Source: a virus. Taken from it: DNA of 48,375 nt. This document shows, piece by piece, positions 1 through 48,375 of the stretch (positions are counted from its first letter, which is position 1; each line of letters opens with the position of its first letter). The stretch covers positions 1 through 48,375 of IMG/VR virus record IMGVR_UViG_3300020731_000027; one strand, written 5' to 3'. The notes below the pieces were generated by a model. The model made no database searches and was not told the origin of the DNA. It saw only the letters and a program-made list of their open reading frames with translations. The position numbers were made by a program, and so were the translations under genes.

Positions 1-287
1 AATTCTTTTATATTTTGGTGTTTTTTCAATACAATAAATTCATCACAATCTAAAAACGCAACATAATCATAATCATTTCTAAAATGAGTTAAAAAATGGT
101 TATATGCCTCCATTTGTTTATGTAATCCTGGAAATTGTATCTTACTTAAAAATGGACGATCTACTTTACACGACCAATCATTTTCATACATAATAATTTC
201 ATCAAAACCTAATTTTTTATTGTAATCAACCCACTCCTCAACGTAATTATCTTCATCTTTTGCAATACAAACTAATGCTACTTTCAT
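1..287 (-). CDS. Glycosyltransferase, GT92/DUF23-like (N-terminal part, runs off the left edge)
   Basis: The first 95 residues are visible on the minus strand. They begin MKVALVCIAKDEDNYVEEW and continue with a WVDYNKKLGFDEIIMYEN segment. This CIAKDE / EW..Y..KLGFD pattern is the opening of the Glyco_tranf_2_4 / GT92 family of nucleotide-sugar transferases. A DCDEF motif near residue 83 fits the metal-binding DxD. The rest lies outside the window. The likely role is sugar transfer to a phage or host surface component or to modified DNA; the acceptor cannot be told. The family call is good, the substrate unknown. Confidence 0.75.
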   Translation of the reverse strand, partial: MKVALVCIAKDEDNYVEEWVDYNKKLGFDEIIMYENDWSCKVDRPFLSKIQFPGLHKQMEAYNHFLTHFRNDYDYVAFLDCDEFIVLKKHQNIKE

Positions 288-336
288 AATTTTTTTTAAA
301 ATATAATTAATAATTTTTTATTTGCAAAATATTTCA

Positions 337-534
337 CTAATATTTTGAACTTTGATTTGATAAAGAATTATGGTCATTTACCTTTTTTCTAAATTCTTCA
401 TCCTTATTATATAAATCTAAACATCTATTTACAACCTTCTGAAAATTAATAGAATTATGTATTGACGCAATTTTAAATTTTTTATAAACATCATCCAAGA
501 CATTCACGCTTGTTAACTTTTTTTCTATTTTCAT
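337..534 (-). CDS. Small ribbon-helix-helix-like DNA-binding protein
   Basis: The 65-residue product has the layout of a ribbon-helix-helix repressor: a short strand (KLTSVNVLDDVYKKFK), a first helix, and a second helix (NFQKVVNRCLDLYNKDEEF). It would bind DNA as a dimer and probably regulates phage or host transcription. The target is unknown. It starts 3 bases after a late-type ATATTTATAT element, so the mRNA leader must be extremely short. Confidence 0.55.
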   Translation of the reverse strand: MKIEKKLTSVNVLDDVYKKFKIASIHNSINFQKVVNRCLDLYNKDEEFRKKVNDHNSLSNQSSKY

Positions 535-550
535 ATATAAATATATATAA
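535..550 (-). promoter_or_regulatory. Late-type ATATTTATAT promoter element (leftward)
   Basis: Read leftward, the sequence just before the 65-residue gene is TATATATTTATATATG, with the final ATG the start codon. The same ATATTTAT core lies before the lysin gene, two further genes with capsid-targeting-like N-termini and both intact endonuclease genes. Confidence 0.45.
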
Positions 551-560
551 TTAATGTTTA

Positions 561-594
561 AAAAATATCAAGTCTTAAACCTGATATTTTTTTT
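561..594 (-). terminator. Hairpin terminator after the leftward 53-aa gene
   Basis: AAAAATATCA and TGATATTTTT form a stem around an 11-base loop. In the leftward direction a T-run follows, only a few bases after the stop codon of the 597-758 gene. Confidence 0.5.
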
Positions 595-596
595 AA

Positions 597-758
597 TTAC
601 CTTCTTAATTGATTGATTCTATCAACAATCACTTCCACCTGTACTTGTTGATCAGGTGTTAATACTACACCAGCATCTGGCTTCGATTCAGTTAATTTAA
701 TTTGTACTGGAACCGGTTGTGGTTTCGGTTGATTTCTTTTCTTGCAATTACACGCCAT
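597..758 (-). CDS. Small Cys/Pro-rich protein, unknown function
   Basis: The 53 residues start MACNCKKRNQPKPQPVPVQ and end with a helical, charged segment (QVQVEVIVDRINQLRR). An upstream in-frame ATG would add 20 residues, but the MACNC start follows the promoter element and gives the composition expected of a small soluble protein. The CNCKK start could bind metal or form disulfides. No family is recognised. The late-type element upstream suggests late expression. Confidence 0.5.
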   Translation of the reverse strand: MACNCKKRNQPKPQPVPVQIKLTESKPDAGVVLTPDQQVQVEVIVDRINQLRR

Positions 759-774
759 GATATTATAATTTTTT

Positions 775-787
775 AATAAATATTTGG
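775..787 (-). promoter_or_regulatory. Late-type element, leftward half of a divergent promoter
   Basis: AATAAATATTTGG on the plus strand reads CCAAATATTTATT leftward, toward the 597-758 gene. Its TTTG doubles as the -33 box of the rightward promoter. The same 13-mer recurs at two other divergent junctions. Confidence 0.45.
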
Positions 788-814
788 TAAACCCAATTAT
801 ATTTTTTATATTTG
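783..814 (+). promoter_or_regulatory. Bacteroidota-type promoter, rightward
   Basis: TTTG at 783-786, 20 bases, then TATATTTG at 807-814: a canonical -33/-7 pair. It drives the methyltransferase that starts at 852. Confidence 0.7.
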
Positions 815-851
815 ACAAACATAATTAAAATAAAATAAAAAGTAAACAAAA

Positions 852-1586
852 ATGGAAAAAGATTTTAAACCGGTTAAAAGTGTTTACAATACCAACTTCG
901 AAGCGATAACAAATATCATGAAGTTGTATGGTATTGAACAATTTGATTTGGATTGTACGTATTCAAAGGGTGCATTCTGGAAAGACCTACCCCAACCAAA
1001 ATTCAAATCGGATATTTATCCGGTAAATGAATCAGTAGTGAGAGCAAGCTCAGAGAGTTTACCCTTTGATGATAATTCAATGAAAAGTATCATGTACGAT
1101 CCACCATTCGTTGTTGTTGGGAAAACATACAGAGATAATAAAGAAGGTAGTTCAATCATTGCAAAAAGATTTGAAGGGTATGAAACCTTTAACCATCTTA
1201 AAAACAACTACTACAACACCTTAAAAGAACTTTATAGGGTATGTGAAGACGATGGATATATTGTATTCAAATGTCAAGATACTGTATCCGGTGGAAAAAA
1301 CCATTTTAGTCATGTTATGGTTATGAATATGGCAATGGAATTGGGATTCTATCCAAAAGATTTATTCATCCTACTTGCAAAGATGAGAATAAATAGTTTT
1401 GGTTCAAAATGGACAAAACAAGAACACGCAAGAAAATATCATTCTTATTTTTGGGTTTTCCAAAAAACAAAACCAAAGGTACAATATAAAATTACAATAC
1501 CAATTTCACATACACTTGAAGCACCAATGATTGATACCACATCTGAGGAATTTATTGATTTAAGTGGGGATGAAATTACGCTATAG
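852..1586 (+). CDS. SAM-dependent DNA methyltransferase-like protein (DPPF motif)
   Basis: The 244-residue protein carries MYDPPF near residue 79. This is the NPPY/DPPY-type catalytic motif of amino-methyltransferases, which methylate adenine N6 or cytosine N4. It follows an acidic segment SLPFDDNSMKSI typical of the motif preceding it. GYIVFKCQDT fits the next core strand. A target-recognition domain is not obvious, so it is a minimal enzyme. It may protect phage DNA from restriction, or could act on RNA. The last 11 bases overlap the convergent DUF192 gene. Confidence 0.65.
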   Translation: MEKDFKPVKSVYNTNFEAITNIMKLYGIEQFDLDCTYSKGAFWKDLPQPKFKSDIYPVNESVVRASSESLPFDDNSMKSIMYDPPFVVVGKTYRDNKEGSSIIAKRFEGYETFNHLKNNYYNTLKELYRVCEDDGYIVFKCQDTVSGGKNHFSHVMVMNMAMELGFYPKDLFILLAKMRINSFGSKWTKQEHARKYHSYFWVFQKTKPKVQYKITIPISHTLEAPMIDTTSEEFIDLSGDEITL

Positions 1587-1932
1587 GATTAAGTGGAGAT
1601 CCTAAATACATAACACGATCTCCATTTTTAAATTTACTAGCAGTACCAGCAGGGAACTCGATAACATGGTCACCAATACCAGTAAATTTCTGAGAACATT
1701 CACCATCACATGGTTGGCAGTTTGAATGAATACGACTGATTCTACTATTATTAACAAATACAATATCCAATTTAATTTTACAGTTCAACATATGAAAACT
1801 GTGGAATCCCTTTCCCATTTTAAATACCATACAACCATCAAGGTTATCTCTACCCATCATTCCTCTTTGTAGGTCTTCAGGTTCAGAAAGATATTCAGCA
1901 GGAAATGTAATATTGTTTATTCTTATACTCAT
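1576..1932 (-). CDS. DUF192 family protein
   Basis: The 118 residues match the DUF192 fold: a start with ERGLM-like QRGMMGRDNL, a KMGKGFHSFHMLNC strand, KLDIVFVNN, and near the end HVIEFPAGTASKFKNGDRV. DUF192 is a small beta-barrel found in bacteria, archaea and many jumbo phages; its biochemical role is unknown. Here CQPCDGEC adds three cysteines in the middle that could bind metal. It is transcribed leftward from a late-type element and overlaps the methyltransferase end-to-end. Confidence 0.75.
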   Translation of the reverse strand: MSIRINNITFPAEYLSEPEDLQRGMMGRDNLDGCMVFKMGKGFHSFHMLNCKIKLDIVFVNNSRISRIHSNCQPCDGECSQKFTGIGDHVIEFPAGTASKFKNGDRVMYLGSPLNPIA

Positions 1933-1934
1933 AT

Positions 1935-1948
1935 CAATAAATATTTGG
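1935..1948 (-). promoter_or_regulatory. Late-type element for the DUF192 gene
   Basis: CAATAAATATTTGG reads CCAAATATTTATTG leftward, ending 2 bases before the DUF192 start codon. It is the second copy of the divergent 13-mer. Confidence 0.45.
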
Positions 1949-1975
1949 AAATCTCAATAATTTTTACTATATTTG
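1944..1975 (+). promoter_or_regulatory. Bacteroidota-type promoter, rightward
   Basis: TTTG at 1944-1947, 20 bases, TATATTTG at 1968-1975. The start codon at 1981 is only 5 bases further on, so the transcript would be leaderless or begin at the next ATG (1993). Confidence 0.65.
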
Positions 1976-1980
1976 ATTTC

Positions 1981-2229
1981 ATGAAAACAATGTTTGATGG
2001 TTTATTTGAATTTGAATCAGAAGATGATTTGGTTTTATTCACAATTAATATGGATAAACAATCATCAATAAAGATTTTAGAATTGGCAATAGAATATGGA
2101 CAAAAAAAAGGTTTATATTCTATTCAAGAATCATATTGTCTATATAATTGTCTATTAAAACTTAAAGAAAATGAAAATAAAGACGGTAATTTACGTAATA
2201 ATGATACTGACGGGGATTCTAATCAGTAA
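1981..2229 (+). CDS. Unknown small acidic protein
   Basis: An 82-residue product, MKTMFDGLFEFESEDD onward. A longer frame opens at 1945, but that start lies upstream of the -7 box, so 1981 or 1993 is the more likely start. It has a Phe/Glu-rich start, two predicted helices in the middle and an Asn/Asp-rich tail. No family is recognised. Its end overlaps the next small membrane gene by 29 bases. Confidence 0.5.
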   Translation: MKTMFDGLFEFESEDDLVLFTINMDKQSSIKILELAIEYGQKKGLYSIQESYCLYNCLLKLKENENKDGNLRNNDTDGDSNQ

Positions 2230-2335
2230 GTATGGGTTAAAAACCAATAACCCATTAGAACCTTTTTTTGGTGGAACAGTTATTGCATTAGGATCGTTTA
2301 ATATAATATTGGATTATTTAAAAGGAAAAAAATAA
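2201..2335 (+). CDS. Small single-pass membrane protein
   Basis: A 44-residue frame begins MILTGILISKYGLKTNN and contains a hydrophobic stretch FFGGTVIALGSFNIILDYL before a KGKK tail, as in a single membrane span with a positive cytoplasmic end. It overlaps the preceding gene, and the next gene starts 4 bases after its stop, which is the spacing of real genes here. The function is unknown. Confidence 0.45.
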   Translation: MILTGILISKYGLKTNNPLEPFFGGTVIALGSFNIILDYLKGKK

Positions 2336-2339
2336 AAAT

Positions 2340-2582
2340 ATGTTATTATCAGAATTAAAAGAATGGATTAATAAAGTTCCCGAAGAATATTTGGGGTATA
2401 TTGTTGTGAATGGTGAATTCGGACAAATAGAAGGAGATAAGTATTACAGAGTAGGTAACCCAGTGACAACGTTATTTGCAGATAAAGAAACAAAAGAAAT
2501 CTATATTTTAAATGATATAGATGAACAAAATTTTAATATTGATGACGAATCAGGAAATGTTGGAACTAATAAGGAAGGATAG
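2340..2582 (+). CDS. Conserved phage hypothetical protein
   Basis: The 80 residues begin MLLSELKEWINKVPEEYLGY, followed by VVNGEFGQIEGDKYYRVGNPVTTL and a KETKEIYILND strand. This looks like a compact alpha/beta protein of the small LSELKEWI type common in large phages; no biochemical role is known to me. The codon use matches its neighbours. It overlaps the next gene by 26 bases in another frame. Confidence 0.6.
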   Translation: MLLSELKEWINKVPEEYLGYIVVNGEFGQIEGDKYYRVGNPVTTLFADKETKEIYILNDIDEQNFNIDDESGNVGTNKEG

Positions 2583-2787
2583 ACCTAACCAAAAGATTTT
2601 AGAAGTTGTTAAGGTATGTGAACCAGAACAATTTAAAGTTAAAGGGGTTGAATATGATGTTCATGTGGTAATGGAAGTTGATTTATTAGGAAAAGGTAAG
2701 AGGTATAACATAGTATTACCTTATCCCACAAAACCATATATTGATTTTCAAAATTATTTAGTAAAATTAGCAACAGAAAAAAAATGA
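2557..2787 (+). CDS. Unknown small protein
   Basis: 76 residues from the ATG at 2557 (MLELIRKDRPNQKILEVV). A start at 2521 would overlap the upstream gene by 62 bases and is less likely. The protein has a charged helix followed by strands (YDVHVVMEVDLLGKGKRYNIVL). Its stop overlaps the DHFR start as ATGA, so the two are translationally coupled. No family is recognised. Confidence 0.5.
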   Translation: MLELIRKDRPNQKILEVVKVCEPEQFKVKGVEYDVHVVMEVDLLGKGKRYNIVLPYPTKPYIDFQNYLVKLATEKK

Positions 2788-3176
2788 AAGGAATAATTGC
2801 AGTTAACAATCTTGGGTACATTGGGTTAAATAAATCTTTACCTTGGTTACCAAATAAAAAAGATTTTAAACACTTCAAAGAAAAAACAATGGGTTGTACA
2901 TTACTGGTTGGATATAACACCTATAGTACCCTTCCACATCTAGAGGGTCGATCTGTATTAATGGACATTCGTGGAGACTATATGTTTAATCCTGAATTAA
3001 ATGTATTAGAAAAAGTAGACTGGTGTATAGGTGGAAAAAAAACATATGAGAAATTTTGTCATTTATTTACAGAATTACATATATCACACATAAATGATAA
3101 TACAATTGGTGACACAACATTTCCTGATTTCAGAAATCTAAACCCTGAATGTAAAATTTTTAATTATAATTTTTAA
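2784..3176 (+). CDS. Dihydrofolate reductase, short form
   Basis: The 130 residues follow the DHFR layout: GIIAVNNLGYIGLNKSLPW (A-[V]-..-G-IG..-LPW active-site start), an FKHFKEKTMGCTLLVGYNTY segment in place of the usual F+..T.g..vvmGR.T+.SL, and GGKKTYE matching GG..iY. It reduces dihydrofolate to tetrahydrofolate with NADPH. With ThyA at 6226 it would regenerate the folate used in dTMP synthesis. It is shorter than the typical 160 residues, lacking most of the C-terminal strands, and the Arg of GRKT is a Tyr. Activity may therefore be altered. Confidence 0.75.
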   Translation: MKGIIAVNNLGYIGLNKSLPWLPNKKDFKHFKEKTMGCTLLVGYNTYSTLPHLEGRSVLMDIRGDYMFNPELNVLEKVDWCIGGKKTYEKFCHLFTELHISHINDNTIGDTTFPDFRNLNPECKIFNYNF

Positions 3177-3177
3177 A

Positions 3178-3396
3178 ATGAAAAATAAATATTCATTTGA
3201 ATTAAATGAGGTTGAGATAAAGAAATATGAGGAATGGAAAAAAACTCTACCAAAGTTACCATCAGGTTATTTTGGTGCTGCTGGTGGTGGATACTGGATT
3301 AAATTTATACCAACAGGTATTGGGGTTGTAGTAACAGCAGGTAGAGTGGATGTACCAGAAATGGATATTGATTTAACAGATTTTGATAGTTGGTAA
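3178..3396 (+). CDS. Conserved small phage protein, unknown
   Basis: 72 residues. The N-terminal half is helical and charged (NEVEIKKYEEWKKTLPKLPS). It then has a Gly/aromatic segment (GYFGAAGGGYWIKFIPTG) and strands (GIGVVVTAG), ending in an acidic tail DIDLTDFDSW. It starts 1 base after the DHFR stop, in the same operon. The function is not recognised. Confidence 0.55.
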   Translation: MKNKYSFELNEVEIKKYEEWKKTLPKLPSGYFGAAGGGYWIKFIPTGIGVVVTAGRVDVPEMDIDLTDFDSW

Positions 3397-3397
3397 T

Positions 3398-4234
3398 ATG
3401 GACAAATTAAAAATAATATTTAAGGATAATTGGAAATCAATAATATTTTCATATTCACTATTTTCTATCAATTCAATATTGATGTTAATATATCCAAAGG
3501 TATTGGGTAATGCAATTGACCATATGATATTAAGACAATATTCATACATATGGTATTTGGTATTAACATTTGGTTTAATGATGTTTTTTGGTTATATTAG
3601 TCGAATATATGATGTAAAGATATTTTCTGGTATATACAGGAAGTTTTCCTCTAATGAAATCAATAAACAAATTGATAATGGAGTTGAAACAACCAAAATA
3701 AATGGAAGATTGACAATGATGAGTTATATTGTTAATTTCTTTGAATTTGATATGATTAATGTCTTACAAACTACTTTTGGTGTTATAGGATCATTATATT
3801 TCTTATCATTGGTTAGTTGGAAAGTAGTTGGTTTTTTATTAATATCAGGTGTTGCAATAATTGGAACCAGTTATTATTACTCACCAAAGCTGGCAGATTT
3901 AACTAGACAAACAAATGATATTTCAGAAGAACAAACTGATATTATTAGTCAAAGAAAAATTGGTTTAATTAATAATTTATTAAGAAAAACTCAAAAGATA
4001 TCAATAAGAAGAGCAAATATAAATACAAATTTCTATTTGATTATTCAGTTCATTGTTTATGGTAGCGTTACATCAATATTAACATATTATGTAATGTATA
4101 ATAGAGTAACAATTGGTGGCGTATTTTCAACATATAGGTATATGTTTGATTTCTGTAATTCATTATTAGGATTACCAGCAATAATGACATCATACCTTAA
4201 CATAAAAGACGTAATAAAAAGATTAGATGAATAA
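3398..4234 (+). CDS. Stand-alone six-helix ABC-exporter membrane domain (no ATPase)
   Basis: The 278 residues from MDKLKIIFKDNWKSIIF look like the transmembrane half of a type IV ABC exporter. There is the TM1 end with PKVLGNAIDHMI, then TM2, then a coupling-helix region (EINKQIDNGVETTKINGRL), a TM3/TM4 pair around FGVIGSLYFLSLVSWKVVGF, a long helical arm (LADLTRQTNDISEEQTDI), and two more spans. It ends in KDVIKRLDE, where a full exporter continues into the nucleotide-binding domain. No Walker motif is present here or next door. The single-domain type is known as ABC_membrane_3. The start at 3398 is preferred over 3383, since the longer form begins inside the upstream gene. Confidence 0.7.
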   Translation: MDKLKIIFKDNWKSIIFSYSLFSINSILMLIYPKVLGNAIDHMILRQYSYIWYLVLTFGLMMFFGYISRIYDVKIFSGIYRKFSSNEINKQIDNGVETTKINGRLTMMSYIVNFFEFDMINVLQTTFGVIGSLYFLSLVSWKVVGFLLISGVAIIGTSYYYSPKLADLTRQTNDISEEQTDIISQRKIGLINNLLRKTQKISIRRANINTNFYLIIQFIVYGSVTSILTYYVMYNRVTIGGVFSTYRYMFDFCNSLLGLPAIMTSYLNIKDVIKRLDE

Positions 4235-4421
4235 ATTTGATTTTATCCGTAAATTTGAAGATACATGTCAAAAATTAAATATTAAACCTAAATATATTCT
4301 TGAACATAGTTTAAAAATAACTAATAATTCTATTAATATAGATCGAGTGGGTATAATAATTAAAAAAAATAGTATATCTGAAAATAATTTAACTCATTTT
4401 ATAAATGAATTTTTTTTTTGA
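4227..4421 (+). CDS. N-terminal part of a frameshifted unknown gene
   Basis: 64 residues (MNKFDFIRKFEDTCQKLN...) end in Phe-Phe-Phe-stop inside a run of ten T at 4410-4419. Removing one T joins this frame to the next (4405-4956) into one continuous 242-residue protein with even composition. The start codon overlaps the stop of the ABC membrane gene by 8 bases. No domain is recognised. It may be a sequencing or replication slip, a phase-variable tract, or programmed slippage. Confidence 0.5.
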   Translation: MNKFDFIRKFEDTCQKLNIKPKYILEHSLKITNNSINIDRVGIIIKKNSISENNLTHFINEFFF

Positions 4422-4956
4422 TCATCAGGATGTTACTTTATTTATTAATGAATCTAAAAAAAAATATGGAGATAAAATACATAGTATTATATTAGGATAT
4501 TCAAACCAATTAACAGAAATATATATTGAATACTCATCTCAGATAGATGAATTACCAATAATAATATCATATTGTTTAAATAATAAACAACATAGTGAAT
4601 ATTTTTTAATAAAAAATTCAAATAACTATAAGAATGAATTTATTAATTTAATAAAAGAAAAAATAACATTTTCGTATACGAATAAATTTTATAATAGTGG
4701 ATGGTATAAAAATGGTGAAAATAGTATGGTGTACCTTATAATAAAAAAAAATTCATTTAAAAAAACATTAAGAAATTTATGTTATGTTATAAATCCAAAA
4801 GAAAAAAAAATAATAGATGAGTGGTTTGATGAAAATAAAAACAATACTATTAATGTAATTGGATATAAAATAAATAATGGTAATTTAACTTTAAATATAT
4901 ATGGAGTAAAGTTATCTTTGTTTTTTAGGTTATTTCTAAATATAATAAGAATTTAA
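4405..4956 (+). CDS. Main part of the frameshifted unknown gene
   Basis: 183 residues open with MNFFFDHQDVTLFINESKKKYGD, whose first codons lie in the T10 run. The body alternates strands and loops (IIISYCLNNKQHSEYFLIK, SMVYLIIKKNS) and ends in a hydrophobic LSLFFRLFLNIIRI. It could be translated alone from the ATG at 4405 or as the C-terminal portion of a 242-residue protein starting at 4227. It is very Asn/Lys/Ile-rich, even for this genome. The function is unknown. Confidence 0.5.
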   Translation: MNFFFDHQDVTLFINESKKKYGDKIHSIILGYSNQLTEIYIEYSSQIDELPIIISYCLNNKQHSEYFLIKNSNNYKNEFINLIKEKITFSYTNKFYNSGWYKNGENSMVYLIIKKNSFKKTLRNLCYVINPKEKKIIDEWFDENKNNTINVIGYKINNGNLTLNIYGVKLSLFFRLFLNIIRI

Positions 4957-4967
4957 TAAAAAATAAA

Positions 4968-5168
4968 ATGGGAAATTTATACAATTATGTATTTTGGTAT
5001 AATGAATATCAAGATCTATGGTACGCAATTGATCGTAATACGGAAAATGATTTCTTTAATGGAAATCGTGAAAAATCCATATATTATAAATCAAAAGAAC
5101 ATTCAACGTTAGTGGAACTATTAACGAAAGAAAGTGTTTTTGAAAAATATAATCAGGTTAATAAATAA
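4968..5168 (+). CDS. Conserved small phage protein
   Basis: The 66 residues contain YNYVFWYNEYQDLWYAIDR and NDFFNGNREKSIYYKS, a Trp/Tyr-rich alpha/beta pattern that recurs in large phages as an uncharacterised family. It lies 11 bases after the preceding gene in the same operon. The role is unknown. Confidence 0.6.
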   Translation: MGNLYNYVFWYNEYQDLWYAIDRNTENDFFNGNREKSIYYKSKEHSTLVELLTKESVFEKYNQVNK

Positions 5169-5182
5169 AACAAATATATATT

Positions 5183-5542
5183 ATGCACAATCATCACAAC
5201 AGAGAGGTTAGTATTGAAAAAAGTAAACTAATCGAGAAAATTAAAGAAAATCGTGACATTCACATTAAGGAGTACGAACAAGCTGTAATTGCTTATAAGA
5301 AAGAAGCAGAAATTCAGTTAAAGAAATTAACTAAGAATTTAAAAGATGGTGTCTTAACTTTAAGACTAAATTTGGTAACACCAGTTAATCGTTCTTCTGA
5401 ATATAATAAGGTTATTGAAATGTTTGAATGGGAAATTTCGGACGTTGTTAAATTAACTCAAAGAGAATTTAACGAGTATATCCATGATGACACATCAGAT
5501 GCAATTCAAACTAAAATGTTAAATTCAACTTATCTAAGATAA
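5183..5542 (+). CDS. Conserved phage hypothetical protein, helical
   Basis: 119 residues. Residues 10-55 form a long charged helix (SKLIEKIKENRDIHIKEYEQ onward), likely coiled coil. Next come a strand LRLNLVTPVNRSSEYNKVIE and another helix EISDVVKLTQREFNEYIHD. The pattern, a helical hairpin closed by a P-V-N loop, is one I associate with a widespread phage family of unknown function. A 7-bp tandem repeat follows it. Confidence 0.6.
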   Translation: MHNHHNREVSIEKSKLIEKIKENRDIHIKEYEQAVIAYKKEAEIQLKKLTKNLKDGVLTLRLNLVTPVNRSSEYNKVIEMFEWEISDVVKLTQREFNEYIHDDTSDAIQTKMLNSTYLR

Positions 5543-5582
5543 TAAAATAAAAAATAAAAAATAAAAAATAAAAAATAAAAAA
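5543..5582. repeat. Short tandem repeat, 7-bp unit (TAAAAAA)
   Basis: About five copies of TAAAAAA fill the gap between two genes, ending just before the ATG at 5586. It may have grown by slippage, and it gives the next gene an A-rich, unstructured leader. Confidence 0.6.
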
Positions 5583-5585
5583 ATT

Positions 5586-6014
5586 ATGAATAAAAATGAT
5601 GTAAAATGGACAACAGATTGGAATTATAAAGTTGTTGAATCGTATCTTAATGAACAAAATGATTGGAATCAAACGTTAATTACTAAAATTAATCAAATTT
5701 CAGCTCAAATTTTTAAAACCACTTTAAGTGGTAGTGCTAATTGTATTGCGTTATGCAGTAAATTAAAACCACTAATAGAAACTCTTTTATTCTATAAAGA
5801 TGGTTATCTTGCAGAAAAATATAAAGTTATTATTGATGATAGTTTGGATTCGGATACGATATTAGTGTATAAAGATAACCCAAAAAATGATAAATATTTT
5901 AAAATTATTGATGGTAACATACATGAATTACCCAGAAGTAATGATGAAGAAGAATATCAAGAATATCTTAAAAAACATTATGGTCGTGTAATAATTCAAA
6001 ATTATGGAGAATAA
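5586..6014 (+). CDS. Unknown protein with a capsid-domain-like pattern
   Basis: 142 residues. The central part (INQISAQIFKTTLSGSANCI, then KLKPLIETLLFY, then AEKYKVIIDDSLDSDTILVY) resembles the peripheral-domain pattern of phage major capsid proteins: I-S-x-x-T-..-G-x-A-N-x-I, a helix, and then YKV-IDP. The protein is far too short to be a capsid protein and lies outside any head operon. It could be a capsid-derived accessory protein, or the likeness could be chance. Confidence 0.45.
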   Translation: MNKNDVKWTTDWNYKVVESYLNEQNDWNQTLITKINQISAQIFKTTLSGSANCIALCSKLKPLIETLLFYKDGYLAEKYKVIIDDSLDSDTILVYKDNPKNDKYFKIIDGNIHELPRSNDEEEYQEYLKKHYGRVIIQNYGE

Positions 6015-6038
6015 AACAAATAATAAATTTGCAAAGTT

Positions 6039-6239
6039 ATGGGGAATAATTTAGATAAACAACATATAGAATTATTAGAGGATATATTAAAAAATAATGT
6101 TGAAAGTAAAGAAGAAAAACAGAAAAAGTTAAAAAAATTAATCCCAATGAAAACAGAATCTTTTCATAAATCATTATTAGAAGATAATTCATTAATTACA
6201 CATTTAGACCCAATTGATTTTTTTCATGAACAAAGCTGA
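6039..6239 (+). CDS. Unknown small charged helical protein
   Basis: 66 residues, mostly Lys/Glu helix (EDILKNNVESKEEKQKKLKK). Its last 14 bases overlap the thymidylate synthase start, so it may serve as a coupled upstream cistron. No family is recognised. Confidence 0.5.
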   Translation: MGNNLDKQHIELLEDILKNNVESKEEKQKKLKKLIPMKTESFHKSLLEDNSLITHLDPIDFFHEQS

Positions 6240-7056
6240 TTTTAATTATAAAACTAATTTAAAAAAAATATTAGATAATGGTTGTTGGGATATTGACCCA
6301 AGACCTAAATATAATGATGGTACGCCAGCTCATTCCAAATTTATAACAGGTGTATTTGAAGAATATGATATATCAAATGAAGAGTTTCCAATACCTACTT
6401 TAAGAAATACCGCAATTAAAACAGGAATAAAAGAAGTTCTTTGGATTTATCAAAAACAATCATCTTCATTAGATGACGCTCATGGTATGGGTATAAAATG
6501 GTGGGATGAATGGGATATTGGTAATAATACAATCGGTCAAAGATATGGATCTACAATAAAAAAATGGAATTTAATTGATAATATTTTAAAAACATTAATT
6601 GAAGAACCATTTTCAAGACGACACATCATGAATATGTATCAATATTCTGATTTAAAGGAAACTAAAGGACTTTATCCATGTGCATATGAAACAATATTTT
6701 CAGTAAGAAAAGAAAATAATAATTTAATGTTGGATATGACACTAATTCAAAGGTCAAATGATTATATTGTCGCAGGTTATATTAATAAAATACAATACGT
6801 GGCATTACAAATGATGATTGCTGGACATTGTAATTACAAAGTTGGTAAATTTTGTCATTTAGTTCAAAATCTACACATTTATGATAGACATTTCAATGCA
6901 GTTTCTGAATTATTAGAAAAAAAACCATTAGACATTTATCCTAAATTATTATTAAAAGAAAATAAGAATTTTTATGATTATACAATAAATGATTTTGAAA
7001 TTTTTAATATAGAAAACATAACTAAAATTAATTCAGAATTGGAATTGGCTATTTAA
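6226..7056 (+). CDS. thyA: Thymidylate synthase
   Basis: A 276-residue ThyA that converts dUMP to dTMP with methylene-tetrahydrofolate. The catalytic Cys lies in LYPCAYET (residue 152). QRSNDYIVAGYINKIQYVAL holds the phosphate-binding Arg-Ser and the dUMP-binding Asp/Asn. HLVQNLHIYDRH supplies the His-Tyr pair, and GQRYGSTIKKW fits the N-terminal loop. The usual LPPC is LYPC. The start at 6226 (MNKADFNYKTN) is preferred to 6214. It works with DHFR at 2784. A GIY-YIG endonuclease follows 60 bases downstream, a position that recalls T4 td and its I-TevI intron, but no intron splits this gene. Confidence 0.9.
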   Translation: MNKADFNYKTNLKKILDNGCWDIDPRPKYNDGTPAHSKFITGVFEEYDISNEEFPIPTLRNTAIKTGIKEVLWIYQKQSSSLDDAHGMGIKWWDEWDIGNNTIGQRYGSTIKKWNLIDNILKTLIEEPFSRRHIMNMYQYSDLKETKGLYPCAYETIFSVRKENNNLMLDMTLIQRSNDYIVAGYINKIQYVALQMMIAGHCNYKVGKFCHLVQNLHIYDRHFNAVSELLEKKPLDIYPKLLLKENKNFYDYTINDFEIFNIENITKINSELELAI

Positions 7057-7093
7057 TTTTTTGGGATTACCATTCAACTTTTTTTATTATGAT

Positions 7094-7105
7094 GATATTT
7101 ATAAT
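7094..7105 (+). promoter_or_regulatory. Late-type GATATTTATAAT element
   Basis: GATATTTATAAT ends 11 bases before the GIY-YIG endonuclease start. It matches the ATATTTAT core seen before the other intact endonuclease and the virion-like genes. Confidence 0.45.
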
Positions 7106-7116
7106 AAAGAAAAGTT

Positions 7117-7848
7117 ATGATTGGAGTTTATAGAATAAAAAATAAAATTAATGAAAAATGTTATTATGGTTCATCAAAAGAAATTAAAAGGAGATGGTTA
7201 CGACATAAAAATGAATTAAGAAAAAATAAACATATAAATGATTTATTACAAAGAGCGTGGAACAAATATGGTGAGGATAATTTTATCTTTGAAATGGTTG
7301 AAGAATGTGATATAAATGACTTACTTGAAATAGAACAAAAATATTTGGATTTAAATCCTGAATATAATATTGGTTTAAATGCATGCGGTGGTGATAATAT
7401 TACTAAAAATCCAAATAAAGATTTAATTATTGAAAATATAAAAAGGGGTACTAAATTATGGAGAGATGGTTTATCAGATGAAGAAAGAAAAGAAAAATTA
7501 TCTAAACCTTTAGATAAAAATCCAAATTGGAAAGGTGGTAGTTCTTTTATTTATTGTAAATGTGGTAAAAGAATTGGTTATGGTCGTCAACATTGTCAAA
7601 AATGTAGACCAAGAAGTGAAAAAGATAATCCATTTTTCGGTAAAAAACACACAGAGGAATATAAAAAAAATGCATCAAAAAGACAAACTGGTGTATATAA
7701 TGGTGATCAAAATATTCCTATTATCATTGATAATATTGAATATAAATCTTTGGGTGACGCATCTAAAATATTAGAAATACCTATAACAACAATTAGATGG
7801 AGAGTTAAAAGTAAAAATAAAAAATTTCAAAATTACACATATAAATAA
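7117..7848 (+). CDS. GIY-YIG homing endonuclease with NUMOD3 motifs
   Basis: 243 residues. The N-terminal GIY-YIG nuclease has IGVYRIKNKINEKCYYGSS, an RWLRHKNELRKNKH helix with the Arg, and LLEIEQKYLD with the catalytic Glu. Around residues 140-150 lies a NUMOD3-type NPNWKGG. Then come CKCGKRIGYGRQHCQKC, a four-Cys zinc finger like that of I-TevI, a second NUMOD3 (NPFFGKKHTEE), and a C-terminal NUMOD1/HTH (LGDASKILEIPITTIRWRV). It cuts a long recognition site and spreads itself. It is free-standing and complete. Confidence 0.88.
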   Translation: MIGVYRIKNKINEKCYYGSSKEIKRRWLRHKNELRKNKHINDLLQRAWNKYGEDNFIFEMVEECDINDLLEIEQKYLDLNPEYNIGLNACGGDNITKNPNKDLIIENIKRGTKLWRDGLSDEERKEKLSKPLDKNPNWKGGSSFIYCKCGKRIGYGRQHCQKCRPRSEKDNPFFGKKHTEEYKKNASKRQTGVYNGDQNIPIIIDNIEYKSLGDASKILEIPITTIRWRVKSKNKKFQNYTYK

Positions 7849-7855
7849 TTAAATT

Positions 7856-8050
7856 ATGGATTTTCATATCGGACAAATAGTTTATCATAGAGATGTCTAT
7901 GAACATAGAGAACCACTAGAAATAGTTGGTATTCGTAAAGATCAATTAGAACTCGAAGGTGATTATAGTGGAATGTATAATATAAAACAACGATCATGGT
8001 TACCAATAAAAGGTGTTTCAGTTGTGTATAATTATGCATATAAAAAGTAA
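7856..8050 (+). CDS. Conserved small phage protein, SH3-like
   Basis: 64 residues: FHIGQIVYHRDVYEHREPL, EIVGIRKDQLELEGDYSG, NIKQRSWLPIKGVSVVYNY. The string of short strands with G-Q-x-V-Y and L-E-G-D-Y-S-G signatures recalls small SH3-like barrels shared by many phages. The function is unknown. The start follows the endonuclease by 7 bases. Confidence 0.6.
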   Translation: MDFHIGQIVYHRDVYEHREPLEIVGIRKDQLELEGDYSGMYNIKQRSWLPIKGVSVVYNYAYKK

Positions 8051-8166
8051 TGTAAGGTTGAAACAAGAAAACGATAACTTGTGTAATTTTGTGCAAGTTT
8101 AGTTGAACGGTATTACATCCAGTAAATGTACCATGTCCAAAGTGTTTAGAGGAAAAAAATAACTAG
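8034..8166 (+). pseudogene. Broken small zinc-ribbon-like gene
   Basis: A frame starting at 8034 encodes a 22-residue strand-rich piece (MHIKSNVRLKQENDNLCNFV) and hits TAG at 8100. In another frame, 8107-8166 encodes TVLHPVNVPCPKCLEEKNN, with a CPKC zinc-ribbon knuckle. Together they look like one small protein broken by a stop and a frame change. A Val codon (GTT) sits right before the stop and another (GTA at 8110) right before the resumed frame, so a ribosomal hop is conceivable. Decay is simpler. Confidence 0.35.
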
Positions 8167-8177
8167 TATTTATTAAT
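8165..8177 (+). promoter_or_regulatory. Late-type AGTATTTATTAAT element
   Basis: AGTATTTATTAAT, followed by a second ATATTTAG, lies 18 bases before the 118-residue membrane gene. Confidence 0.4.
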
Positions 8178-8195
8178 AATAAATATTTAGTTATT

Positions 8196-8552
8196 ATGTT
8201 AAAAAGGTTTAATGATTATATTGCAGATAAGTTATCTTTGATATTATCAATGATGACAACATTTTATATTGTCACAGCATTGGTTATAATACCATTATTT
8301 TATCCTGGTGCTCCGACAACACTTGTGACATGGGCACAATACCTTTGTTCAGTTGTTTTTCAGGGGATTGCATTACCAGTATTAGGGTATACCGCAAGAA
8401 AATCGTCAGATAAATCTGATAAAATGATGGAACATATATTAAAATTAACTAAAGATATTGATGTTCTTGTTAAACATATTGAATCACAAGAAGATGTTAT
8501 CGAATCTAAAGTTGAAGAGATTTTAAAAAAAACAAATGAGGACACCATTTAA
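8196..8552 (+). CDS. Two-span membrane protein with C-terminal coiled coil (holin candidate)
   Basis: 118 residues. Hydrophobic segments at about 14-36 (LSMMTTFYIVTALVIIPLFY) and 46-66 (WAQYLCSVVFQGIALPVLGY) are joined by a short PGAPTT turn. A long coiled coil follows (KMMEHILKLTKDIDVLVKHI and on). The layout resembles DUF1003 / low-affinity iron permease-like small proteins, and also class II holins. The late-type element upstream and the lack of any other holin make the lysis role worth testing. It overlaps the next gene by 17 bases. Confidence 0.5.
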   Translation: MLKRFNDYIADKLSLILSMMTTFYIVTALVIIPLFYPGAPTTLVTWAQYLCSVVFQGIALPVLGYTARKSSDKSDKMMEHILKLTKDIDVLVKHIESQEDVIESKVEEILKKTNEDTI

Positions 8553-8832
8553 ATTATATAGAAAAGATGATATACTATTTATTTATCATCAACAAGAATT
8601 AATAGATATTTTATCTCTTCAAATTGCATCAGAAATTGATAGTGAGATTATGCTTAGATTAACATCTATTGATTTAGTTTCAATGCCACCAACAGCATCA
8701 TTACCAATGCCATCAGGACAATTATTTTATCTTGATTTTGTTGGTTCAATAGAACATATTGATGTTGATATATGTATTACATTACCAATTTCATATAGAG
8801 AATCATTTAAATTAAAAAGAAAAAAACGTTAA
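8536..8832 (+). CDS. Unknown protein flanked by FKL(Y/K)RK tags
   Basis: 98 residues. It starts MRTPFKLYRKDDILFIYHQQ and ends SFKLKRKKR, so the recurrent basic peptide is at both ends. The middle is alpha/beta (LQIASEIDSEIMLRLTSIDL) with a Pro/Met-rich loop MPPTASLPMPSG. No family is recognised. It starts inside the previous gene. Confidence 0.5.
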   Translation: MRTPFKLYRKDDILFIYHQQELIDILSLQIASEIDSEIMLRLTSIDLVSMPPTASLPMPSGQLFYLDFVGSIEHIDVDICITLPISYRESFKLKRKKR

Positions 8833-8833
8833 T

Positions 8834-9244
8834 ATGTATTACACGATCATCCCAATCATCATATATTGTCTAAGTGGTATATGTGATGGAATTATGGACA
8901 CATTATCCCACCACTATAATATCAGTATTTTTAAAGATAAAAATCAATTATTTTGGAATCCATTATTTAGTTGGAAGAATAAATATGTTGATGGAAACCC
9001 TAAGAACGGTTTGGTAAAATGGAAAATTTTTACTATATTTGTTACTAAACCAGTACAATTAACAGACGCATGGCATTTCTTGAAAATGATGAGAGAAATT
9101 TTTAATGGTGTTGCAATTGTACTAGCAGGATTCATAACATTTCATTATGGAATAATATTACTTTTATCATATCTTTTGATATTAGGTATTACAAGAAATT
9201 TTATGTTCAGTTTATTTTATGATAGACTTTTAATTAAAAAGTAA
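8834..9244 (+). CDS. Conserved phage membrane protein
   Basis: 136 residues, with hydrophobic segments at about 3-22 (TIIPIIIYCLSGICDGIMDT) and two in the C-terminal third (FNGVAIVLAGFITFHYGIIL, LLSYLLILGITRNFMF). Between them is a Trp-rich loop (FWNPLFSWKNKYVDG) and TDAWHFLKMMREI. This GxxDGxMDTLxxH / SWxNKY pattern is one I know from uncharacterised phage integral membrane proteins. The function is unknown. Confidence 0.55.
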   Translation: MYYTIIPIIIYCLSGICDGIMDTLSHHYNISIFKDKNQLFWNPLFSWKNKYVDGNPKNGLVKWKIFTIFVTKPVQLTDAWHFLKMMREIFNGVAIVLAGFITFHYGIILLLSYLLILGITRNFMFSLFYDRLLIKK

Positions 9245-9627
9245 TGAAAATTAGATTAAGTATTTTAGACGATAATGACAATACACTAGCATCTACTACC
9301 ATTGATAGAAATAAGTATTACAGGACACGTATTGAACATGGTAAAGGACTTTTAGATGATGTTCATAAACAATTGTCTGAAGAATTTTTACCACATGATC
9401 TACCGGGGTTTGCTGCATTCTTTATGGAAAGAGAAGAGGACGGTGGAACTTTTGGTTTTTTAAATCTTAGATTAAAGACAAAAGTAATACCAGCATATCT
9501 TAGTGATGATTTTGTTGAGACTTTTGGTGAAAGAATAACATCACTAAGTACACTACCAGGTGTGGGACTGACAGAACGAGAAATAGATGAGTTTTTAATT
9601 CAAAGAACTGATAATCCGCAAATATAA
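9244..9627 (+). CDS. Unknown soluble phage protein
   Basis: 127 residues. Strands at the start (MKIRLSILDDNDNTLASTTI), a helix with KGLLDDVHKQLSEEF, and a C-terminal part with GVGLTEREIDEFLIQR. It is acidic and well composed. Its ATG overlaps the preceding stop (TAATG). The function is not recognised. Confidence 0.5.
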   Translation: MKIRLSILDDNDNTLASTTIDRNKYYRTRIEHGKGLLDDVHKQLSEEFLPHDLPGFAAFFMEREEDGGTFGFLNLRLKTKVIPAYLSDDFVETFGERITSLSTLPGVGLTEREIDEFLIQRTDNPQI

Positions 9628-9636
9628 GGAATTTAA

Positions 9637-10200
9637 ATGAGAATTTTTAAATTATATAGAAAAAATGAGTTCTCTAGTGAACTTTACCCACATCAATTAA
9701 AATTGTTTAATGTTTTAAATGATGATTCATATAATAATATCGTAATACAACAAGAAAGACAAGTTGGTATCACATATCTTTTATCTTATTATGTGAAACA
9801 TCTTATTCAGAATAATATAAATTTAAATATTTTATTTGTATTACCAAATATTGAACAATATAAAACAATTTTAAATATGATTAATAATGGTAATATTTTA
9901 CAAGGAATATATTATAACATTACGTATTTTAACGGTTGTAAAGTACGTTTTTGTACAGAAAATACTTTTTTAAGTACGATTCATGGTAAAAGTTTTAATG
10001 TCATTATTATTGATAATATTGATTCATATCATGATAATAACATAGATCGAATCACTAACTCAATACCTTATCATTTAAATCAAAATTATGTTAAAATGAT
10101 TTTAACATGTAATACCCTACCAAATAATTTCATGATTAATACTATTATTAAGGAATCAAATGATATTGATAGCAACTGTTTTTATTCACACATTATATAA
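9637..10200 (+). CDS. Short terminase-like ATPase domain with a degenerate Walker A
   Basis: 187 residues. After an MRIFKLYRKNEF start comes YPHQLKLFNVL, then QERQVGITYLLSYYVKHLI, which aligns with the R-Q-x-G-K-T Walker A of T4 gp17-type large terminases, but with Ile for Lys. LNILFVLPNIEQYKTIL, the STIHGKSFNVIIIDNID segment (Walker B-like) and KMILTCNTLPNNF (coupling motif) complete the ATPase half. The nuclease half is missing and the Walker B acid is followed by Asn, not Glu. ATP hydrolysis therefore seems unlikely. It may be a decayed or repurposed packaging-motor paralogue. Confidence 0.55.
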   Translation: MRIFKLYRKNEFSSELYPHQLKLFNVLNDDSYNNIVIQQERQVGITYLLSYYVKHLIQNNINLNILFVLPNIEQYKTILNMINNGNILQGIYYNITYFNGCKVRFCTENTFLSTIHGKSFNVIIIDNIDSYHDNNIDRITNSIPYHLNQNYVKMILTCNTLPNNFMINTIIKESNDIDSNCFYSHII

Positions 10201-10211
10201 AATTAAATAAA

Positions 10212-11015
10212 ATGAAAAGTATAAACCCACCAATTAGATATTATGGAGGTAAATTTAACATGGCAAATAACATAATTCAACATTTTCCATTAAATAGTGA
10301 ATACGACACATACGTTGAGGCGTATGGAGGTTCTTTTAGTATAGGTCTTAAAAAAGAACCATCCAAAATTGAAGTATATAATGATTTGGAACAAAATGTT
10401 TATTCATTATATAAAGTAATATCTGACAAAGATATGTTTGAATCATTCAAACAAAAATGTGATTTAACAATCTATTCTGAGGATCTAAGAAAGGATTTCA
10501 AAGAGAAATTGAAATTTGATGACTTGGATATAATCACCAGGGCATTCTATTTCTTCTATGTTAATAGAACCTCACATAATGGTATTGGTGGATTCTCAAT
10601 GAATTCTAGTATTCGTAGAGGTATGAGTAAAGCGGTATCCGATTTTTTATCATGTATTGATAGATTACCTGAATTACATGATAGATTATCAAGAGTAATT
10701 GTATCAAATACCGATGGTGTAAAGTTAATAAAAAAATATGATGGTCCAAATAATTTATTATATTTGGATCCACCATATGAACAATCCACTAGAACATCTG
10801 CTAGATATAAAGTCGATATGGATAGAAATGGTCATATTGAGTTCTTGGATGCAGTAATTGAAAGTAAATCTAAGATTATTATTAGTGGTTATGAATGTGA
10901 TTTGTATGACCGACTAACAGATAATGGGTTTAAAAAACTAAACTTTGAGGTTAAAACAATTGATGGTAATTTCAATAAAAAGACAAAGGTTGAAACGTTA
11001 TGGATGAATTATTAA
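10212..11015 (+). CDS. dam: D12-class N6-adenine DNA methyltransferase (Dam-like)
   Basis: 267 residues with the D12 order of motifs: IRYYGGKFNMA (motif X, R-Y-x-G-[GS]-K), YVEAYGGSFSIGL (motif I, FxEPFxGg), EVYNDLEQNVYSLYK, NRTSHNGIGGFSMN (target loop) and LYLDPPYEQS (catalytic DPPY). It methylates adenine, usually in GATC, which would shield phage DNA from restriction. The length is normal for the family. A bidirectional-looking terminator follows within 30 bases. Confidence 0.88.
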   Translation: MKSINPPIRYYGGKFNMANNIIQHFPLNSEYDTYVEAYGGSFSIGLKKEPSKIEVYNDLEQNVYSLYKVISDKDMFESFKQKCDLTIYSEDLRKDFKEKLKFDDLDIITRAFYFFYVNRTSHNGIGGFSMNSSIRRGMSKAVSDFLSCIDRLPELHDRLSRVIVSNTDGVKLIKKYDGPNNLLYLDPPYEQSTRTSARYKVDMDRNGHIEFLDAVIESKSKIIISGYECDLYDRLTDNGFKKLNFEVKTIDGNFNKKTKVETLWMNY

Positions 11016-11021
11016 TATTTA

Positions 11022-11047
11022 AAAGGGAGAAATAAATTCTCCCTTTT
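11022..11047. terminator. Rho-independent terminator, probably bidirectional
   Basis: AAAGGGAGAA, loop ATAAA, TTCTCCCTTTT followed by T. It lies between the convergent methylase and the leftward basic gene, and the flanking A- and T-runs allow use from both sides. Confidence 0.8.
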
Positions 11048-11051
11048 TTAA

Positions 11052-11180
11052 TTACCTACCTTGACCTCTATAAACTTTTTTGTTTTCATGTTTGTTAAAA
11101 GATTTTTTTGCTTTACCACTTTTTCTTTTACCAAATGTAACTTTGTTTGAGGATACACCACCTTTTGCTTTTGCTGCCAT
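11052..11180 (-). CDS. Small highly basic phage protein
   Basis: 42 residues, MAAKAKGGVSSNKVTFGKRK and then lysine/arginine-rich to a VYRGQGR end. I recognise the pattern as a recurrent tiny basic protein of large Bacteroidota phages; its role is not known. The charge suggests DNA or RNA binding, perhaps inside the capsid. It is leftward, with the late-type divergent element 15 bases upstream. Confidence 0.6.
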   Translation of the reverse strand: MAAKAKGGVSSNKVTFGKRKSGKAKKSFNKHENKKVYRGQGR

Positions 11181-11194
11181 AGTTATTATTTTTT

Positions 11195-11208
11195 CAATAA
11201 ATATTTGG
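11195..11208 (-). promoter_or_regulatory. Late-type element, third divergent copy
   Basis: CAATAAATATTTGG, reading CCAAATATTTATTG leftward to the 42-residue basic gene. Confidence 0.45.
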
Positions 11209-11235
11209 TGATTATATTTTTTAAACATATATTTG
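11204..11235 (+). promoter_or_regulatory. Bacteroidota-type promoter, rightward
   Basis: TTTG 11204-11207, 20 bases, TATATTTG 11228-11235, then the ATG at 11256. This decides the start of the PcfJ-like gene, since the longer frame opens upstream of the -7 box. Confidence 0.7.
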
Positions 11236-11255
11236 CTATAAATAAATTTTACTCA

Positions 11256-13130
11256 ATGGAGACACTATTAGAACAGATTTTTGATTATGCGGTTATTACA
11301 CCATTTAAGAATTATAGTGATTTAAGTGAAAGACGTAAATCAATGAATACTTTTGTGGGTGAAATTGATGAAATTGATGATGATGAAGATTTTTTTGGTG
11401 AAGGATTTAAAAAAAGTAAAATCAGACTTGTAAATAGTGAAAATAAAATTGGTAAATTTGTTATTTTAACTCATAGAGAACCAAAGAAGGATACCAAATT
11501 CTTTTATAGTGGGGTTGAAAATCTTGGTGAAAAAATTCAGATAAACTTTGCATATAAACATCCTAGTGTCAATACAAATAGTTTATATACAAATAAGGAA
11601 GAAACCATAAAAAAACATTTCATTAACCCATTTTCCGAGGTTAATTTAATTAGATTGAGTAGATCTATTCGTATTAAAGGTGATAGAATTACTATTAAAA
11701 TATATAGACAAGAAAAAAAGAGAGATATTTTTTGTAGATTTTATCGCAAAGTAACATCTGTCCATTCAGTAACAATTGATAAAAATTTTAATTTTATCAC
11801 TCTTTCTATAAAAAAAACTTCAAATTCAAATAAAAAAATTTTTAGAAAAAATTCATTTAAAACATTTCAACAAATTATCACAACAAATTATGGACTATTT
11901 GGTAAGAAAACAAATTTAATCCCATCACATTATGATGAATTAACTAAAGATTTTGATAATATCTTTAATGATGAAGAATTTTATGATGTGGTATGTCGTG
12001 AATTAGGAATTACAAGAACTGATGTTACCGATAGACACAACTTTTTTGATTCATTTATAAAAAAGTTTGTTGAACGTAAAGGTATTAAAGTACCTAATGA
12101 TTATAAAGACCTTTTAATTAATTTTTACCCAACACAGAAATTCTTAAAAAAGAATGAAAATAAATTAATTGCTAGTATTTTAGATTATTTTGGATATAAA
12201 TCCAAATCAACAATTAAATTATTTCATTTAGTACCTAATATTGATATTAGTTTTTTTATTCTTGTATGTAGTTTAATTGGTAATGATTATTCAAAGTATA
12301 TTGCTAATTTAAGGTTAGAACTGTTTAAATTAGAAAATAAAAAAGAAAGAAATAGTGGAAAACAAAAAGAACTACATAATAAATCATTTTATCGTGAAAT
12401 AAATAATAATAATAACTTAATATTGGAAGACAAAGAAAAAGAAAATCTTATACATATATTAAATTCAATTGAAAATATAAACAATGTAGATGCATTTATA
12501 GGTGAATATATTGATCATCTTATGATGATTAGAAAAATAAGAGATTATATTCCGGAATTTATTATTAGATCTAAGACATATTCTGATTTCAATACTGAAC
12601 ATCTTGAATTATCTAAGATGATGTTGGAAATAAGAAAGGGTTGGGTGATAGAATATGAATTTAATGAAAAGATGGTAGAGGATGTTGAAACACCAATTGA
12701 GGTTCTTAAAGATAAGGAAAAAATAACCCTATATCCTCACATACTTAAAAGAGAAGAAGAGTATGCGGAAGAAGGTGCATTTATGCATCATTGTGTTGGT
12801 ACTTATGCAGATAGACAAAGTTCTATTATCATTTCATTAAGAACTGAAGATAAATCAGATAGAGTAACTTCTGAATTTTTAACACAAACAGGAATGAGAG
12901 TACAATCAAGACATTTCTGTAATGCAGATCCACCAGAATATTTTAAAATTGCATTGGAATTATTATGTGATAAGACCAATAAATATGCAAGGTATGGTAT
13001 GTTAAATTCATTGTCAAAAAAGAAAGTTAGGGCAAAGATTAATGGTATTGAAGTTAAATCTGAAATACCACCACCACGAACAGATATCGAATTTAACAGG
13101 GCATGGCTTGGAGAACAATTTTTTATATAA
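11256..13130 (+). CDS. PcfJ-like protein
   Basis: 624 residues from METLLEQIFDYAV. The N-terminal 450 residues are helical and of unknown function. From about residue 490 there is a PcfJ-type domain: LYPHILKREEEYAEEG, FMHHCVGTYADRQSSIIISL (Cys at 513), SEFLTQTGMRVQSRHFCNAD, then a final helix. PcfJ is named for an enterococcal conjugation plasmid gene; members are widespread in phages and plasmids and lack a proven activity. The conserved HHCVG..Y and SIIISLR segments suggest a catalytic or nucleotide-binding pocket. It has its own promoter. Confidence 0.7.
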   Translation: METLLEQIFDYAVITPFKNYSDLSERRKSMNTFVGEIDEIDDDEDFFGEGFKKSKIRLVNSENKIGKFVILTHREPKKDTKFFYSGVENLGEKIQINFAYKHPSVNTNSLYTNKEETIKKHFINPFSEVNLIRLSRSIRIKGDRITIKIYRQEKKRDIFCRFYRKVTSVHSVTIDKNFNFITLSIKKTSNSNKKIFRKNSFKTFQQIITTNYGLFGKKTNLIPSHYDELTKDFDNIFNDEEFYDVVCRELGITRTDVTDRHNFFDSFIKKFVERKGIKVPNDYKDLLINFYPTQKFLKKNENKLIASILDYFGYKSKSTIKLFHLVPNIDISFFILVCSLIGNDYSKYIANLRLELFKLENKKERNSGKQKELHNKSFYREINNNNNLILEDKEKENLIHILNSIENINNVDAFIGEYIDHLMMIRKIRDYIPEFIIRSKTYSDFNTEHLELSKMMLEIRKGWVIEYEFNEKMVEDVETPIEVLKDKEKITLYPHILKREEEYAEEGAFMHHCVGTYADRQSSIIISLRTEDKSDRVTSEFLTQTGMRVQSRHFCNADPPEYFKIALELLCDKTNKYARYGMLNSLSKKKVRAKINGIEVKSEIPPPRTDIEFNRAWLGEQFFI

Positions 13131-13156
13131 TATTTTTTTAATCAAACTCATTACAT

Positions 13157-13164
13157 TATATTTG
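13157..13164 (+). promoter_or_regulatory. -7 box TATATTTG
   Basis: TATATTTG four bases before the ATG at 13169, so the mRNA is probably leaderless. No clear -33 TTG at the usual distance. Confidence 0.55.
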
Positions 13165-13168
13165 CATA

Positions 13169-13468
13169 ATGGAAAATAAAACATCGTACAATTTAGGTAA
13201 TCACTATGTTAATTTAAAAACAAGTACTGTGGTTAAATTACATGAAGTATTTACAGTATATACTGAAAGTGGTCCTATTGACCTTAAAATAGAGATAACA
13301 GGTGATTTTTGTGATATTCCAAAAGAATATCATGAAGTATTCTTAAATGTATTAACCTCAAAGTATTTAAATAAAGTATCTTTCGGAGAAAACCCATTTT
13401 CTCAATGTAAACCAGTAATAAAAAGAAAATGGTTCCAGTTTTGGAAGTCAAAATATTTTATACAATGA
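13169..13468 (+). CDS. Unknown protein with a Trp/Lys-rich C-terminus
   Basis: 99 residues: strands at the start (NYVNLK-like YVNLKTSTVVKLHEVFTVY), a middle with DLKIEITGDFCDIPKEYHEV, and an end IKRKWFQFWKSKYFIQ. A basic aromatic K-x-W-x-x-F-W-K tail recurs in phage proteins that sit at membranes. It overlaps the next gene by ATGA. The function is unknown. Confidence 0.55.
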   Translation: MENKTSYNLGNHYVNLKTSTVVKLHEVFTVYTESGPIDLKIEITGDFCDIPKEYHEVFLNVLTSKYLNKVSFGENPFSQCKPVIKRKWFQFWKSKYFIQ

Positions 13469-13623
13469 TAGATTATTTCTTTTTATTTTACATTATAATG
13501 ATGATTCTTATTCTATATTTTTTATGGGAAGCACCATTATTAGATGAAAGTGGAAATGTTATAGTAAAAGAAAAAAAATTAAAAGACCTTTTTAAAAAGA
13601 AAAAGTATGACAATAATAATTAG
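13465..13623 (+). CDS. Small single-pass membrane protein
   Basis: 52 residues from the ATGA overlap. One hydrophobic span (FFLFYIIMMILILYFLW) is followed by an acidic loop and a lysine-rich cytoplasmic tail (KEKKLKDLFKKKKYDNNN). A longer frame from 13429 is possible but overlaps the upstream gene by 40 bases. The function is unknown. Confidence 0.5.
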   Translation: MIDYFFLFYIIMMILILYFLWEAPLLDESGNVIVKEKKLKDLFKKKKYDNNN

Positions 13624-13735
13624 TATTATAATTTCATGTACAATTGCTGGTTTAATTGGATATTTTTGGGGTAAAGGAATTGATCACATGAAAGAAAATC
13701 ATCCTGATTATAATGGTGAGGATTTTTTAAATTAA
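13607..13735 (+). CDS. Small conserved membrane-anchored protein
   Basis: 42 residues: a membrane span (TIIISIIISCTIAGLIGYFW) and then GKGIDHMKENHPDYNGEDFL. I recognise the DHMKxxHPDYxGEDF ending from many phage small membrane proteins of unknown role. It overlaps the previous gene by 17 bases. Confidence 0.5.
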   Translation: MTIIISIIISCTIAGLIGYFWGKGIDHMKENHPDYNGEDFLN

Positions 13736-13838
13736 AAAAAAACTTAGAGAATCACATTTAGGTATAAAACCATCGGAAGAGTCAATAAAAAAAATGTTAG
13801 AAACAAAAAGATTAAATAAATTAAAAAAAAATGAATAA
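13731..13838 (+). pseudogene. Endonuclease-module (NUMOD3-like) relic
   Basis: The open frame has no ATG at its start and reads KLRESHLGIKPSEESIKKML then ETKRLNKLKKNE. This resembles the K-I-R-x-x-H-L-G-K-K-x-S-E-E pattern of NUMOD3 repeats in homing endonucleases. The upstream part is absent, so it is probably the tail of a lost endonuclease gene. Confidence 0.35.
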
Positions 13839-14172
13839 TGATTTAGGATTTACACCCGGTTCAAAATATGTACATTTTACGAAGTATGGTAGTATAAATT
13901 TTGGTGAAGTTAAATGGTTTGGTTATCAAGAAATAGTTGATGGTGAATTGGGAATACATTATAATATTCCTTATATATCAACAATGAAAAATTTCCATTT
14001 ATCATTGGATGGTTCTGATGGTAAGGTATATAAAATAAGTCATGATATGACACCGGAAGAATTGGAAAAGTGGAAAAAAATAGGACAAGTTAGGTATGGT
14101 AAAGAATATGCCTCAAGTAAACTTATTGAAGCGTTAAAGAAAAAAATGAATAATGACAACAATATTTCTTGA
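13831..14172 (+). CDS. Unknown phage protein
   Basis: 113 residues. Strand-rich N-terminal two thirds (SKYVHFTKYGSINFGEVKWF), then a helix MTPEELEKWKKIGQVRYGKE and a lysine-rich end. It overlaps the HAD phosphatase gene by 20 bases. No family is recognised. Confidence 0.5.
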   Translation: MNNDLGFTPGSKYVHFTKYGSINFGEVKWFGYQEIVDGELGIHYNIPYISTMKNFHLSLDGSDGKVYKISHDMTPEELEKWKKIGQVRYGKEYASSKLIEALKKKMNNDNNIS

Positions 14173-14653
14173 TATTGACGGAGTTATAACAACTCATTAT
14201 GAAATGATGCAAAGCCAAAGAAAATTTTGGTTAAAGAATCCTGATGCAAAAGAAATGAGGATACCTTATCATTTTAATAAGAAGTGTGTTAAAATATTAA
14301 ATGAAATACTTCAAGAAACTGAATGTCAGATTGTGTTATCTTCAGATTGGAGACATCATTGGACTTTAGAAGAATTGGATAAAATATTTAAGTGGAACAA
14401 GGTTATTCAATCACCAGTAGATGTTACTGGTAACCATCCAATCTCTTTTGGAGATTTGGAAAAAGATCGTGCTAACGAAATTGATTTATACATAAAAGAA
14501 CATAATATTACTGATTATGTAATACTGGATGATTTACCATTATCAGTATATTTAAAAAATGGTAATTTTATTATCTGCAAAGATACAGAAGGATTAAAAC
14601 AAACCAATCATAAGAATAAAATCCTTAATTTAATAAATAAAACTATAAAATAA
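14153..14653 (+). CDS. HAD phosphatase of the RNA-repair (SAK) type
   Basis: 166 residues. TIFLDIDGVIT is HAD motif I with both catalytic Asp. IVLSSDWRHHW is motif II in the form found in HAD domains of Swiss-army-knife RNA repair proteins. A Lys in DLEKDRANEI and the acidic ITDYVILDDLP give motifs III and IV. The cap is minimal. The probable activity is removal of a 3' phosphate from RNA or a nucleotide, which would pair with the RNA ligase at 42835; a plain nucleotidase is the alternative. Confidence 0.7.
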   Translation: MTTIFLDIDGVITTHYEMMQSQRKFWLKNPDAKEMRIPYHFNKKCVKILNEILQETECQIVLSSDWRHHWTLEELDKIFKWNKVIQSPVDVTGNHPISFGDLEKDRANEIDLYIKEHNITDYVILDDLPLSVYLKNGNFIICKDTEGLKQTNHKNKILNLINKTIK

Positions 14654-14665
14654 ACTAGGATTTCC

Positions 14666-14680
14666 TTATATTTATATATT
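14666..14680 (+). promoter_or_regulatory. Late-type TTATATTTATATATT element
   Basis: It abuts the lysin ATG at 14681. It differs from an early -7 box by ATTTA in place of ATTTG. Confidence 0.45.
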
Positions 14681-16132
14681 ATGAGGAAAATGACTTTAAA
14701 AGAGGAATTGGAGAGAATTCATACCTTAACCTATGGTGAGAAAATCTTATCTGAAAATGGTTTCTTGGATAAGATTTTACATTTTGGGGATTATGTAAGT
14801 GACCAAACAAGAAAATTTGACGATCCGAAGAAAGCGGATTATGTTTCCAATGATGTTGGTGATTTTTATAATACTTTAGAAAGTATTGATTCCAATATTT
14901 ACCAACAGAAATTAGGTACAATGGAGTATCAAAAAGAAGTTGAAACAATACAAATAGCATTAACACTTCTTGGTTATCCTCTACCACAATATGGTGTTGA
15001 CGGTTTATTTGGTCCTGAGACTGCAACTGCTGTTAATAAATTTAAGAAAGACAATAATATTTCTGATACTTTAAGTGAAAGTACATTAGATTCCCCTTTA
15101 CCAACAACAATGGTTACACAACCATTTGGTGTATCAAATAACCATGAATCAAGTCATCCTGGTGTTGATTTGAGAGCAATGTCAGGAACAAAAGTACAAT
15201 CACCAGCAAATGGTACTGTCATAAATGCTGAATTTTCAAATACTGCATGTGGTGGTACTGTAACAATAAAACATGATGACCATTTCCAAAGTAGATATTG
15301 TCATTTAAAAGAAATTAATGTTACACCAGGACAAACTGTATCACAAGGTGATCTTATTGGTATAAGTGGTGGTAATAAAGGAGATAAAGGTGCTGGTAAT
15401 TCAACCAGTGCACATTTACATTTTGAATTAAAGAAAGATGGTCAATTAGTTGATCCATTGGATTATATTGATAAAAGTGGTTTCAAATTAGATTCCATGA
15501 TTAATATAACAAAATCTGTCATCACACCAGCAATGGTAAAGGTTTTAATTGAAAAATTAAGAGAAAAGGGTGTTACACCTGATGAATTAAGTAAGTATAT
15601 TGATGTGGTTAAAACTGGAGGTGGAGATAATTTAACCGATTTGGATTTGACAACAAAAGAAGGATATGACCAATATTCTCAAATTTGTCAGACATATCTT
15701 AATTCAGTTAATCCAAACGCTGGAATTAGTGGTGATATGTTGGCATATGGTGCAAAACAAGCATACTATGAATATCACAAATATGTTCCACCTGAATTGG
15801 CATTATCACAATTAACTGTTGAAGGTGGTTTAAGTAAAGATCCTAATGCAAAACCAATTAGAACAAAGAATCCTTTTGATGTTGGTAATACGGAAACAGG
15901 AACTAAAGAATTTGCATCTATTCAACAAGCAATAAATGAATATTATTTATTAATTGCAAAAAATTACATTGGAAAGGGTAAAACTGCGAGTGATTTATTT
16001 AAGAATTTCGTTAATAAAGATAATCAAAGATATGCTGCCGAAACTAATTATGAAACTGAAATTAGTAAAGTTGCAAGTAGGGTGAATAACATATCTAAAC
16101 AAATTATTAATCAAAATAAAACAAACGCTTAA
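14681..16132 (+). CDS. Three-domain virion lysin: PG-binding, M23 endopeptidase, glucosaminidase
   Basis: 483 residues. The start MRKMTLKEELERIHTLTYGE is an amphipathic helix like a capsid-targeting sequence. A PG_binding_1 repeat spans about 85-127 (LLGYPLPQYGVDGLFGPETA). An M23 metallo-endopeptidase spans 145-258, with zinc ligands H159 and D163 in SHPGVDLRA and H247 in SAHLHFEL. A Bax/FlgJ-like glucosaminidase lies at about 345-475, with the likely catalytic Glu in QLTVEGGLSKD and NPFDVGN. It would cleave both the peptide and glycan bonds of the wall. There is no signal peptide, consistent with virion loading. Confidence 0.8.
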   Translation: MRKMTLKEELERIHTLTYGEKILSENGFLDKILHFGDYVSDQTRKFDDPKKADYVSNDVGDFYNTLESIDSNIYQQKLGTMEYQKEVETIQIALTLLGYPLPQYGVDGLFGPETATAVNKFKKDNNISDTLSESTLDSPLPTTMVTQPFGVSNNHESSHPGVDLRAMSGTKVQSPANGTVINAEFSNTACGGTVTIKHDDHFQSRYCHLKEINVTPGQTVSQGDLIGISGGNKGDKGAGNSTSAHLHFELKKDGQLVDPLDYIDKSGFKLDSMINITKSVITPAMVKVLIEKLREKGVTPDELSKYIDVVKTGGGDNLTDLDLTTKEGYDQYSQICQTYLNSVNPNAGISGDMLAYGAKQAYYEYHKYVPPELALSQLTVEGGLSKDPNAKPIRTKNPFDVGNTETGTKEFASIQQAINEYYLLIAKNYIGKGKTASDLFKNFVNKDNQRYAAETNYETEISKVASRVNNISKQIINQNKTNA

Positions 16133-16140
16133 AAATAAAC

Positions 16141-16156
16141 TATTTATATATAAATA
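16141..16156 (+). promoter_or_regulatory. Late-type TATTTATATATAAATA element
   Basis: TATTTATATATAAATA lies 5 bases before the start at 16162. It holds TATTTATA and TATAAATA, the T4 late octamer in both orientations. Confidence 0.45.
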
Positions 16157-16161
16157 AAAAA

Positions 16162-17736
16162 ATGAAAGAAATACTTAAAAAGGATTTATTAAGAATAATA
16201 AATGAAGAAAATGAAAATGATGACTTTTATGATGATTCAGAAGTTAATGATCCTAGACTTTCATCTTATAAACCAACAAGAAATGCACCAGCTACAAATT
16301 GGAAAGATAGTGATGAAATAACAAAGGCAGACTCCGGTAATGATTTAAAAAAAAGAGTTAATGTAACAGGTAGAAAAATAGAAATAAATAGTCCAATTTA
16401 TAAAGGTGGGACATATGTTGGTCGTACAATATATGACCGAGTAGAAGAAAGAGAAGTACCGGTAATTTATGTTGATCCTGCTGATGGACCTACTGTCGAT
16501 GAATGGATTAATAAATACCCAGAAGTGTTTGAGGAACTTAAAGAAAAATATGGTATGGATTTAACTTGGACATCAGGATCTTTACCGAAGTTCCATCCTA
16601 GAAAAAAGGCAATTGTTTTAAATCCTATATTTCATGGGGGTAAAGGTGCGGTTATCAATACCGAAACAAAATTTGAAACACCCGCATCTGAGTCAAAAAT
16701 GAACAAATTGAATCTTTATTCAATCGTGAGAGATGCAATTGCAGAAAGATCACCTATGGTAAAAGTATATAAAGATTTAATGTTACCTGAAATTAATGTA
16801 AAAAGGGAGTTTTTAAATAGACATGAAGGTAAAATGACTAATTTTAATCTCCATTTACAGTCTCATGGTTATTTAGTGTTTGGTACACCAACAGAAGATA
16901 TGGATGCCGATGGTAATATGATACCACTTGATCCTGATGTTCAAAATATACCAGAGGGTGTTTCACAATATTTAGATACATTGGTTAAAAAAATGTCAGG
17001 TATTGATGTTGAAAATTTAAAAACAATACACACTGCGAGACAACATAACAAAATTTATAACAATTGGGGTATTGACCAAACTAGTATGGAAAATATTAGA
17101 CGTAAATTTAATGAAAAAACTCAAAAAGGTTTCACACCATATTATGGATTAAATTATTTAGGTAGAGTTCCCGATAATGTTACTATGAGTATTTTTGATA
17201 GATTAACAATTGTTGGGAGAATTAAAAATAATAATACTGGTGATTTATGTTATGGAACTAATAGTGATATTAATTTAAATAATGTTCAAAAAAGTGAAGA
17301 TCAAATAAAAGAAGAAATTGTAAAAGTTTATACTGATTTAGAAAATGGTTCTAATGATTATTATCTTGAATTAAGATCTGAGTTTATTGTTAAATATGGT
17401 CAAAAACTAAAAGAAGACCCTCGTATTGGTCAATATTTAAATGATAAATCATTTAATAGAACTGAAAAAGTACCATTAAATAAAGATACTTTTGCAATCG
17501 GTAAGTTTAGACGTGAAAATGATATAATAGAAAGACCAAGATTAATAACAGAAGTACCAGAAGTTAGATTCGCATTAATTGCGATGTTAGAGGATCTTTC
17601 AAATGATATTAAATCAATTGATCTTAGTGACATGTTAATGAAAGTTAGTGTACCAATTGAAGGTGGAAATGAACTTTATGAACATCAGATAAATCAAATA
17701 ATTAAAAATGTCATAAAAGAAATAATGTACAAATAA
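16162..17736 (+). CDS. Large probable virion protein with capsid-targeting-like N-terminus
   Basis: 524 residues. MKEILKKDLLRIINEEN is a short amphipathic helix ending in an I-N-E site of the sort cut by T4-type prohead proteases. The body has an acidic segment, a conserved-looking strand region (REVPVIYVDPADGPTVDEWI), HPRKKAIVLNP, and a helical C-terminus. I recognise no enzyme. The late-type element, the N-terminus and a strong terminator just after it suggest an internal head protein made late. Confidence 0.6.
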   Translation: MKEILKKDLLRIINEENENDDFYDDSEVNDPRLSSYKPTRNAPATNWKDSDEITKADSGNDLKKRVNVTGRKIEINSPIYKGGTYVGRTIYDRVEEREVPVIYVDPADGPTVDEWINKYPEVFEELKEKYGMDLTWTSGSLPKFHPRKKAIVLNPIFHGGKGAVINTETKFETPASESKMNKLNLYSIVRDAIAERSPMVKVYKDLMLPEINVKREFLNRHEGKMTNFNLHLQSHGYLVFGTPTEDMDADGNMIPLDPDVQNIPEGVSQYLDTLVKKMSGIDVENLKTIHTARQHNKIYNNWGIDQTSMENIRRKFNEKTQKGFTPYYGLNYLGRVPDNVTMSIFDRLTIVGRIKNNNTGDLCYGTNSDINLNNVQKSEDQIKEEIVKVYTDLENGSNDYYLELRSEFIVKYGQKLKEDPRIGQYLNDKSFNRTEKVPLNKDTFAIGKFRRENDIIERPRLITEVPEVRFALIAMLEDLSNDIKSIDLSDMLMKVSVPIEGGNELYEHQINQIIKNVIKEIMYK

Positions 17737-17743
17737 AAAAATT

Positions 17744-17770
17744 AATCCTGAGAAATCAGGATTTTTTTTT
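17744..17770 (+). terminator. Rho-independent terminator
   Basis: AATCCTGA, GAAA loop, TCAGGATT and a run of T to 17770. It closes the late gene pair. Confidence 0.85.
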
Positions 17771-17790
17771 GCCATTTAAATATTTCCTCC

Positions 17791-17798
17791 TATATTTG
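17791..17798 (+). promoter_or_regulatory. -7 box TATATTTG
   Basis: TATATTTG 27 bases before the ATG at 17826. Confidence 0.6.
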
Positions 17799-17825
17799 CT
17801 CTCGTAACAAAAAAAAATATTAATT

Positions 17826-18497
17826 ATGGCACGTATTGATGAACTTCGTAAACAACATCCAGATTTAAATGTCTCTTTTTTAGACATCATTGTCAGTTTA
17901 GACCCAACAAGTACTTACAAGTACACCGACTTCATTATTAAGTCAATTAAAAAAGAAGTCAATATTGATGAAGTTAAAAGAGAGTTAGCTTCTCACTTCT
18001 TAACAAAAAAAGAATCCGAATGTCTTAGTTTGTTTGAAGAACATTCCAAAGCAAAACGTTTGGAAAAACTTGATATCACTCAATACAAGTCTTTTGAGGA
18101 TTTGGATATCGCAGTTAAGAAAGCTGACGAAGCAGTTAAATTGAAGCGTCTTGAGAAAGAAGTTGCAAAACTTTATGAAACTGAGGATTGGTTAGTTTTA
18201 ACACCATTGAGTTATGAAGCATCTAAATCATATGGTGCAAATACCAAATGGTGTGTAACACAAGAATCACATTACAAACGTTATCAAGATAGTCATAGAA
18301 TTTTCTTCATTTTAAGTAAGAAAACAAATGATAAATTCGCTGTGTCTAGAGAATTTAATGATCCAAAAAATATCCAAGCTTGGTTGGCTGATGATGAGGA
18401 AACTTCACCAATGTTGTTACCAATACCTTTCGATGTAATGGGTAAAATCATTGAGGAAGTGAAGAAACCAAAAGAACAATTATATAACACAAAATAG
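17826..18497 (+). CDS. TKWC-motif phage protein, short paralogue
   Basis: 223 residues. The N-terminal helical half (SFLDIIVSLDPTSTYKYTDF) and a coiled segment lead to EDWLVLTPLSYEASKSYG, ANTKWCVTQ, HRIFFILSKKTNDKFAVS and AWLADDEETSP. The same order occurs in the 495-residue protein at 36561, so the two are paralogues. The Cys in TKWC, the Tyr 9-12 residues later and the I-F-F-I strand with a following Lys recall the PcfJ C-terminal layout. The function is unknown. Confidence 0.65.
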   Translation: MARIDELRKQHPDLNVSFLDIIVSLDPTSTYKYTDFIIKSIKKEVNIDEVKRELASHFLTKKESECLSLFEEHSKAKRLEKLDITQYKSFEDLDIAVKKADEAVKLKRLEKEVAKLYETEDWLVLTPLSYEASKSYGANTKWCVTQESHYKRYQDSHRIFFILSKKTNDKFAVSREFNDPKNIQAWLADDEETSPMLLPIPFDVMGKIIEEVKKPKEQLYNTK

Positions 18498-18511
18498 GAT
18501 TTTCAGAAAAA

Positions 18512-18751
18512 GTGTTTCCGGAAATTGTAAGACACCCTACTAATTGTCAATTAATAACTCATAGTGAAAATATTAAAAAAAGTAGAAAAAATAATGATAG
18601 TATAATTATATTAAATGATTTATTTGAAAGAATAAAAAAATGGGATATTGATTATTATGAACAAGAAAAATGTCTTTGTTTAATCATTTCATATCAAAAT
18701 GGTGAAAGGTATGACAAAAAAAATTATATAAAAAATTATTTTGAAAATTAA
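18512..18751 (+). pseudogene. HNH endonuclease C-terminal fragment
   Basis: 79 residues from a GTG, FPEIVRHPTNCQLITHSEN then IKKSRKNN..LNDLFERIKKW. The H-P-x-N-x-x-x-I-T-H-S-E-N-x-x-K-S pattern is the second half of an HNH motif, followed by the tail of small phage HNH nucleases. The zinc-binding and catalytic first half is missing, the frame running back only to the TAG that ends the TKWC gene. It is a remnant unless translated from GTG for another purpose. Confidence 0.5.
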
Positions 18752-18772
18752 AAATAATAACTTATATTTGTA

Positions 18773-18780
18773 TAAATAAA
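18773..18780 (+). promoter_or_regulatory. -7 box TATATTTG
   Basis: TATATTTG nine bases before the ATG at 18790. This places the true start of the metallophosphoesterase upstream of the interrupting stop. Confidence 0.65.
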
Positions 18781-18789
18781 ATTAAATTA

Positions 18790-19454
18790 ATGAATAAAAT
18801 TATTTTGTCCGAGGATTCCAATGTTTGGATTACCTCGGACACTTAACACACTTTTCACATAAAAATATATGTCGTGGTGTAACCAATTGGAGAACTGAAG
18901 ATGGAAAAATACCAATAGAACAAACAAGGGATTTTCAAAATATTGATGAAATGAATAATGCGATTGTTAATAATATTAATAATGTTGCAGGTCAGGATGA
19001 TATTTTAATTTGTTTGGGTGACTGGTCATTTGGTGGTCTCGAACAAATCTTTAATTTTCATGAAAGATTAATTTGTAAAAATATACATTTGATATATGGC
19101 AATCATGACCATCATATTGAAAATAATAGGGAAAATTGTGGAGATTTATTTCTTTCAACATCTCATTATAAAGTTTTTCAATACTGTGGTCGTAACTTCA
19201 AAGTTATGCATTACCCAATTAGTTCATGGGATGGTTTAAATAAAGGTCATATTCATCTTCATGGACATGTACATTTACCAAATCATTTGAAATTTGGTAA
19301 AGGTAAAAAAATGGATGTTGGTATGGATGGTCATCCAGAATTCAGACCTTACAATTTAAAAACAGAAATTATTCCCTTAATGGATAAAAGAGAAATAAAA
19401 TCTGATCTTTTATTTGACCATCATACTGATGATATGAAAAATGTCGTTGGATAA
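18790..19454 (+). CDS. Metallophosphoesterase interrupted by a 5-nt TAACA insertion at the DxH motif
   Basis: From 18790 the frame reads MNKIILSEDSNVWITSDT and stops at TAA 18844-18846. Skipping exactly 5 bases (18844-18848) continues with HFSHKNICRGVTNW, giving SDTHFSH, the conserved first metal motif. Then follow LICLGDWSFGG (GD), IYGNHDHH (GNHD), MHYPISSW and HLHGHVH (GHxH). The joined protein has 219 residues, normal for phage calcineurin-like phosphoesterases. Takeoff codon ACT and the codon just before resumption, ACA, both encode Thr, so a ribosomal hop would be sequence-matched. Otherwise it is a mutation. A TTG start at 18825 in the second frame would lack the metal Asp. Confidence 0.75.
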
Positions 19455-19489
19455 TAATTCTTTTTCCCTTTTTTAAAATATTTAATAAT

Positions 19490-19588
19490 ATGACAAAAAG
19501 GGAAATAAAAAAAGAGAATAGAATTCAAATAGGTAAGAAAACCCGTAAGATGAATCAAAAAAAAGGTCTTCATAAGAAAAAGACATAA
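19490..19588 (+). CDS. Tiny highly basic protein
   Basis: 32 residues, MTKREIKKENRIQIGKKTRK onward, with almost half Lys/Arg. AAATATTTAATAAT lies directly upstream of the ATG, a late-like element. An inverted repeat (TTTCCCTTTTT / AAAAAGGGAAA) straddles the start codon and may fold over it. The composition suggests nucleic-acid binding or capsid packaging. Confidence 0.4.
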   Translation: MTKREIKKENRIQIGKKTRKMNQKKGLHKKKT

Positions 19589-19592
19589 TCCA

Positions 19593-19607
19593 AGATATTT
19601 ATATAAA
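19593..19607 (+). promoter_or_regulatory. Late-type AGATATTTATATAAA element
   Basis: AGATATTTATATAAA is 8 bases before the ATG at 19616. Confidence 0.45.
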
Positions 19608-19615
19608 AAGAATAA

Positions 19616-19879
19616 ATGAAAAAAGTTATAAAATTAAAACAATCAGATGTTACACAAATTGCCATGAATATTCTTGAACAACAAGATGAGTTTAATGGTG
19701 GTAAAGTCGTTAAAATGAATGATAAACCTAATGTTATTAAATTAGGTGTATTCCAATCAAAAGAAGATCCAAATATTTTATATTTGTGTAAAATAAACGA
19801 TGATGGTTCATTGGAAATGATAGATAAGAAAACGAAACAAGATTTCGGAATGAATCAAGTAAGACAAGCGGCAGAATAA
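19616..19879 (+). CDS. Small probable internal virion protein
   Basis: 87 residues. MKKVIKLKQSDVTQIAMNIL then EQQ is the K-K-x-I-x-L-x-x-S-D-(L/V)-x-x-I type of N-terminal helix that I associate with virion proteins of uncultured large phages, and it has an I-L-E cleavage-like site. The rest is a small strand-rich domain (NVIKLGVFQSKEDPNILYLC). It is followed by a terminator, so it forms a single late unit. Confidence 0.55.
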   Translation: MKKVIKLKQSDVTQIAMNILEQQDEFNGGKVVKMNDKPNVIKLGVFQSKEDPNILYLCKINDDGSLEMIDKKTKQDFGMNQVRQAAE

Positions 19880-19900
19880 TCACTATAAAAACCAAAATGT

Positions 19901-19928
19901 AAACCCACATATTTTTATGTGGGTTTTT
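19901..19928 (+). terminator. Rho-independent terminator
   Basis: AACCCACATA, short T loop, TATGTGGGTT and six T. Confidence 0.85.
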
Positions 19929-19949
19929 TGTTTTATTAAACTTTTTCCA

Positions 19950-19957
19950 TTATATTT
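19950..19957 (+). promoter_or_regulatory. -7 box TATATTTG
   Basis: TATATTTG five bases before the ATG at 19963. Confidence 0.6.
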
Positions 19958-19962
19958 GCATC

Positions 19963-20433
19963 ATGGAAAAAAATTATAATTTATTTGTTGACCTTGACGG
20001 AGTTCTTGTTGACTTCAATAAAGGTTATTATGATTTAACCGGTATTGATATTGGTGATAATCATTATAGTAGTCCAGAATTCTTTGCACCGATAACTAAA
20101 GCAGGTGTAAAATATTGGGAAAATCTTGAATGGACTCCTGATGGAAAAGAACTATGGAATTATGTTAAAAAATGTAATCCAAAACTTTTATCAGCACCAA
20201 CAAGAGATCATAGTTCAATTGTTGGAAAGAAATTATGGGCACAAAGAGAACTACCAGGTGTCCATTTAATATTAAGAAGTGCTGGTAGAAAAAAAGAATT
20301 TGCAAACCCTGAATCAATATTAATTGATGATAGGGAAAGTAATATCAATGATTGGAATGAATCAGGTGGTATTGGAATATTACATACCTCAACAGAAGAT
20401 ACTATTAAACAATTAAAAAAATTGGGACTATAA
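19963..20433 (+). CDS. HAD-type 5'(3')-deoxyribonucleotidase
   Basis: 156 residues. LFVDLDGVLVDF is HAD motif I; LLSAPTRD fits motif II; the Lys in GRKKEFANP and ESILIDDRESNINDW fit motifs III and IV. The order and length match the phage branch of the 5'(3')-deoxyribonucleotidase / NagD-like NT5C family. It would dephosphorylate deoxynucleoside monophosphates and tune the dNTP pool. It has its own promoter and a possibly leaderless mRNA. Confidence 0.75.
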   Translation: MEKNYNLFVDLDGVLVDFNKGYYDLTGIDIGDNHYSSPEFFAPITKAGVKYWENLEWTPDGKELWNYVKKCNPKLLSAPTRDHSSIVGKKLWAQRELPGVHLILRSAGRKKEFANPESILIDDRESNINDWNESGGIGILHTSTEDTIKQLKKLGL

Positions 20434-20459
20434 CATTTTTTTTTATAATATCTTTTTAC

Positions 20460-20467
20460 TATATTTG
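20460..20467 (+). promoter_or_regulatory. -7 box TATATTTG
   Basis: TATATTTG 14 bases before the ATG at 20482. Confidence 0.6.
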
Positions 20468-20481
20468 ATAAAATTCATTAT

Positions 20482-20664
20482 ATGGAAAGAGAGATAAAAG
20501 GTTACATTAAATTCACAGAAAAAAAGGCGGTTACAAAACCATTAGAAGGAAAAGAAGGTTTCATAGAAACGTGGAGTACCAATGAGAACGCAGGAGACCA
20601 AACTTTTTTTAATTATAAAGGTCGAAGATTCCGTTTAATTTCAAGAGTAGAAAAAAAATCATAA
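20482..20664 (+). CDS. Unknown small basic protein
   Basis: 60 residues, MEREIKGYIKFTEKKAVTKP with an end FFNYKGRRFRLISRVEKKS. It is probably a small beta protein. It lies between its own promoter and a terminator, a monocistronic unit. No family is recognised. Confidence 0.5.
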   Translation: MEREIKGYIKFTEKKAVTKPLEGKEGFIETWSTNENAGDQTFFNYKGRRFRLISRVEKKS

Positions 20665-20666
20665 AG

Positions 20667-20688
20667 AAATCCCTTCGGGGATTTTTTT
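20667..20688 (+). terminator. Rho-independent terminator with UUCG tetraloop
   Basis: AAATCCC, TTCG loop, GGGATTT and a T-run. It starts two bases after the stop codon. Confidence 0.85.
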
Positions 20689-20705
20689 ATTCCATATAAT
20701 TCACC

Positions 20706-20713
20706 TATATTTG
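20706..20713 (+). promoter_or_regulatory. -7 box TATATTTG
   Basis: TATATTTG four bases before the ATG at 20718, implying a leaderless mRNA. Confidence 0.6.
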
Positions 20714-20717
20714 CAAT

Positions 20718-21323
20718 ATGATAGACAATATAAACATAATAAAGAATTTACTGAATTTTGAAAATCCTGGAGATTTTTATTATCTACTCATTTTACGCAG
20801 AAAAAAAGATCAACCAGAAGAAGAAAGAAGTAATCATCAATCAGTACGAACAATAAAAACTTATTGTATCGAAAGTATTGATTATTTGGATCAAAGATAT
20901 GAAGAAATTAAACTTCTATGTGAGGTTTTTAAAGCAAGGGCATATATCCATGTTCAAAAACAAAATCATAGAGATGTTTCATTAAACCTGATGGGTGAAT
21001 TGGTTGAAAGAATTAAATCCAATTCATATAATCAAAAAAACATATTTGATAGTGTTGTAGGACAATTAAAAACTCATGAAAAGAGATGGATTGTTGATAT
21101 AGACACCAAGGATGATGAATATATTAATAAATTAATATTGGATTTAAGTAAATTAAAACCAGAAGGTGATAAGGTTGAACATATTGTTCCAACTAAGAAT
21201 GGTTATCATTTAATAACAAAGAAATTTGATATGTTGAATTTTAGTAAACAATATCATGGGGTCGATGTTCAAAAAAAGAACCCCTCGATTTTGTACTATC
21301 CTAACAGTTTAGAAAAAAATTAA
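20718..21323 (+). CDS. Unknown protein with primase-like (AEP) motifs
   Basis: 201 residues. The C-terminal half has KRWIVDIDTKDD, matching the h-h-h-D-h-D first motif of archaeo-eukaryotic primases, then VPTKNGYHLITKKF, matching the s-x-H second motif, and GVDVQKKNPSILYYP in the place of the third. The N-terminal half is helical. If real, it would be a minimal AEP-like nucleotidyltransferase. No helicase domain is attached. I hold this as a pattern match only. Confidence 0.5.
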   Translation: MIDNINIIKNLLNFENPGDFYYLLILRRKKDQPEEERSNHQSVRTIKTYCIESIDYLDQRYEEIKLLCEVFKARAYIHVQKQNHRDVSLNLMGELVERIKSNSYNQKNIFDSVVGQLKTHEKRWIVDIDTKDDEYINKLILDLSKLKPEGDKVEHIVPTKNGYHLITKKFDMLNFSKQYHGVDVQKKNPSILYYPNSLEKN

Positions 21324-21327
21324 TAAT

Positions 21328-21485
21328 ATGGCAATATACAGAGCACCGGAAAACATAGCATTAAGAAATAGGAATAGAATGTCCGTATTTTTAGCTGGCA
21401 GTATCGAAAAGAAAAAAATTTGGTTAATGGTAAGGAAGTAAGAAAACCATTTAAATTAAAAAGAAAAAAAGATTTGGGTAATTAA
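21328..21485 (+). pseudogene. Nucleoside 2-deoxyribosyltransferase relic
   Basis: The frame from 21328 reads MAIYRAPENIALRNRN then MSVFLAGSIEKKKIWLMV and stops at 21441. S-V-F-L-A-G-S-I-E is the substrate-loop start of the phage Nuc_deoxyri_tr2 family, in which about 120 further residues with catalytic Asp and Glu should follow. Another frame, ending at 21485, has NGKEVRKPFKLKRKKDLGN, an intact-looking C-terminus. An internal deletion seems to have removed the catalytic centre. Confidence 0.5.
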
Positions 21486-21496
21486 AATTTATCACT

Positions 21497-21504
21497 TATA
21501 TTTG
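21497..21504 (+). promoter_or_regulatory. -7 box TATATTTG
   Basis: TATATTTG 21 bases before the ATG at 21526. Confidence 0.6.
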
Positions 21505-21525
21505 TATAACATTAAAAAAAAATAA

Positions 21526-22557
21526 ATGAACAATCAATGGGTTAAAACCTCTAATGATTTCTACATTAGAGAAGTTTCACAGAACGTGGAAAAATTAGAA
21601 AGGGGGGTTTATAAATTAAATCTAAATGAGAAAACTGGTGAATTATATGTTACACTTATTGACGATTCATTTAAACTTCCATCTAAGGTATATGGTATTG
21701 AATCTAATTTTATTAATCGTGTTAAGAAAACATACGATAGTACCAGTTCAAACTTGGGTATCCTTATGAATGGGGTTAAAGGTACTGGTAAAACAGTTAC
21801 CGCAAAACAAATTTGTAATTTATTAGAATTACCAGTTATTATTATTCATAAGGGATATAATAATATACCAAATTTTATTAATGATATTCAACAAAATGTT
21901 ATTATATTTGTTGATGAATTTGAAAAAGTTTTTAATCAAAGAGAAAATAAAGATGAAGAAATCTTAACCATTATGGATGGTGCTTTGGATAATGGTTATC
22001 GTAAGGTGTTTATATTTACAACAAATAACTTATACATCAATCAAAATCTTTTACAACGTCCAGGTCGTATTAGATATTTAAAGACATATAAAGATTTAAC
22101 ATTATCTGTTATTACAGAAATTGTTGAAGATAGATTGGTACACAAAGACCTTAAAGAATGTACAGTTGATTTCATTTCAACATTGGAAACTATTTCTGTT
22201 GATATTGTTAATGCAGTAATTGATGAAGTTAATATTCACAATGAAGATCCATTGAACTTTAAAGATGTCTTCAATATTAAAATGTTGGATGATAAATTTA
22301 ATGTGTTTATCACCAAACAACCAAATAATCTTACTGAGTTATATAGAGGTGATGCAACAATCTCACCAAGAAAAATAACAATGGATTCAATTGGTGATGA
22401 ATTCTATGTAAATGACGTATATCTTGGTGAAATTTTGTCTGTTTTATCTAATGATACATTTATCATTGAAGAAACAGATAAGGACAATAACGTGAAACAT
22501 GTTCAATATAGTGTTGAACCAGCAAAACAAAAACATTTTTCATTCATGTCATATTAA
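21526..22557 (+). CDS. AAA+ ATPase
   Basis: 343 residues. Walker A GVKGTGKT at 83-90, Walker B VIIFVDEFEK, sensor 1 FIFTTNN and an arginine-finger stretch QRPGRIRY place it in the classic AAA group. Residues 1-60 and the C-terminal 100 (strand-rich, with DEFYVNDVYLGEIL) are unlike known adaptors. The likely role is remodelling a phage or host protein complex. The two other AAA+ genes in the window (34671, 44190) are different subtypes. Confidence 0.8.
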   Translation: MNNQWVKTSNDFYIREVSQNVEKLERGVYKLNLNEKTGELYVTLIDDSFKLPSKVYGIESNFINRVKKTYDSTSSNLGILMNGVKGTGKTVTAKQICNLLELPVIIIHKGYNNIPNFINDIQQNVIIFVDEFEKVFNQRENKDEEILTIMDGALDNGYRKVFIFTTNNLYINQNLLQRPGRIRYLKTYKDLTLSVITEIVEDRLVHKDLKECTVDFISTLETISVDIVNAVIDEVNIHNEDPLNFKDVFNIKMLDDKFNVFITKQPNNLTELYRGDATISPRKITMDSIGDEFYVNDVYLGEILSVLSNDTFIIEETDKDNNVKHVQYSVEPAKQKHFSFMSY

Positions 22558-22567
22558 AATTTAAATT

Positions 22568-23017
22568 ATGGAATTTTTATCTATTTTTTCAGCAGTCTTT
22601 TTTTTATGTTTTTTTTCCATTATATTGGCAACAATATTAACCAATTATGGTGGTTATAAATACTATAAATCAACTTATGAAAAGTTGGTTAACAAAGATT
22701 TTATCTTTGAATATAGAACCAATCTTGAGGGTTTAAATGATATTTATACCTTTACTCATAAAGAGAAAAATACTTCATTATTATCTAATGATGATGATAG
22801 TAATATTTTAATTTTTATTAAAGAGAATGATAGTATATCAATTAAATTAAGTGGTGGTGATTTGGAGTACATTCATAATGGATCATTAACTTATTTTGAC
22901 CCATATACCTTATATTGGTATCTTAAATTTAAGATATGGTTTAATAATAATAAAAAAGATTTCACTAAAACTTTTAATGAAAGATTTGATGAAGTTTTTC
23001 CTAAAAAAGTTGGTTGA
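22568..23017 (+). CDS. Membrane-anchored unknown protein
   Basis: 149 residues with one N-terminal span (IFSAVFFLCFFSIILATIL) and a soluble, strand-rich remainder (FIFEYRTNLEGLNDIYTFTH). A second hydrophobic YTLYWYLKFKIWF may lie on the membrane. It begins 10 bases after the AAA+ gene and could be its membrane partner. No family is recognised. Confidence 0.5.
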   Translation: MEFLSIFSAVFFLCFFSIILATILTNYGGYKYYKSTYEKLVNKDFIFEYRTNLEGLNDIYTFTHKEKNTSLLSNDDDSNILIFIKENDSISIKLSGGDLEYIHNGSLTYFDPYTLYWYLKFKIWFNNNKKDFTKTFNERFDEVFPKKVG

Positions 23018-23040
23018 TAAAAAATTATCCCTTATATTTG
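23010..23040 (+). promoter_or_regulatory. Bacteroidota-type promoter
   Basis: TTG 23010-23012, 20 bases, TATATTTG 23033-23040. It starts inside the end of the upstream gene and drives NAMPT. Confidence 0.65.
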
Positions 23041-23067
23041 CATAACAATAAAAATAAAAGTAAAAAA

Positions 23068-23898
23068 ATGGAAAAGAATCCCTTGTTATTAACAGATGGT
23101 TATAAAACCTCTCATCACAAAATGTATCCAGAGAATACAACTTGTGTTTATTCAAATTTCACATTAAGAAATGTGAAATACATGCCAGAAAATGCAAAAC
23201 AAATCGTTGTGTTTGGTGCTCAGTATACAATGAAGTATATTGACGAAATCTATAAAAAGAATTTCTTCGATAAACCAAAAGAACAAGTTATCGGTGAAGC
23301 TAAGAAATACCTTTCAAGTTATTTGGGTTGTGACTATGATGTTACACACTTTGAAAAACTTCATGATTTGGGTTATTTACCTATTCGTGTTAAGACTTTG
23401 AAAGAAGGTACTATTGTTGGTGAAAAAATACCAGTATTGACAATATATAACACTCACCCTGAGTTCTTCTGGTTACCAAACTTCCTTGAAACATTGATTT
23501 CAAGTTTGATATGGAAACCAGTACATTCCGCATCATTGGCATTTGGTTATAAAAAAATATTAACCGATTGGGCAAAGAAAACCGATAAAAATAATCTTGG
23601 TTTTGTTAATTTCCAAGGTCATGATTTTAGTTTCAGAGGGATGCAACATCCTGAAAGTGCAATATCTTCAGGTTTAGGTTTCTTGACCAGTTTCTATGGT
23701 ACAGATACAATCCCTGCATTACAAGCATCGCAATATTATTACAATTCTGAAAACGTTGGGTTTAGTGTTCCGGCGACAGAACATTCTATTTCATGTTCAC
23801 ATTTAGACTATAATGAAGTGGAAATAGAAGAAGAATATCTAGTTACATATGACGACAACAATAATAAAATCTCAGAAATTTTAATAAAGATGGTGTAA
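23068..23898 (+). CDS. nadV: Nicotinamide phosphoribosyltransferase (NAMPT / Namat-like), N-terminal part
   Basis: 276 residues from MEKNPLLLTDGYKTSHHKMY, the family's opening. Further family blocks follow: VYSNFTLRN, EGTIVGEKIPVLTI, ETLISSLIWKPVHSASLAFG, NFQGHDFSFRGMQHPESAIS, and SVPATEHSISCSH with the active-site His. The frame then leaves the family (LVTYDDNNNKISEILIKMV) and stops. The enzyme joins nicotinamide to PRPP to give NMN; in phage NARP1 the related Namat joins nicotinamide to ADP-ribose pyrophosphate to give NAD+. The second part starts 84 bases on. The start at 23014 is rejected because it precedes the -7 box. Confidence 0.88.
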   Translation: MEKNPLLLTDGYKTSHHKMYPENTTCVYSNFTLRNVKYMPENAKQIVVFGAQYTMKYIDEIYKKNFFDKPKEQVIGEAKKYLSSYLGCDYDVTHFEKLHDLGYLPIRVKTLKEGTIVGEKIPVLTIYNTHPEFFWLPNFLETLISSLIWKPVHSASLAFGYKKILTDWAKKTDKNNLGFVNFQGHDFSFRGMQHPESAISSGLGFLTSFYGTDTIPALQASQYYYNSENVGFSVPATEHSISCSHLDYNEVEIEEEYLVTYDDNNNKISEILIKMV

Positions 23899-23978
23899 AT
23901 AAAAGAATTAAAAAAGAAGAATTAGATAAATATCTATTTGATGGTTGGAACTTAGGTTTACTAAAAAATAAAAAATAA
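23880..23978 (+). pseudogene. Homing-endonuclease tail debris inside the NAMPT gene
   Basis: In a frame shifted by one base, FNKDGVNKRIKKEELDKYLF continues to DGWNLGLLKNKK-stop. The V-K-K-E-E-L-x-x-Y-L-x-x-G-W-x-x-G pattern is the C-terminus of many phage HNH endonucleases. Adding one T to the TTTT at 23876-23879 joins it in frame to the preceding YDDNNNKISEI, so the insert itself has a frameshift. Confidence 0.5.
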
Positions 23979-23981
23979 AAA

Positions 23982-24860
23982 ATGAAAAAAGTAATTGAAA
24001 AAAGAAAAGTAGTTAAAAAAGTTATTAATGAGAGACCATATATAAGTCATATTCTCAAAACTTACCCAACTGGTATTGTTAGTTTAGTGTCAGATCAATT
24101 TGATTTATGGAAAATGATAACAGTATTTCTTCCGGAATTTAAAGACTTAATTCTTTCAAGAGATGGTAAATTGGTAATCAGACCTGATAGTGGTAATCCG
24201 GTGGATATTATTTGTGGAACTTACAATAAGGAAAAAGATGGTATTTTAATTCCTTGTGATGGGGGTTTTAATTCAAATAGTGGATTTAAAACCTCTGATT
24301 ATCCGAATAAACCTGATACTAAAGGGGTAATCGAATTACTTTGGGATGTATTTGGTGGTACTGTAAATGAACAAGGCTACAAGGTATTAGATCCACATAT
24401 TGGAGCAATCTATGGAGATTCAATAACATTGGAACGTGCAGATGAAATCTGTAGAAGATTGGAAGCAAAAGGGTTTGCATCAACAAACATTGTATTGGGT
24501 GTTGGTTCATATTCAATGGGTTACGCAACCAGAGATAACCAAGGTGGAGCAGTTAAGGCAACTTATGTTGAATTAACAAGTAACATTGGTAAATCAATTG
24601 GTGAAGTTGGAACAATGGATACTCCACAAGTAATCGGAAGGGTAATATTCAAAGACCCAATTACTGATGATGGTACAAAGAAATCTGCAAAGGGTCTTTT
24701 GTATGTCGGTAAAAATGAAAATGGTGAATATTACCTTGAAGATAATGTTTCTTGGGAGAAAGAACGTACTGGTGAATTAGAGACAATTTTTGATGATGGT
24801 GTTTTGGTTAAAGAAACTTCATTATCTGAGATAAGAGAAAGATTATCTCAATATCTTTAA
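23982..24860 (+). CDS. nadV: Nicotinamide phosphoribosyltransferase, C-terminal part
   Basis: 292 residues. After a lysine-rich start (MKKVIEKRKVVKKVINER) the NAMPT family resumes at ISHILKTYPTGIVSLVSDQF, with the D-x-W segment, KLVIRPDSGNP (phosphoribosyl site), IGAIYGDSITLERADEIC, and VLGVGSYSMGYATRDNQGGA. All core motifs of this half are present, so with the upstream part it could form a two-chain enzyme. The first residues and the 84-base gap are not part of the family. Confidence 0.85.
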   Translation: MKKVIEKRKVVKKVINERPYISHILKTYPTGIVSLVSDQFDLWKMITVFLPEFKDLILSRDGKLVIRPDSGNPVDIICGTYNKEKDGILIPCDGGFNSNSGFKTSDYPNKPDTKGVIELLWDVFGGTVNEQGYKVLDPHIGAIYGDSITLERADEICRRLEAKGFASTNIVLGVGSYSMGYATRDNQGGAVKATYVELTSNIGKSIGEVGTMDTPQVIGRVIFKDPITDDGTKKSAKGLLYVGKNENGEYYLEDNVSWEKERTGELETIFDDGVLVKETSLSEIRERLSQYL

Positions 24861-24871
24861 TTAAAAATAAA

Positions 24872-24903
24872 TTTGGGGAATTGAAAAATTCCCCTTATTT
24901 TTG
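24872..24903 (+). promoter_or_regulatory. Promoter with a perfect hairpin in the spacer (copy 1)
   Basis: TTTG 24872-24875, 20 bases, TATTTTTG 24896-24903. GGGGAATT, GAAA loop, AATTCCCC (24875-24894) fills the spacer. It may act as an operator, or as an RNA hairpin that ends upstream transcripts. It drives the gene at 24921. Confidence 0.65.
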
Positions 24904-24920
24904 CTCCATAAATAACAAGT

Positions 24921-25304
24921 ATGATACGGATAACAAAAATTATTGACAGAAAAAAGATTTTTGATTATTTGAGTTATCCAATAGTTTGTAAAGTTGAATT
25001 GAATAATCGGGAAAACAATTTAAAGAACCCGAATGTCTGTAAGATATATCTATATCTTGATACACAGGTTAAAAATTCAAATATAGAACGATTACATGCC
25101 ATTTTTGGTTCTTGTTATAAGTTTAGTAAGGAATTGTCCAATGAACATAATAAAACTTATCTTAGTAGTATATGTTCACAAAAAGAATTAAATTGGTTAT
25201 CTGAGACTCAAATAAACAGATTAGTTGAAATTGAAAAAGAAGAAAACATTAAATTATCAATACCTAAATTCTTTTTTGATTTGATTGATGAATTTAAAGA
25301 TTAA
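24921..25304 (+). CDS. Unknown phage protein
   Basis: 127 residues, alpha/beta, with three Cys in strand or loop positions (NPNVCKIYLYLD, GSCYKFSKEL, SSICSQKELNWLS). It ends LIDEFKD, and the CCA-adding-like gene follows 10 bases later. No family is recognised. Confidence 0.5.
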   Translation: MIRITKIIDRKKIFDYLSYPIVCKVELNNRENNLKNPNVCKIYLYLDTQVKNSNIERLHAIFGSCYKFSKELSNEHNKTYLSSICSQKELNWLSETQINRLVEIEKEENIKLSIPKFFFDLIDEFKD

Positions 25305-25314
25305 AAATAAAAAT

Positions 25315-26064
25315 ATGTTATTTAAAATGTATGAGGTTGGTGGAAAAGTGAGGGATGAACTTCTTGGATTAAAATCTAAGGATGTTGATTATGTTGCAGT
25401 TCCAAATGAAGATTTGTTATCCAAGTTTAAAACTGCAAAAGAAATGTTTGATGTTTTGATAGAACATTTAACAAATGAAAAGTTTGAAATTTTTTTGATA
25501 ACTCATGATTGTTATACTATCAGGGCAAAGTTTCCAAAAGACCACAAATATGAAGGTGTTGCAGACGTGGTTATGGCTAGAAAAGAGATTGGTTATATAC
25601 CTGGTACAAGAACACCAATCGTTGAACCTGGTACATTATATGATGACCTTGAAAGACGAGATTTTTGCGCCAATGCAATTGCAAAAGATGAGGATGGAAC
25701 AATCATTGACTTCTTTAATGGTAAGAAGGACTTGGAGGATAAAATCCTTAGAACACCATTGGATTGTAATGTAACATTTGATGACGATCCTCTTAGAATT
25801 TTGAGGGCAATCAGATTTTCTATAACCAAAGGATTAATCATTCCAGAGGATATGATGAGAACAATCATCACATATGATTATAGAAATAAAATGGATGTTG
25901 TATCAGGTGAAAGAATCCGTGATGAATTGTATAAGTGTTTAAAATATAGTACAATTGACACATTGGATTATTTGGGTGATTTCCCCGCATTAAGAAACTA
26001 TATATTCACAAGGGTTAAAGCAGATAACAATCCATTATGGCTTGAACCGACATTTAAATTATAA
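25315..26064 (+). CDS. tRNA nucleotidyltransferase / poly(A) polymerase head domain
   Basis: 249 residues. VGGKVRDELLGLKSKDVDYV is the class II nucleotidyltransferase signature (G-G-x-V-R-D with metal Asp pair DVDY). ERRDFCANAIA matches the R-R-D-F-T-x-N-A motif, and DDDPLRILRAIRFS matches the D-D-P-x-R-x-L-R-x-x-R-F motif for nucleotide selection. It would add CCA or single nucleotides to RNA 3' ends. It is shorter than bacterial CCA enzymes (about 400), lacking the body and tail that grip tRNA, so the substrate may differ. Confidence 0.8.
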   Translation: MLFKMYEVGGKVRDELLGLKSKDVDYVAVPNEDLLSKFKTAKEMFDVLIEHLTNEKFEIFLITHDCYTIRAKFPKDHKYEGVADVVMARKEIGYIPGTRTPIVEPGTLYDDLERRDFCANAIAKDEDGTIIDFFNGKKDLEDKILRTPLDCNVTFDDDPLRILRAIRFSITKGLIIPEDMMRTIITYDYRNKMDVVSGERIRDELYKCLKYSTIDTLDYLGDFPALRNYIFTRVKADNNPLWLEPTFKL

Positions 26065-26065
26065 A

Positions 26066-26488
26066 ATGGGAAAGATGTTAGATGATTTAAAAAAGAAATT
26101 GGAAGATCCAGAAGTAATTGAACGAATGAAAAAACGTTATAAAGATATTCAGGATAAAAAAGAAAGGGATATTAAACGTGCTCGTTTATTCTTTAATGAT
26201 GAAAAATCATTTGAAATTTTCTTATTAAAATTAATTGATAAACATGACCAAAGATGGGAAGATGTTTGTTATAATAATGGTTATCAACCACATCCTTGGA
26301 ATTTGATGTATGGTGTATTAGATATTGTACAACGTGGTGGGGATGAGGTTATGCCAGTTGATGATTTAACAAGGAACTTTTCAAGTTTGTTGATGAAGTA
26401 TAATGATTTTACATTTGCTTGGACATTTGGTCAGGGAACTTGTATATCAATCTTTGACAAAAATAATGAATTAATTTATAGAACATAA
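26066..26488 (+). CDS. Conserved phage hypothetical protein
   Basis: 140 residues from ATG 26066, directly after the previous stop. The first 50 residues are a charged helix (LDDLKKKLEDPEVIERMKKR), followed by a compact domain with GYQPHPWNLMYGVLDIVQR, DDLTRNFSSLLMKYN and FAWTFGQGTCISIFD. I recognise the composition as a recurrent large-phage protein without assigned role. Confidence 0.55.
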   Translation: MGKMLDDLKKKLEDPEVIERMKKRYKDIQDKKERDIKRARLFFNDEKSFEIFLLKLIDKHDQRWEDVCYNNGYQPHPWNLMYGVLDIVQRGGDEVMPVDDLTRNFSSLLMKYNDFTFAWTFGQGTCISIFDKNNELIYRT

Positions 26489-26492
26489 TAAA

Positions 26493-26524
26493 TTTGGTGG
26501 ATTGAGAAATCCATTTTATTTTTG
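26493..26524 (+). promoter_or_regulatory. Promoter with a hairpin in the spacer (copy 2)
   Basis: TTTG 26493-26496, 20 bases, TATTTTTG 26517-26524. The stem is GGTGGATT / AATCCATT around GAGA, with two G-U pairs at the base. Confidence 0.65.
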
Positions 26525-26541
26525 CACAATACATTTATATT

Positions 26542-27465
26542 ATGAATAAAAATAGAATTGGTTATTGTTGTATTTCTATCGGATGTAATGAAAATCTAAA
26601 GAAAAAAGATCACATTACAGTTAACCGAGGTATGGTTAAAAAAACTTTCCAAGAAAAGGGTCTTGAATATGTTTCAGAGATAGTTATTGAGAACTTAAAA
26701 GACACATTAAAATTACTTGATTATAACATTAAAAAGAAGATATTCGTTTATCGTTTATCATCTGATTCATTTCCTTGGATGTCAGAATATAAATTTCAAG
26801 ACTTACCAAAATTTAATGTTATTAAATCTTATCTAACATTAATTGGTAATAAAATTAAAAATAATGATATTAGAACCAGTTATCATCCAGGTCAGTTTAA
26901 CGTACTTGCAAGTGAAAACGAAAATGTAGTTAGAAAAACTATCTACGAACTCAATCAACACGCTGAATTGATGGACTTAATGGGATTAGATCAATCACAC
27001 TATTATCCTATTAACATACACATTAACACCACTAAACCTACAAGAGAAATTGCTGCTAGTAGATTTGTGGAAAATTTTAAATTATTATCAGATTCTTGTA
27101 AATCAAGACTTACCATAGAGAATGATGATTCACCGAATCAATACTCAGTTAAGATGTTACATGATTTTGTTTATAAACATACCAATATACCTATTGTTTT
27201 TGACCAACATCATTTTAACTTTGGTTTCCAAGATCAATCACTTGAAGAAGCTCTCAAATTGGCTTTAAAAACATGGAAAGTTAAACCATTAACACATATG
27301 TCATCATCAAAACATCATGAGGATACCAAAGTAGTAAAAACTGCACATGCTGATTTCATATATGAAGAAATCCAAACATTTGGAGAAACATTCGATATTG
27401 AAATAGAAGCAAAATCTAAAGACATTGCAGTATTAAAATATATAAAAGATTTCAATCACGGATAA
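26542..27465 (+). CDS. uvdE: UV-damage endonuclease (UvdE)
   Basis: 307 residues in a TIM-barrel layout. The start RIGYCCISIGCNEN, then VYRLSSDSFPWMS, then TSYHPGQFNVLASENENVV (metal-binding His with the family's H-P-x-Q-x-x-x-L), YPINIHINTT, RLTIENDDSPNQYS (Glu and Asp ligands), IPIVFDQHHFNFG and HMSSSKHHEDTK and HADFI. It nicks 5' of UV photoproducts. The length is typical. It would repair phage DNA in a sunlit or open-water host. Confidence 0.88.
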   Translation: MNKNRIGYCCISIGCNENLKKKDHITVNRGMVKKTFQEKGLEYVSEIVIENLKDTLKLLDYNIKKKIFVYRLSSDSFPWMSEYKFQDLPKFNVIKSYLTLIGNKIKNNDIRTSYHPGQFNVLASENENVVRKTIYELNQHAELMDLMGLDQSHYYPINIHINTTKPTREIAASRFVENFKLLSDSCKSRLTIENDDSPNQYSVKMLHDFVYKHTNIPIVFDQHHFNFGFQDQSLEEALKLALKTWKVKPLTHMSSSKHHEDTKVVKTAHADFIYEEIQTFGETFDIEIEAKSKDIAVLKYIKDFNHG

Positions 27466-27618
27466 ATGAGGTATAGGTTTTTTTCTAATTTAACTAATTT
27501 AATGACATTTCTAATTAATTTATCAATTAAATTAAAATGGTGGAAAATGGTTAATAAATTAACTGAGTTTAAAAAGAAACATCTTTCAAAATGGTTTAGA
27601 GATTATTTACATAAATAA
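27466..27618 (+). CDS. Small basic, partly hydrophobic protein
   Basis: 50 residues beginning one base after the UvdE stop codon: MRYRFFSNLTNLMTFLINLS then IKLKWWKMVNKLTEFKKKHL. It may be an amphipathic membrane-surface peptide. It is plausible because of its tight coupling to uvdE, but no family is known. Confidence 0.4.
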   Translation: MRYRFFSNLTNLMTFLINLSIKLKWWKMVNKLTEFKKKHLSKWFRDYLHK

Positions 27619-27619
27619 A

Positions 27620-27653
27620 TTTGGGAAATTGAAAAATTTCTATTGAATATTTG
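27620..27653 (+). promoter_or_regulatory. Degenerate hairpin promoter (copy 5)
   Basis: TTTG 27620-27623 and AATATTTG 27646-27653 with a 22-base spacer. The stem GAAATT / AATTTC around GAAA is kept, but its outer pairs are lost. Confidence 0.45.
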
Positions 27654-27670
27654 TAATTCAATATTAATAA

Positions 27671-27775
27671 TTAAAAAAAAAAGATATTGATAGAAGAAAT
27701 GAAATTATTAGATTTCTTAAATGTGAATTTATAGTAATAAATGAAAATAAAACAGTTGAAAAATATAAATTTTAA
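27671..27775 (+). pseudogene. Orphan coding remnant without a start codon
   Basis: The frame after a TAA reads DIDRRNEIIRFLKCEFIVIN then ENKTVEKYKF-stop and has no ATG. The D-x-x-R-x-x-x-I-x-x-L-x-x-x-F-I-V-I-N pattern is like the end of VSR-type or HNH nucleases. It sits right behind a degenerate promoter and overlaps the start of the methyltransferase. Confidence 0.3.
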
Positions 27776-28571
27776 TATGGGTAAGTTTAATGTGGATGAA
27801 ATTAAAAAATTAGAAGAAGTTCCAATTAATTCATGTATTTATGGAAATTGTTTTGATGTTTTTCCTTTTATTAAGGATAAAAGTATTGATGCAATTATTG
27901 CAGATTTACCTTATGGTTGTTTAAATAATGCATCATGGGACATTCCATTAGATTTAGAAAAATTGTGGATTGAATATGAAAGGGTTATCAAAGATAATGG
28001 AGTAATATTACTTTTCGCTAAAAACCCATTTGATAAAATTTTGGGTTGTTCAAATCTTAAATTATTAAGATATGAATGGATTTGGGAAAAAACACAGGCA
28101 ACTGGATTTCTTAATGCCAAAAGAATGCCAATGGTTGCACATGAGTCGATACTAGTATTTTACAAGAAATTACCAAAGTACAATCCACAAAAAACAACTG
28201 GACATAAACCAGTTAATTCATATACAAAGAAGGTAGAAGTTCAAAATAAAACTACTCTTTATGGAAAGACAGATAAAGATGTGAGTGGTGGTGGAGAAAC
28301 TGATAGATACCCAAGAAGTATCCAAATCTTCCCATCTGACAAGCAAAAAACAAAATTGGATGGTACTATCCACCCAACACAAAAACCTGTCGCATTGATG
28401 GAGTATTTGATAAAAACATATACTGATGAAGGTGATTTGATATTGGATAATGTTGCAGGATCAGGAACTACCGGATTGGCGGCAAAGAACCTGAATAGAA
28501 ATTACGTTATGGTTGAGAAAGAACTAGAGTTCTATAATATTATATTAAAAAGATTAGGAGAAAATGGGTAA
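27741..28571 (+). CDS. N4/N6-type DNA methyltransferase
   Basis: 276 residues. IYGNCFDVFPFIKDKSIDAI leads to IADLPYGC, the catalytic (D/N)-P-P-Y-type motif in the form D-L-P-Y. FLNAKRMPMVAHESILVFYK is the typical mid-region, and VAGSGTTGLAAKNLNRNYVM is the SAM-binding F-x-G-x-G motif, so the order is the beta class (target motif first). HPTQKPVALMEYLI confirms the family. It could start at 27741 or at 27777 (MGKFNVDEIKK). This is the third DNA methyltransferase of the window. Confidence 0.87.
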   Translation: MKIKQLKNINFNMGKFNVDEIKKLEEVPINSCIYGNCFDVFPFIKDKSIDAIIADLPYGCLNNASWDIPLDLEKLWIEYERVIKDNGVILLFAKNPFDKILGCSNLKLLRYEWIWEKTQATGFLNAKRMPMVAHESILVFYKKLPKYNPQKTTGHKPVNSYTKKVEVQNKTTLYGKTDKDVSGGGETDRYPRSIQIFPSDKQKTKLDGTIHPTQKPVALMEYLIKTYTDEGDLILDNVAGSGTTGLAAKNLNRNYVMVEKELEFYNIILKRLGENG

Positions 28572-30468
28572 GTTTACACCGAGTAAGAATCAGAAAGACA
28601 TTTTTAATTTTATTAAGAATGATAATAAAAATGCAATCATTTCAGCAGTTGCTGGTAGTGGTAAAACAACCACATTAATTGAAGCACTTAAATTAATTCC
28701 GTTGGATAAACGTGTCTTATTTATGGCATTCAATAAAAGTATTGCCAATGAATTGGTGGAACGTGTACCAAAGACTGGTAATATTGTTGTTAAAACCGTT
28801 CATGGGTTTGGTCATTCTATTTTATCAGGTGGAATGGAGTTTACTATTGATAATAATAAGTATAAAAAATTATTTAACAATATTATTAAATATTATCAGA
28901 AGAACAGTAAAGATCCAATAAATGATTATAAATTTGATGAAGATTGTTTTTCATATATAAGACGTATGAGTTCATCGGTTAAAAATGATGAATTAGATAT
29001 TAAAAAGTTTACAGAAAATGTAATTTCATTATGTAATTTAGGGAGATTAAATTTGGTTGATGTTATTAGTAAAACAAAAGGTCTTGATAAATTAAAAGAA
29101 ATTTCAGAACACCATTTAATTGATAATGAAGATGGTGAATGTGAAGTTGCATGGTATTTAATTAAATTAGGTTTATATATTAGAAATATAATTGATTTTA
29201 CTGATATGGTTTATTTTCCAATTATATTTAATTTACCAAATGAAACATTTGATTTTGTTTTTGTTGATGAAGTACAAGATTTAAATACAGTACAAAGAGA
29301 ATTAATGTTACGTGCAATTAACCCAAATGGAGGAAGATTTATTTCCGTTGGCGACGAAAAACAGTCAATTTATGGATTTTCTGGTGCTGACCATGAATCA
29401 TTTAAAAAATTATGTGACATTCCAAATACAATACAACTACCATTATCAATAACATATCGTTGTCATTCACAGATTGTTAATATGGTTACAAGTATTAATC
29501 CATTTATCAAATCACATAAGAAAAACAATGAGGGGGTTGTTGAAGATGATTTTTCTTATAAAGATTTACAGGATGGTGATATGGTATTATGTCGTCAAAC
29601 ATTCCCGATAGTTTCATTATGTATTCGTTTATTAAGTGATGGAAAGAAGGCATATATCATTGGTTCAGACATTGGATTATCATTGGTTACAATGATAAAG
29701 GATTGTGAAAGAATCACTGAAGAATTTACAATGGAAAATGTTTTTTCCAGGTTATATAATGAGAAAGATAAGTTAATTGAAAAAATAGCAACAAATCATG
29801 GTATAAGTCGTGAAGATGCATTGGAAGATAATCATGTTGTGTTATATACCGAAAAAATCAATGTGATTGAAGCATTATCAAGAAATATAACAAATCCTTT
29901 GGAAGTAATTGAAAAAATTAATACATTATTTTCTGATAATAAGAAGGTAGGGATATGTTTAAGTAACATTCATAAGTCCAAGGGGTTAGAAGCGGAGAGG
30001 GTTTTTATTATTCATCGTGAATTGATGCCATCAAAGAATGCAAAGACACAATGGCAGAGAGATCAGGAACAAAATTTAATTTATGTTGCATATACAAGAG
30101 CAAAGAAAATGTTAGGGTTTATTAATGATTTTGATGCTTGGAAAACACATGAATCACAAAGTCAGAATGTTAAACCATTGGTTGAGAGTAAACATCTTGG
30201 TAATATTGGTGCAAAAATGAATTTTGATGCAACAATTACATCCATCAGAGTTGTTAATGGTAAATTTGGTGAAACCCAGGTATATGAAATGGTTGATACT
30301 AGAAAAAATGTCTTATCAAAATTTGGTGAGATTGATAGGAGATTTTTAAATGATGATGGATTGGAAGTGAATGTAGGTTCAAAAATTTCATTCTATGGTA
30401 TTATTACAGGTCATAAAGAGTTTAGAGGGGTAAAAATAACCCAAATCGGTAAAATTTCTATGTATTAA
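28564..30468 (+). CDS. UvrD-like superfamily 1 helicase
   Basis: 634 residues with all SF1A motifs: Q motif TPSKNQKDIF, Walker A AVAGSGKTTT (30-36), Ia LFMAFNKSIANEL, II FVFVDEVQDLN, III SVGDEKQSIYGFSGAD, IV SITYRCHSQI, V SNIHKSKGLEAERVF and VI LIYVAYTRAKKM. A C-terminal extension of about 90 residues looks like an OB-type fold (ITSIRVVNGKFGETQVYEMV). It is a 3'-to-5' DNA helicase by family, likely used in phage replication or recombination. The start overlaps the methylase end by 8 bases. Confidence 0.9.
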   Translation: MGKFTPSKNQKDIFNFIKNDNKNAIISAVAGSGKTTTLIEALKLIPLDKRVLFMAFNKSIANELVERVPKTGNIVVKTVHGFGHSILSGGMEFTIDNNKYKKLFNNIIKYYQKNSKDPINDYKFDEDCFSYIRRMSSSVKNDELDIKKFTENVISLCNLGRLNLVDVISKTKGLDKLKEISEHHLIDNEDGECEVAWYLIKLGLYIRNIIDFTDMVYFPIIFNLPNETFDFVFVDEVQDLNTVQRELMLRAINPNGGRFISVGDEKQSIYGFSGADHESFKKLCDIPNTIQLPLSITYRCHSQIVNMVTSINPFIKSHKKNNEGVVEDDFSYKDLQDGDMVLCRQTFPIVSLCIRLLSDGKKAYIIGSDIGLSLVTMIKDCERITEEFTMENVFSRLYNEKDKLIEKIATNHGISREDALEDNHVVLYTEKINVIEALSRNITNPLEVIEKINTLFSDNKKVGICLSNIHKSKGLEAERVFIIHRELMPSKNAKTQWQRDQEQNLIYVAYTRAKKMLGFINDFDAWKTHESQSQNVKPLVESKHLGNIGAKMNFDATITSIRVVNGKFGETQVYEMVDTRKNVLSKFGEIDRRFLNDDGLEVNVGSKISFYGIITGHKEFRGVKITQIGKISMY

Positions 30469-30492
30469 TTTTTTTAATTAATACATTTTACT

Positions 30493-30500
30493 TATATTTG
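30493..30500 (+). promoter_or_regulatory. -7 box TATATTTG
   Basis: TATATTTG 20 bases before the ATG at 30521. Confidence 0.6.
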
Positions 30501-30520
30501 CATAACATTAAAATAAAAAT

Positions 30521-31420
30521 ATGAAAGTTTTAAACTTAACAAATTATGGAGAATCTGACATTAAATTCAGAATATCTACATTTCCTGATGGTCAACAAGA
30601 CATCACATTAATTAGTTGGAAATTCACTTCAAATATAACCGATATTGGTTCTAATGAAGTGATACAGATTAAATCACGTTTCAACTCATTTAAGGACTTG
30701 GAATTAATTATATGTGCAACTAAAGCACTTCGTAGATTGAAAGTAAAAGAAATACATCTTTACATTCCTTATTTACTTGGGGCACGTTCAGATCGTCAAT
30801 TTTTATCTGGTGGTAACTCTTATCTTGTTGATGTGATTGCACCAATATTAAATGCACAAGATTATGAAAGTGTAACAGTAATGGATGCACATAGTGATGT
30901 TGCAGCTGCTTGTATTAAGAACCTTAATATTATTGATAACGTAAACCTTGTTAAGTTTGCAATAACCAATATTGTACCACCAGCAATTGGATTAACTCAA
31001 TCTGTTATTGTTTCACCTGATGCTGGTGCAATGAAGAAGATTTATCATGTTGCAGAAGGTATTGGTTATAAAAATAATATATTAATTGCATCAAAACATC
31101 GTGATGTTGAAACTGGTAGGATTTTGAGAACTGATGTTCCTCTTACTCCTGAACATAGTAACAAATCATTTGTTATTATTGATGACATTTGTGATGGTGG
31201 TAGAACATTTATTGAGATTGCAAAAGTTATCATTGAAACTTATCCTGATGCTAGAATTTACTTAGTTGTAACACATGGTATATTCAGTGCAAGTTTTGAA
31301 ACATTAAGTGAATACTTTGATGGTATCTATTGTACAAATTCAGTTAAGGATATTCCTAAATTAGTGTTAAATGAAAATGAATTTGTAAAAACAAAGGTTA
31401 CACAATATAACGTATTTTAA
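30521..31420 (+). CDS. prs: Ribose-phosphate pyrophosphokinase-like enzyme (PRPP synthetase / Adps)
   Basis: 299 residues. Family blocks: STFPDGQQDITL, LYIPYLLGARSDRQFLSGG (the P-Y-x-x-x-x-R-Q-D-R-x region, here R-S-D-R-Q), VTVMDAHSDVAAACI, VIVSPDAGAMKKI and the PRPP loop VIIDDICDGGRTF. It transfers pyrophosphate from ATP to ribose 5-phosphate. In NARP1 the relative Adps instead acts on ADP-ribose. The missing N-terminal nucleotide-binding SGN/NG segment seen in housekeeping Prs makes the alternative plausible. It partners with NAMPT at 23068. Confidence 0.87.
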   Translation: MKVLNLTNYGESDIKFRISTFPDGQQDITLISWKFTSNITDIGSNEVIQIKSRFNSFKDLELIICATKALRRLKVKEIHLYIPYLLGARSDRQFLSGGNSYLVDVIAPILNAQDYESVTVMDAHSDVAAACIKNLNIIDNVNLVKFAITNIVPPAIGLTQSVIVSPDAGAMKKIYHVAEGIGYKNNILIASKHRDVETGRILRTDVPLTPEHSNKSFVIIDDICDGGRTFIEIAKVIIETYPDARIYLVVTHGIFSASFETLSEYFDGIYCTNSVKDIPKLVLNENEFVKTKVTQYNVF

Positions 31421-31421
31421 T

Positions 31422-31691
31422 ATGGAAATTAAGTGGTCAGAAAAAAAAGATGGTACTGGTGAAATAGTCTATCGTGGTATTGATACTGAATATATTATCC
31501 ACAAGGAAACATATTTTTGGGTACTAACATATGCAGATTTTTGGACACTTGATGACAATTCATTTTTTGTAAATGTAAAAAGACATCATAATGATACATT
31601 TGCAGTAATTGAATTAATGCAATATGCAGAAAAAGTTCATGTGAAGTATTTGGAACATAAAGAAAAAAATAAAACTAAGTTTAATGGGTAA
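31422..31691 (+). CDS. Unknown small acidic/aromatic protein
   Basis: 89 residues, MEIKWSEKKDGTGEIVYRGI then YIIHKETYFWVLTYADFWTL. A strand-rich N-terminal part and a C-terminal helix (VIELMQYAEKVHVKYLEHKE). It begins 1 base after the PRPP synthetase stop, so it is co-transcribed. No family is recognised. Confidence 0.5.
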   Translation: MEIKWSEKKDGTGEIVYRGIDTEYIIHKETYFWVLTYADFWTLDDNSFFVNVKRHHNDTFAVIELMQYAEKVHVKYLEHKEKNKTKFNG

Positions 31692-31824
31692 TTACTATCG
31701 TCTTATTTCTGACCATTCAATTACAATAACTGAAGTTGAATATTGTAGACTATCATGGAGTGATCAACGTAAATATGAATTGGTCACTCCAATAAAAAAA
31801 TTTGATGTTGAAGTTGAAAATTAA
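31684..31824 (+). CDS. Unknown small protein
   Basis: 46 residues: MGNYYRLISDHSITITEVEY then CRLSWSDQRKYELVTPIKKF. It overlaps the previous gene by 8 bases and precedes the macro gene by 8 bases, so it has the spacing of a true operon member. A small strand-rich product of unknown role. Confidence 0.45.
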   Translation: MGNYYRLISDHSITITEVEYCRLSWSDQRKYELVTPIKKFDVEVEN

Positions 31825-31832
31825 AAAATATT

Positions 31833-32333
31833 ATGTATAAAGAAATAGAAGGTGACTTAATAAAATTGGGTCTTGAAGGAAATTTTGATGTTATATCACA
31901 TGGTTGCAATTGTTTTTGCACAATGCAGGCGGGAATCGCACCACAAATGGTTAAAACATTTGGTACTGATCGTTTTGAACTTGAAAAAAATCAATATAAA
32001 GGTAATATAAATAAATTAGGTCAAATTGATTGGGAATATGTTCCATTATTAAACACATCTGGTAATGTAATAAAAAATTTGATTGTTGTTAATAGTTACA
32101 CTCAATTTTATTATGGTAAAAACCATACTGATGGTGTTGAAAAACCAGTAGATTATGAGGCAATTACCATGTGTATGAGAAAGATTAATCATATCTTCAA
32201 AGGTAAACATATTGGTCTCCCTTATGTTATAGGTTGTGGTCTTGCTGGGGGAGACATTAATATTGTTTTACCAATAATTAAACGAGAGTTAAAGGATATG
32301 GATGTTACAATGGTTAAATACAATAAAAAATAA
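31833..32333 (+). CDS. Macro domain protein (ADP-ribose binding)
   Basis: 166 residues. IEGDLIKLGLEGNFDVISHG is the family start (G-D-[IL]-x-x, D-V-I-[VS]-[NH]), then CNCFCTMQAGIAPQMVKTFG, VNSYTQFYY, and GLPYVIGCGLAGGDINIVLP, which is the G-x-G-x-x-G-G-D-x loop that binds the distal ribose. The short loops fit the TARG1/ALC1-like group. It could remove ADP-ribose from DNA or protein or bind free ADP-ribose. Its place two genes after a Prs/Adps-like enzyme fits an ADP-ribose theme. Confidence 0.8.
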   Translation: MYKEIEGDLIKLGLEGNFDVISHGCNCFCTMQAGIAPQMVKTFGTDRFELEKNQYKGNINKLGQIDWEYVPLLNTSGNVIKNLIVVNSYTQFYYGKNHTDGVEKPVDYEAITMCMRKINHIFKGKHIGLPYVIGCGLAGGDINIVLPIIKRELKDMDVTMVKYNKK

Positions 32334-32339
32334 TTAACC

Positions 32340-32600
32340 ATGGCAATTGGAATTGGATTACATTGTTGGTACTGTGATCATGGTCCTTGTACCAATGATT
32401 GTTTTAATGAAAAAAAATCGGTTGATGAAAAAGTAAAAGAGGTTAAACCTAAAGAATCATATAAACATGAATATGAAGTTTATATTAAAACCATAAATGG
32501 TATAATTAAAGAAACTGAGGAAAGGATTAAAAGGTTAGATAAATTAAAAGAAGTTAGTAAACAATCTTTTGATGAATGGTACGAATTAAAAAAAAAATAA
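32340..32600 (+). CDS. Small zinc-knuckle protein with coiled coil
   Basis: 86 residues. The first 25 contain LHCWYCDHGPCTNDCFNEKK, four Cys plus His, a probable zinc site. Then a Lys/Glu-rich linker and a helix ETEERIKRLDKLKEVSKQSF that can form a coiled coil. It may be a nucleic-acid or protein-binding adaptor. No family is named. Confidence 0.5.
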   Translation: MAIGIGLHCWYCDHGPCTNDCFNEKKSVDEKVKEVKPKESYKHEYEVYIKTINGIIKETEERIKRLDKLKEVSKQSFDEWYELKKK

Positions 32601-32604
32601 TTTT

Positions 32605-32676
32605 ATGGAAAATACATTCGATAGTACGGAAGACACGTTTGATGAAGATTATTATTCCCAAGTGAGGATGATGTAA
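32605..32676 (+). CDS. Possible 23-residue acidic peptide
   Basis: MENTFDSTEDTFDEDYYSQV and three more residues. The frame is short and could be a truncated gene, since another frame continues FPSEDDVNYRC to 32690. Supported only by acidic composition and position. Confidence 0.25.
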   Translation: MENTFDSTEDTFDEDYYSQVRMM

Positions 32677-32699
32677 ATTATCGTTGTTAAAAAAATAAA

Positions 32700-32731
32700 T
32701 TTGGTGGAATGAAAGTTCCACCTTATTTTTG
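32700..32731 (+). promoter_or_regulatory. Promoter with a hairpin in the spacer (copy 3)
   Basis: TTTG 32700-32703, 20 bases, TATTTTTG 32724-32731. The stem GGTGGAAT / GTTCCACC around GAAA differs in sequence from copy 1 yet still pairs. Confidence 0.65.
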
Positions 32732-32747
32732 CATAAATTAATTAGAC

Positions 32748-33278
32748 ATGGAAGACATTGTAAAAGAGTTTAAAGAAATTTTGAAATCAAAATATAGTGA
32801 TATATGTTCAATGTATCATCATTTGTTTTCCATATTTCCTGAAAAAGAATTAAAAGAAAATTTGGAATACTGGTTATCACATTACCAAGAAAACAAAGAA
32901 GATTGGTTTTATGATTTCCATAAGTCAATTCGTCAAACTGATTTTTTTAACCTTACACTTCATCGTTATGTTAATAAATTAACTGAGGAACAGAGTGATA
33001 GAAGACAAGAATTAATAAATATTCGTCAAAAACAATATAAAGAAGAATTCAAAACACAAAATCCGGAAGAAAAAATGGAAGAATATCGTATCTTCAATCA
33101 AAGACCGGATCGTGTTGAATCATTAAACGAGTTATCTAAATTAAATTCAATTCTTAGAACAGAAGAAGATTTTGGAATCTCTGGTCATCTTGATATGTTA
33201 CTTTGGAATACAATCCATCTTGATAAAGATAATGAGTTACAATCAATATTAGAAAGAACGTTTAAAATTTGTTCATGA
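32748..33278 (+). CDS. Unknown phage protein
   Basis: 176 residues, mainly helical, rich in Glu/Lys and aromatic residues (CSMYHHLFSIFPEKELKENL, EDWFYDFHKSIRQTDFFNLT). The C-terminus has ISGHLDMLLWNTIHLDKDNE. No known motif. It overlaps the next gene by ATGA. Confidence 0.5.
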   Translation: MEDIVKEFKEILKSKYSDICSMYHHLFSIFPEKELKENLEYWLSHYQENKEDWFYDFHKSIRQTDFFNLTLHRYVNKLTEEQSDRRQELINIRQKQYKEEFKTQNPEEKMEEYRIFNQRPDRVESLNELSKLNSILRTEEDFGISGHLDMLLWNTIHLDKDNELQSILERTFKICS

Positions 33279-33574
33279 TAGTTTATAAACTATTCAGATT
33301 GAGGAAAGATGGTTCAATATCATCTTTATTCATCAATAAAAAAGAAACCTATCCATTTAATCAATGGATTGAAGCAAAGGAATATCCAACAAAGGGTTAT
33401 AAATTCAGACCTTATTTTCATTGTACAGAGAACCCAACCGCACCACATTTAACTTTAAAGAATAGAGTTTGGTGTAAAGTTCAAGTTGAAGATTATACTG
33501 AAATGATTAGACCTGAGAAACAAGGTGGTAAATGGATTCTAGCAAAAAGAATTAAATTAATAGAAAAATTATAA
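33275..33574 (+). CDS. Conserved hypothetical protein (phage and bacterial family)
   Basis: 99 residues: VYKLFRLRKDGSISSLFINK, then YPTKGYKFRPYFHCTENPTA, then PHLTLKNRVWCKVQVEDYTE, then GGKWILAKRIKLIEKL. The K-L-F-R-x-R-K-D-G-[ST] start and G-G-x-W-I-L-A end are features of a widespread uncharacterised family. The ATGA start is preferred to the ATG six bases earlier. Confidence 0.65.
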   Translation: MIVYKLFRLRKDGSISSLFINKKETYPFNQWIEAKEYPTKGYKFRPYFHCTENPTAPHLTLKNRVWCKVQVEDYTEMIRPEKQGGKWILAKRIKLIEKL

Positions 33575-33602
33575 TTTATTTTTTTATCTCAAACAATTCA
33601 CT

Positions 33603-33610
33603 TATATTTG
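33603..33610 (+). promoter_or_regulatory. -7 box TATATTTG
   Basis: TATATTTG 33 bases before the ATG at 33644. Confidence 0.6.
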
Positions 33611-33643
33611 CATCATTAAATAACAATAATAAATTAAAAAAAA

Positions 33644-34033
33644 ATGAGGACATTCGGACAAATTATGTTAGTGGTTTTAATCCTAATGGGGATTACACTA
33701 TTGTCATTCACATGTAGGTCATGTGACATTCTACAAAGACATGTAGAGAATAGTATGGAAAACGCTGTGATTAGTTATGATGAGTATCAGAACATCAAAG
33801 CAACTTGTGATCAGTTAAATACTGATTTGGGTATTGTACAATCAACACCAGAAACTGACAGACAGTTTGAACAGTTTACAAAGGCACAACGTATTAACGC
33901 AACGAAATCCAATTTGAATAGATGGGTTGAAGAATACAACGCAAAGAGTAAACATATTGATAAGAAATGGTGGAAATCTGATGCATTACCATATCAGTTA
34001 AATGTAAATGATTTTTCTAATTATAACAAATAA
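33644..34033 (+). CDS. Membrane-anchored phage protein
   Basis: 129 residues. One N-terminal span (IMLVVLILMGITLLSF) followed by TCRSCD, possibly a lipobox-like Cys, and a helical periplasmic part (SMENAVISYDEYQNIKATCD, FTKAQRINATKSNLNRWVEE). I know this N-A-V-x-x-Y-[ED]-[EQ]-[FY] pattern from conserved pairs in large phages, where it is followed by a small lipoprotein, as here. It may act in the cell envelope, for instance in superinfection exclusion. That role is a guess. Confidence 0.55.
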   Translation: MRTFGQIMLVVLILMGITLLSFTCRSCDILQRHVENSMENAVISYDEYQNIKATCDQLNTDLGIVQSTPETDRQFEQFTKAQRINATKSNLNRWVEEYNAKSKHIDKKWWKSDALPYQLNVNDFSNYNK

Positions 34034-34049
34034 AAAAAAAACAAAAAAA

Positions 34050-34661
34050 ATGAAAAAGTTTTTAACAGTAGTATCAGTTTTCGTATTAATGACAATTATG
34101 ATGTCTAATACAGGTTGTAATGTAAATCAAGAAGTTCCGGATAACACATCGGCAATTAAAGAACAGGCTCACACCGAGAGTAATCAACAAAATTTAAATG
34201 AGGTACAACCTGCACCGACAATCAGTTGGTCGTTGGAACGTGATAACCTTATCAAACGTTTTAAACTTCAAAATGATAGAGCGGTTATGTTCTATATGTA
34301 TATCTTCATTGAAGGAGTTGGAACACCAATTGGTTATTATCAAGTTAATAAAGTATCATCAGTTAATAGTCAATTAACCAATACAATGCAGATCATATCA
34401 GGTGCAAGAAGTGGAAATGATTTACCGGTTGGGCAAGTTGCAGTAGTCCCATCTCCAGATGAGGCGGGTTCTTATGGAACAAATGGTGACGCTGTATTTG
34501 GGTTCACACCTGAGAACATATATATTGAAAGTAATATGAAATATATTACATCAACTGTTCCATTACACTTCAATCAACCAGTTTCTAAATTAGCGGTAAT
34601 TAGTACAGATGAAGCACAAAAAATGTTGGATATTTCCAAGAACGCAATGGGTGTAAAATAA
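34050..34661 (+). CDS. Phage lipoprotein
   Basis: 203 residues from ATG 34050. MKKFLTVVSVFVLMTIMMSN with TGCN makes a type II signal peptide and lipobox. A Ser/Thr/Asn-rich linker leads to a domain beginning ISWSLERDNLIKRFKLQND, with VGTPIGYYQVNKVSSVNSQL, DLPVGQVAVVPSPDEAGSYG and GDAVFGFTPENIYIESN. The same domain follows the TM partner in other large phages. It would be exported and lipid-anchored. The role is unknown. Confidence 0.65.
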   Translation: MKKFLTVVSVFVLMTIMMSNTGCNVNQEVPDNTSAIKEQAHTESNQQNLNEVQPAPTISWSLERDNLIKRFKLQNDRAVMFYMYIFIEGVGTPIGYYQVNKVSSVNSQLTNTMQIISGARSGNDLPVGQVAVVPSPDEAGSYGTNGDAVFGFTPENIYIESNMKYITSTVPLHFNQPVSKLAVISTDEAQKMLDISKNAMGVK

Positions 34662-34670
34662 TTAAAAAAA

Positions 34671-35801
34671 GTGAAGGAGGAGTTTAAAAATATATTAGAT
34701 ATGGATGGAATACACGAAGAGACATTTTATCGTCCGTTTGATTCGGATGATTTTCCGGTGGGACCTTTTATTATGAATAAAACAGGTAAGCCGATTGATA
34801 GATATTTTAAACCTTCCGAAGAAATAAAGTATAACGGTGATGAGATTTTCAAGTTAATAACTGAAAAAGGATTTATTCATGTTCACACAAAAGAATATCA
34901 ATCAAAAGAGAGACATTATTTAGTATCACATTATTATAAAAAATACAATGATGGTGGTATAATTGTAATCTCTTTCGGTGGTAGAAACATTAAAAATAAA
35001 AGAAAAGGTAAAAATAAAAATACCGGTGGTTCTCCTTATGTGTTTTCAAACACATCTGAAGATACTTATCGTCAATTAATTAATGAATTAACTATCTTAG
35101 GTAAACCCGAAAAGGAAAAAGAAAATAACATTCGTTTAATTACAACATCTAAATCTGGTTATAGTACTGTTCTATTTGAATTACCAAAACAAAAGATGGA
35201 TATTGAATTGAATTATGGTTCTCATTTCACAAAGGTACATAATAAAATAATAACACATCTTAATAAACCTAATGGTAAAGGGTTGGTATTGTTACATGGT
35301 ACACCTGGTACAGGTAAAACCCACTATTTAAAGTACTTGGCAAGTAAGATTAAGGATAAGAGAGTAATATTTGTTCCACCACATCTGGCAGACTTTATCA
35401 CCTCACCTGAAATGACACCATTCCTTATTGATAATTCCGATAGTATCCTCTTCATTGAGGATGCTGAAAGGGTGATCACCGATAGAAATACTGGAGGAAC
35501 TGCTGGGGTTTCAAACATCCTTAACATTACTGATGGTATATTAAGTGATATGTTGAATATTCAGATTGTGGCAACATTTAATATGGATAAGAAGAAGATT
35601 GATGAAGCATTACTCCGTAAAGGTAGATTAATTGCTGAACATAAATTTGATAAATTATCCATTGAGGAATCAAATAAATTGGTTAATCACTTGAAGATCA
35701 AAGATTTTGTTGCAACAAAACCAATGACATTAACTGAAATATATAATGTCAATGAGGAAGAGTTCAAATCGGAAGAAAAAACCAAAATTGGTTTTAAATA
35801 A
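34671..35801 (+). CDS. AAA+ ATPase with N-terminal unknown domain
   Basis: 376 residues from a GTG (the first ATG, 34701, is also possible; AAGGAGGAG just inside the gene could serve that one). Residues 1-180 are an unknown domain (SKERHYLVSHYYKKYNDGGI). Walker A HGTPGTGKTH at 209-217, Walker B SILFIEDAER, sensor 1 QIVATFN and RKGRLI in place of an arginine finger. The S-P-E-M-T-P-F-L segment recalls single-AAA phage proteins. Likely a remodeller. Terminator right after. Confidence 0.78.
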   Translation: MKEEFKNILDMDGIHEETFYRPFDSDDFPVGPFIMNKTGKPIDRYFKPSEEIKYNGDEIFKLITEKGFIHVHTKEYQSKERHYLVSHYYKKYNDGGIIVISFGGRNIKNKRKGKNKNTGGSPYVFSNTSEDTYRQLINELTILGKPEKEKENNIRLITTSKSGYSTVLFELPKQKMDIELNYGSHFTKVHNKIITHLNKPNGKGLVLLHGTPGTGKTHYLKYLASKIKDKRVIFVPPHLADFITSPEMTPFLIDNSDSILFIEDAERVITDRNTGGTAGVSNILNITDGILSDMLNIQIVATFNMDKKKIDEALLRKGRLIAEHKFDKLSIEESNKLVNHLKIKDFVATKPMTLTEIYNVNEEEFKSEEKTKIGFK

Positions 35802-35816
35802 AAAAATAAATTAGAT

Positions 35817-35852
35817 AAAAACCCCAATAATTTTTTTTATTGGGGTTTTTTT
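35817..35852 (+). terminator. Strong rho-independent terminator
   Basis: AACCCCAATAA, T-rich loop, TTATTGGGGTT and more T, preceded by an A-run that could serve the other strand. Confidence 0.85.
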
Positions 35853-35854
35853 AT

Positions 35855-35862
35855 TATCTTTG
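35855..35862 (+). promoter_or_regulatory. -7 box TATCTTTG
   Basis: TATCTTTG fits TAnnTTTG, 30 bases before the ATG at 35893, right after the terminator. Confidence 0.55.
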
Positions 35863-35892
35863 TTCTATTAATAACAAATAAAAAATTTTAAA

Positions 35893-36546
35893 ATGGTATT
35901 CATTTATTTAATCTTAGGTATTATTATTTTAATTGGGATCACCTTATTCATTAAAAGTTCAAATTCACTATCAGTAGAATCTGATGGAACAATCAGTAAA
36001 ACAATAAAATTTAATAAGAATAGCTGGCATTTTTGGTACTATTCAAATGTCTTCTCAAAAGAACAACCAAAAGTATTATGTCCATATTATTGGTCTATGG
36101 TATTTTTAATATTATTATCACCAATAATATTACCTATTTTGGGTGTTAAAAAATTATTTTATTATATTCGAAGTAAATTTAAAACTAATAAACCAAAAGT
36201 CGAAAAAGAATACGATTATGATAAAGAACTAAGAAAATTAAAGACAGTTGTAATTATCGGTAAAGTACTCTTTGGTATTATTATAATAGGAGTTTTACTT
36301 GGTATCGTATATTGTTTTTACGATGGTGTTACTAAATATGGATGGTTATATATTTTAAAGGTTATTGGTGCTGGTATTTTAGTTGTATTAGGAATTATAT
36401 TATCCATTGTGTTTTTTTATTATACATTTAAAGGATTTAGATATGTTTGTTTAAAATTATATTATACAAATTTCATACAAGTACCAAAACAAATGGTAGT
36501 TGCAATATATAAAAGGGCTTGTCCAATAATCGAGTGGAAAAATTAA
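35893..36546 (+). CDS. Multi-span membrane protein
   Basis: 217 residues with about four spans: residues 1-20 (VFIYLILGIIILIGITLFI), about 66-88 (SMVFLILLSPIILPILGV), 116-140 (VVIIGKVLFGIIIIGVLLGI) and 147-178 (LYILKVIGAGILVVLGIIL). Charged loops (KSKFKTNKPKVEKEYDYDKE-like) lie between spans 2 and 3. No transporter signature is visible. Confidence 0.55.
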   Translation: MVFIYLILGIIILIGITLFIKSSNSLSVESDGTISKTIKFNKNSWHFWYYSNVFSKEQPKVLCPYYWSMVFLILLSPIILPILGVKKLFYYIRSKFKTNKPKVEKEYDYDKELRKLKTVVIIGKVLFGIIIIGVLLGIVYCFYDGVTKYGWLYILKVIGAGILVVLGIILSIVFFYYTFKGFRYVCLKLYYTNFIQVPKQMVVAIYKRACPIIEWKN

Positions 36547-36560
36547 AAATTAAATAGAAA

Positions 36561-38048
36561 ATGTCAAATTACAAACAACTAAAGTCTAATCCGGAGTACA
36601 ACATCAGTTTGGTTGATGTTATGAGTTTTGTTACAAAAACAAATAAAGCAAAGTACCTTGAATTATTTTGTAAACTTTACAAGAATAAAAAAATAGGTGG
36701 TAAAAAAAATAATGTTTATGGTACATTGATTTCAAAAATTTTTGATATACCACAATCAGAGGTTGATATGTTAACATCGTTTTCAACATATATTCATTAT
36801 TTGATTACTGAAAATATGTCTGAAGATATAAAATTATTCCAAAAGTTTGTTAATTTAAATGAACGTGGTTTAATTGAAAAAAATGATGTATTAACATACA
36901 CATCAATTGATGAATTAAAGAACGAGGTTTCCAAATCTGAATCTAGACATATTGAGAAAGAAATGGAGAAACAAGTACAGAAAATTTCTGACGATGAAGA
37001 ATGGTTAGTATTAAGACCATTAACATATGAATCATCAAGAAAGTATGGTTCTAATACCAAATGGTGTACAACACATAATGAAAGAACATACTTTGATAAG
37101 TACACTAAGAATGGTATTTTAATTTATTTTATTAATAAAAAAACCGGTGTTAAAGTTGCTGTATTTAGGTCATTAAAACATAGTGATAGTAATAGTCTTG
37201 GTGGTGTTGCAAGAGAATTTTCATTTTGGGATCAGAAAGATGTTAGAATTGATTCAATGGAATCGGGATTACCTGATTATATTAAATCAATATTAATGGA
37301 GGAAATTAATAACAATCCTTATACTAACTTGGAAGTTTATGCAAAAAGAAATAAAGTTCAAGTACCAAAAGAAGAGGAATTTTTTAAGAAAAGAAGAACA
37401 ATTGGTGTAACTGAAATGGTAGTTAATGAAGAAGAACAAGAACCTGGTGGAGACGTACTTCCTGGTATGTTACCTGATATAAATTATGGTGAACTTGCTC
37501 ATGGAGTAGAAAATGATAGATTTGGTAGATTAGCACAACGTATTAATGATTTAACTAACAATGATAGAGTAAGACGTGTTAGGGAGTTAATGACTGATGA
37601 TGTTGAAGATAGACCTGTAGATCAACCACAACCGACTAGATTAAGAGTTGCCGATCTTGTTGATGCAATTGCTAGACGACAAGAATATATTCATAATCTT
37701 GAAGTGGATCGAATTCAAGAAGCAAATGAAGATGTTGAGAGTGAATTTATTTCTCAAATGAGACAATTGGAAGAACAACATCAACAAGAAGAATATGTTG
37801 ACCGAGATTTTATTTCTGAAATGGAATCAAGAGAAGATGAAGAAGAAGACTATGGTGTTGAAGCTGAACCAATGCCAGAAGATGGTGAAGATATGGTGGG
37901 AGAAATTGATGGTGATGTTGAGGAATCAGTTAATAATTTTCTAACAGAAATGAGTGACAGACTTGGAAGATCAGGTTGGATTACAACAAATATTACCATA
38001 GAACGTCCACAATTGAGAGATGAATCACAAGATGAACAAGCAGGATAA
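36561..38048 (+). CDS. TKWC-motif phage protein, long paralogue with acidic tail
   Basis: 495 residues. Residues 1-250 parallel the 223-residue protein at 17826: NISLVDVMSFVTKTNKAKYL, then DDEEWLVLRPLTYESSRKYG, SNTKWCTTHN, ILIYFINKKTGVKVAVFRSL and SFWDQKDVRIDS. Residues 275-495 are a long, repetitive, acidic and Gln-rich tail (EEYVDRDFISEMESREDEEE), likely coiled or disordered. The tail might bind a partner or DNA-binding protein. The function of the core domain is unknown. Confidence 0.65.
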   Translation: MSNYKQLKSNPEYNISLVDVMSFVTKTNKAKYLELFCKLYKNKKIGGKKNNVYGTLISKIFDIPQSEVDMLTSFSTYIHYLITENMSEDIKLFQKFVNLNERGLIEKNDVLTYTSIDELKNEVSKSESRHIEKEMEKQVQKISDDEEWLVLRPLTYESSRKYGSNTKWCTTHNERTYFDKYTKNGILIYFINKKTGVKVAVFRSLKHSDSNSLGGVAREFSFWDQKDVRIDSMESGLPDYIKSILMEEINNNPYTNLEVYAKRNKVQVPKEEEFFKKRRTIGVTEMVVNEEEQEPGGDVLPGMLPDINYGELAHGVENDRFGRLAQRINDLTNNDRVRRVRELMTDDVEDRPVDQPQPTRLRVADLVDAIARRQEYIHNLEVDRIQEANEDVESEFISQMRQLEEQHQQEEYVDRDFISEMESREDEEEDYGVEAEPMPEDGEDMVGEIDGDVEESVNNFLTEMSDRLGRSGWITTNITIERPQLRDESQDEQAG

Positions 38049-38054
38049 AATAAA

Positions 38055-38086
38055 TTTGTTTAATTAAAATTAAAAACATATATTTG
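38055..38086 (+). promoter_or_regulatory. Bacteroidota-type promoter
   Basis: TTTG 38055-38058, 20 bases, TATATTTG 38079-38086, ATG at 38091. Confidence 0.7.
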
Positions 38087-38090
38087 CATT

Positions 38091-38639
38091 ATGAATAAGA
38101 CATTAATAATACACCCAAAAGACCCGTCAACATCTTTCTTGGATATCGTTTATAAAGATATTCCAAACAAAACAGTTATAACTGGTGGAGTTATGAAAGA
38201 AGAAGTTGCAGAACTTATCAAAGAACATGACCGATGTATGTTCATGGGTCATGGTTATCCTGGTGGTTTGTTTTCAGTTGGACAATTCCCCGGTTCTTAT
38301 GGTACAATCATTGATTTTTCAATGGTACCATTGTTAAATGAAAAAGAAAATAACGTATTCATTTGGTGTAATGCCGATAAATTCGTTGATAAGTATCAAC
38401 TTAAAGGTTTCTATTCAGGGATGTTTATATCTGAAGTTGGTGAGGCAACATATTGTGGTGTTTTTGGTACAGACCAAGATATTGTTGACGAATCGAATTA
38501 TGGATTCTGTCATATTATCGCCAAATACATCAATGAGGATAGAGAACTTATCCATGAGAATGTAACCAAAGAATATGGTTTAATTGCGGAAACAAACCCA
38601 GTTGCATTTTATAATAACAATCGTTTATATAAAAGATAG
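38091..38639 (+). CDS. Caspase-fold-like (clan CD) protein
   Basis: 182 residues. MFMGHGYPGGLFS (His 54-Gly) after a strand, and later NVFIWCNADKFVD (Cys 93) after another strand, are placed like the His-Gly and hydrophobic-x-Cys dyad of caspases, CHAT and gingipains. Between them lies FPGSYGTIIDFSMVPLL. The rest has GMFISEVGEATYCGVFGTDQ. The pattern supports a cysteine peptidase-like fold, perhaps cutting a host protein or acting as an inactive decoy. Sequence alone cannot prove activity. Confidence 0.55.
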   Translation: MNKTLIIHPKDPSTSFLDIVYKDIPNKTVITGGVMKEEVAELIKEHDRCMFMGHGYPGGLFSVGQFPGSYGTIIDFSMVPLLNEKENNVFIWCNADKFVDKYQLKGFYSGMFISEVGEATYCGVFGTDQDIVDESNYGFCHIIAKYINEDRELIHENVTKEYGLIAETNPVAFYNNNRLYKR

Positions 38640-38642
38640 TTT

Positions 38643-39173
38643 ATGTCAATAAAGGAAAAAATTAATTATGATAAGTTGATTACTGAGGCAAAAATGGTTG
38701 CATATGTAACACATAAGAATATTATGTACGATATTTTTCCATATGAAAAACATATTGAAGATGTTGTAAATGTTCTTAAAGAACATGGTTATTCTGGTGA
38801 TGATATTATTGGAGGTTATTTACATGATACTATTGAAGATGGTAATTTAACTTATAGTAAAATTAAAAAGGTTTTTGGTTATAATGTTGCGGAAATTGTT
38901 TTAGCTTGTACTGATCCTTCAGATGTTAGAAACAGGAAAGAAAAAAAAGAAAGGGTAATGTTAAAACTTCAACAATATCCAAAAGCAAAACCTACTAAAC
39001 TTGCAGATAGAATTGCAAACATTGAACATGGAATAAGAATGGGTAATCATGATAAATCATTAATGTATTTGGAAGAACATGATGAGTTTAAAAATAAATT
39101 ATTTATTGATGGTGAACACACAACATTGTGGGATAGACTTGAAAAGTCTATTGAAATTTTAAAAAACAATTAA
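38643..39173 (+). CDS. HD-domain hydrolase, MESH1/SpoT-like
   Basis: 176 residues. THKNIMYDIFPYEKHIEDVV, then GGYLHDTIEDGNLTYSKIKK (H-D-x-x-E-D), EIVLACTDPSDVRNRKEKKE and TKLADRIANIEHGI. The H...HD...D arrangement with H-D-x-x-E-D matches ppGpp hydrolases (SpoT N-domain and small alarmone hydrolases), which cleave the 3' pyrophosphate of (p)ppGpp. In a phage it would suppress the stringent response. It starts 3 bases after the caspase-like gene, and its end overlaps the antisense HNH gene by 4. Confidence 0.75.
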   Translation: MSIKEKINYDKLITEAKMVAYVTHKNIMYDIFPYEKHIEDVVNVLKEHGYSGDDIIGGYLHDTIEDGNLTYSKIKKVFGYNVAEIVLACTDPSDVRNRKEKKERVMLKLQQYPKAKPTKLADRIANIEHGIRMGNHDKSLMYLEEHDEFKNKLFIDGEHTTLWDRLEKSIEILKNN

Positions 39174-39895
39174 AAAGAAAAAAATATCGAATCTATCATT
39201 TTTTTGTTTAAAACATAACGATAAAATGTAGTTTTAGTAAATTTTTTTGTTTTATTTATATATTCTAACGCATCTTTCATTGTGTTAAAAGTTAACAATA
39301 AAACATTATTTTCATTGTACATAAAAACTTTTTTTGATCTACCATTTTTTTCACCACTATTAGATAATGAAATTTTTTTATTTCTTTCTAAATGATTTGA
39401 CCAATCAAAATTTTTAAGTGATTTTGATAAATTATTTTTGTGACTATTTGTTTTTGGTTTATTTTTTAACGATTCAGATATTTTATTACGATGTTCTTTA
39501 GTTTTTTGTTTATTTTTAAATAGTTCACTTATTATTTTAATTTGTTTTTGAGATATTGTTTTATTTTTATGGTATTTTTTATTATTAATAATAATAAATT
39601 CACGTCTAGCTAATTTACATTCTTCATAAATTCTAGATGAATTAATTTTTTGGTTATTACCCATATGAACCATAGCAAAAAAAGCAAATGCCATTTCTTT
39701 GTTTCTATAAATTCTCCATAATAACCAATGAGCGATAAAATGTTCTCTGGCAGTTAAAAATATTAAATTGTTTTTTGAATCGGTTCCACCAAGACTTTTA
39801 GGTATAATATGGTGTTCTTCATAGTATTCATTTTTATTAATGATCCTTTTAGTTCTTGTTTCAATTAATTTATCATAATGTTTTTTATAGTCCAT
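39170..39895 (-). CDS. HNH homing endonuclease, antisense
   Basis: 241 residues from MDYKKHYDKLIETRTK. EYYEEHHIIPKSLGGTDSKN then NLIFLTAREHFIAHWLLWRI gives the HNH motif (H-H, N, H). The rest is basic with NUMOD3-like repeats (KTKEHRNKISESLKNKPKTN) and a C-terminal NUMOD/HTH (TFNTMKDALEYINKT). It is the only long leftward gene beyond 12 kb, inserted between two rightward units. A late-type element precedes it. The longer start at 39913 lies across that element. Confidence 0.85.
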   Translation of the reverse strand: MDYKKHYDKLIETRTKRIINKNEYYEEHHIIPKSLGGTDSKNNLIFLTAREHFIAHWLLWRIYRNKEMAFAFFAMVHMGNNQKINSSRIYEECKLARREFIIINNKKYHKNKTISQKQIKIISELFKNKQKTKEHRNKISESLKNKPKTNSHKNNLSKSLKNFDWSNHLERNKKISLSNSGEKNGRSKKVFMYNENNVLLLTFNTMKDALEYINKTKKFTKTTFYRYVLNKKMIDSIFFSF

Positions 39896-39910
39896 ATTAT
39901 ATAAATATAT
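39896..39910 (-). promoter_or_regulatory. Late-type ATATATTTATATAAT element (leftward)
   Basis: Read leftward, ATATATTTATATAAT abuts the HNH start codon. Confidence 0.45.
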
Positions 39911-39954
39911 CAATTACCATATGAATTTCATTTTTTTATTTAAAAAAAAAGAAT

Positions 39955-39962
39955 TATATTTG
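39955..39962 (+). promoter_or_regulatory. -7 box TATATTTG
   Basis: TATATTTG 21 bases before the ATG at 39984. Confidence 0.55.
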
Positions 39963-39983
39963 CAGTAATAAAAATATTTCAAA

Positions 39984-40034
39984 ATGATAAACAGTGAAAT
40001 GTTTCAATATTTAATTAAATTATTTGATGAATAG
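39984..40034 (+). CDS. Possible 16-residue leader peptide
   Basis: MINSEMFQYLIKLFDE overlaps the start of the 52-residue membrane gene by 8 bases (GATGAATAG). Its only support is the promoter and the coupling; it may serve for translation re-initiation. Confidence 0.3.
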   Translation: MINSEMFQYLIKLFDE

Positions 40035-40185
40035 TATTTGGAGAATATGGGCAAAGTCCCTTGGAGAAAAATCTGGTAACTCAAACGATGAAGCAGATAA
40101 AATTGCAATAGTAAGAACCATTATTGTTGCAATTTATATAATAACAAATCTTTTCATTGTTGCAGGAATCATAAGACATTGGTAA
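40027..40185 (+). CDS. Small conserved phage membrane protein
   Basis: 52 residues: MNSIWRIWAKSLGEKSGNSN, DEADKIAIVRTIIVAIYIIT, NLFIVAGIIRHW. I recognise the I-W-[KR]-I-W-A-K-x-L-G-E-K and T-N-x-F-I-x-A-G-x-I-R-H-W ends from a widespread small phage membrane protein. One span covers about 30-48. The function is unknown. Confidence 0.65.
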   Translation: MNSIWRIWAKSLGEKSGNSNDEADKIAIVRTIIVAIYIITNLFIVAGIIRHW

Positions 40186-40202
40186 AGAATCATTAATAAA
40201 AA

Positions 40203-40610
40203 ATGAGTAATAAAAAACCTGATTTAGTTGTATGGGATGAGGAACGTGGTTATTATCCACGAGAATTAACTTATGGTAGTAATCTTGGTGCTCCTGCTAT
40301 TCAGGCGGATAATGTAGATGGTTGGAAATTATCAAAGATTAAAGATGTTAATAATGATTTTGAAACTAGATATAATGAATTAAAGGAAGAAGCTAAAAGA
40401 CTAAAGGATGAATATGAATGGAATAAACTTATTTATACTGAAGTAAATTATAACTTTCAACCAATAGTAGGACACATATATCATTTATATAGTAAGAATG
40501 ATAATACAATGTTCCTATCAATCATAGAACCATCTAGTTGGAATATGAAATATATCGCTAGTTTCAAATTAAACTCAACAAATAAATGGATTAAACATGA
40601 AAAAGATTAA
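40203..40610 (+). CDS. DUF2452 family protein
   Basis: 135 residues. DLVVWDEERGYYPRELTYGS, NLGAPAIQADNVDGWKLSKI, a helix ETRYNELKEEAKRLKDEYEW and FQPIVGHIYHLYSKNDNTMF then LSIIEPSSWN follow the DUF2452 pattern throughout. Members occur in T4-like phages and some bacteria; their function is unknown. The last 14 bases overlap the next gene. Confidence 0.75.
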   Translation: MSNKKPDLVVWDEERGYYPRELTYGSNLGAPAIQADNVDGWKLSKIKDVNNDFETRYNELKEEAKRLKDEYEWNKLIYTEVNYNFQPIVGHIYHLYSKNDNTMFLSIIEPSSWNMKYIASFKLNSTNKWIKHEKD

Positions 40611-40875
40611 TATAATTGATATCGACTCATATGTTAAACAAGTCTATAATAGTAATGGGTTTAGTTTTTATGGTGATTATAGTGGAATCCTTTCAGATGG
40701 TTTAAATGTGGGTGAATATCCTGGCACTATCATCGGAGGACCGGCGACAGGGGGTAAAACATCATTTAATTTGGATTTTCTTAGGGATATTCTTATAGAA
40801 AATGACGTTACTATTGGTAATCCTGACCCAATAAATAAAGATGAAAGAAAACCTTTCAAATTAAAAAGAAAATAA
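40597..40875 (+). CDS. Small protein with a P-loop-like motif and FKLKRK tail
   Basis: 92 residues. EYPGTIIGGPATGGKTSFNL contains G-P-A-T-G-G-K-T, an exact Walker A consensus, followed by a helix FLRDILIEND. No Walker B follows, and the C-terminus is ERKPFKLKRK. It is too short for an NTPase, so the motif may be chance or this is a truncated ATPase. The tail is the same as in the 21.4-kb relic. Confidence 0.5.
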   Translation: MKKINIIDIDSYVKQVYNSNGFSFYGDYSGILSDGLNVGEYPGTIIGGPATGGKTSFNLDFLRDILIENDVTIGNPDPINKDERKPFKLKRK

Positions 40876-40876
40876 T

Positions 40877-41254
40877 ATGGAATTCAGAAACAGAAGATTG
40901 GTAAAACATGAGGATTTAAACCCAAGAGGTACACTATATGGTGGGAGAATTTTGGAGTGGGTTGACGAGGAATCAGCAATCTTTTCTTATTGTCAATTGG
41001 ATACCGAAATGACTGTTACCAAATTCATGTCTGAGGTTAATTTCTTATCACCAGCAAAACTTGGTGATGTGGTTGAAATTGGAATGGAAATGGTTGCAAT
41101 TGGTACAACCTCAATTACTTTTAAATGTGAAGTTAGAAATAAAAGAACAAAAGAAAGTATTTTAAAAATGGATAAAATTGTTTTTGTTAGAGTGGATGAA
41201 AATGGTCACCCAACAAGACATAAATTAGCAGGAAAAACAATAGAAGAACTATGA
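40877..41254 (+). CDS. Hotdog-fold acyl-CoA thioesterase
   Basis: 125 residues. VKHEDLNPRGTLYGGRILEW then VDEESAIFSYCQ is the family core (H-x-x-x-x-x-G-x-x-x-G-G-x-x-[LM]-x-W-x-D), with VNFLSPAKLGDVVEIGMEMV and IGTTSITFKCEVRNK after it. It resembles YciA-type acyl-CoA hydrolases, acting as a hexamer. In a phage it could alter host lipid or signalling metabolism. Such genes occur in other large phages. Confidence 0.82.
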   Translation: MEFRNRRLVKHEDLNPRGTLYGGRILEWVDEESAIFSYCQLDTEMTVTKFMSEVNFLSPAKLGDVVEIGMEMVAIGTTSITFKCEVRNKRTKESILKMDKIVFVRVDENGHPTRHKLAGKTIEEL

Positions 41255-41343
41255 TCTCATTAAATGAAATATTTTATATATTGGTAATTCACTGGGTTTG
41301 TGATTTTCAATTATTTTTAACTTATAAATTATTATTTTTATAA
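41251..41343 (+). pseudogene. Truncated DUF3307-like membrane protein
   Basis: 30 residues: MISLNEIFYILVIHWVCDFQ then LFLTYKLLFL. The I-H-W-x-x-D-F-x-[LF]-Q start is the first segment of DUF3307-like phage membrane proteins of about 110 residues; here the Q-T-D-x-x-A-x-x-K-S core and later spans are absent. It overlaps the thioesterase stop as ATGA. It is probably a truncated relic that may still be translated. Confidence 0.4.
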
Positions 41344-41344
41344 T

Positions 41345-41728
41345 ATGTTTTTAATTTATTTTCTTGGAGGATTATTTCTCCTATACATTTTTATGTATTT
41401 AATCGGTAATGATAGTTTAGAATATCAAACGAATGGAAGTACATATATTTTCAAATCGTCTTCAAGATCTAGTGGTTCATTGGTATTTCCTGCAACAATA
41501 ACAATAACACCAAAGAATGTAACTTATTCAAAGAAATTGGGTTATTTTGATAAAACAAATGTTGTAACCATTCAAAGAAGAACAATTAATAGTGTTCAGG
41601 TTGTAGAAAACTTTTGGAGTGCTGATGGTTGTCAAATCATTATTGGTACAAATGGTAATTCATCAATATACGCTCAGGGTTTTACTAAAGGAAATTCAAG
41701 AAAAATAAAAGAAATTTTGGTGGGTTAA
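41345..41728 (+). CDS. Membrane-anchored PH-like domain protein
   Basis: 127 residues. One N-terminal span (LIYFLGGLFLLYIFMYLI), then a strand-rich domain with YIFKSSSRSSGSLVFPATIT, VVTIQRRTINSVQVVENFWS and QIIIGTNGNSSIYAQGF, ending SRKIKEILVG. This strand-helix order resembles bacterial PH domains (bPH/YdbS). The role is unknown. Confidence 0.5.
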   Translation: MFLIYFLGGLFLLYIFMYLIGNDSLEYQTNGSTYIFKSSSRSSGSLVFPATITITPKNVTYSKKLGYFDKTNVVTIQRRTINSVQVVENFWSADGCQIIIGTNGNSSIYAQGFTKGNSRKIKEILVG

Positions 41729-41738
41729 TTATTTTACC

Positions 41739-41746
41739 TATATTTG
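41739..41746 (+). promoter_or_regulatory. -7 box TATATTTG
   Basis: TATATTTG four bases before the smpB start, giving a leaderless message. Confidence 0.6.
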
Positions 41747-41750
41747 CAAC

Positions 41751-42194
41751 ATGTCACGGAATATTAACATAGTAAATAAGAGAGCTAAGTTTGATTATGA
41801 ATTTATTCGTAATGAAGTTGCAGGGATAGTATTAACTGGTACTGAAGTAAAATCAATCTTCGCAGGTAAACTATCATTGTCAGAATCGTTCTGTATATTT
41901 GATAATGATGAACTATTCATAAGGAATTCTAATATTCCTGAGACTGATTCACCATATAGTCATAAATCAACAAGAGATAGAAAACTCCTATTAAAGAAGG
42001 TTGAATTAAATAGACTGAAAAAAGAATTGGTTAAAGGTTTAACGATTGTTCCTTATCGTGTGTTTTGTAACGATAAGGGACTATTAAAGGTCGAAATATT
42101 CCTGGCTAAGGGTAAGAACCACGCCAACAAAAAAGAATCCCTTAAAGAGAAGGATATTAAGAGAGATATGGAAAAAGAATTAAAAATAAAATAA
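41751..42194 (+). CDS. smpB: SsrA-binding protein SmpB homologue
   Basis: 147 residues, the length of bacterial SmpB. INIVNKRAKFDYEFIRNEVA, GIVLTGTEVKSIFAGKLSLS, DDELFIRNSNIPE, the RDRKLLLKKVELNRLKKELV block, VKGLTIVPYRVFCNDKG and VEIFLAKGKNHANKKESLKE all match. SmpB carries tmRNA into stalled ribosomes. The C-terminal tail, normally G-K-K-x-[YH]-D-K-R, has HANKK, so the D-K-R that enters the mRNA channel is altered. No tmRNA gene is visible. It may modify or block host trans-translation. Confidence 0.85.
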   Translation: MSRNINIVNKRAKFDYEFIRNEVAGIVLTGTEVKSIFAGKLSLSESFCIFDNDELFIRNSNIPETDSPYSHKSTRDRKLLLKKVELNRLKKELVKGLTIVPYRVFCNDKGLLKVEIFLAKGKNHANKKESLKEKDIKRDMEKELKIK

Positions 42195-42574
42195 TGAAAA
42201 TAAATTACATTAAATCAGACACAATTTTTGAAGTTGAAATTAGACATAGTATTAAGACTTCATATAAATGGAAAGACACTTATCAGGTGAAAAAAGGTTT
42301 CTTTAAAAAAAGATTCGAAACGATTCAAGGTGGTTGGATACAAGATGATGATGAATATCCTAAAAGTTTTGAAATTATTAATAACTATGATTATTATATT
42401 TTAAAAAATAATGAAATATGGAAAAAACCGTATGTTACTGTATGGTATTCTGTTGGAACTAAAGAACCTTTAAGGGAAATAGTGTATTTCGATAGTGATG
42501 AGGAAGCAAGATCTTGGGCAACAGAAATTATTAGTAAATTTCCCTACATAACAATAATTGATAAAACAAAATAA
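42194..42574 (+). CDS. Unknown phage protein
   Basis: 126 residues, strand-rich and aromatic: DTIFEVEIRHSIKTSYKWKD, GFFKKRFETIQGGWIQDDDE, YVTVWYSVGTKEPLREIVYF, then a helix DSDEEARSWATEIISKF. The stop of smpB and this ATG overlap (TAATG), so the two are coupled. No family is recognised. Confidence 0.5.
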   Translation: MKINYIKSDTIFEVEIRHSIKTSYKWKDTYQVKKGFFKKRFETIQGGWIQDDDEYPKSFEIINNYDYYILKNNEIWKKPYVTVWYSVGTKEPLREIVYFDSDEEARSWATEIISKFPYITIIDKTK

Positions 42575-42576
42575 AC

Positions 42577-42822
42577 ATGGTAAAATATTTTTATTTTATA
42601 AGATTATCCTATTTTGAATTGACGTTATGGACAATAATGTTTCTTTCATTAGGTACAATATTTGCAACAATAACCGATTTTAATAGGTATAGTGATTCAT
42701 TTTTTAATAATCCATATACACTTATTGTTGAGACAATAGTTTCAATAATTTTTGGTGGATTTTATTTAGGTGAATTGGTATTCAGATTTTTTAGATTTAT
42801 AAAAAATAAATTTGTACAATAA
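42577..42822 (+). CDS. Small two-span membrane protein
   Basis: 81 residues with spans at about 14-33 (LTLWTIMFLSLGTIFATI) and 47-70 (TLIVETIVSIIFGGFYLGEL) and basic ends. It begins 2 bases after the preceding gene. The function is unknown. Confidence 0.5.
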   Translation: MVKYFYFIRLSYFELTLWTIMFLSLGTIFATITDFNRYSDSFFNNPYTLIVETIVSIIFGGFYLGELVFRFFRFIKNKFVQ

Positions 42823-42834
42823 AAAAATAAAATA

Positions 42835-44136
42835 ATGAACTTAATTAGATTACAAAGAGATTTTGTTGTTGGATTTGAAAGTGCTGGAGGTACAGATGTT
42901 GAGGAAGTAAAAATCAACCCAGTTCAAATCGTCACAATTAAAAATAAAATACCCCTATTCAAGGGTGATGAACAAGCAAATGCAATTGAAAAAATTGAAA
43001 TTGAAGAAAATGGTTTCAGTTTGGTTGCACAGAAAGACCTATATGAAATAGGTGATAAGGCGGTGTATATTCAACCTGATTATTCATTGAGTGATATTCC
43101 ATTGTTTGAATCATTTATCAGACCATTTGGTGATTCAAAGAAATCAAAACTTGGTTCAAACTATCGTATTAGAGCGGTGAAATTCAATCTTCATACTGGT
43201 GATTTGGAACCAACATATTCTGTTGGTATTTTATTACCAATTGAAGAAGTTGTTAAGTACTTGCAGAAGGATGATTATACGGACGATGATCTACTACATT
43301 TTTACCACTACTACGGACCTGGTGAGGGTAGAGATCTAGCAAAAGAATTAGGTATTACCAAATGGGAAGAACCTGATAATACTGATAATCATGGAATGAA
43401 AGTTAGAAGTGGTAAACCATTACCATCTGGTGTTTATAAGACAGATGAAATGAATTGTAAAAATCTTTGGGGACATATTGAAAATAAAATTGGTTATCCT
43501 GTAACATTAATTGGTTCTATAAAATGTGATGGTTCTAGTATTTCATTGATTGTTGATAATGGTAAAATAAGTGTTGCTTCTAGAACATATCTTAAAGAAG
43601 TAATGATTTCCAAAGTCATTGGAAATAGAGAACCAACATTATGGGAAAAAATTAAAAAATTCTTTGGTTATAAACCTGATTTGTTAATTAGAGAAATGGT
43701 GGAAAGTGATGATCAATTCATTGTATTGGCAAAACCATACATTGAAAAAATCAAAGAAAAACTTAATAATGAGGACTTTCCAAAAAAATTCATTTTAAGA
43801 GGTGAAGCAAACGGTCAATCTTGGAAAGGTTCTGGTAATAAGAATAATCCTGATTCAAAAAATCAACCAAACATTAAGTTTTATGGTATGGATGATTATT
43901 CAAGTGGTGTTGCTCTTAAACTAGATAATAATACTTTCAAAATTTACATGGATATTTTTGGTTTTGAAAGATGTAAAGAAATCTTCAAAAAAGAATTCAA
44001 TTCAAGAGAAGAAATTGAAAAGGAATGTAAAGAATACTTTAAGAATAACATGGTCGAAGGTATCGTTTTAAGAACATTGGATAGTAAATTCAGTGCTAAA
44101 CTGATGAACGATGAATATGATAGTTTAAAAAAGTAA
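42835..44136 (+). CDS. RNA ligase of the Rnl5 (DraRnl-like) type
   Basis: 433 residues. Residues 1-150 form an OB-like N-terminal domain (NAIEKIEIEENGFSLVAQKD, GDKAVYIQPDYSLSD, SNYRIRAVKFNLHTGDLEPT). The ligase domain has motif I GSIKCDGSSISL with Lys 230, Ia/III KISVASRTYL and FILRGEANGQ, IV MVEGIVLRT and V FSAKLMND. The N-terminal OB plus a C-terminal ligase is the Deinococcus Rnl5 order. It seals 3'-OH/5'-PO4 RNA ends in duplexes. It would repair host or phage RNA cut by defence nucleases. Confidence 0.83.
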   Translation: MNLIRLQRDFVVGFESAGGTDVEEVKINPVQIVTIKNKIPLFKGDEQANAIEKIEIEENGFSLVAQKDLYEIGDKAVYIQPDYSLSDIPLFESFIRPFGDSKKSKLGSNYRIRAVKFNLHTGDLEPTYSVGILLPIEEVVKYLQKDDYTDDDLLHFYHYYGPGEGRDLAKELGITKWEEPDNTDNHGMKVRSGKPLPSGVYKTDEMNCKNLWGHIENKIGYPVTLIGSIKCDGSSISLIVDNGKISVASRTYLKEVMISKVIGNREPTLWEKIKKFFGYKPDLLIREMVESDDQFIVLAKPYIEKIKEKLNNEDFPKKFILRGEANGQSWKGSGNKNNPDSKNQPNIKFYGMDDYSSGVALKLDNNTFKIYMDIFGFERCKEIFKKEFNSREEIEKECKEYFKNNMVEGIVLRTLDSKFSAKLMNDEYDSLKK

Positions 44137-44192
44137 ATTTGTTCAGTAAAATATAATACCATATATTTGCATCATTAAAATAAAAAATTATG
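44130..44192. repeat. 63-bp direct repeat, copy 1 (promoter)
   Basis: It differs at 3 of 63 positions from 46342-46404 and holds TTTG 44138-44141, 20 bases, TATATTTG 44162-44169, and the ATG at 44190. The two copies enclose the AAA+/M41 gene. Confidence 0.85.
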
Positions 44193-46361
44193 AAAATAAC
44201 ATTAAAAGAAAGAAAAAATATTGTTAAGAAAAACGCTAATTTGGAAATTGTTAAAGAACAATTAAAAAGTGAGTATATAGGTTTAGATTCGGTTATTGAT
44301 AATATTATAGATAATATTAGATCTTATTATGTTTTTCCAAAGTCATTAAAGAGACCATTAATTATTAATTTATTTGGTATGACTGCAACTGGTAAAACAG
44401 ACTTAGTTGAACGTTTAGTTAAATTACTTGATTTAGAAAATAAGTATGTAAGGTTTGATATTGGTGAATATGCTAATGATAGTGAATGGAAATTAAAAAA
44501 TGATTTAACCGATAAAGTTTGTCAAAAAAATGATAACAATATGGTTATTGTTTTTGATGAAATACAATTTGGTAGAACAATTGATGAAAAGGGTGCTGAA
44601 ATCGCTAGACAATCTTTACGTTCTATGTGGGAAGTTATTGATTCAGGTATTTTAACTGCACCAAAGCGTCTTGAGTCTAATTTTTTTAGATATTTCAAAC
44701 AATTAGAAGAAATGGATTTAAAAATGTTTTTTGATAAAAATTTAAGAACTAAATCTCTTGAAACAACTAGGATTATTTCTGATTTACAAAGCAACGCTAA
44801 CATTTCACAATACTATAAAACATCCGATATTAATACTATTCATGTAAATTGTCTTTTTCAATCATCAATTGACATTATAAAACGTGAATATCCAGATTGT
44901 ATTAGTATTGACAATTTTATTGATACTAAAAAATTACTAGCATATAATGTTAAAGATTTAGGCATTACTAATGTTGATAAGATTACAGGGTTAACTATTG
45001 TCCCTGAAAGTTTATTTAAGAAAATGGCAATTAATAATCCAAATTTCTTTTCAACACATACTCACTCAAGTTATTTGGAGTTTTTAACTAAGTTTGAAAC
45101 TAAAGATGATTTAATAAAACATTTTTATAGTGTTTTAATTGATGGTAAGTCTTTATTAAAATTTGATTTATCTAAATCACTTATTTTTATTATTGGTAAT
45201 ATTGATGAGGCATATAACATGACTCATTCATCAAATCCCGACGCTGATGCTGATATTTTTCATGAACATTCTTTAAAAATAACACCATCAAAAATTAAAC
45301 ATGCTTTATCCACTAGATTTAGAATGGAGCAGATAGGTAGGTTGGGTAATAATATCATTATTTATCCGTCATTTTCTTGTGAATCTTATAGAAAAATAAT
45401 TAAAAAGTTACTAAAACAAAGAATTGATTATTTCAAATCTGAATTTGATATAAACTTATTTTTTACTGAAAGTCTTGAAGACATTGTTTATAAAGAATCT
45501 GTATTTCCCAGTCAAGGTGTTAGACCAGTTTTATCAACAATAAGTACTTTTATAGATTCTTTTATCACTAAGATTATTAGTGATGTAATTTTAAAGGGTA
45601 TTGATACGGATAATATTATATGGTCATTTAATTATATTGATAGTTCACATGAAATTATTATTAAGACAAAAACTGATGATGTGAAATTTGAATATCCAGT
45701 AACATTAAAAATTGAAAATTTAAGAAAATCAGATTCATCTGAAAATCAATCATATACTGCAATTCATGAATCTGGACATGCACTTGTTTCAATTATTAAG
45801 GCTAAGTTAATACCTAAGTTAGTAGTATCTAAAACTGCATCAAATGCGGAAGGATTTTGTCGAATTGAATTACCTGATATTAAAACTAAAGAGATACAAT
45901 ATTTAAACATCTTAATTGCTTTAGGTGGTAGGGCAGCGGAAAAATACGTACTAAAAAGTGAAGAAATGTTATCGTCTGGTTCTTATTCTGATTTATCTTC
46001 AGTAACTGAAACCTCTAATATGATGATTAAAGCTTATGGTCATGGTAATTCTCCATTTGTTATAAGACATACGGATTCTGAAATTGTTTCATTTAGGAGT
46101 GAAAATTTATTGTTAGATGCTGAAAAAATATCAAAAAAATTAATTGAAACAGCAGAAAAAGAAGTTGATGAAGTCATGGATAAATATAAGGATCTTTTAA
46201 TGGAGATGATTGACTATTTATCTGTTAATTCACAACTTACTGAAAATCAAATCAGGAATATGGTTAAAAAGTACGATATTGATATAAAAAATAAAGATAA
46301 CTATTACAACATTAAAGAAAAAATTGTTGAATTTAAAAAAGAAAGTAAATTTGTTCAGTAA
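44190..46361 (+). CDS. AAA+ (HSP100-type) ATPase fused to an M41 (FtsH-like) metalloprotease
   Basis: 723 residues. Walker A FGMTATGKTD at 62-71; Walker B MVIVFDEIQ at 118-126; a second core segment LIFIIGNIDEAYN; and STRFRMEQIGRLGNN leading to YRKIIKKLLKQRI, the box VII and small-domain order of Clp/HSP100, not FtsH. From about 515 an M41 domain begins: AIHESGHALVSI (zinc H526, H530; catalytic E527), LNILIALGGRAAEKYVL, SSGSYSDLSSVTETSNMMIK with the third ligand D601. No membrane spans. It would unfold and degrade proteins in the cytoplasm. The last codons lie in the repeat shared with the flank. Confidence 0.82.
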   Translation: MKITLKERKNIVKKNANLEIVKEQLKSEYIGLDSVIDNIIDNIRSYYVFPKSLKRPLIINLFGMTATGKTDLVERLVKLLDLENKYVRFDIGEYANDSEWKLKNDLTDKVCQKNDNNMVIVFDEIQFGRTIDEKGAEIARQSLRSMWEVIDSGILTAPKRLESNFFRYFKQLEEMDLKMFFDKNLRTKSLETTRIISDLQSNANISQYYKTSDINTIHVNCLFQSSIDIIKREYPDCISIDNFIDTKKLLAYNVKDLGITNVDKITGLTIVPESLFKKMAINNPNFFSTHTHSSYLEFLTKFETKDDLIKHFYSVLIDGKSLLKFDLSKSLIFIIGNIDEAYNMTHSSNPDADADIFHEHSLKITPSKIKHALSTRFRMEQIGRLGNNIIIYPSFSCESYRKIIKKLLKQRIDYFKSEFDINLFFTESLEDIVYKESVFPSQGVRPVLSTISTFIDSFITKIISDVILKGIDTDNIIWSFNYIDSSHEIIIKTKTDDVKFEYPVTLKIENLRKSDSSENQSYTAIHESGHALVSIIKAKLIPKLVVSKTASNAEGFCRIELPDIKTKEIQYLNILIALGGRAAEKYVLKSEEMLSSGSYSDLSSVTETSNMMIKAYGHGNSPFVIRHTDSEIVSFRSENLLLDAEKISKKLIETAEKEVDEVMDKYKDLLMEMIDYLSVNSQLTENQIRNMVKKYDIDIKNKDNYYNIKEKIVEFKKESKFVQ

Positions 46362-46404
46362 AAAATAATACCATATATTTGCATCATTAAAATAAATAGT
46401 TATG
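46342..46404. repeat. 63-bp direct repeat, copy 2 (promoter)
   Basis: Same as 44130-44192 but for 3 bases. It encodes the end of the protease and carries the promoter TATATTTG 46374-46381 and start codon of the next gene. Confidence 0.85.
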
Positions 46405-47124
46405 GTATTAATAGGTAGTAAAGCAATAAAACATCATTATCCTGACTTTAAGAGAGATCCAAAAGATAGTGATTATGCGGTAACTGACAATTCTTTAAAG
46501 AGTTCAAGAGAAGTTGAATATCTATATAATCCCATTATTGGACATTTAGAAGGTATTGCCGAACCTAACCTACTATATACATTGAAAGCAAGTCATGTAG
46601 TAGGTTGGGATATAAATTGGGAAAAACATATGTTTGATGCACAATTCTTAAAACAAAAGGGTTGTACATTAGATAGAGAGTTATTCTTCAAGTTATATGA
46701 ATTTTGGAATACAATTCACGAACCAAATAAACGTAGTGATTTGGATATGACCGGTGCTGATTTCTTTAACAACGCTGTTAAATGTGAATATGACCATGAT
46801 TATCTTCATACATTACTTAATCCAATCCCAACATATACCAAAGTATTGAAAGATGGTGAGGAAGTGGATGTAAGTGAAGAAAAATTTAATAATTTATCTT
46901 TTGATGATAAATGTAACTTGGTAAGAGAAGAAGTGATGATTATGTCGTTTGAGAGGTATAAAAATACTGATTATCGTGTGGCATATAATATGATGTTAAA
47001 AAAGTTCATACTTAATCATGCACCGATATGGGAAGCAATTTTTATCATAGAGAATTATGTTTTATTACAAAAACCTATGAGAAATTATTTTAAATTGATT
47101 GAATCACAATTAAATAACAAATAA
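46402..47124 (+). CDS. Nucleotidyltransferase-fold protein
   Basis: 240 residues. MVLIGSKAIKHHYPDFKRDP then KDSDYAVT is a pol-beta-type nucleotidyltransferase start: G-S-x-A then D-S-D-Y with the metal Asp pair. A helical body follows (FWNTIHEPNKRSDLDMTGAD, EEVMIMSFERYKNTDYRVAY). It is a phage family of which I know no tested member. It may transfer a nucleotide to RNA, protein or a small molecule, or act as an antitoxin-like enzyme. Confidence 0.7.
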   Translation: MVLIGSKAIKHHYPDFKRDPKDSDYAVTDNSLKSSREVEYLYNPIIGHLEGIAEPNLLYTLKASHVVGWDINWEKHMFDAQFLKQKGCTLDRELFFKLYEFWNTIHEPNKRSDLDMTGADFFNNAVKCEYDHDYLHTLLNPIPTYTKVLKDGEEVDVSEEKFNNLSFDDKCNLVREEVMIMSFERYKNTDYRVAYNMMLKKFILNHAPIWEAIFIIENYVLLQKPMRNYFKLIESQLNNK

Positions 47125-47135
47125 AAAAAAATAAC

Positions 47136-47447
47136 ATGGATTTAAAGAAAATTAATTTAGTGTTAGCGAATGTAACTATCATTCGTAATCAACCAAACAG
47201 GTATTATCAATTACCTTCAGAATTAAATGGGACTACAAGAGTAGAAACCAAAGTAGAAAAAGAAGTTAATGGTGAGGGTGAACAAGGTGTAGAAGGTATA
47301 AAGTTTGAAATCTATCAACTACCATTCGATGATTTATTTTTGAAAATTGAAATCAGAACTGATTCATATGGTTATAATGAAAGAGTTGAATCAATTCAAT
47401 TTGCAAAAGCAACTGAAAAGGTTGTAAAAGTTTATGAAAGTATTTAA
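47136..47447 (+). CDS. Unknown small protein, possible paralogue of the next
   Basis: 103 residues. Like the next gene it has an E-V-x-x-E-G-E-x-Q-G segment (VNGEGEQGVEGIKFEIYQLP), then LFLKIEIRTDSYGYNERVES and ends ATEKVVKVYESI. I recognise this S-Y-G-x-x-[ED] / K-V-V-x-V-Y-E end from phage proteins. The function is unknown. Confidence 0.55.
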   Translation: MDLKKINLVLANVTIIRNQPNRYYQLPSELNGTTRVETKVEKEVNGEGEQGVEGIKFEIYQLPFDDLFLKIEIRTDSYGYNERVESIQFAKATEKVVKVYESI

Positions 47448-47467
47448 TAACAATTAAAAAAAACAAC

Positions 47468-47770
47468 ATGGAAAAGAAAACATTTTATGAGATCATGGAG
47501 ATCTTACAAGAAAAAATTGGTAGTGTAAGTTACTTTGCATATGAAGATTATGACAAAGAAGAATTAGGTCTTGGTGAAATTGAGGAAGTACACCAAGAAG
47601 GTGGTGAGGATCAAGGTTCACATTGGGAAAGTGTTAAACACTTCAAAGATCATGATGTTTACATCAAGGTTACTGGTTATTATTCTTCTTACAATGGTAC
47701 TGATTTCGAGGGTTGGGGTGAATGTACACAAGTTACCCCCCAAGAACGGGTAATCACGGTATATCAATAG
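47468..47770 (+). CDS. Unknown small acidic protein, possible paralogue
   Basis: 100 residues, MEKKTFYEIMEILQEKIGSV then EEVHQEGGEDQGSHWESVKH, VYIKVTGYYSSYNGTDFEGW and QERVITVYQ. The second half parallels 47136-47447 (acid-Gly loop, strand, S-Y-x-G, V-x-x-V-Y). The two follow each other by 20 bases. The role is unknown. Confidence 0.55.
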   Translation: MEKKTFYEIMEILQEKIGSVSYFAYEDYDKEELGLGEIEEVHQEGGEDQGSHWESVKHFKDHDVYIKVTGYYSSYNGTDFEGWGECTQVTPQERVITVYQ

Positions 47771-47781
47771 TAAAAATTAAA

Positions 47782-47813
47782 TTTGGGGAATTGAAAAATT
47801 CCCCTTATTTTTG
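47782..47813 (+). promoter_or_regulatory. Promoter with a perfect hairpin in the spacer (copy 4)
   Basis: TTTG 47782-47785, GGGGAATT-GAAA-AATTCCCC, TATTTTTG 47806-47813. Identical to copy 1 over the whole 32 bases. Confidence 0.65.
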
Positions 47814-47830
47814 CTTAAAAAATTTTAGTT

Positions 47831-48067
47831 ATGGAAGATGAAATTAAGGTTGGTAATTTGGTTGAATGTATCGAATTAAGAGGTTTACATTTGGATTGTT
47901 CTCAACTTGGATATGGATTTAAATCTGGTTTACAATTTATTGTTGAGAGTATCTTTAAATCTAGTGATGATGATGTAGTATATTTTGGTGGAGTTAATGG
48001 TAATGGTGTTTATAAACCATACGTTAAAAAAGTACATAGAGGTAAATTTAAATTATATAGAAAATAA
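47831..48067 (+). CDS. Small SH3-like phage protein with FKLYRK end
   Basis: 78 residues: EIKVGNLVECIELRGLHLDC, GYGFKSGLQFIVESIFKSSD, VYFGGVNGNGVYKPYVKKVH, RGKFKLYRK. The strand order suggests a small barrel (V-G-D-x-V-x-C-I ... G-x-x-F-x-V). The end is the recurring basic tag and the next gene follows as TAATATG. Confidence 0.55.
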   Translation: MEDEIKVGNLVECIELRGLHLDCSQLGYGFKSGLQFIVESIFKSSDDDVVYFGGVNGNGVYKPYVKKVHRGKFKLYRK

Positions 48068-48068
48068 T

Positions 48069-48314
48069 ATGGCAAAAAAATATTGGAGTTGTTTAATTGG
48101 TGGTGATATAGGTGAATTACCTAGTGGTTCAGATTATCCTTTAAGAATGGCAGTTAGAGTAGCATATTTAGATTTAACTGGTGAAGTGGATGAAGTATGT
48201 GCATCAGGATGGGGGATTGAATTCTTTGTCCCTGAAAATACAAAACCAACATGGGAAGAATTAAGGAAATTATGTTATGATGAAAAAGGATATTTTTATG
48301 AGAAAAAAGATTAA
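48069..48314 (+). CDS. Conserved small phage protein
   Basis: 81 residues from ATG 48069, one base after the preceding stop codon: MAKKYWSCLIGGDIGELPSG, SDYPLRMAVRVAYLDLTGEV, DEVCASGWGIEFFVPENTKP. This K-Y-W-x-C-L-I-G and S-G-W-G pattern recurs in large phages with no known role. The longer frame from 47985 lies in the previous gene. Confidence 0.6.
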   Translation: MAKKYWSCLIGGDIGELPSGSDYPLRMAVRVAYLDLTGEVDEVCASGWGIEFFVPENTKPTWEELRKLCYDEKGYFYEKKD

Positions 48315-48375
48315 AATTTTTTTATTATTTTTAATGATGATTATAACAACATCATCGTACTCACAAATTAGGGAT
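48298..48375 (+). CDS. Secreted or envelope protein, N-terminal fragment (runs off the right edge)
   Basis: The first 26 residues are MRKKIKIFLLFLMMIITTSS then YSQIRD, a clear Sec signal peptide with a Bacteroidota-like S-Y-S-Q cleavage region. It overlaps the upstream gene by 17 bases. The rest of the gene is outside the window. Confidence 0.6.
   Translation, partial: MRKKIKIFLLFLMMIITTSSYSQIRD

Follow-up and report, generated by a model that had tools for sequence, protein, structure and literature searches.

Is a phage metallophosphoesterase (MPE) gene with a stop codon inside its D-x-H metal motif a dead gene, or can it still give rise to one protein? This question is raised by a viral DNA stretch of 48,375 nucleotides (IMG/VR record IMGVR_UViG_3300020731_000027; the whole stretch is called the window here). 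On its plus strand, the 5′ coding part of the gene (MNKIILSEDSNVWITSDT, positions 18790–18843) starts at ATG 18790 and runs in frame into a TAA stop (18844–18846) directly after SDT. The 3′ coding part (18849–19454, stop included; HFSHKN...GDW...GNHD...HGHVH) lies in a different frame, which is open from CAC 18849 (HFSHKNICRGV...) up to TAA 19452–19454 and matches the phosphoesterase family phrog_547 (E 1.1e-34). The first-pass annotation, made from this sequence alone, had proposed that skipping the five bases TAACA (18844–18848), the first three of which are the stop, gives SDTHFSHKN, and this is exact: the skip restores the family sequence. It had also pointed out that the take-off codon ACT (18841–18843) and the codon before resumption, ACA (18846–18848), both encode threonine and that the remaining metal motifs are intact, and both observations are borne out. 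ACA is the first tRNA-Thr-compatible codon past take-off and is referred to below as the landing codon; the D-x-H, GD, GNHD and GHxH motifs are all present, the first of them dependent on the skip.

The proposed promoter and start likewise hold up. The sequence TATATTTG (18763–18770, plus strand) fits TAnnTTTG, which we take to be the −7 box of the Bacteroidetes-type promoter consensus, and the leader ahead of the MPE ATG reappears upstream of an ATPase gene at 21526. Thus, the box and the recurring leader make ATG 18790 a credible start, and NVWITSDT fits the N-termini of 53 relatives. An AT-rich leader is repeated before genes at 21464–21533, 12362–12424 and 18730–18797 and looks like a common promoter unit. 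A search of the window for tRNAs and Rfam families returned none.

Searching IMG/VR with the downstream part of the MPE, we obtained 56 relatives, 53 of which cover the gap site. All 53 read through it without interruption (SD[T/S]H) and resemble the window in their N-terminal part (NVWITSD), so the five extra bases are real relative to the family. Judged from the window and these near relatives alone, a private frameshift mutation could be the cause. An exact template for TAACA was sought by eye and the candidate rejected: ACACTTAAC and ACACTTTTC form merely a 7/9 near-repeat, and the parent frame is not produced.

Immediately 5′ of the take-off codon lies a hairpin (18806–18841, plus strand). 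Its arms occupy 18806–18814 (TGTCCGAGG) and 18833–18841 (CCTCGGACA), the whole being TGTCCGAGG-N18-CCTCGGACA in the predicted fold, with its last base serving as the first base of the take-off codon; the stop sits outside the stem. The 54 nt up to the stop have a calculated dG of −20.6 (z −5.3), the second most stable of the 54-nt folds in the 48 kb window. The codons used in the hairpin are rare in the window genome, where TCG, TCC, ACC, GAC and GAG make up 2%, 6%, 13%, 14% and 14%, respectively, of the codons for their amino acids. No comparable hairpin was present in 52 distinct uninterrupted relatives (best −10.8, mean −5.9 kcal/mol).

We then asked IMG/VR for the same arrangement elsewhere. 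A scan for the hairpin matched further phage MPE genes with the hairpin at the same position and a stop-bearing gap directly after it; unrelated palindromes (coding repeats, likely terminators) were also among the matches and were discarded. Two further scans ignored the hairpin: the first used GGACAC-N-TRR, a gap of 0–12 and HxxHxN, and the second had GAT in place of GAC. These hairpin-blind scans yielded 28 distinct interrupted MPE genes besides the window, and in 28/28 of them a strong hairpin runs up to the take-off codon, while the non-MPE matches had none. Together with the window and L236, which was found via its hairpin, the set comprises 30 genes. Thus, 29 phage MPE genes besides that of the window are interrupted by a gap with a stop at this codon boundary, and the window case is not a chance arrangement. 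The gaps measure 5 nt in 22 genes, 6 in five, 9 in two and 14 in one, and the stops are TAA (16), TAG (10) and TGA (4), with two stops in succession in the 9-nt gaps. As the scans demanded an ACN codon with a stop directly after it, neither of these features counts as independent evidence; the scans did not fix the gap length or the landing codon. All 30 genes come from metagenome records and are related, so the counts do not represent independent events.

Other collections and patterns gave no further cases. In the isolate-phage collection (tblastn), the matches listed contained only uninterrupted MPE genes and no gapped isolate; Henu5 seemed interrupted, but no hop element was found at its locus and it was rejected. 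A scan of genome contigs gave five chance matches, none in an MPE, and 693 kb (both strands counted) held no convincing non-MPE gene with the same arrangement. The pattern ACNTCNGAYACTTAACA had 86 matches, none of them in an MPE, and TCGGACAC followed after N0-9 by ACACTTTTCACAT had no match. In a tree, interrupted and uninterrupted MPE genes are interleaved, with the window and L306 placed among uninterrupted genes; seven changes are required, at least five of them forced by well supported branches. This shows repeated gain or loss but not rates, the two groups having been sampled differently. In the gene with the 14-nt gap (L302, 7520–8579) the frame also breaks after GNH and a LAGLIDADG endonuclease frame follows at once, possibly a second insertion in the same MPE gene.

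Conservation of the hairpin is directly observed across the set. Its minimum free energy is −16.2 or lower in 30/30 interrupted genes and −14.0 or higher in 56 uninterrupted relatives, without overlap (p 1.4e-14). Over the basal eight stem pairs, 96% of cells are paired, and two-sided changes occur at 6/8 pairs (23 such cells against 4.9 in shuffles). The covariation score is 0.449, compared with 0.136 when shuffled and at most 0.073 when slid. This alignment joins arms taken from each gene's own fold and is therefore biased towards pairing, although the pair types (GC, AU, CG, UA and GU at one position) can be read straight from the sequences. The 3′ arm also codes for the conserved TSD, which restricts its variation. 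In L262 and L284 the arms lie 44 nt apart (9–30 nt elsewhere) with an inner stem present, which indicates that the basal stem is conserved and not the loop size.

The landing codons follow a rule of their own. They are ACN in 23 genes, GCN in five and ATN in two, and all of them pair with a tRNA-Thr NGU anticodon with at most one G·U. Position 2 is C in 28/30, at a C content of 13% of bases (P about 7e-18, genes treated as independent). Counting all frames, the landing codon is the first one past take-off with which tRNA-Thr can pair in 29/30 genes; the exception is L236, where ATA overlaps the take-off codon. A single landing rule fits gaps of 5, 6, 9 and 14 nt.

We therefore read the window MPE as a gene in which ribosomes would make a programmed, hairpin-assisted short hop across the stop, and give this reading, which rests on sequence comparison only, a probability of about 0.82. 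Starting at ATG 18790, the ribosome would reach the Thr codon ACU, at which point its A site is occupied by the stop UAA. The adjoining hairpin would refold behind the ribosome and pull the mRNA back, the peptidyl-tRNA-Thr would quit ACU and slide 5 nt to the first codon with which it can pair, ACA, and translation would restart at CAC, with the metal-binding DTH motif restored. Crossing by ribosomes and the pulling role of the hairpin are inferred, as is a single protein across the gap, for which we have conservation and no peptide, ribosome profile or reporter data.

Where gap and hairpin come from is suggested by the genes next to them. Directly upstream of the window MPE, ahead of its promoter, lies the tail of a decayed HNH-type endonuclease gene (18488–18751, plus strand; phrog_23051, E 1.7e-7) of 87 codons without a proper start, with its stop at 18749–18751; it is 60% identical to residues 231–311 of an intact 322-aa gene in L306. 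Relatives of this HNH gene immediately precede the interrupted MPE in L306 itself, in L293/L269 and, as a decayed remnant, in L283. The same place is taken by an unrelated LAGLIDADG family (phrog_4645) in L236, L260, L290 and L285/L295, with tails at contig ends in L242 and L259, and by a Vsr-like endonuclease (phrog_559) in L279. In L306, L236, L290, L242, L259 and L269 the endonuclease frame crosses the MPE start codon. Homing endonucleases of three families are thus observed at the MPE start in 11/30 interrupted genes and in 0/43 uninterrupted controls (Fisher p 1.5e-5, genes treated as independent); none of the 43 upstream frames of uninterrupted relatives matches any endonuclease family, and their loci lack relatives of these enzymes.

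We lean, without great assurance, towards a homing-cassette origin of gap and hairpin. In this scenario, an endonuclease gene that had inserted directly ahead of the MPE would target a conserved MPE site, the gap would render the carrier's own MPE copy uncuttable, and hopping would rescue the protein; in the window the endonuclease would since have decayed to its tail. The immunity role of the gap is inferred and remains a conjecture, as no cleavage site is known and there are no cleavage data. A competing, doubtful but still possible account takes the hop as real but denies that it is a by-product of homing; it would be retained as a regulatory switch on the MPE level. No recognised endonuclease lies directly upstream in 19/30 interrupted genes, and the element outlasts endonuclease decay in the window and L283, as such a switch would have it; however, endonuclease adjacency is strongly enriched and is repeated with unrelated endonuclease families. 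We consider a wider proposal somewhat better founded than its denial: phage MPE genes carry a natural family of hairpin-powered stop-hops without long nascent-peptide signals, in which the tRNA moves on to whichever compatible codon comes first. Homing endonucleases that are unrelated to one another (HNH, LAGLIDADG, Vsr-like) would have repeatedly recruited this family as cassette self-immunity.

Some further observations concern other genes in the window. It holds two apparently intact homing endonuclease genes, one of GIY-YIG type (7117–7848, phrog_314) and one of HNH type (39170–39913, minus strand, phrog_655), so its phage is rich in such elements. Its nicotinamide phosphoribosyltransferase is split over two frames (N half 23014–23898, C half 23982–24860, phrog_448), between which NKRIKKEELDKYLFDGWNLGLL resembles, by eye, a homing endonuclease tail; the halves are separate families in PHROGs, so this split may be known. 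Two paralogues of the uncharacterised family phrog_17056 lie at 17826–18497 and 36561–38048, and one of them neighbours the MPE in relatives too.

Recoding without a hop, by −1 frameshifting or stop readthrough that leaves at least two extra residues between D and H, seems very improbable to us. Gaps of 6 and 9 nt preserve the reading frame and a −1 shift does reach the downstream frame of the 5-nt gaps, but gaps of 5, 6, 9 and 14 nt would demand separate mechanisms, and the 9-nt cases would require passage through two successive stops. Moreover, the products would disrupt the D-x-H metal motif, which all uninterrupted relatives keep, and the landing-codon rule would be left unexplained.

We give equally little credit to the possibility that the five bases are a frameshift mutation or an assembly artefact and that the MPE is dead. 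The 53 uninterrupted nearest relatives are what it would predict, and for the window there is no near-identical second copy available for comparison. Against it stand the 29 other genes that share the hairpin and are likewise interrupted by a stop gap at this codon boundary, and the finding of four elements in two metagenome records each (L229/L249, L240/L244, L269/L293 and L285/L295). In addition, dN/dS past the gap is 0.12 for L262/L284 and 0.14–0.32 in other pairs with unsaturated synonymous sites; by this measure, the coding sequence after the gap is under purifying selection. For the class of 30 genes, the comparative data already refute the broken-gene explanation.

Ribosomes would never meet the gap if it were cut out of the mRNA at the hairpin, an excision that RNA repair enzymes of the phage might carry out. 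The end of the hairpin would then be the cut point, and RNA ligase or polynucleotide kinase genes adjoin several of the MPEs; a putative RNA ligase is encoded in the window as well. Yet although the gaps differ greatly in both length and sequence, the codon before resumption is always tRNA-Thr-compatible and a stop is always present, and an excision enzyme needs neither, which leaves this explanation with hardly any standing. The neighbours of the remaining interrupted genes include polynucleotide kinase, RNA ligase, dNMP kinase, DNA methyltransferase and SmpB. The SmpB gene (PF01668, E 4e-43) lies directly upstream of the hop-containing MPE on a 321-kb contig (L238, 4160–4597, minus strand), and trans-translation could compete with slow termination at that hop site. 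Finally, translation of the downstream frame alone from an internal start can be all but set aside: TTG 18825 does begin a 209-codon frame in the window and in 13/30 genes the downstream frame has some NTG further upstream, but 17/30 have no NTG able to start that frame whole before its own stop (the next start lying beyond HxxHxN), the product would lack the metal Asp, and hairpin and landing codon would be left unexplained.

Efficient natural bypassing in bacteria rests almost wholly on one gene, T4 gene 60. Thirty diverse genes sharing one compact signal (hairpin, Thr codon, stop, short gap, compatible codon) would provide a minimal element for studying how ribosomes depart from and return to mRNA, and their natural variants already hint at the landing rule. 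If the endonuclease link is true, T4 gene 60 would be one case of a general strategy, in which the targets of selfish endonucleases are shielded by a skipped gap. Gene callers would label such MPE genes as broken, so others may hide in phage genomes. Judged from the open-access literature, these genes apparently give the earliest indication that short ribosome hops exist as a conserved natural family; an unpublished or subscription-only description is not excluded.

How does the element compare with known systems? The enzyme itself has the fold and metal motifs of AQ1575-type metallophosphoesterases (cd07390; structure 1xm7), whose isolate members, however, are uninterrupted; a structure prediction for the MPE built on 15 sequences was of poor quality (pLDDT 60) and was used solely to find 1xm7. 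The byp elements of Magnusiomyces mitochondria are likewise short inserts skipped in translation, with landing codons that are not always identical. In contrast to the MPE element, they are mitochondrial, involve an A site occupied by an unused codon and are described as largely context-independent (PMC5009743), whereas every MPE element has its hairpin and stop. Synthetic stop-hops and +5/+6 hops were described in test constructs by Weiss et al. 1987, here as summarised in a review (PMC5009743), and according to the same review no natural in-frame stop-hop was known. The 6-nt MPE cases (L289, ACU UGA ACU) have the same matched codons flanking a stop, with 9 nt per amino acid, and the window resembles a +5 hop; unlike the synthetic hops, those of the MPE genes go with a conserved natural hairpin.

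The closest comparison is T4 gene 60, where a 5′ stem-loop is proposed to pull the mRNA by zippering up on exit from the ribosome (PMC5009743, PMC11194080), and where a stop occupies the A site and the tRNA re-pairs downstream (PMC5009743). The T4 gap may have protected gene 60 from a nuclease that spread the neighbouring endonuclease gene (PMC5009743), and a defective HNH gene, mobA, lies between genes 39 and 60 (PMC3014915). Both systems have a stop right after take-off (ACT TAA at 18841–18846 in the window), a 5′ stem-loop, a matching codon at which the tRNA could re-pair and a homing endonuclease neighbour with a proposed protective role of the gap. Bypassing, as suggested by the first-pass annotation, is the reading best backed by comparative data, as the stop, hairpin, landing codon and intact downstream coding are conserved in the 30 genes, although the hairpin at 18806–18841 and the endonuclease tail at 18488–18748 had escaped it. 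Its analogy to T4 gene 60 is sound as to how the hop would work, but the gap length, take-off stem-loop and nascent peptide that define the T4 signal are not matched. The MPE hairpin is flush with take-off, whereas that of T4 lies further upstream; the window codons ACT and ACA are synonymous but not identical (tRNA-Thr-compatible landing, 30/30). The MPE gap of 5–14 nt (5 in the window) replaces one of 50 nt with an SD-like GAG 6 nt 5′ of landing, and there is no take-off stem-loop containing the take-off codon and stop. The KKYK signal, about 25–30 residues from the P site in T4, is also missing: about 16–32 codons precede the MPE gaps (18 residues in the window), and the upstream peptides vary between genes. 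Lastly, the T4 element occurs in one phage, whereas the MPE element is found in many phages, within one enzyme family.

Follow-up and report, generated by a model that had tools for sequence, protein, structure and literature searches.

The window analysed here is the whole of a 48,375-base virus record, and one ORF on its plus strand encodes a protein of 723 aa in which an AAA+ module (residues 1-503) is followed by an M41 zinc peptidase (residues 516-700). The ORF was found where an earlier note on this DNA had placed it, and the motifs quoted there (Walker A, FDEIQ, GNIDEAYN, STRFRMEQIGRLG and HESGH) were all recovered, invariant or nearly so among the 14 homologues described below. The gene lies between an upstream neighbour encoding an RNA ligase (phrog_968) and a downstream neighbour encoding a DUF7275 protein that is present in hundreds of phage records. 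These neighbours identify the ORF as a phage gene. The positions of all features are given in Table 1.

Table 1. Features of the fusion gene and its flanks, in window positions
Feature	Residues	Position	Strand	Basis
66-bp direct repeat, left copy, ending at the ATG of the ORF		44127..44192	+	62/66 identical to right copy
Bacteroidota-type promoter TTTG-N20-TATATTTG, directly preceding the ORF		44138..44169	+	sequence match; expression inferred
Whole ORF: HSP100-D2-type AAA+ module and M41 zinc peptidase	1-723	44190..46361	+	
AAA+ large subdomain, first part	1-160	44190..44669	+	HMM and structure match to the second ring of ClpB/ClpC/Skd3
Walker A, GMTATGKT	63-70	44376..44399	+	G63, G68, K69, T70 invariant in 14/14
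Expected pore loop 1 (GYVG) site, shortened	about 94-110	44469..44519	+	GKT-to-DE spacing
Walker B, VIVFDE	119-124	44544..44561	+	D123, E124 invariant in 14/14
Variable insert, pore-loop-2/pre-sensor-1 hairpin	about 161-320	44670..45149	+	spacing, pLDDT, poor conservation
Sensor 1 strand ending at N337		45180..45200	+	N337, D339-E340-A341-Y342 invariant
Predicted arginine finger	R384	45339..45341	+	invariant in 14/14; aligns with the Arg of ClpB/ClpC EFLNR, EFLGR
ClpB D2-small-like subdomain	398-503	45381..45698	+	Pfam in 13/14, phrog_4871 in 14/14
Sensor 2	R445	45522-45524	+	invariant in 14/14
M41 peptidase domain	about 516-700	45735..46289	+	Pfam, PDB profile, structure
HESGH zinc-binding and catalytic motif	526-530	45765..45779	+	H526, E527, H530 invariant in 14/14
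Third zinc ligand	D601	45990..45992	+	invariant in 14/14; aligned with the FtsH GASxD Asp
66-bp direct repeat, right copy, overlapping the 3' end of the ORF and ending at the ATG of the next gene		46339..46404	+	

The sequence TTTG-N20-TATATTTG upstream of the ORF fits the Bacteroidota promoter consensus. Sites of this type occur 18 times in the window compared to 4.6 expected, all on the coding strand. This excess suggests that the host is probably a member of the Bacteroidota and that the gene has its own promoter. Several of the matches (24872-24903, 26493-26524, 32700-32731, 41716-41746 and 47782-47813) have an inverted repeat (e.g. GGGGAATTGAAAAATTCCCC) filling the TTTG-TAnnTTTG spacer. 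These would also read as a hairpin followed by T-rich DNA, and so may be a terminator/promoter hybrid or an operator. The direct repeat that flanks the gene scored 56 compared to 16.5 for the best shuffle. Each copy contains the promoter, and the right copy supplies the final codons of the fusion gene. From this we infer that the gene may have entered by insertion or duplication via the promoter repeat; none of the other 13 family loci has a flanking repeat. The fusion gene was absent from 25 viral records that share the RNA ligase adjacent to it here (45 RNA ligase loci were found), and an empty insertion site could not be read because the neighbourhoods differ among the phages that share this ligase.

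To the N-terminal half, the earlier note had assigned a Clp/HSP100-like motor. Pfam searches with the window protein alone gave only weak AAA-type and ClpB_D2-small matches, N-terminal to M41; across the family, ClpB_D2-small (PF10431) was matched in 13 of 14 members, at best with 5.9e-7, the window protein by itself remaining below threshold. An HMM of the AAA half was built from the family with the insert removed. It matched five HSP100 proteins at 67.0, 57.9, 48.5, 33.2 and 29.4 bits, each on the second ring, and the second ring of Atu_ph07 gp492 at 43.5 bits, compared to a maximum of 6.1 bits against 33 FtsHs. The best matches of the whole-family profile to the motor part in the PDB were ClpE (2.1e-15), Hsp104 (3.0e-12) and ClpC (7.7e-12), with ClpB also matched, and not FtsH, and phmmer with the window protein retrieved ClpB/ClpC for the N-terminal half and FtsH for the C-terminal half. 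AlphaFold2 was run on the alignment of all 14 sequences (A7) and returned a full-length model with a mean pLDDT of 72.8 and a pTM of only 0.62. The predicted N-terminal half superposed on mitochondrial CLPB/Skd3 (Z 24.2, 302 residues, rmsd 2.8) and also fitted the ClpC second ring at a Z of about 24 over some 300 residues. By HMM and by predicted structure the AAA half is thus an HSP100 D2 module, in line with the HSP100-type motor that had been claimed. Within it, R376 and R384 both lie in STRFRMEQIGRLG, and the sensor 2 residue R445 lies in QGVRP. Since the published classification places FtsH in the classic AAA clade and the D2 rings of ClpA/B/C in the HCLR clade (PMC7226402), the protein is a fusion across clades.

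The C-terminal half was matched by Pfam Peptidase_M41 (E = 1.4e-16, residues 516-675). The NCBIfam FtsH model covered residues 516-674 only and, at 51 bits, stayed below its cut-off of 600. The HMM built from the M41 half scored 68.6-109 bits against 33 FtsHs, and the family profile matched FtsH in the PDB at 6.2e-29 over this half. When the peptidase was predicted alone (pLDDT 80.8), it superposed on FtsH (Z 20.4, 186 residues, rmsd 3.2), and the first chain that was not of FtsH type appeared in the structure search at Z 11. Failure of the HESGH domain to superpose on M41, which would have refuted the original proposal, was therefore not observed. The proposed active site also held, with HESGH and a distal Asp (D601) in place, and E527 had been named correctly as the catalytic Glu. 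The protein has no membrane span, again as proposed. Its 19-residue hydropathy maximum was 1.33 (0.93-1.69 in the family) compared to 2.89 in a control FtsH, in a simple scan without a dedicated predictor. Between sensor 1 and the arginine finger, a ClpP-docking tripeptide of the [LIV]GF type was absent from 13 of 14 members, the window protein included, as would be expected if the peptidase is built in; the L255 member has IGL in this interval.

FtsH genes carried by phages turn up often in viral contigs, and their M41 domains are homologous to the one found here, so we considered whether the protein is merely a diverged phage FtsH without its membrane anchor. This is very improbable. The AAA-half HMM scores reject it (29-67 bits across the six HSP100 second rings, no more than about 6 for FtsH), a D2-small subdomain stands where FtsH has its own lid, and the M41 halves form a separate clade. 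An AAA half scoring best against FtsH itself had been named beforehand as a result that would overturn the HSP100 assignment, and this was not the outcome.

Single-sequence scans with the window protein found no homologues, and the first M41 alignments used as queries returned ordinary FtsHs only. The true family came from an alignment broadened around HExGH, which was scanned against IMG/VR; a second scan with the resulting alignment added more members. In total, 13 further distinct full-length homologues were recovered on viral contigs of 64-413 kb (IMG/VR; 18 contigs), with 27-36% identity to the window protein in A7. Five distinct members (L255, L258, L261, L262 and L263) are on contigs of >320 kb. 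The residues G63, G68, K69, T70, D123, E124, N337, R376, R384, R445, H526, E527, H530 and D601 are invariant in all 14 sequences. As these comprise both ATPase and zinc residues, both engines appear to be under selection. In the L261 member (5908-8130), HESMH replaces HExGH and the HExxH zinc motif is kept. Against 32 FtsHs, the M41 halves of the 14 members fell on one side of a single branch with a support of 99/100. This single clade is consistent with the fusion having arisen once and then spread among large phages, with the root untested.

In all 14 distinct sequences, which come from separate metagenomes and were in several cases recovered repeatedly, the fusion is encoded by a single unbroken frame. 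These independent homologues lead us to reject an assembly artefact or a gene-calling fusion of two adjacent genes, an explanation that has nothing beyond rarity to recommend it and to which we give almost no credence. Conservation of the whole architecture across independent contigs likewise excludes chance. No neighbouring gene is common to all 14 loci and none recurs in more than a few, which fits a self-contained enzyme.

We found no family with the HSP100-M41 combination in Pfam, PHROGs, NCBIfam or PADLOC, where the PADLOC defence families gave nothing beyond a weak P-loop match. Foldseek against BFVD returned proteins resembling FtsH and, as separate hits, proteins resembling Clp, and no entry named as the combination. 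With four members as queries, the family was not found in INPHARED; the sole match, MT835498 (L002), is an FtsH gene in bacterial-looking surroundings and is probably host DNA, as is the FtsH gene of Acinetobacter 'phage' MD-2021a (L005), which has similar surroundings. The fusion was also not found in 149 Bacillota genomes, an empty result that is weak by itself; the Bacteroidota, the likely hosts, were outside this search. A search of the open-access literature gave no paper on an HSP100-M41 fusion.

The earlier interpretation, supported as far as it went, was silent on phage-family membership and on two departures from the HSP100 plan, the missing pore loop 1 and a large insert. An aromatic pore loop 1 is otherwise near-universal. 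In the fusion family the canonical loop (GYVG) is absent from all 14 members. The spacing from GKT to the DE of Walker B is 52 aa in the window protein and 48-52 in 12 of the 14 members, compared to 64 aa in ClpC and Atu_ph07 gp492, in which the aromatic loop lies within that stretch; GYVG is likewise absent from the two longer members, with spacings of 61-63 residues. Four of the fusion-bearing phages (L277, L278, L279 and L280) also encode a separate two-ring Clp-type ATPase. These retain an aromatic second-ring loop (GYVG, GYVG, GYIG and SYVG), so only the fusion protein has lost pore loop 1. The second departure lies between the Walker B helix and sensor 1, where G153 and N337 are 183 aa apart in the window protein and 118-193 across the family. 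The insertion falls at the position of the pre-sensor-1 beta-hairpin, varies in length and sequence, is poorly conserved in the alignment and is modelled mostly at pLDDT <50. Because of this low confidence, any role for the insert is a guess from its position and variability.

The absence of pore loop 1 weighs seriously against ordinary threading and is our main doubt. In a torsin-like, non-threading enzyme, ATP turnover would only open, close or assemble the M41 ring, and unfolded or small proteins would be cut. Torsins belong to the same clade, are without pore loops and have been argued not to thread (PMC4999309), and a weak Torsin Pfam match is present in 5 of the 14 members (4.9e-4 in the window protein, below the cut-off). 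On the other hand, sensor 1, the arginine finger, sensor 2 and D2-small are all retained, as in processive motors, and the large insert at a pore-facing loop could substitute for pore loop 1. We consider the non-threading explanation unlikely, though it remains a serious possibility.

The protein shares with FtsH, m-AAA and i-AAA (M41, TIGR01241, PF01434) the M41 fold, HExxH with a distal Asp, and a peptidase C-terminal to AAA+ in one chain. In contrast, it has neither the classic-clade AAA domain of FtsH nor its aromatic FVG pore loop and N-terminal membrane helices. The HSP100/Clp second ring (D2 of ClpA/B/C/E, Skd3; also ClpX) is the best structural match and has the same AAA+ core, arginine finger, sensor 2 and D2-small. 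Unlike HSP100/Clp proteins, the phage fusion has no GYVG loop, ClpP-docking tripeptide or first ring, and it carries a 118-193-residue stretch before sensor 1 and a covalent metallopeptidase. Lon is likewise soluble with an HCLR-clade motor and a peptidase in one chain, but this peptidase is a Ser-Lys protease, unlike M41. In the accepted arrangement, FtsH has a classic-clade AAA domain, and HCLR motors work with ClpP, with HslV or, in Lon, with the peptidase of the same chain.

Two phage families resemble the fusion in part. The 'ATP-dependent protease' phrog_4871 (phage ClpA/B-like, e.g. Atu_ph07 gp492) matches the sensor-2/D2-small part in 14/14 members, but gp492 differs in its full-length pore-loop-1 stretch and has no M41 match. 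The C-terminal part of phrog_30773 (phage FtsH-like) matches the M41 half in 13/14; the likeness is limited to this part, and its N-terminal part matches other AAA proteins. Torsins are HCLR-clade AAA+ proteins without pore loop 1, as is the fusion, but they are eukaryotic proteins of the secretory pathway, have no peptidase domain and need an activator, LAP1/LULL1 (PMC4999309), a partner not to be expected for a phage protein. A survey of 224 jumbo phages lists ClpP, ClpS, ClpA, ClpX and others as proteolysis tools (PMC7824862), and the HSP100-M41 fusion is absent from those listed.

The window protein and its relatives are best read as a new family of phage proteins, each a soluble AAA+ metalloprotease complete in itself. 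The fusion protein is still an AAA+ protease in kind. We think it likely that it is a single-chain zinc protease in which an HCLR-clade motor stands in place of the classic-clade motor of FtsH, and that it works along the following lines, for which there is no biochemistry. Six subunits would assemble into two stacked rings, one of ATPase and one of M41 domains; both the hexamer and the docking of the rings are proposed by analogy with FtsH. ATP hydrolysis, if coupled as we infer, would feed substrates to the inner zinc sites or gate their access, and proteins would be cut there without ClpP or another partner. Choosing and gripping substrates would most likely fall to the variable insert that lies at the pore-loop-2/pre-sensor-1 hairpin, an assignment inferred from the loss of the canonical pore loop 1. 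The phage would express the protease from a host-type (Bacteroidota) promoter, and selected soluble proteins may be removed during infection; both the targets and the role in infection are inferred.

The protease might instead act on phage proteins, in maturation, scaffold removal or quality control of virion parts. In jumbo phages, well-conserved peptidases are for the most part distributed by virion type and probably take part in maturation, while patchy ones have been argued to be host-directed (PMC7824862). The fusion gene is patchy, being absent from the 25 records that share its RNA ligase and lacking common neighbours, and we regard a phage-protein target as rather improbable. Since the peptidase is both patchy and partner-free, the same argument makes a host target more likely than virion parts, by analogy with that survey; nothing here shows it, and the earlier note's candidate targets, host or defence proteins, stay conjectural. 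More tentatively, and with less than even confidence, the family of soluble metalloproteases may be seen as a further design of single-chain AAA+ protease beside FtsH and Lon, with a soluble HCLR HSP100 motor on M41 and a fast-varying pore insert that grips substrates in the absence of pore loop 1, by which huge phages remove chosen host proteins.

As a natural cross-clade fusion, the protein shows that M41 domains can be coupled to a different kind of motor, and it offers a natural test of the motor parts that are indispensable to a metalloprotease. With pore loop 1 lost and the other catalytic residues kept, the need for loop-driven threading in AAA+ proteolysis becomes testable. Huge phages also gain a candidate host-takeover enzyme, a candidate only while its targets are untested.

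Elsewhere in the window, ORFs 23014-23898 and 23982-24860 resemble, by eye and without profiles, the N- and C-terminal halves of nicotinamide phosphoribosyltransferase. They are followed by a PRPP-synthetase-like ORF (30521-31420), recognised in the same way, which suggests a set of NAD salvage genes. ORFs 17826-18497 and 36561-38048 both carry WLVLxPLxYExSxxYGxNTKWC and are apparent paralogues with no assigned function.
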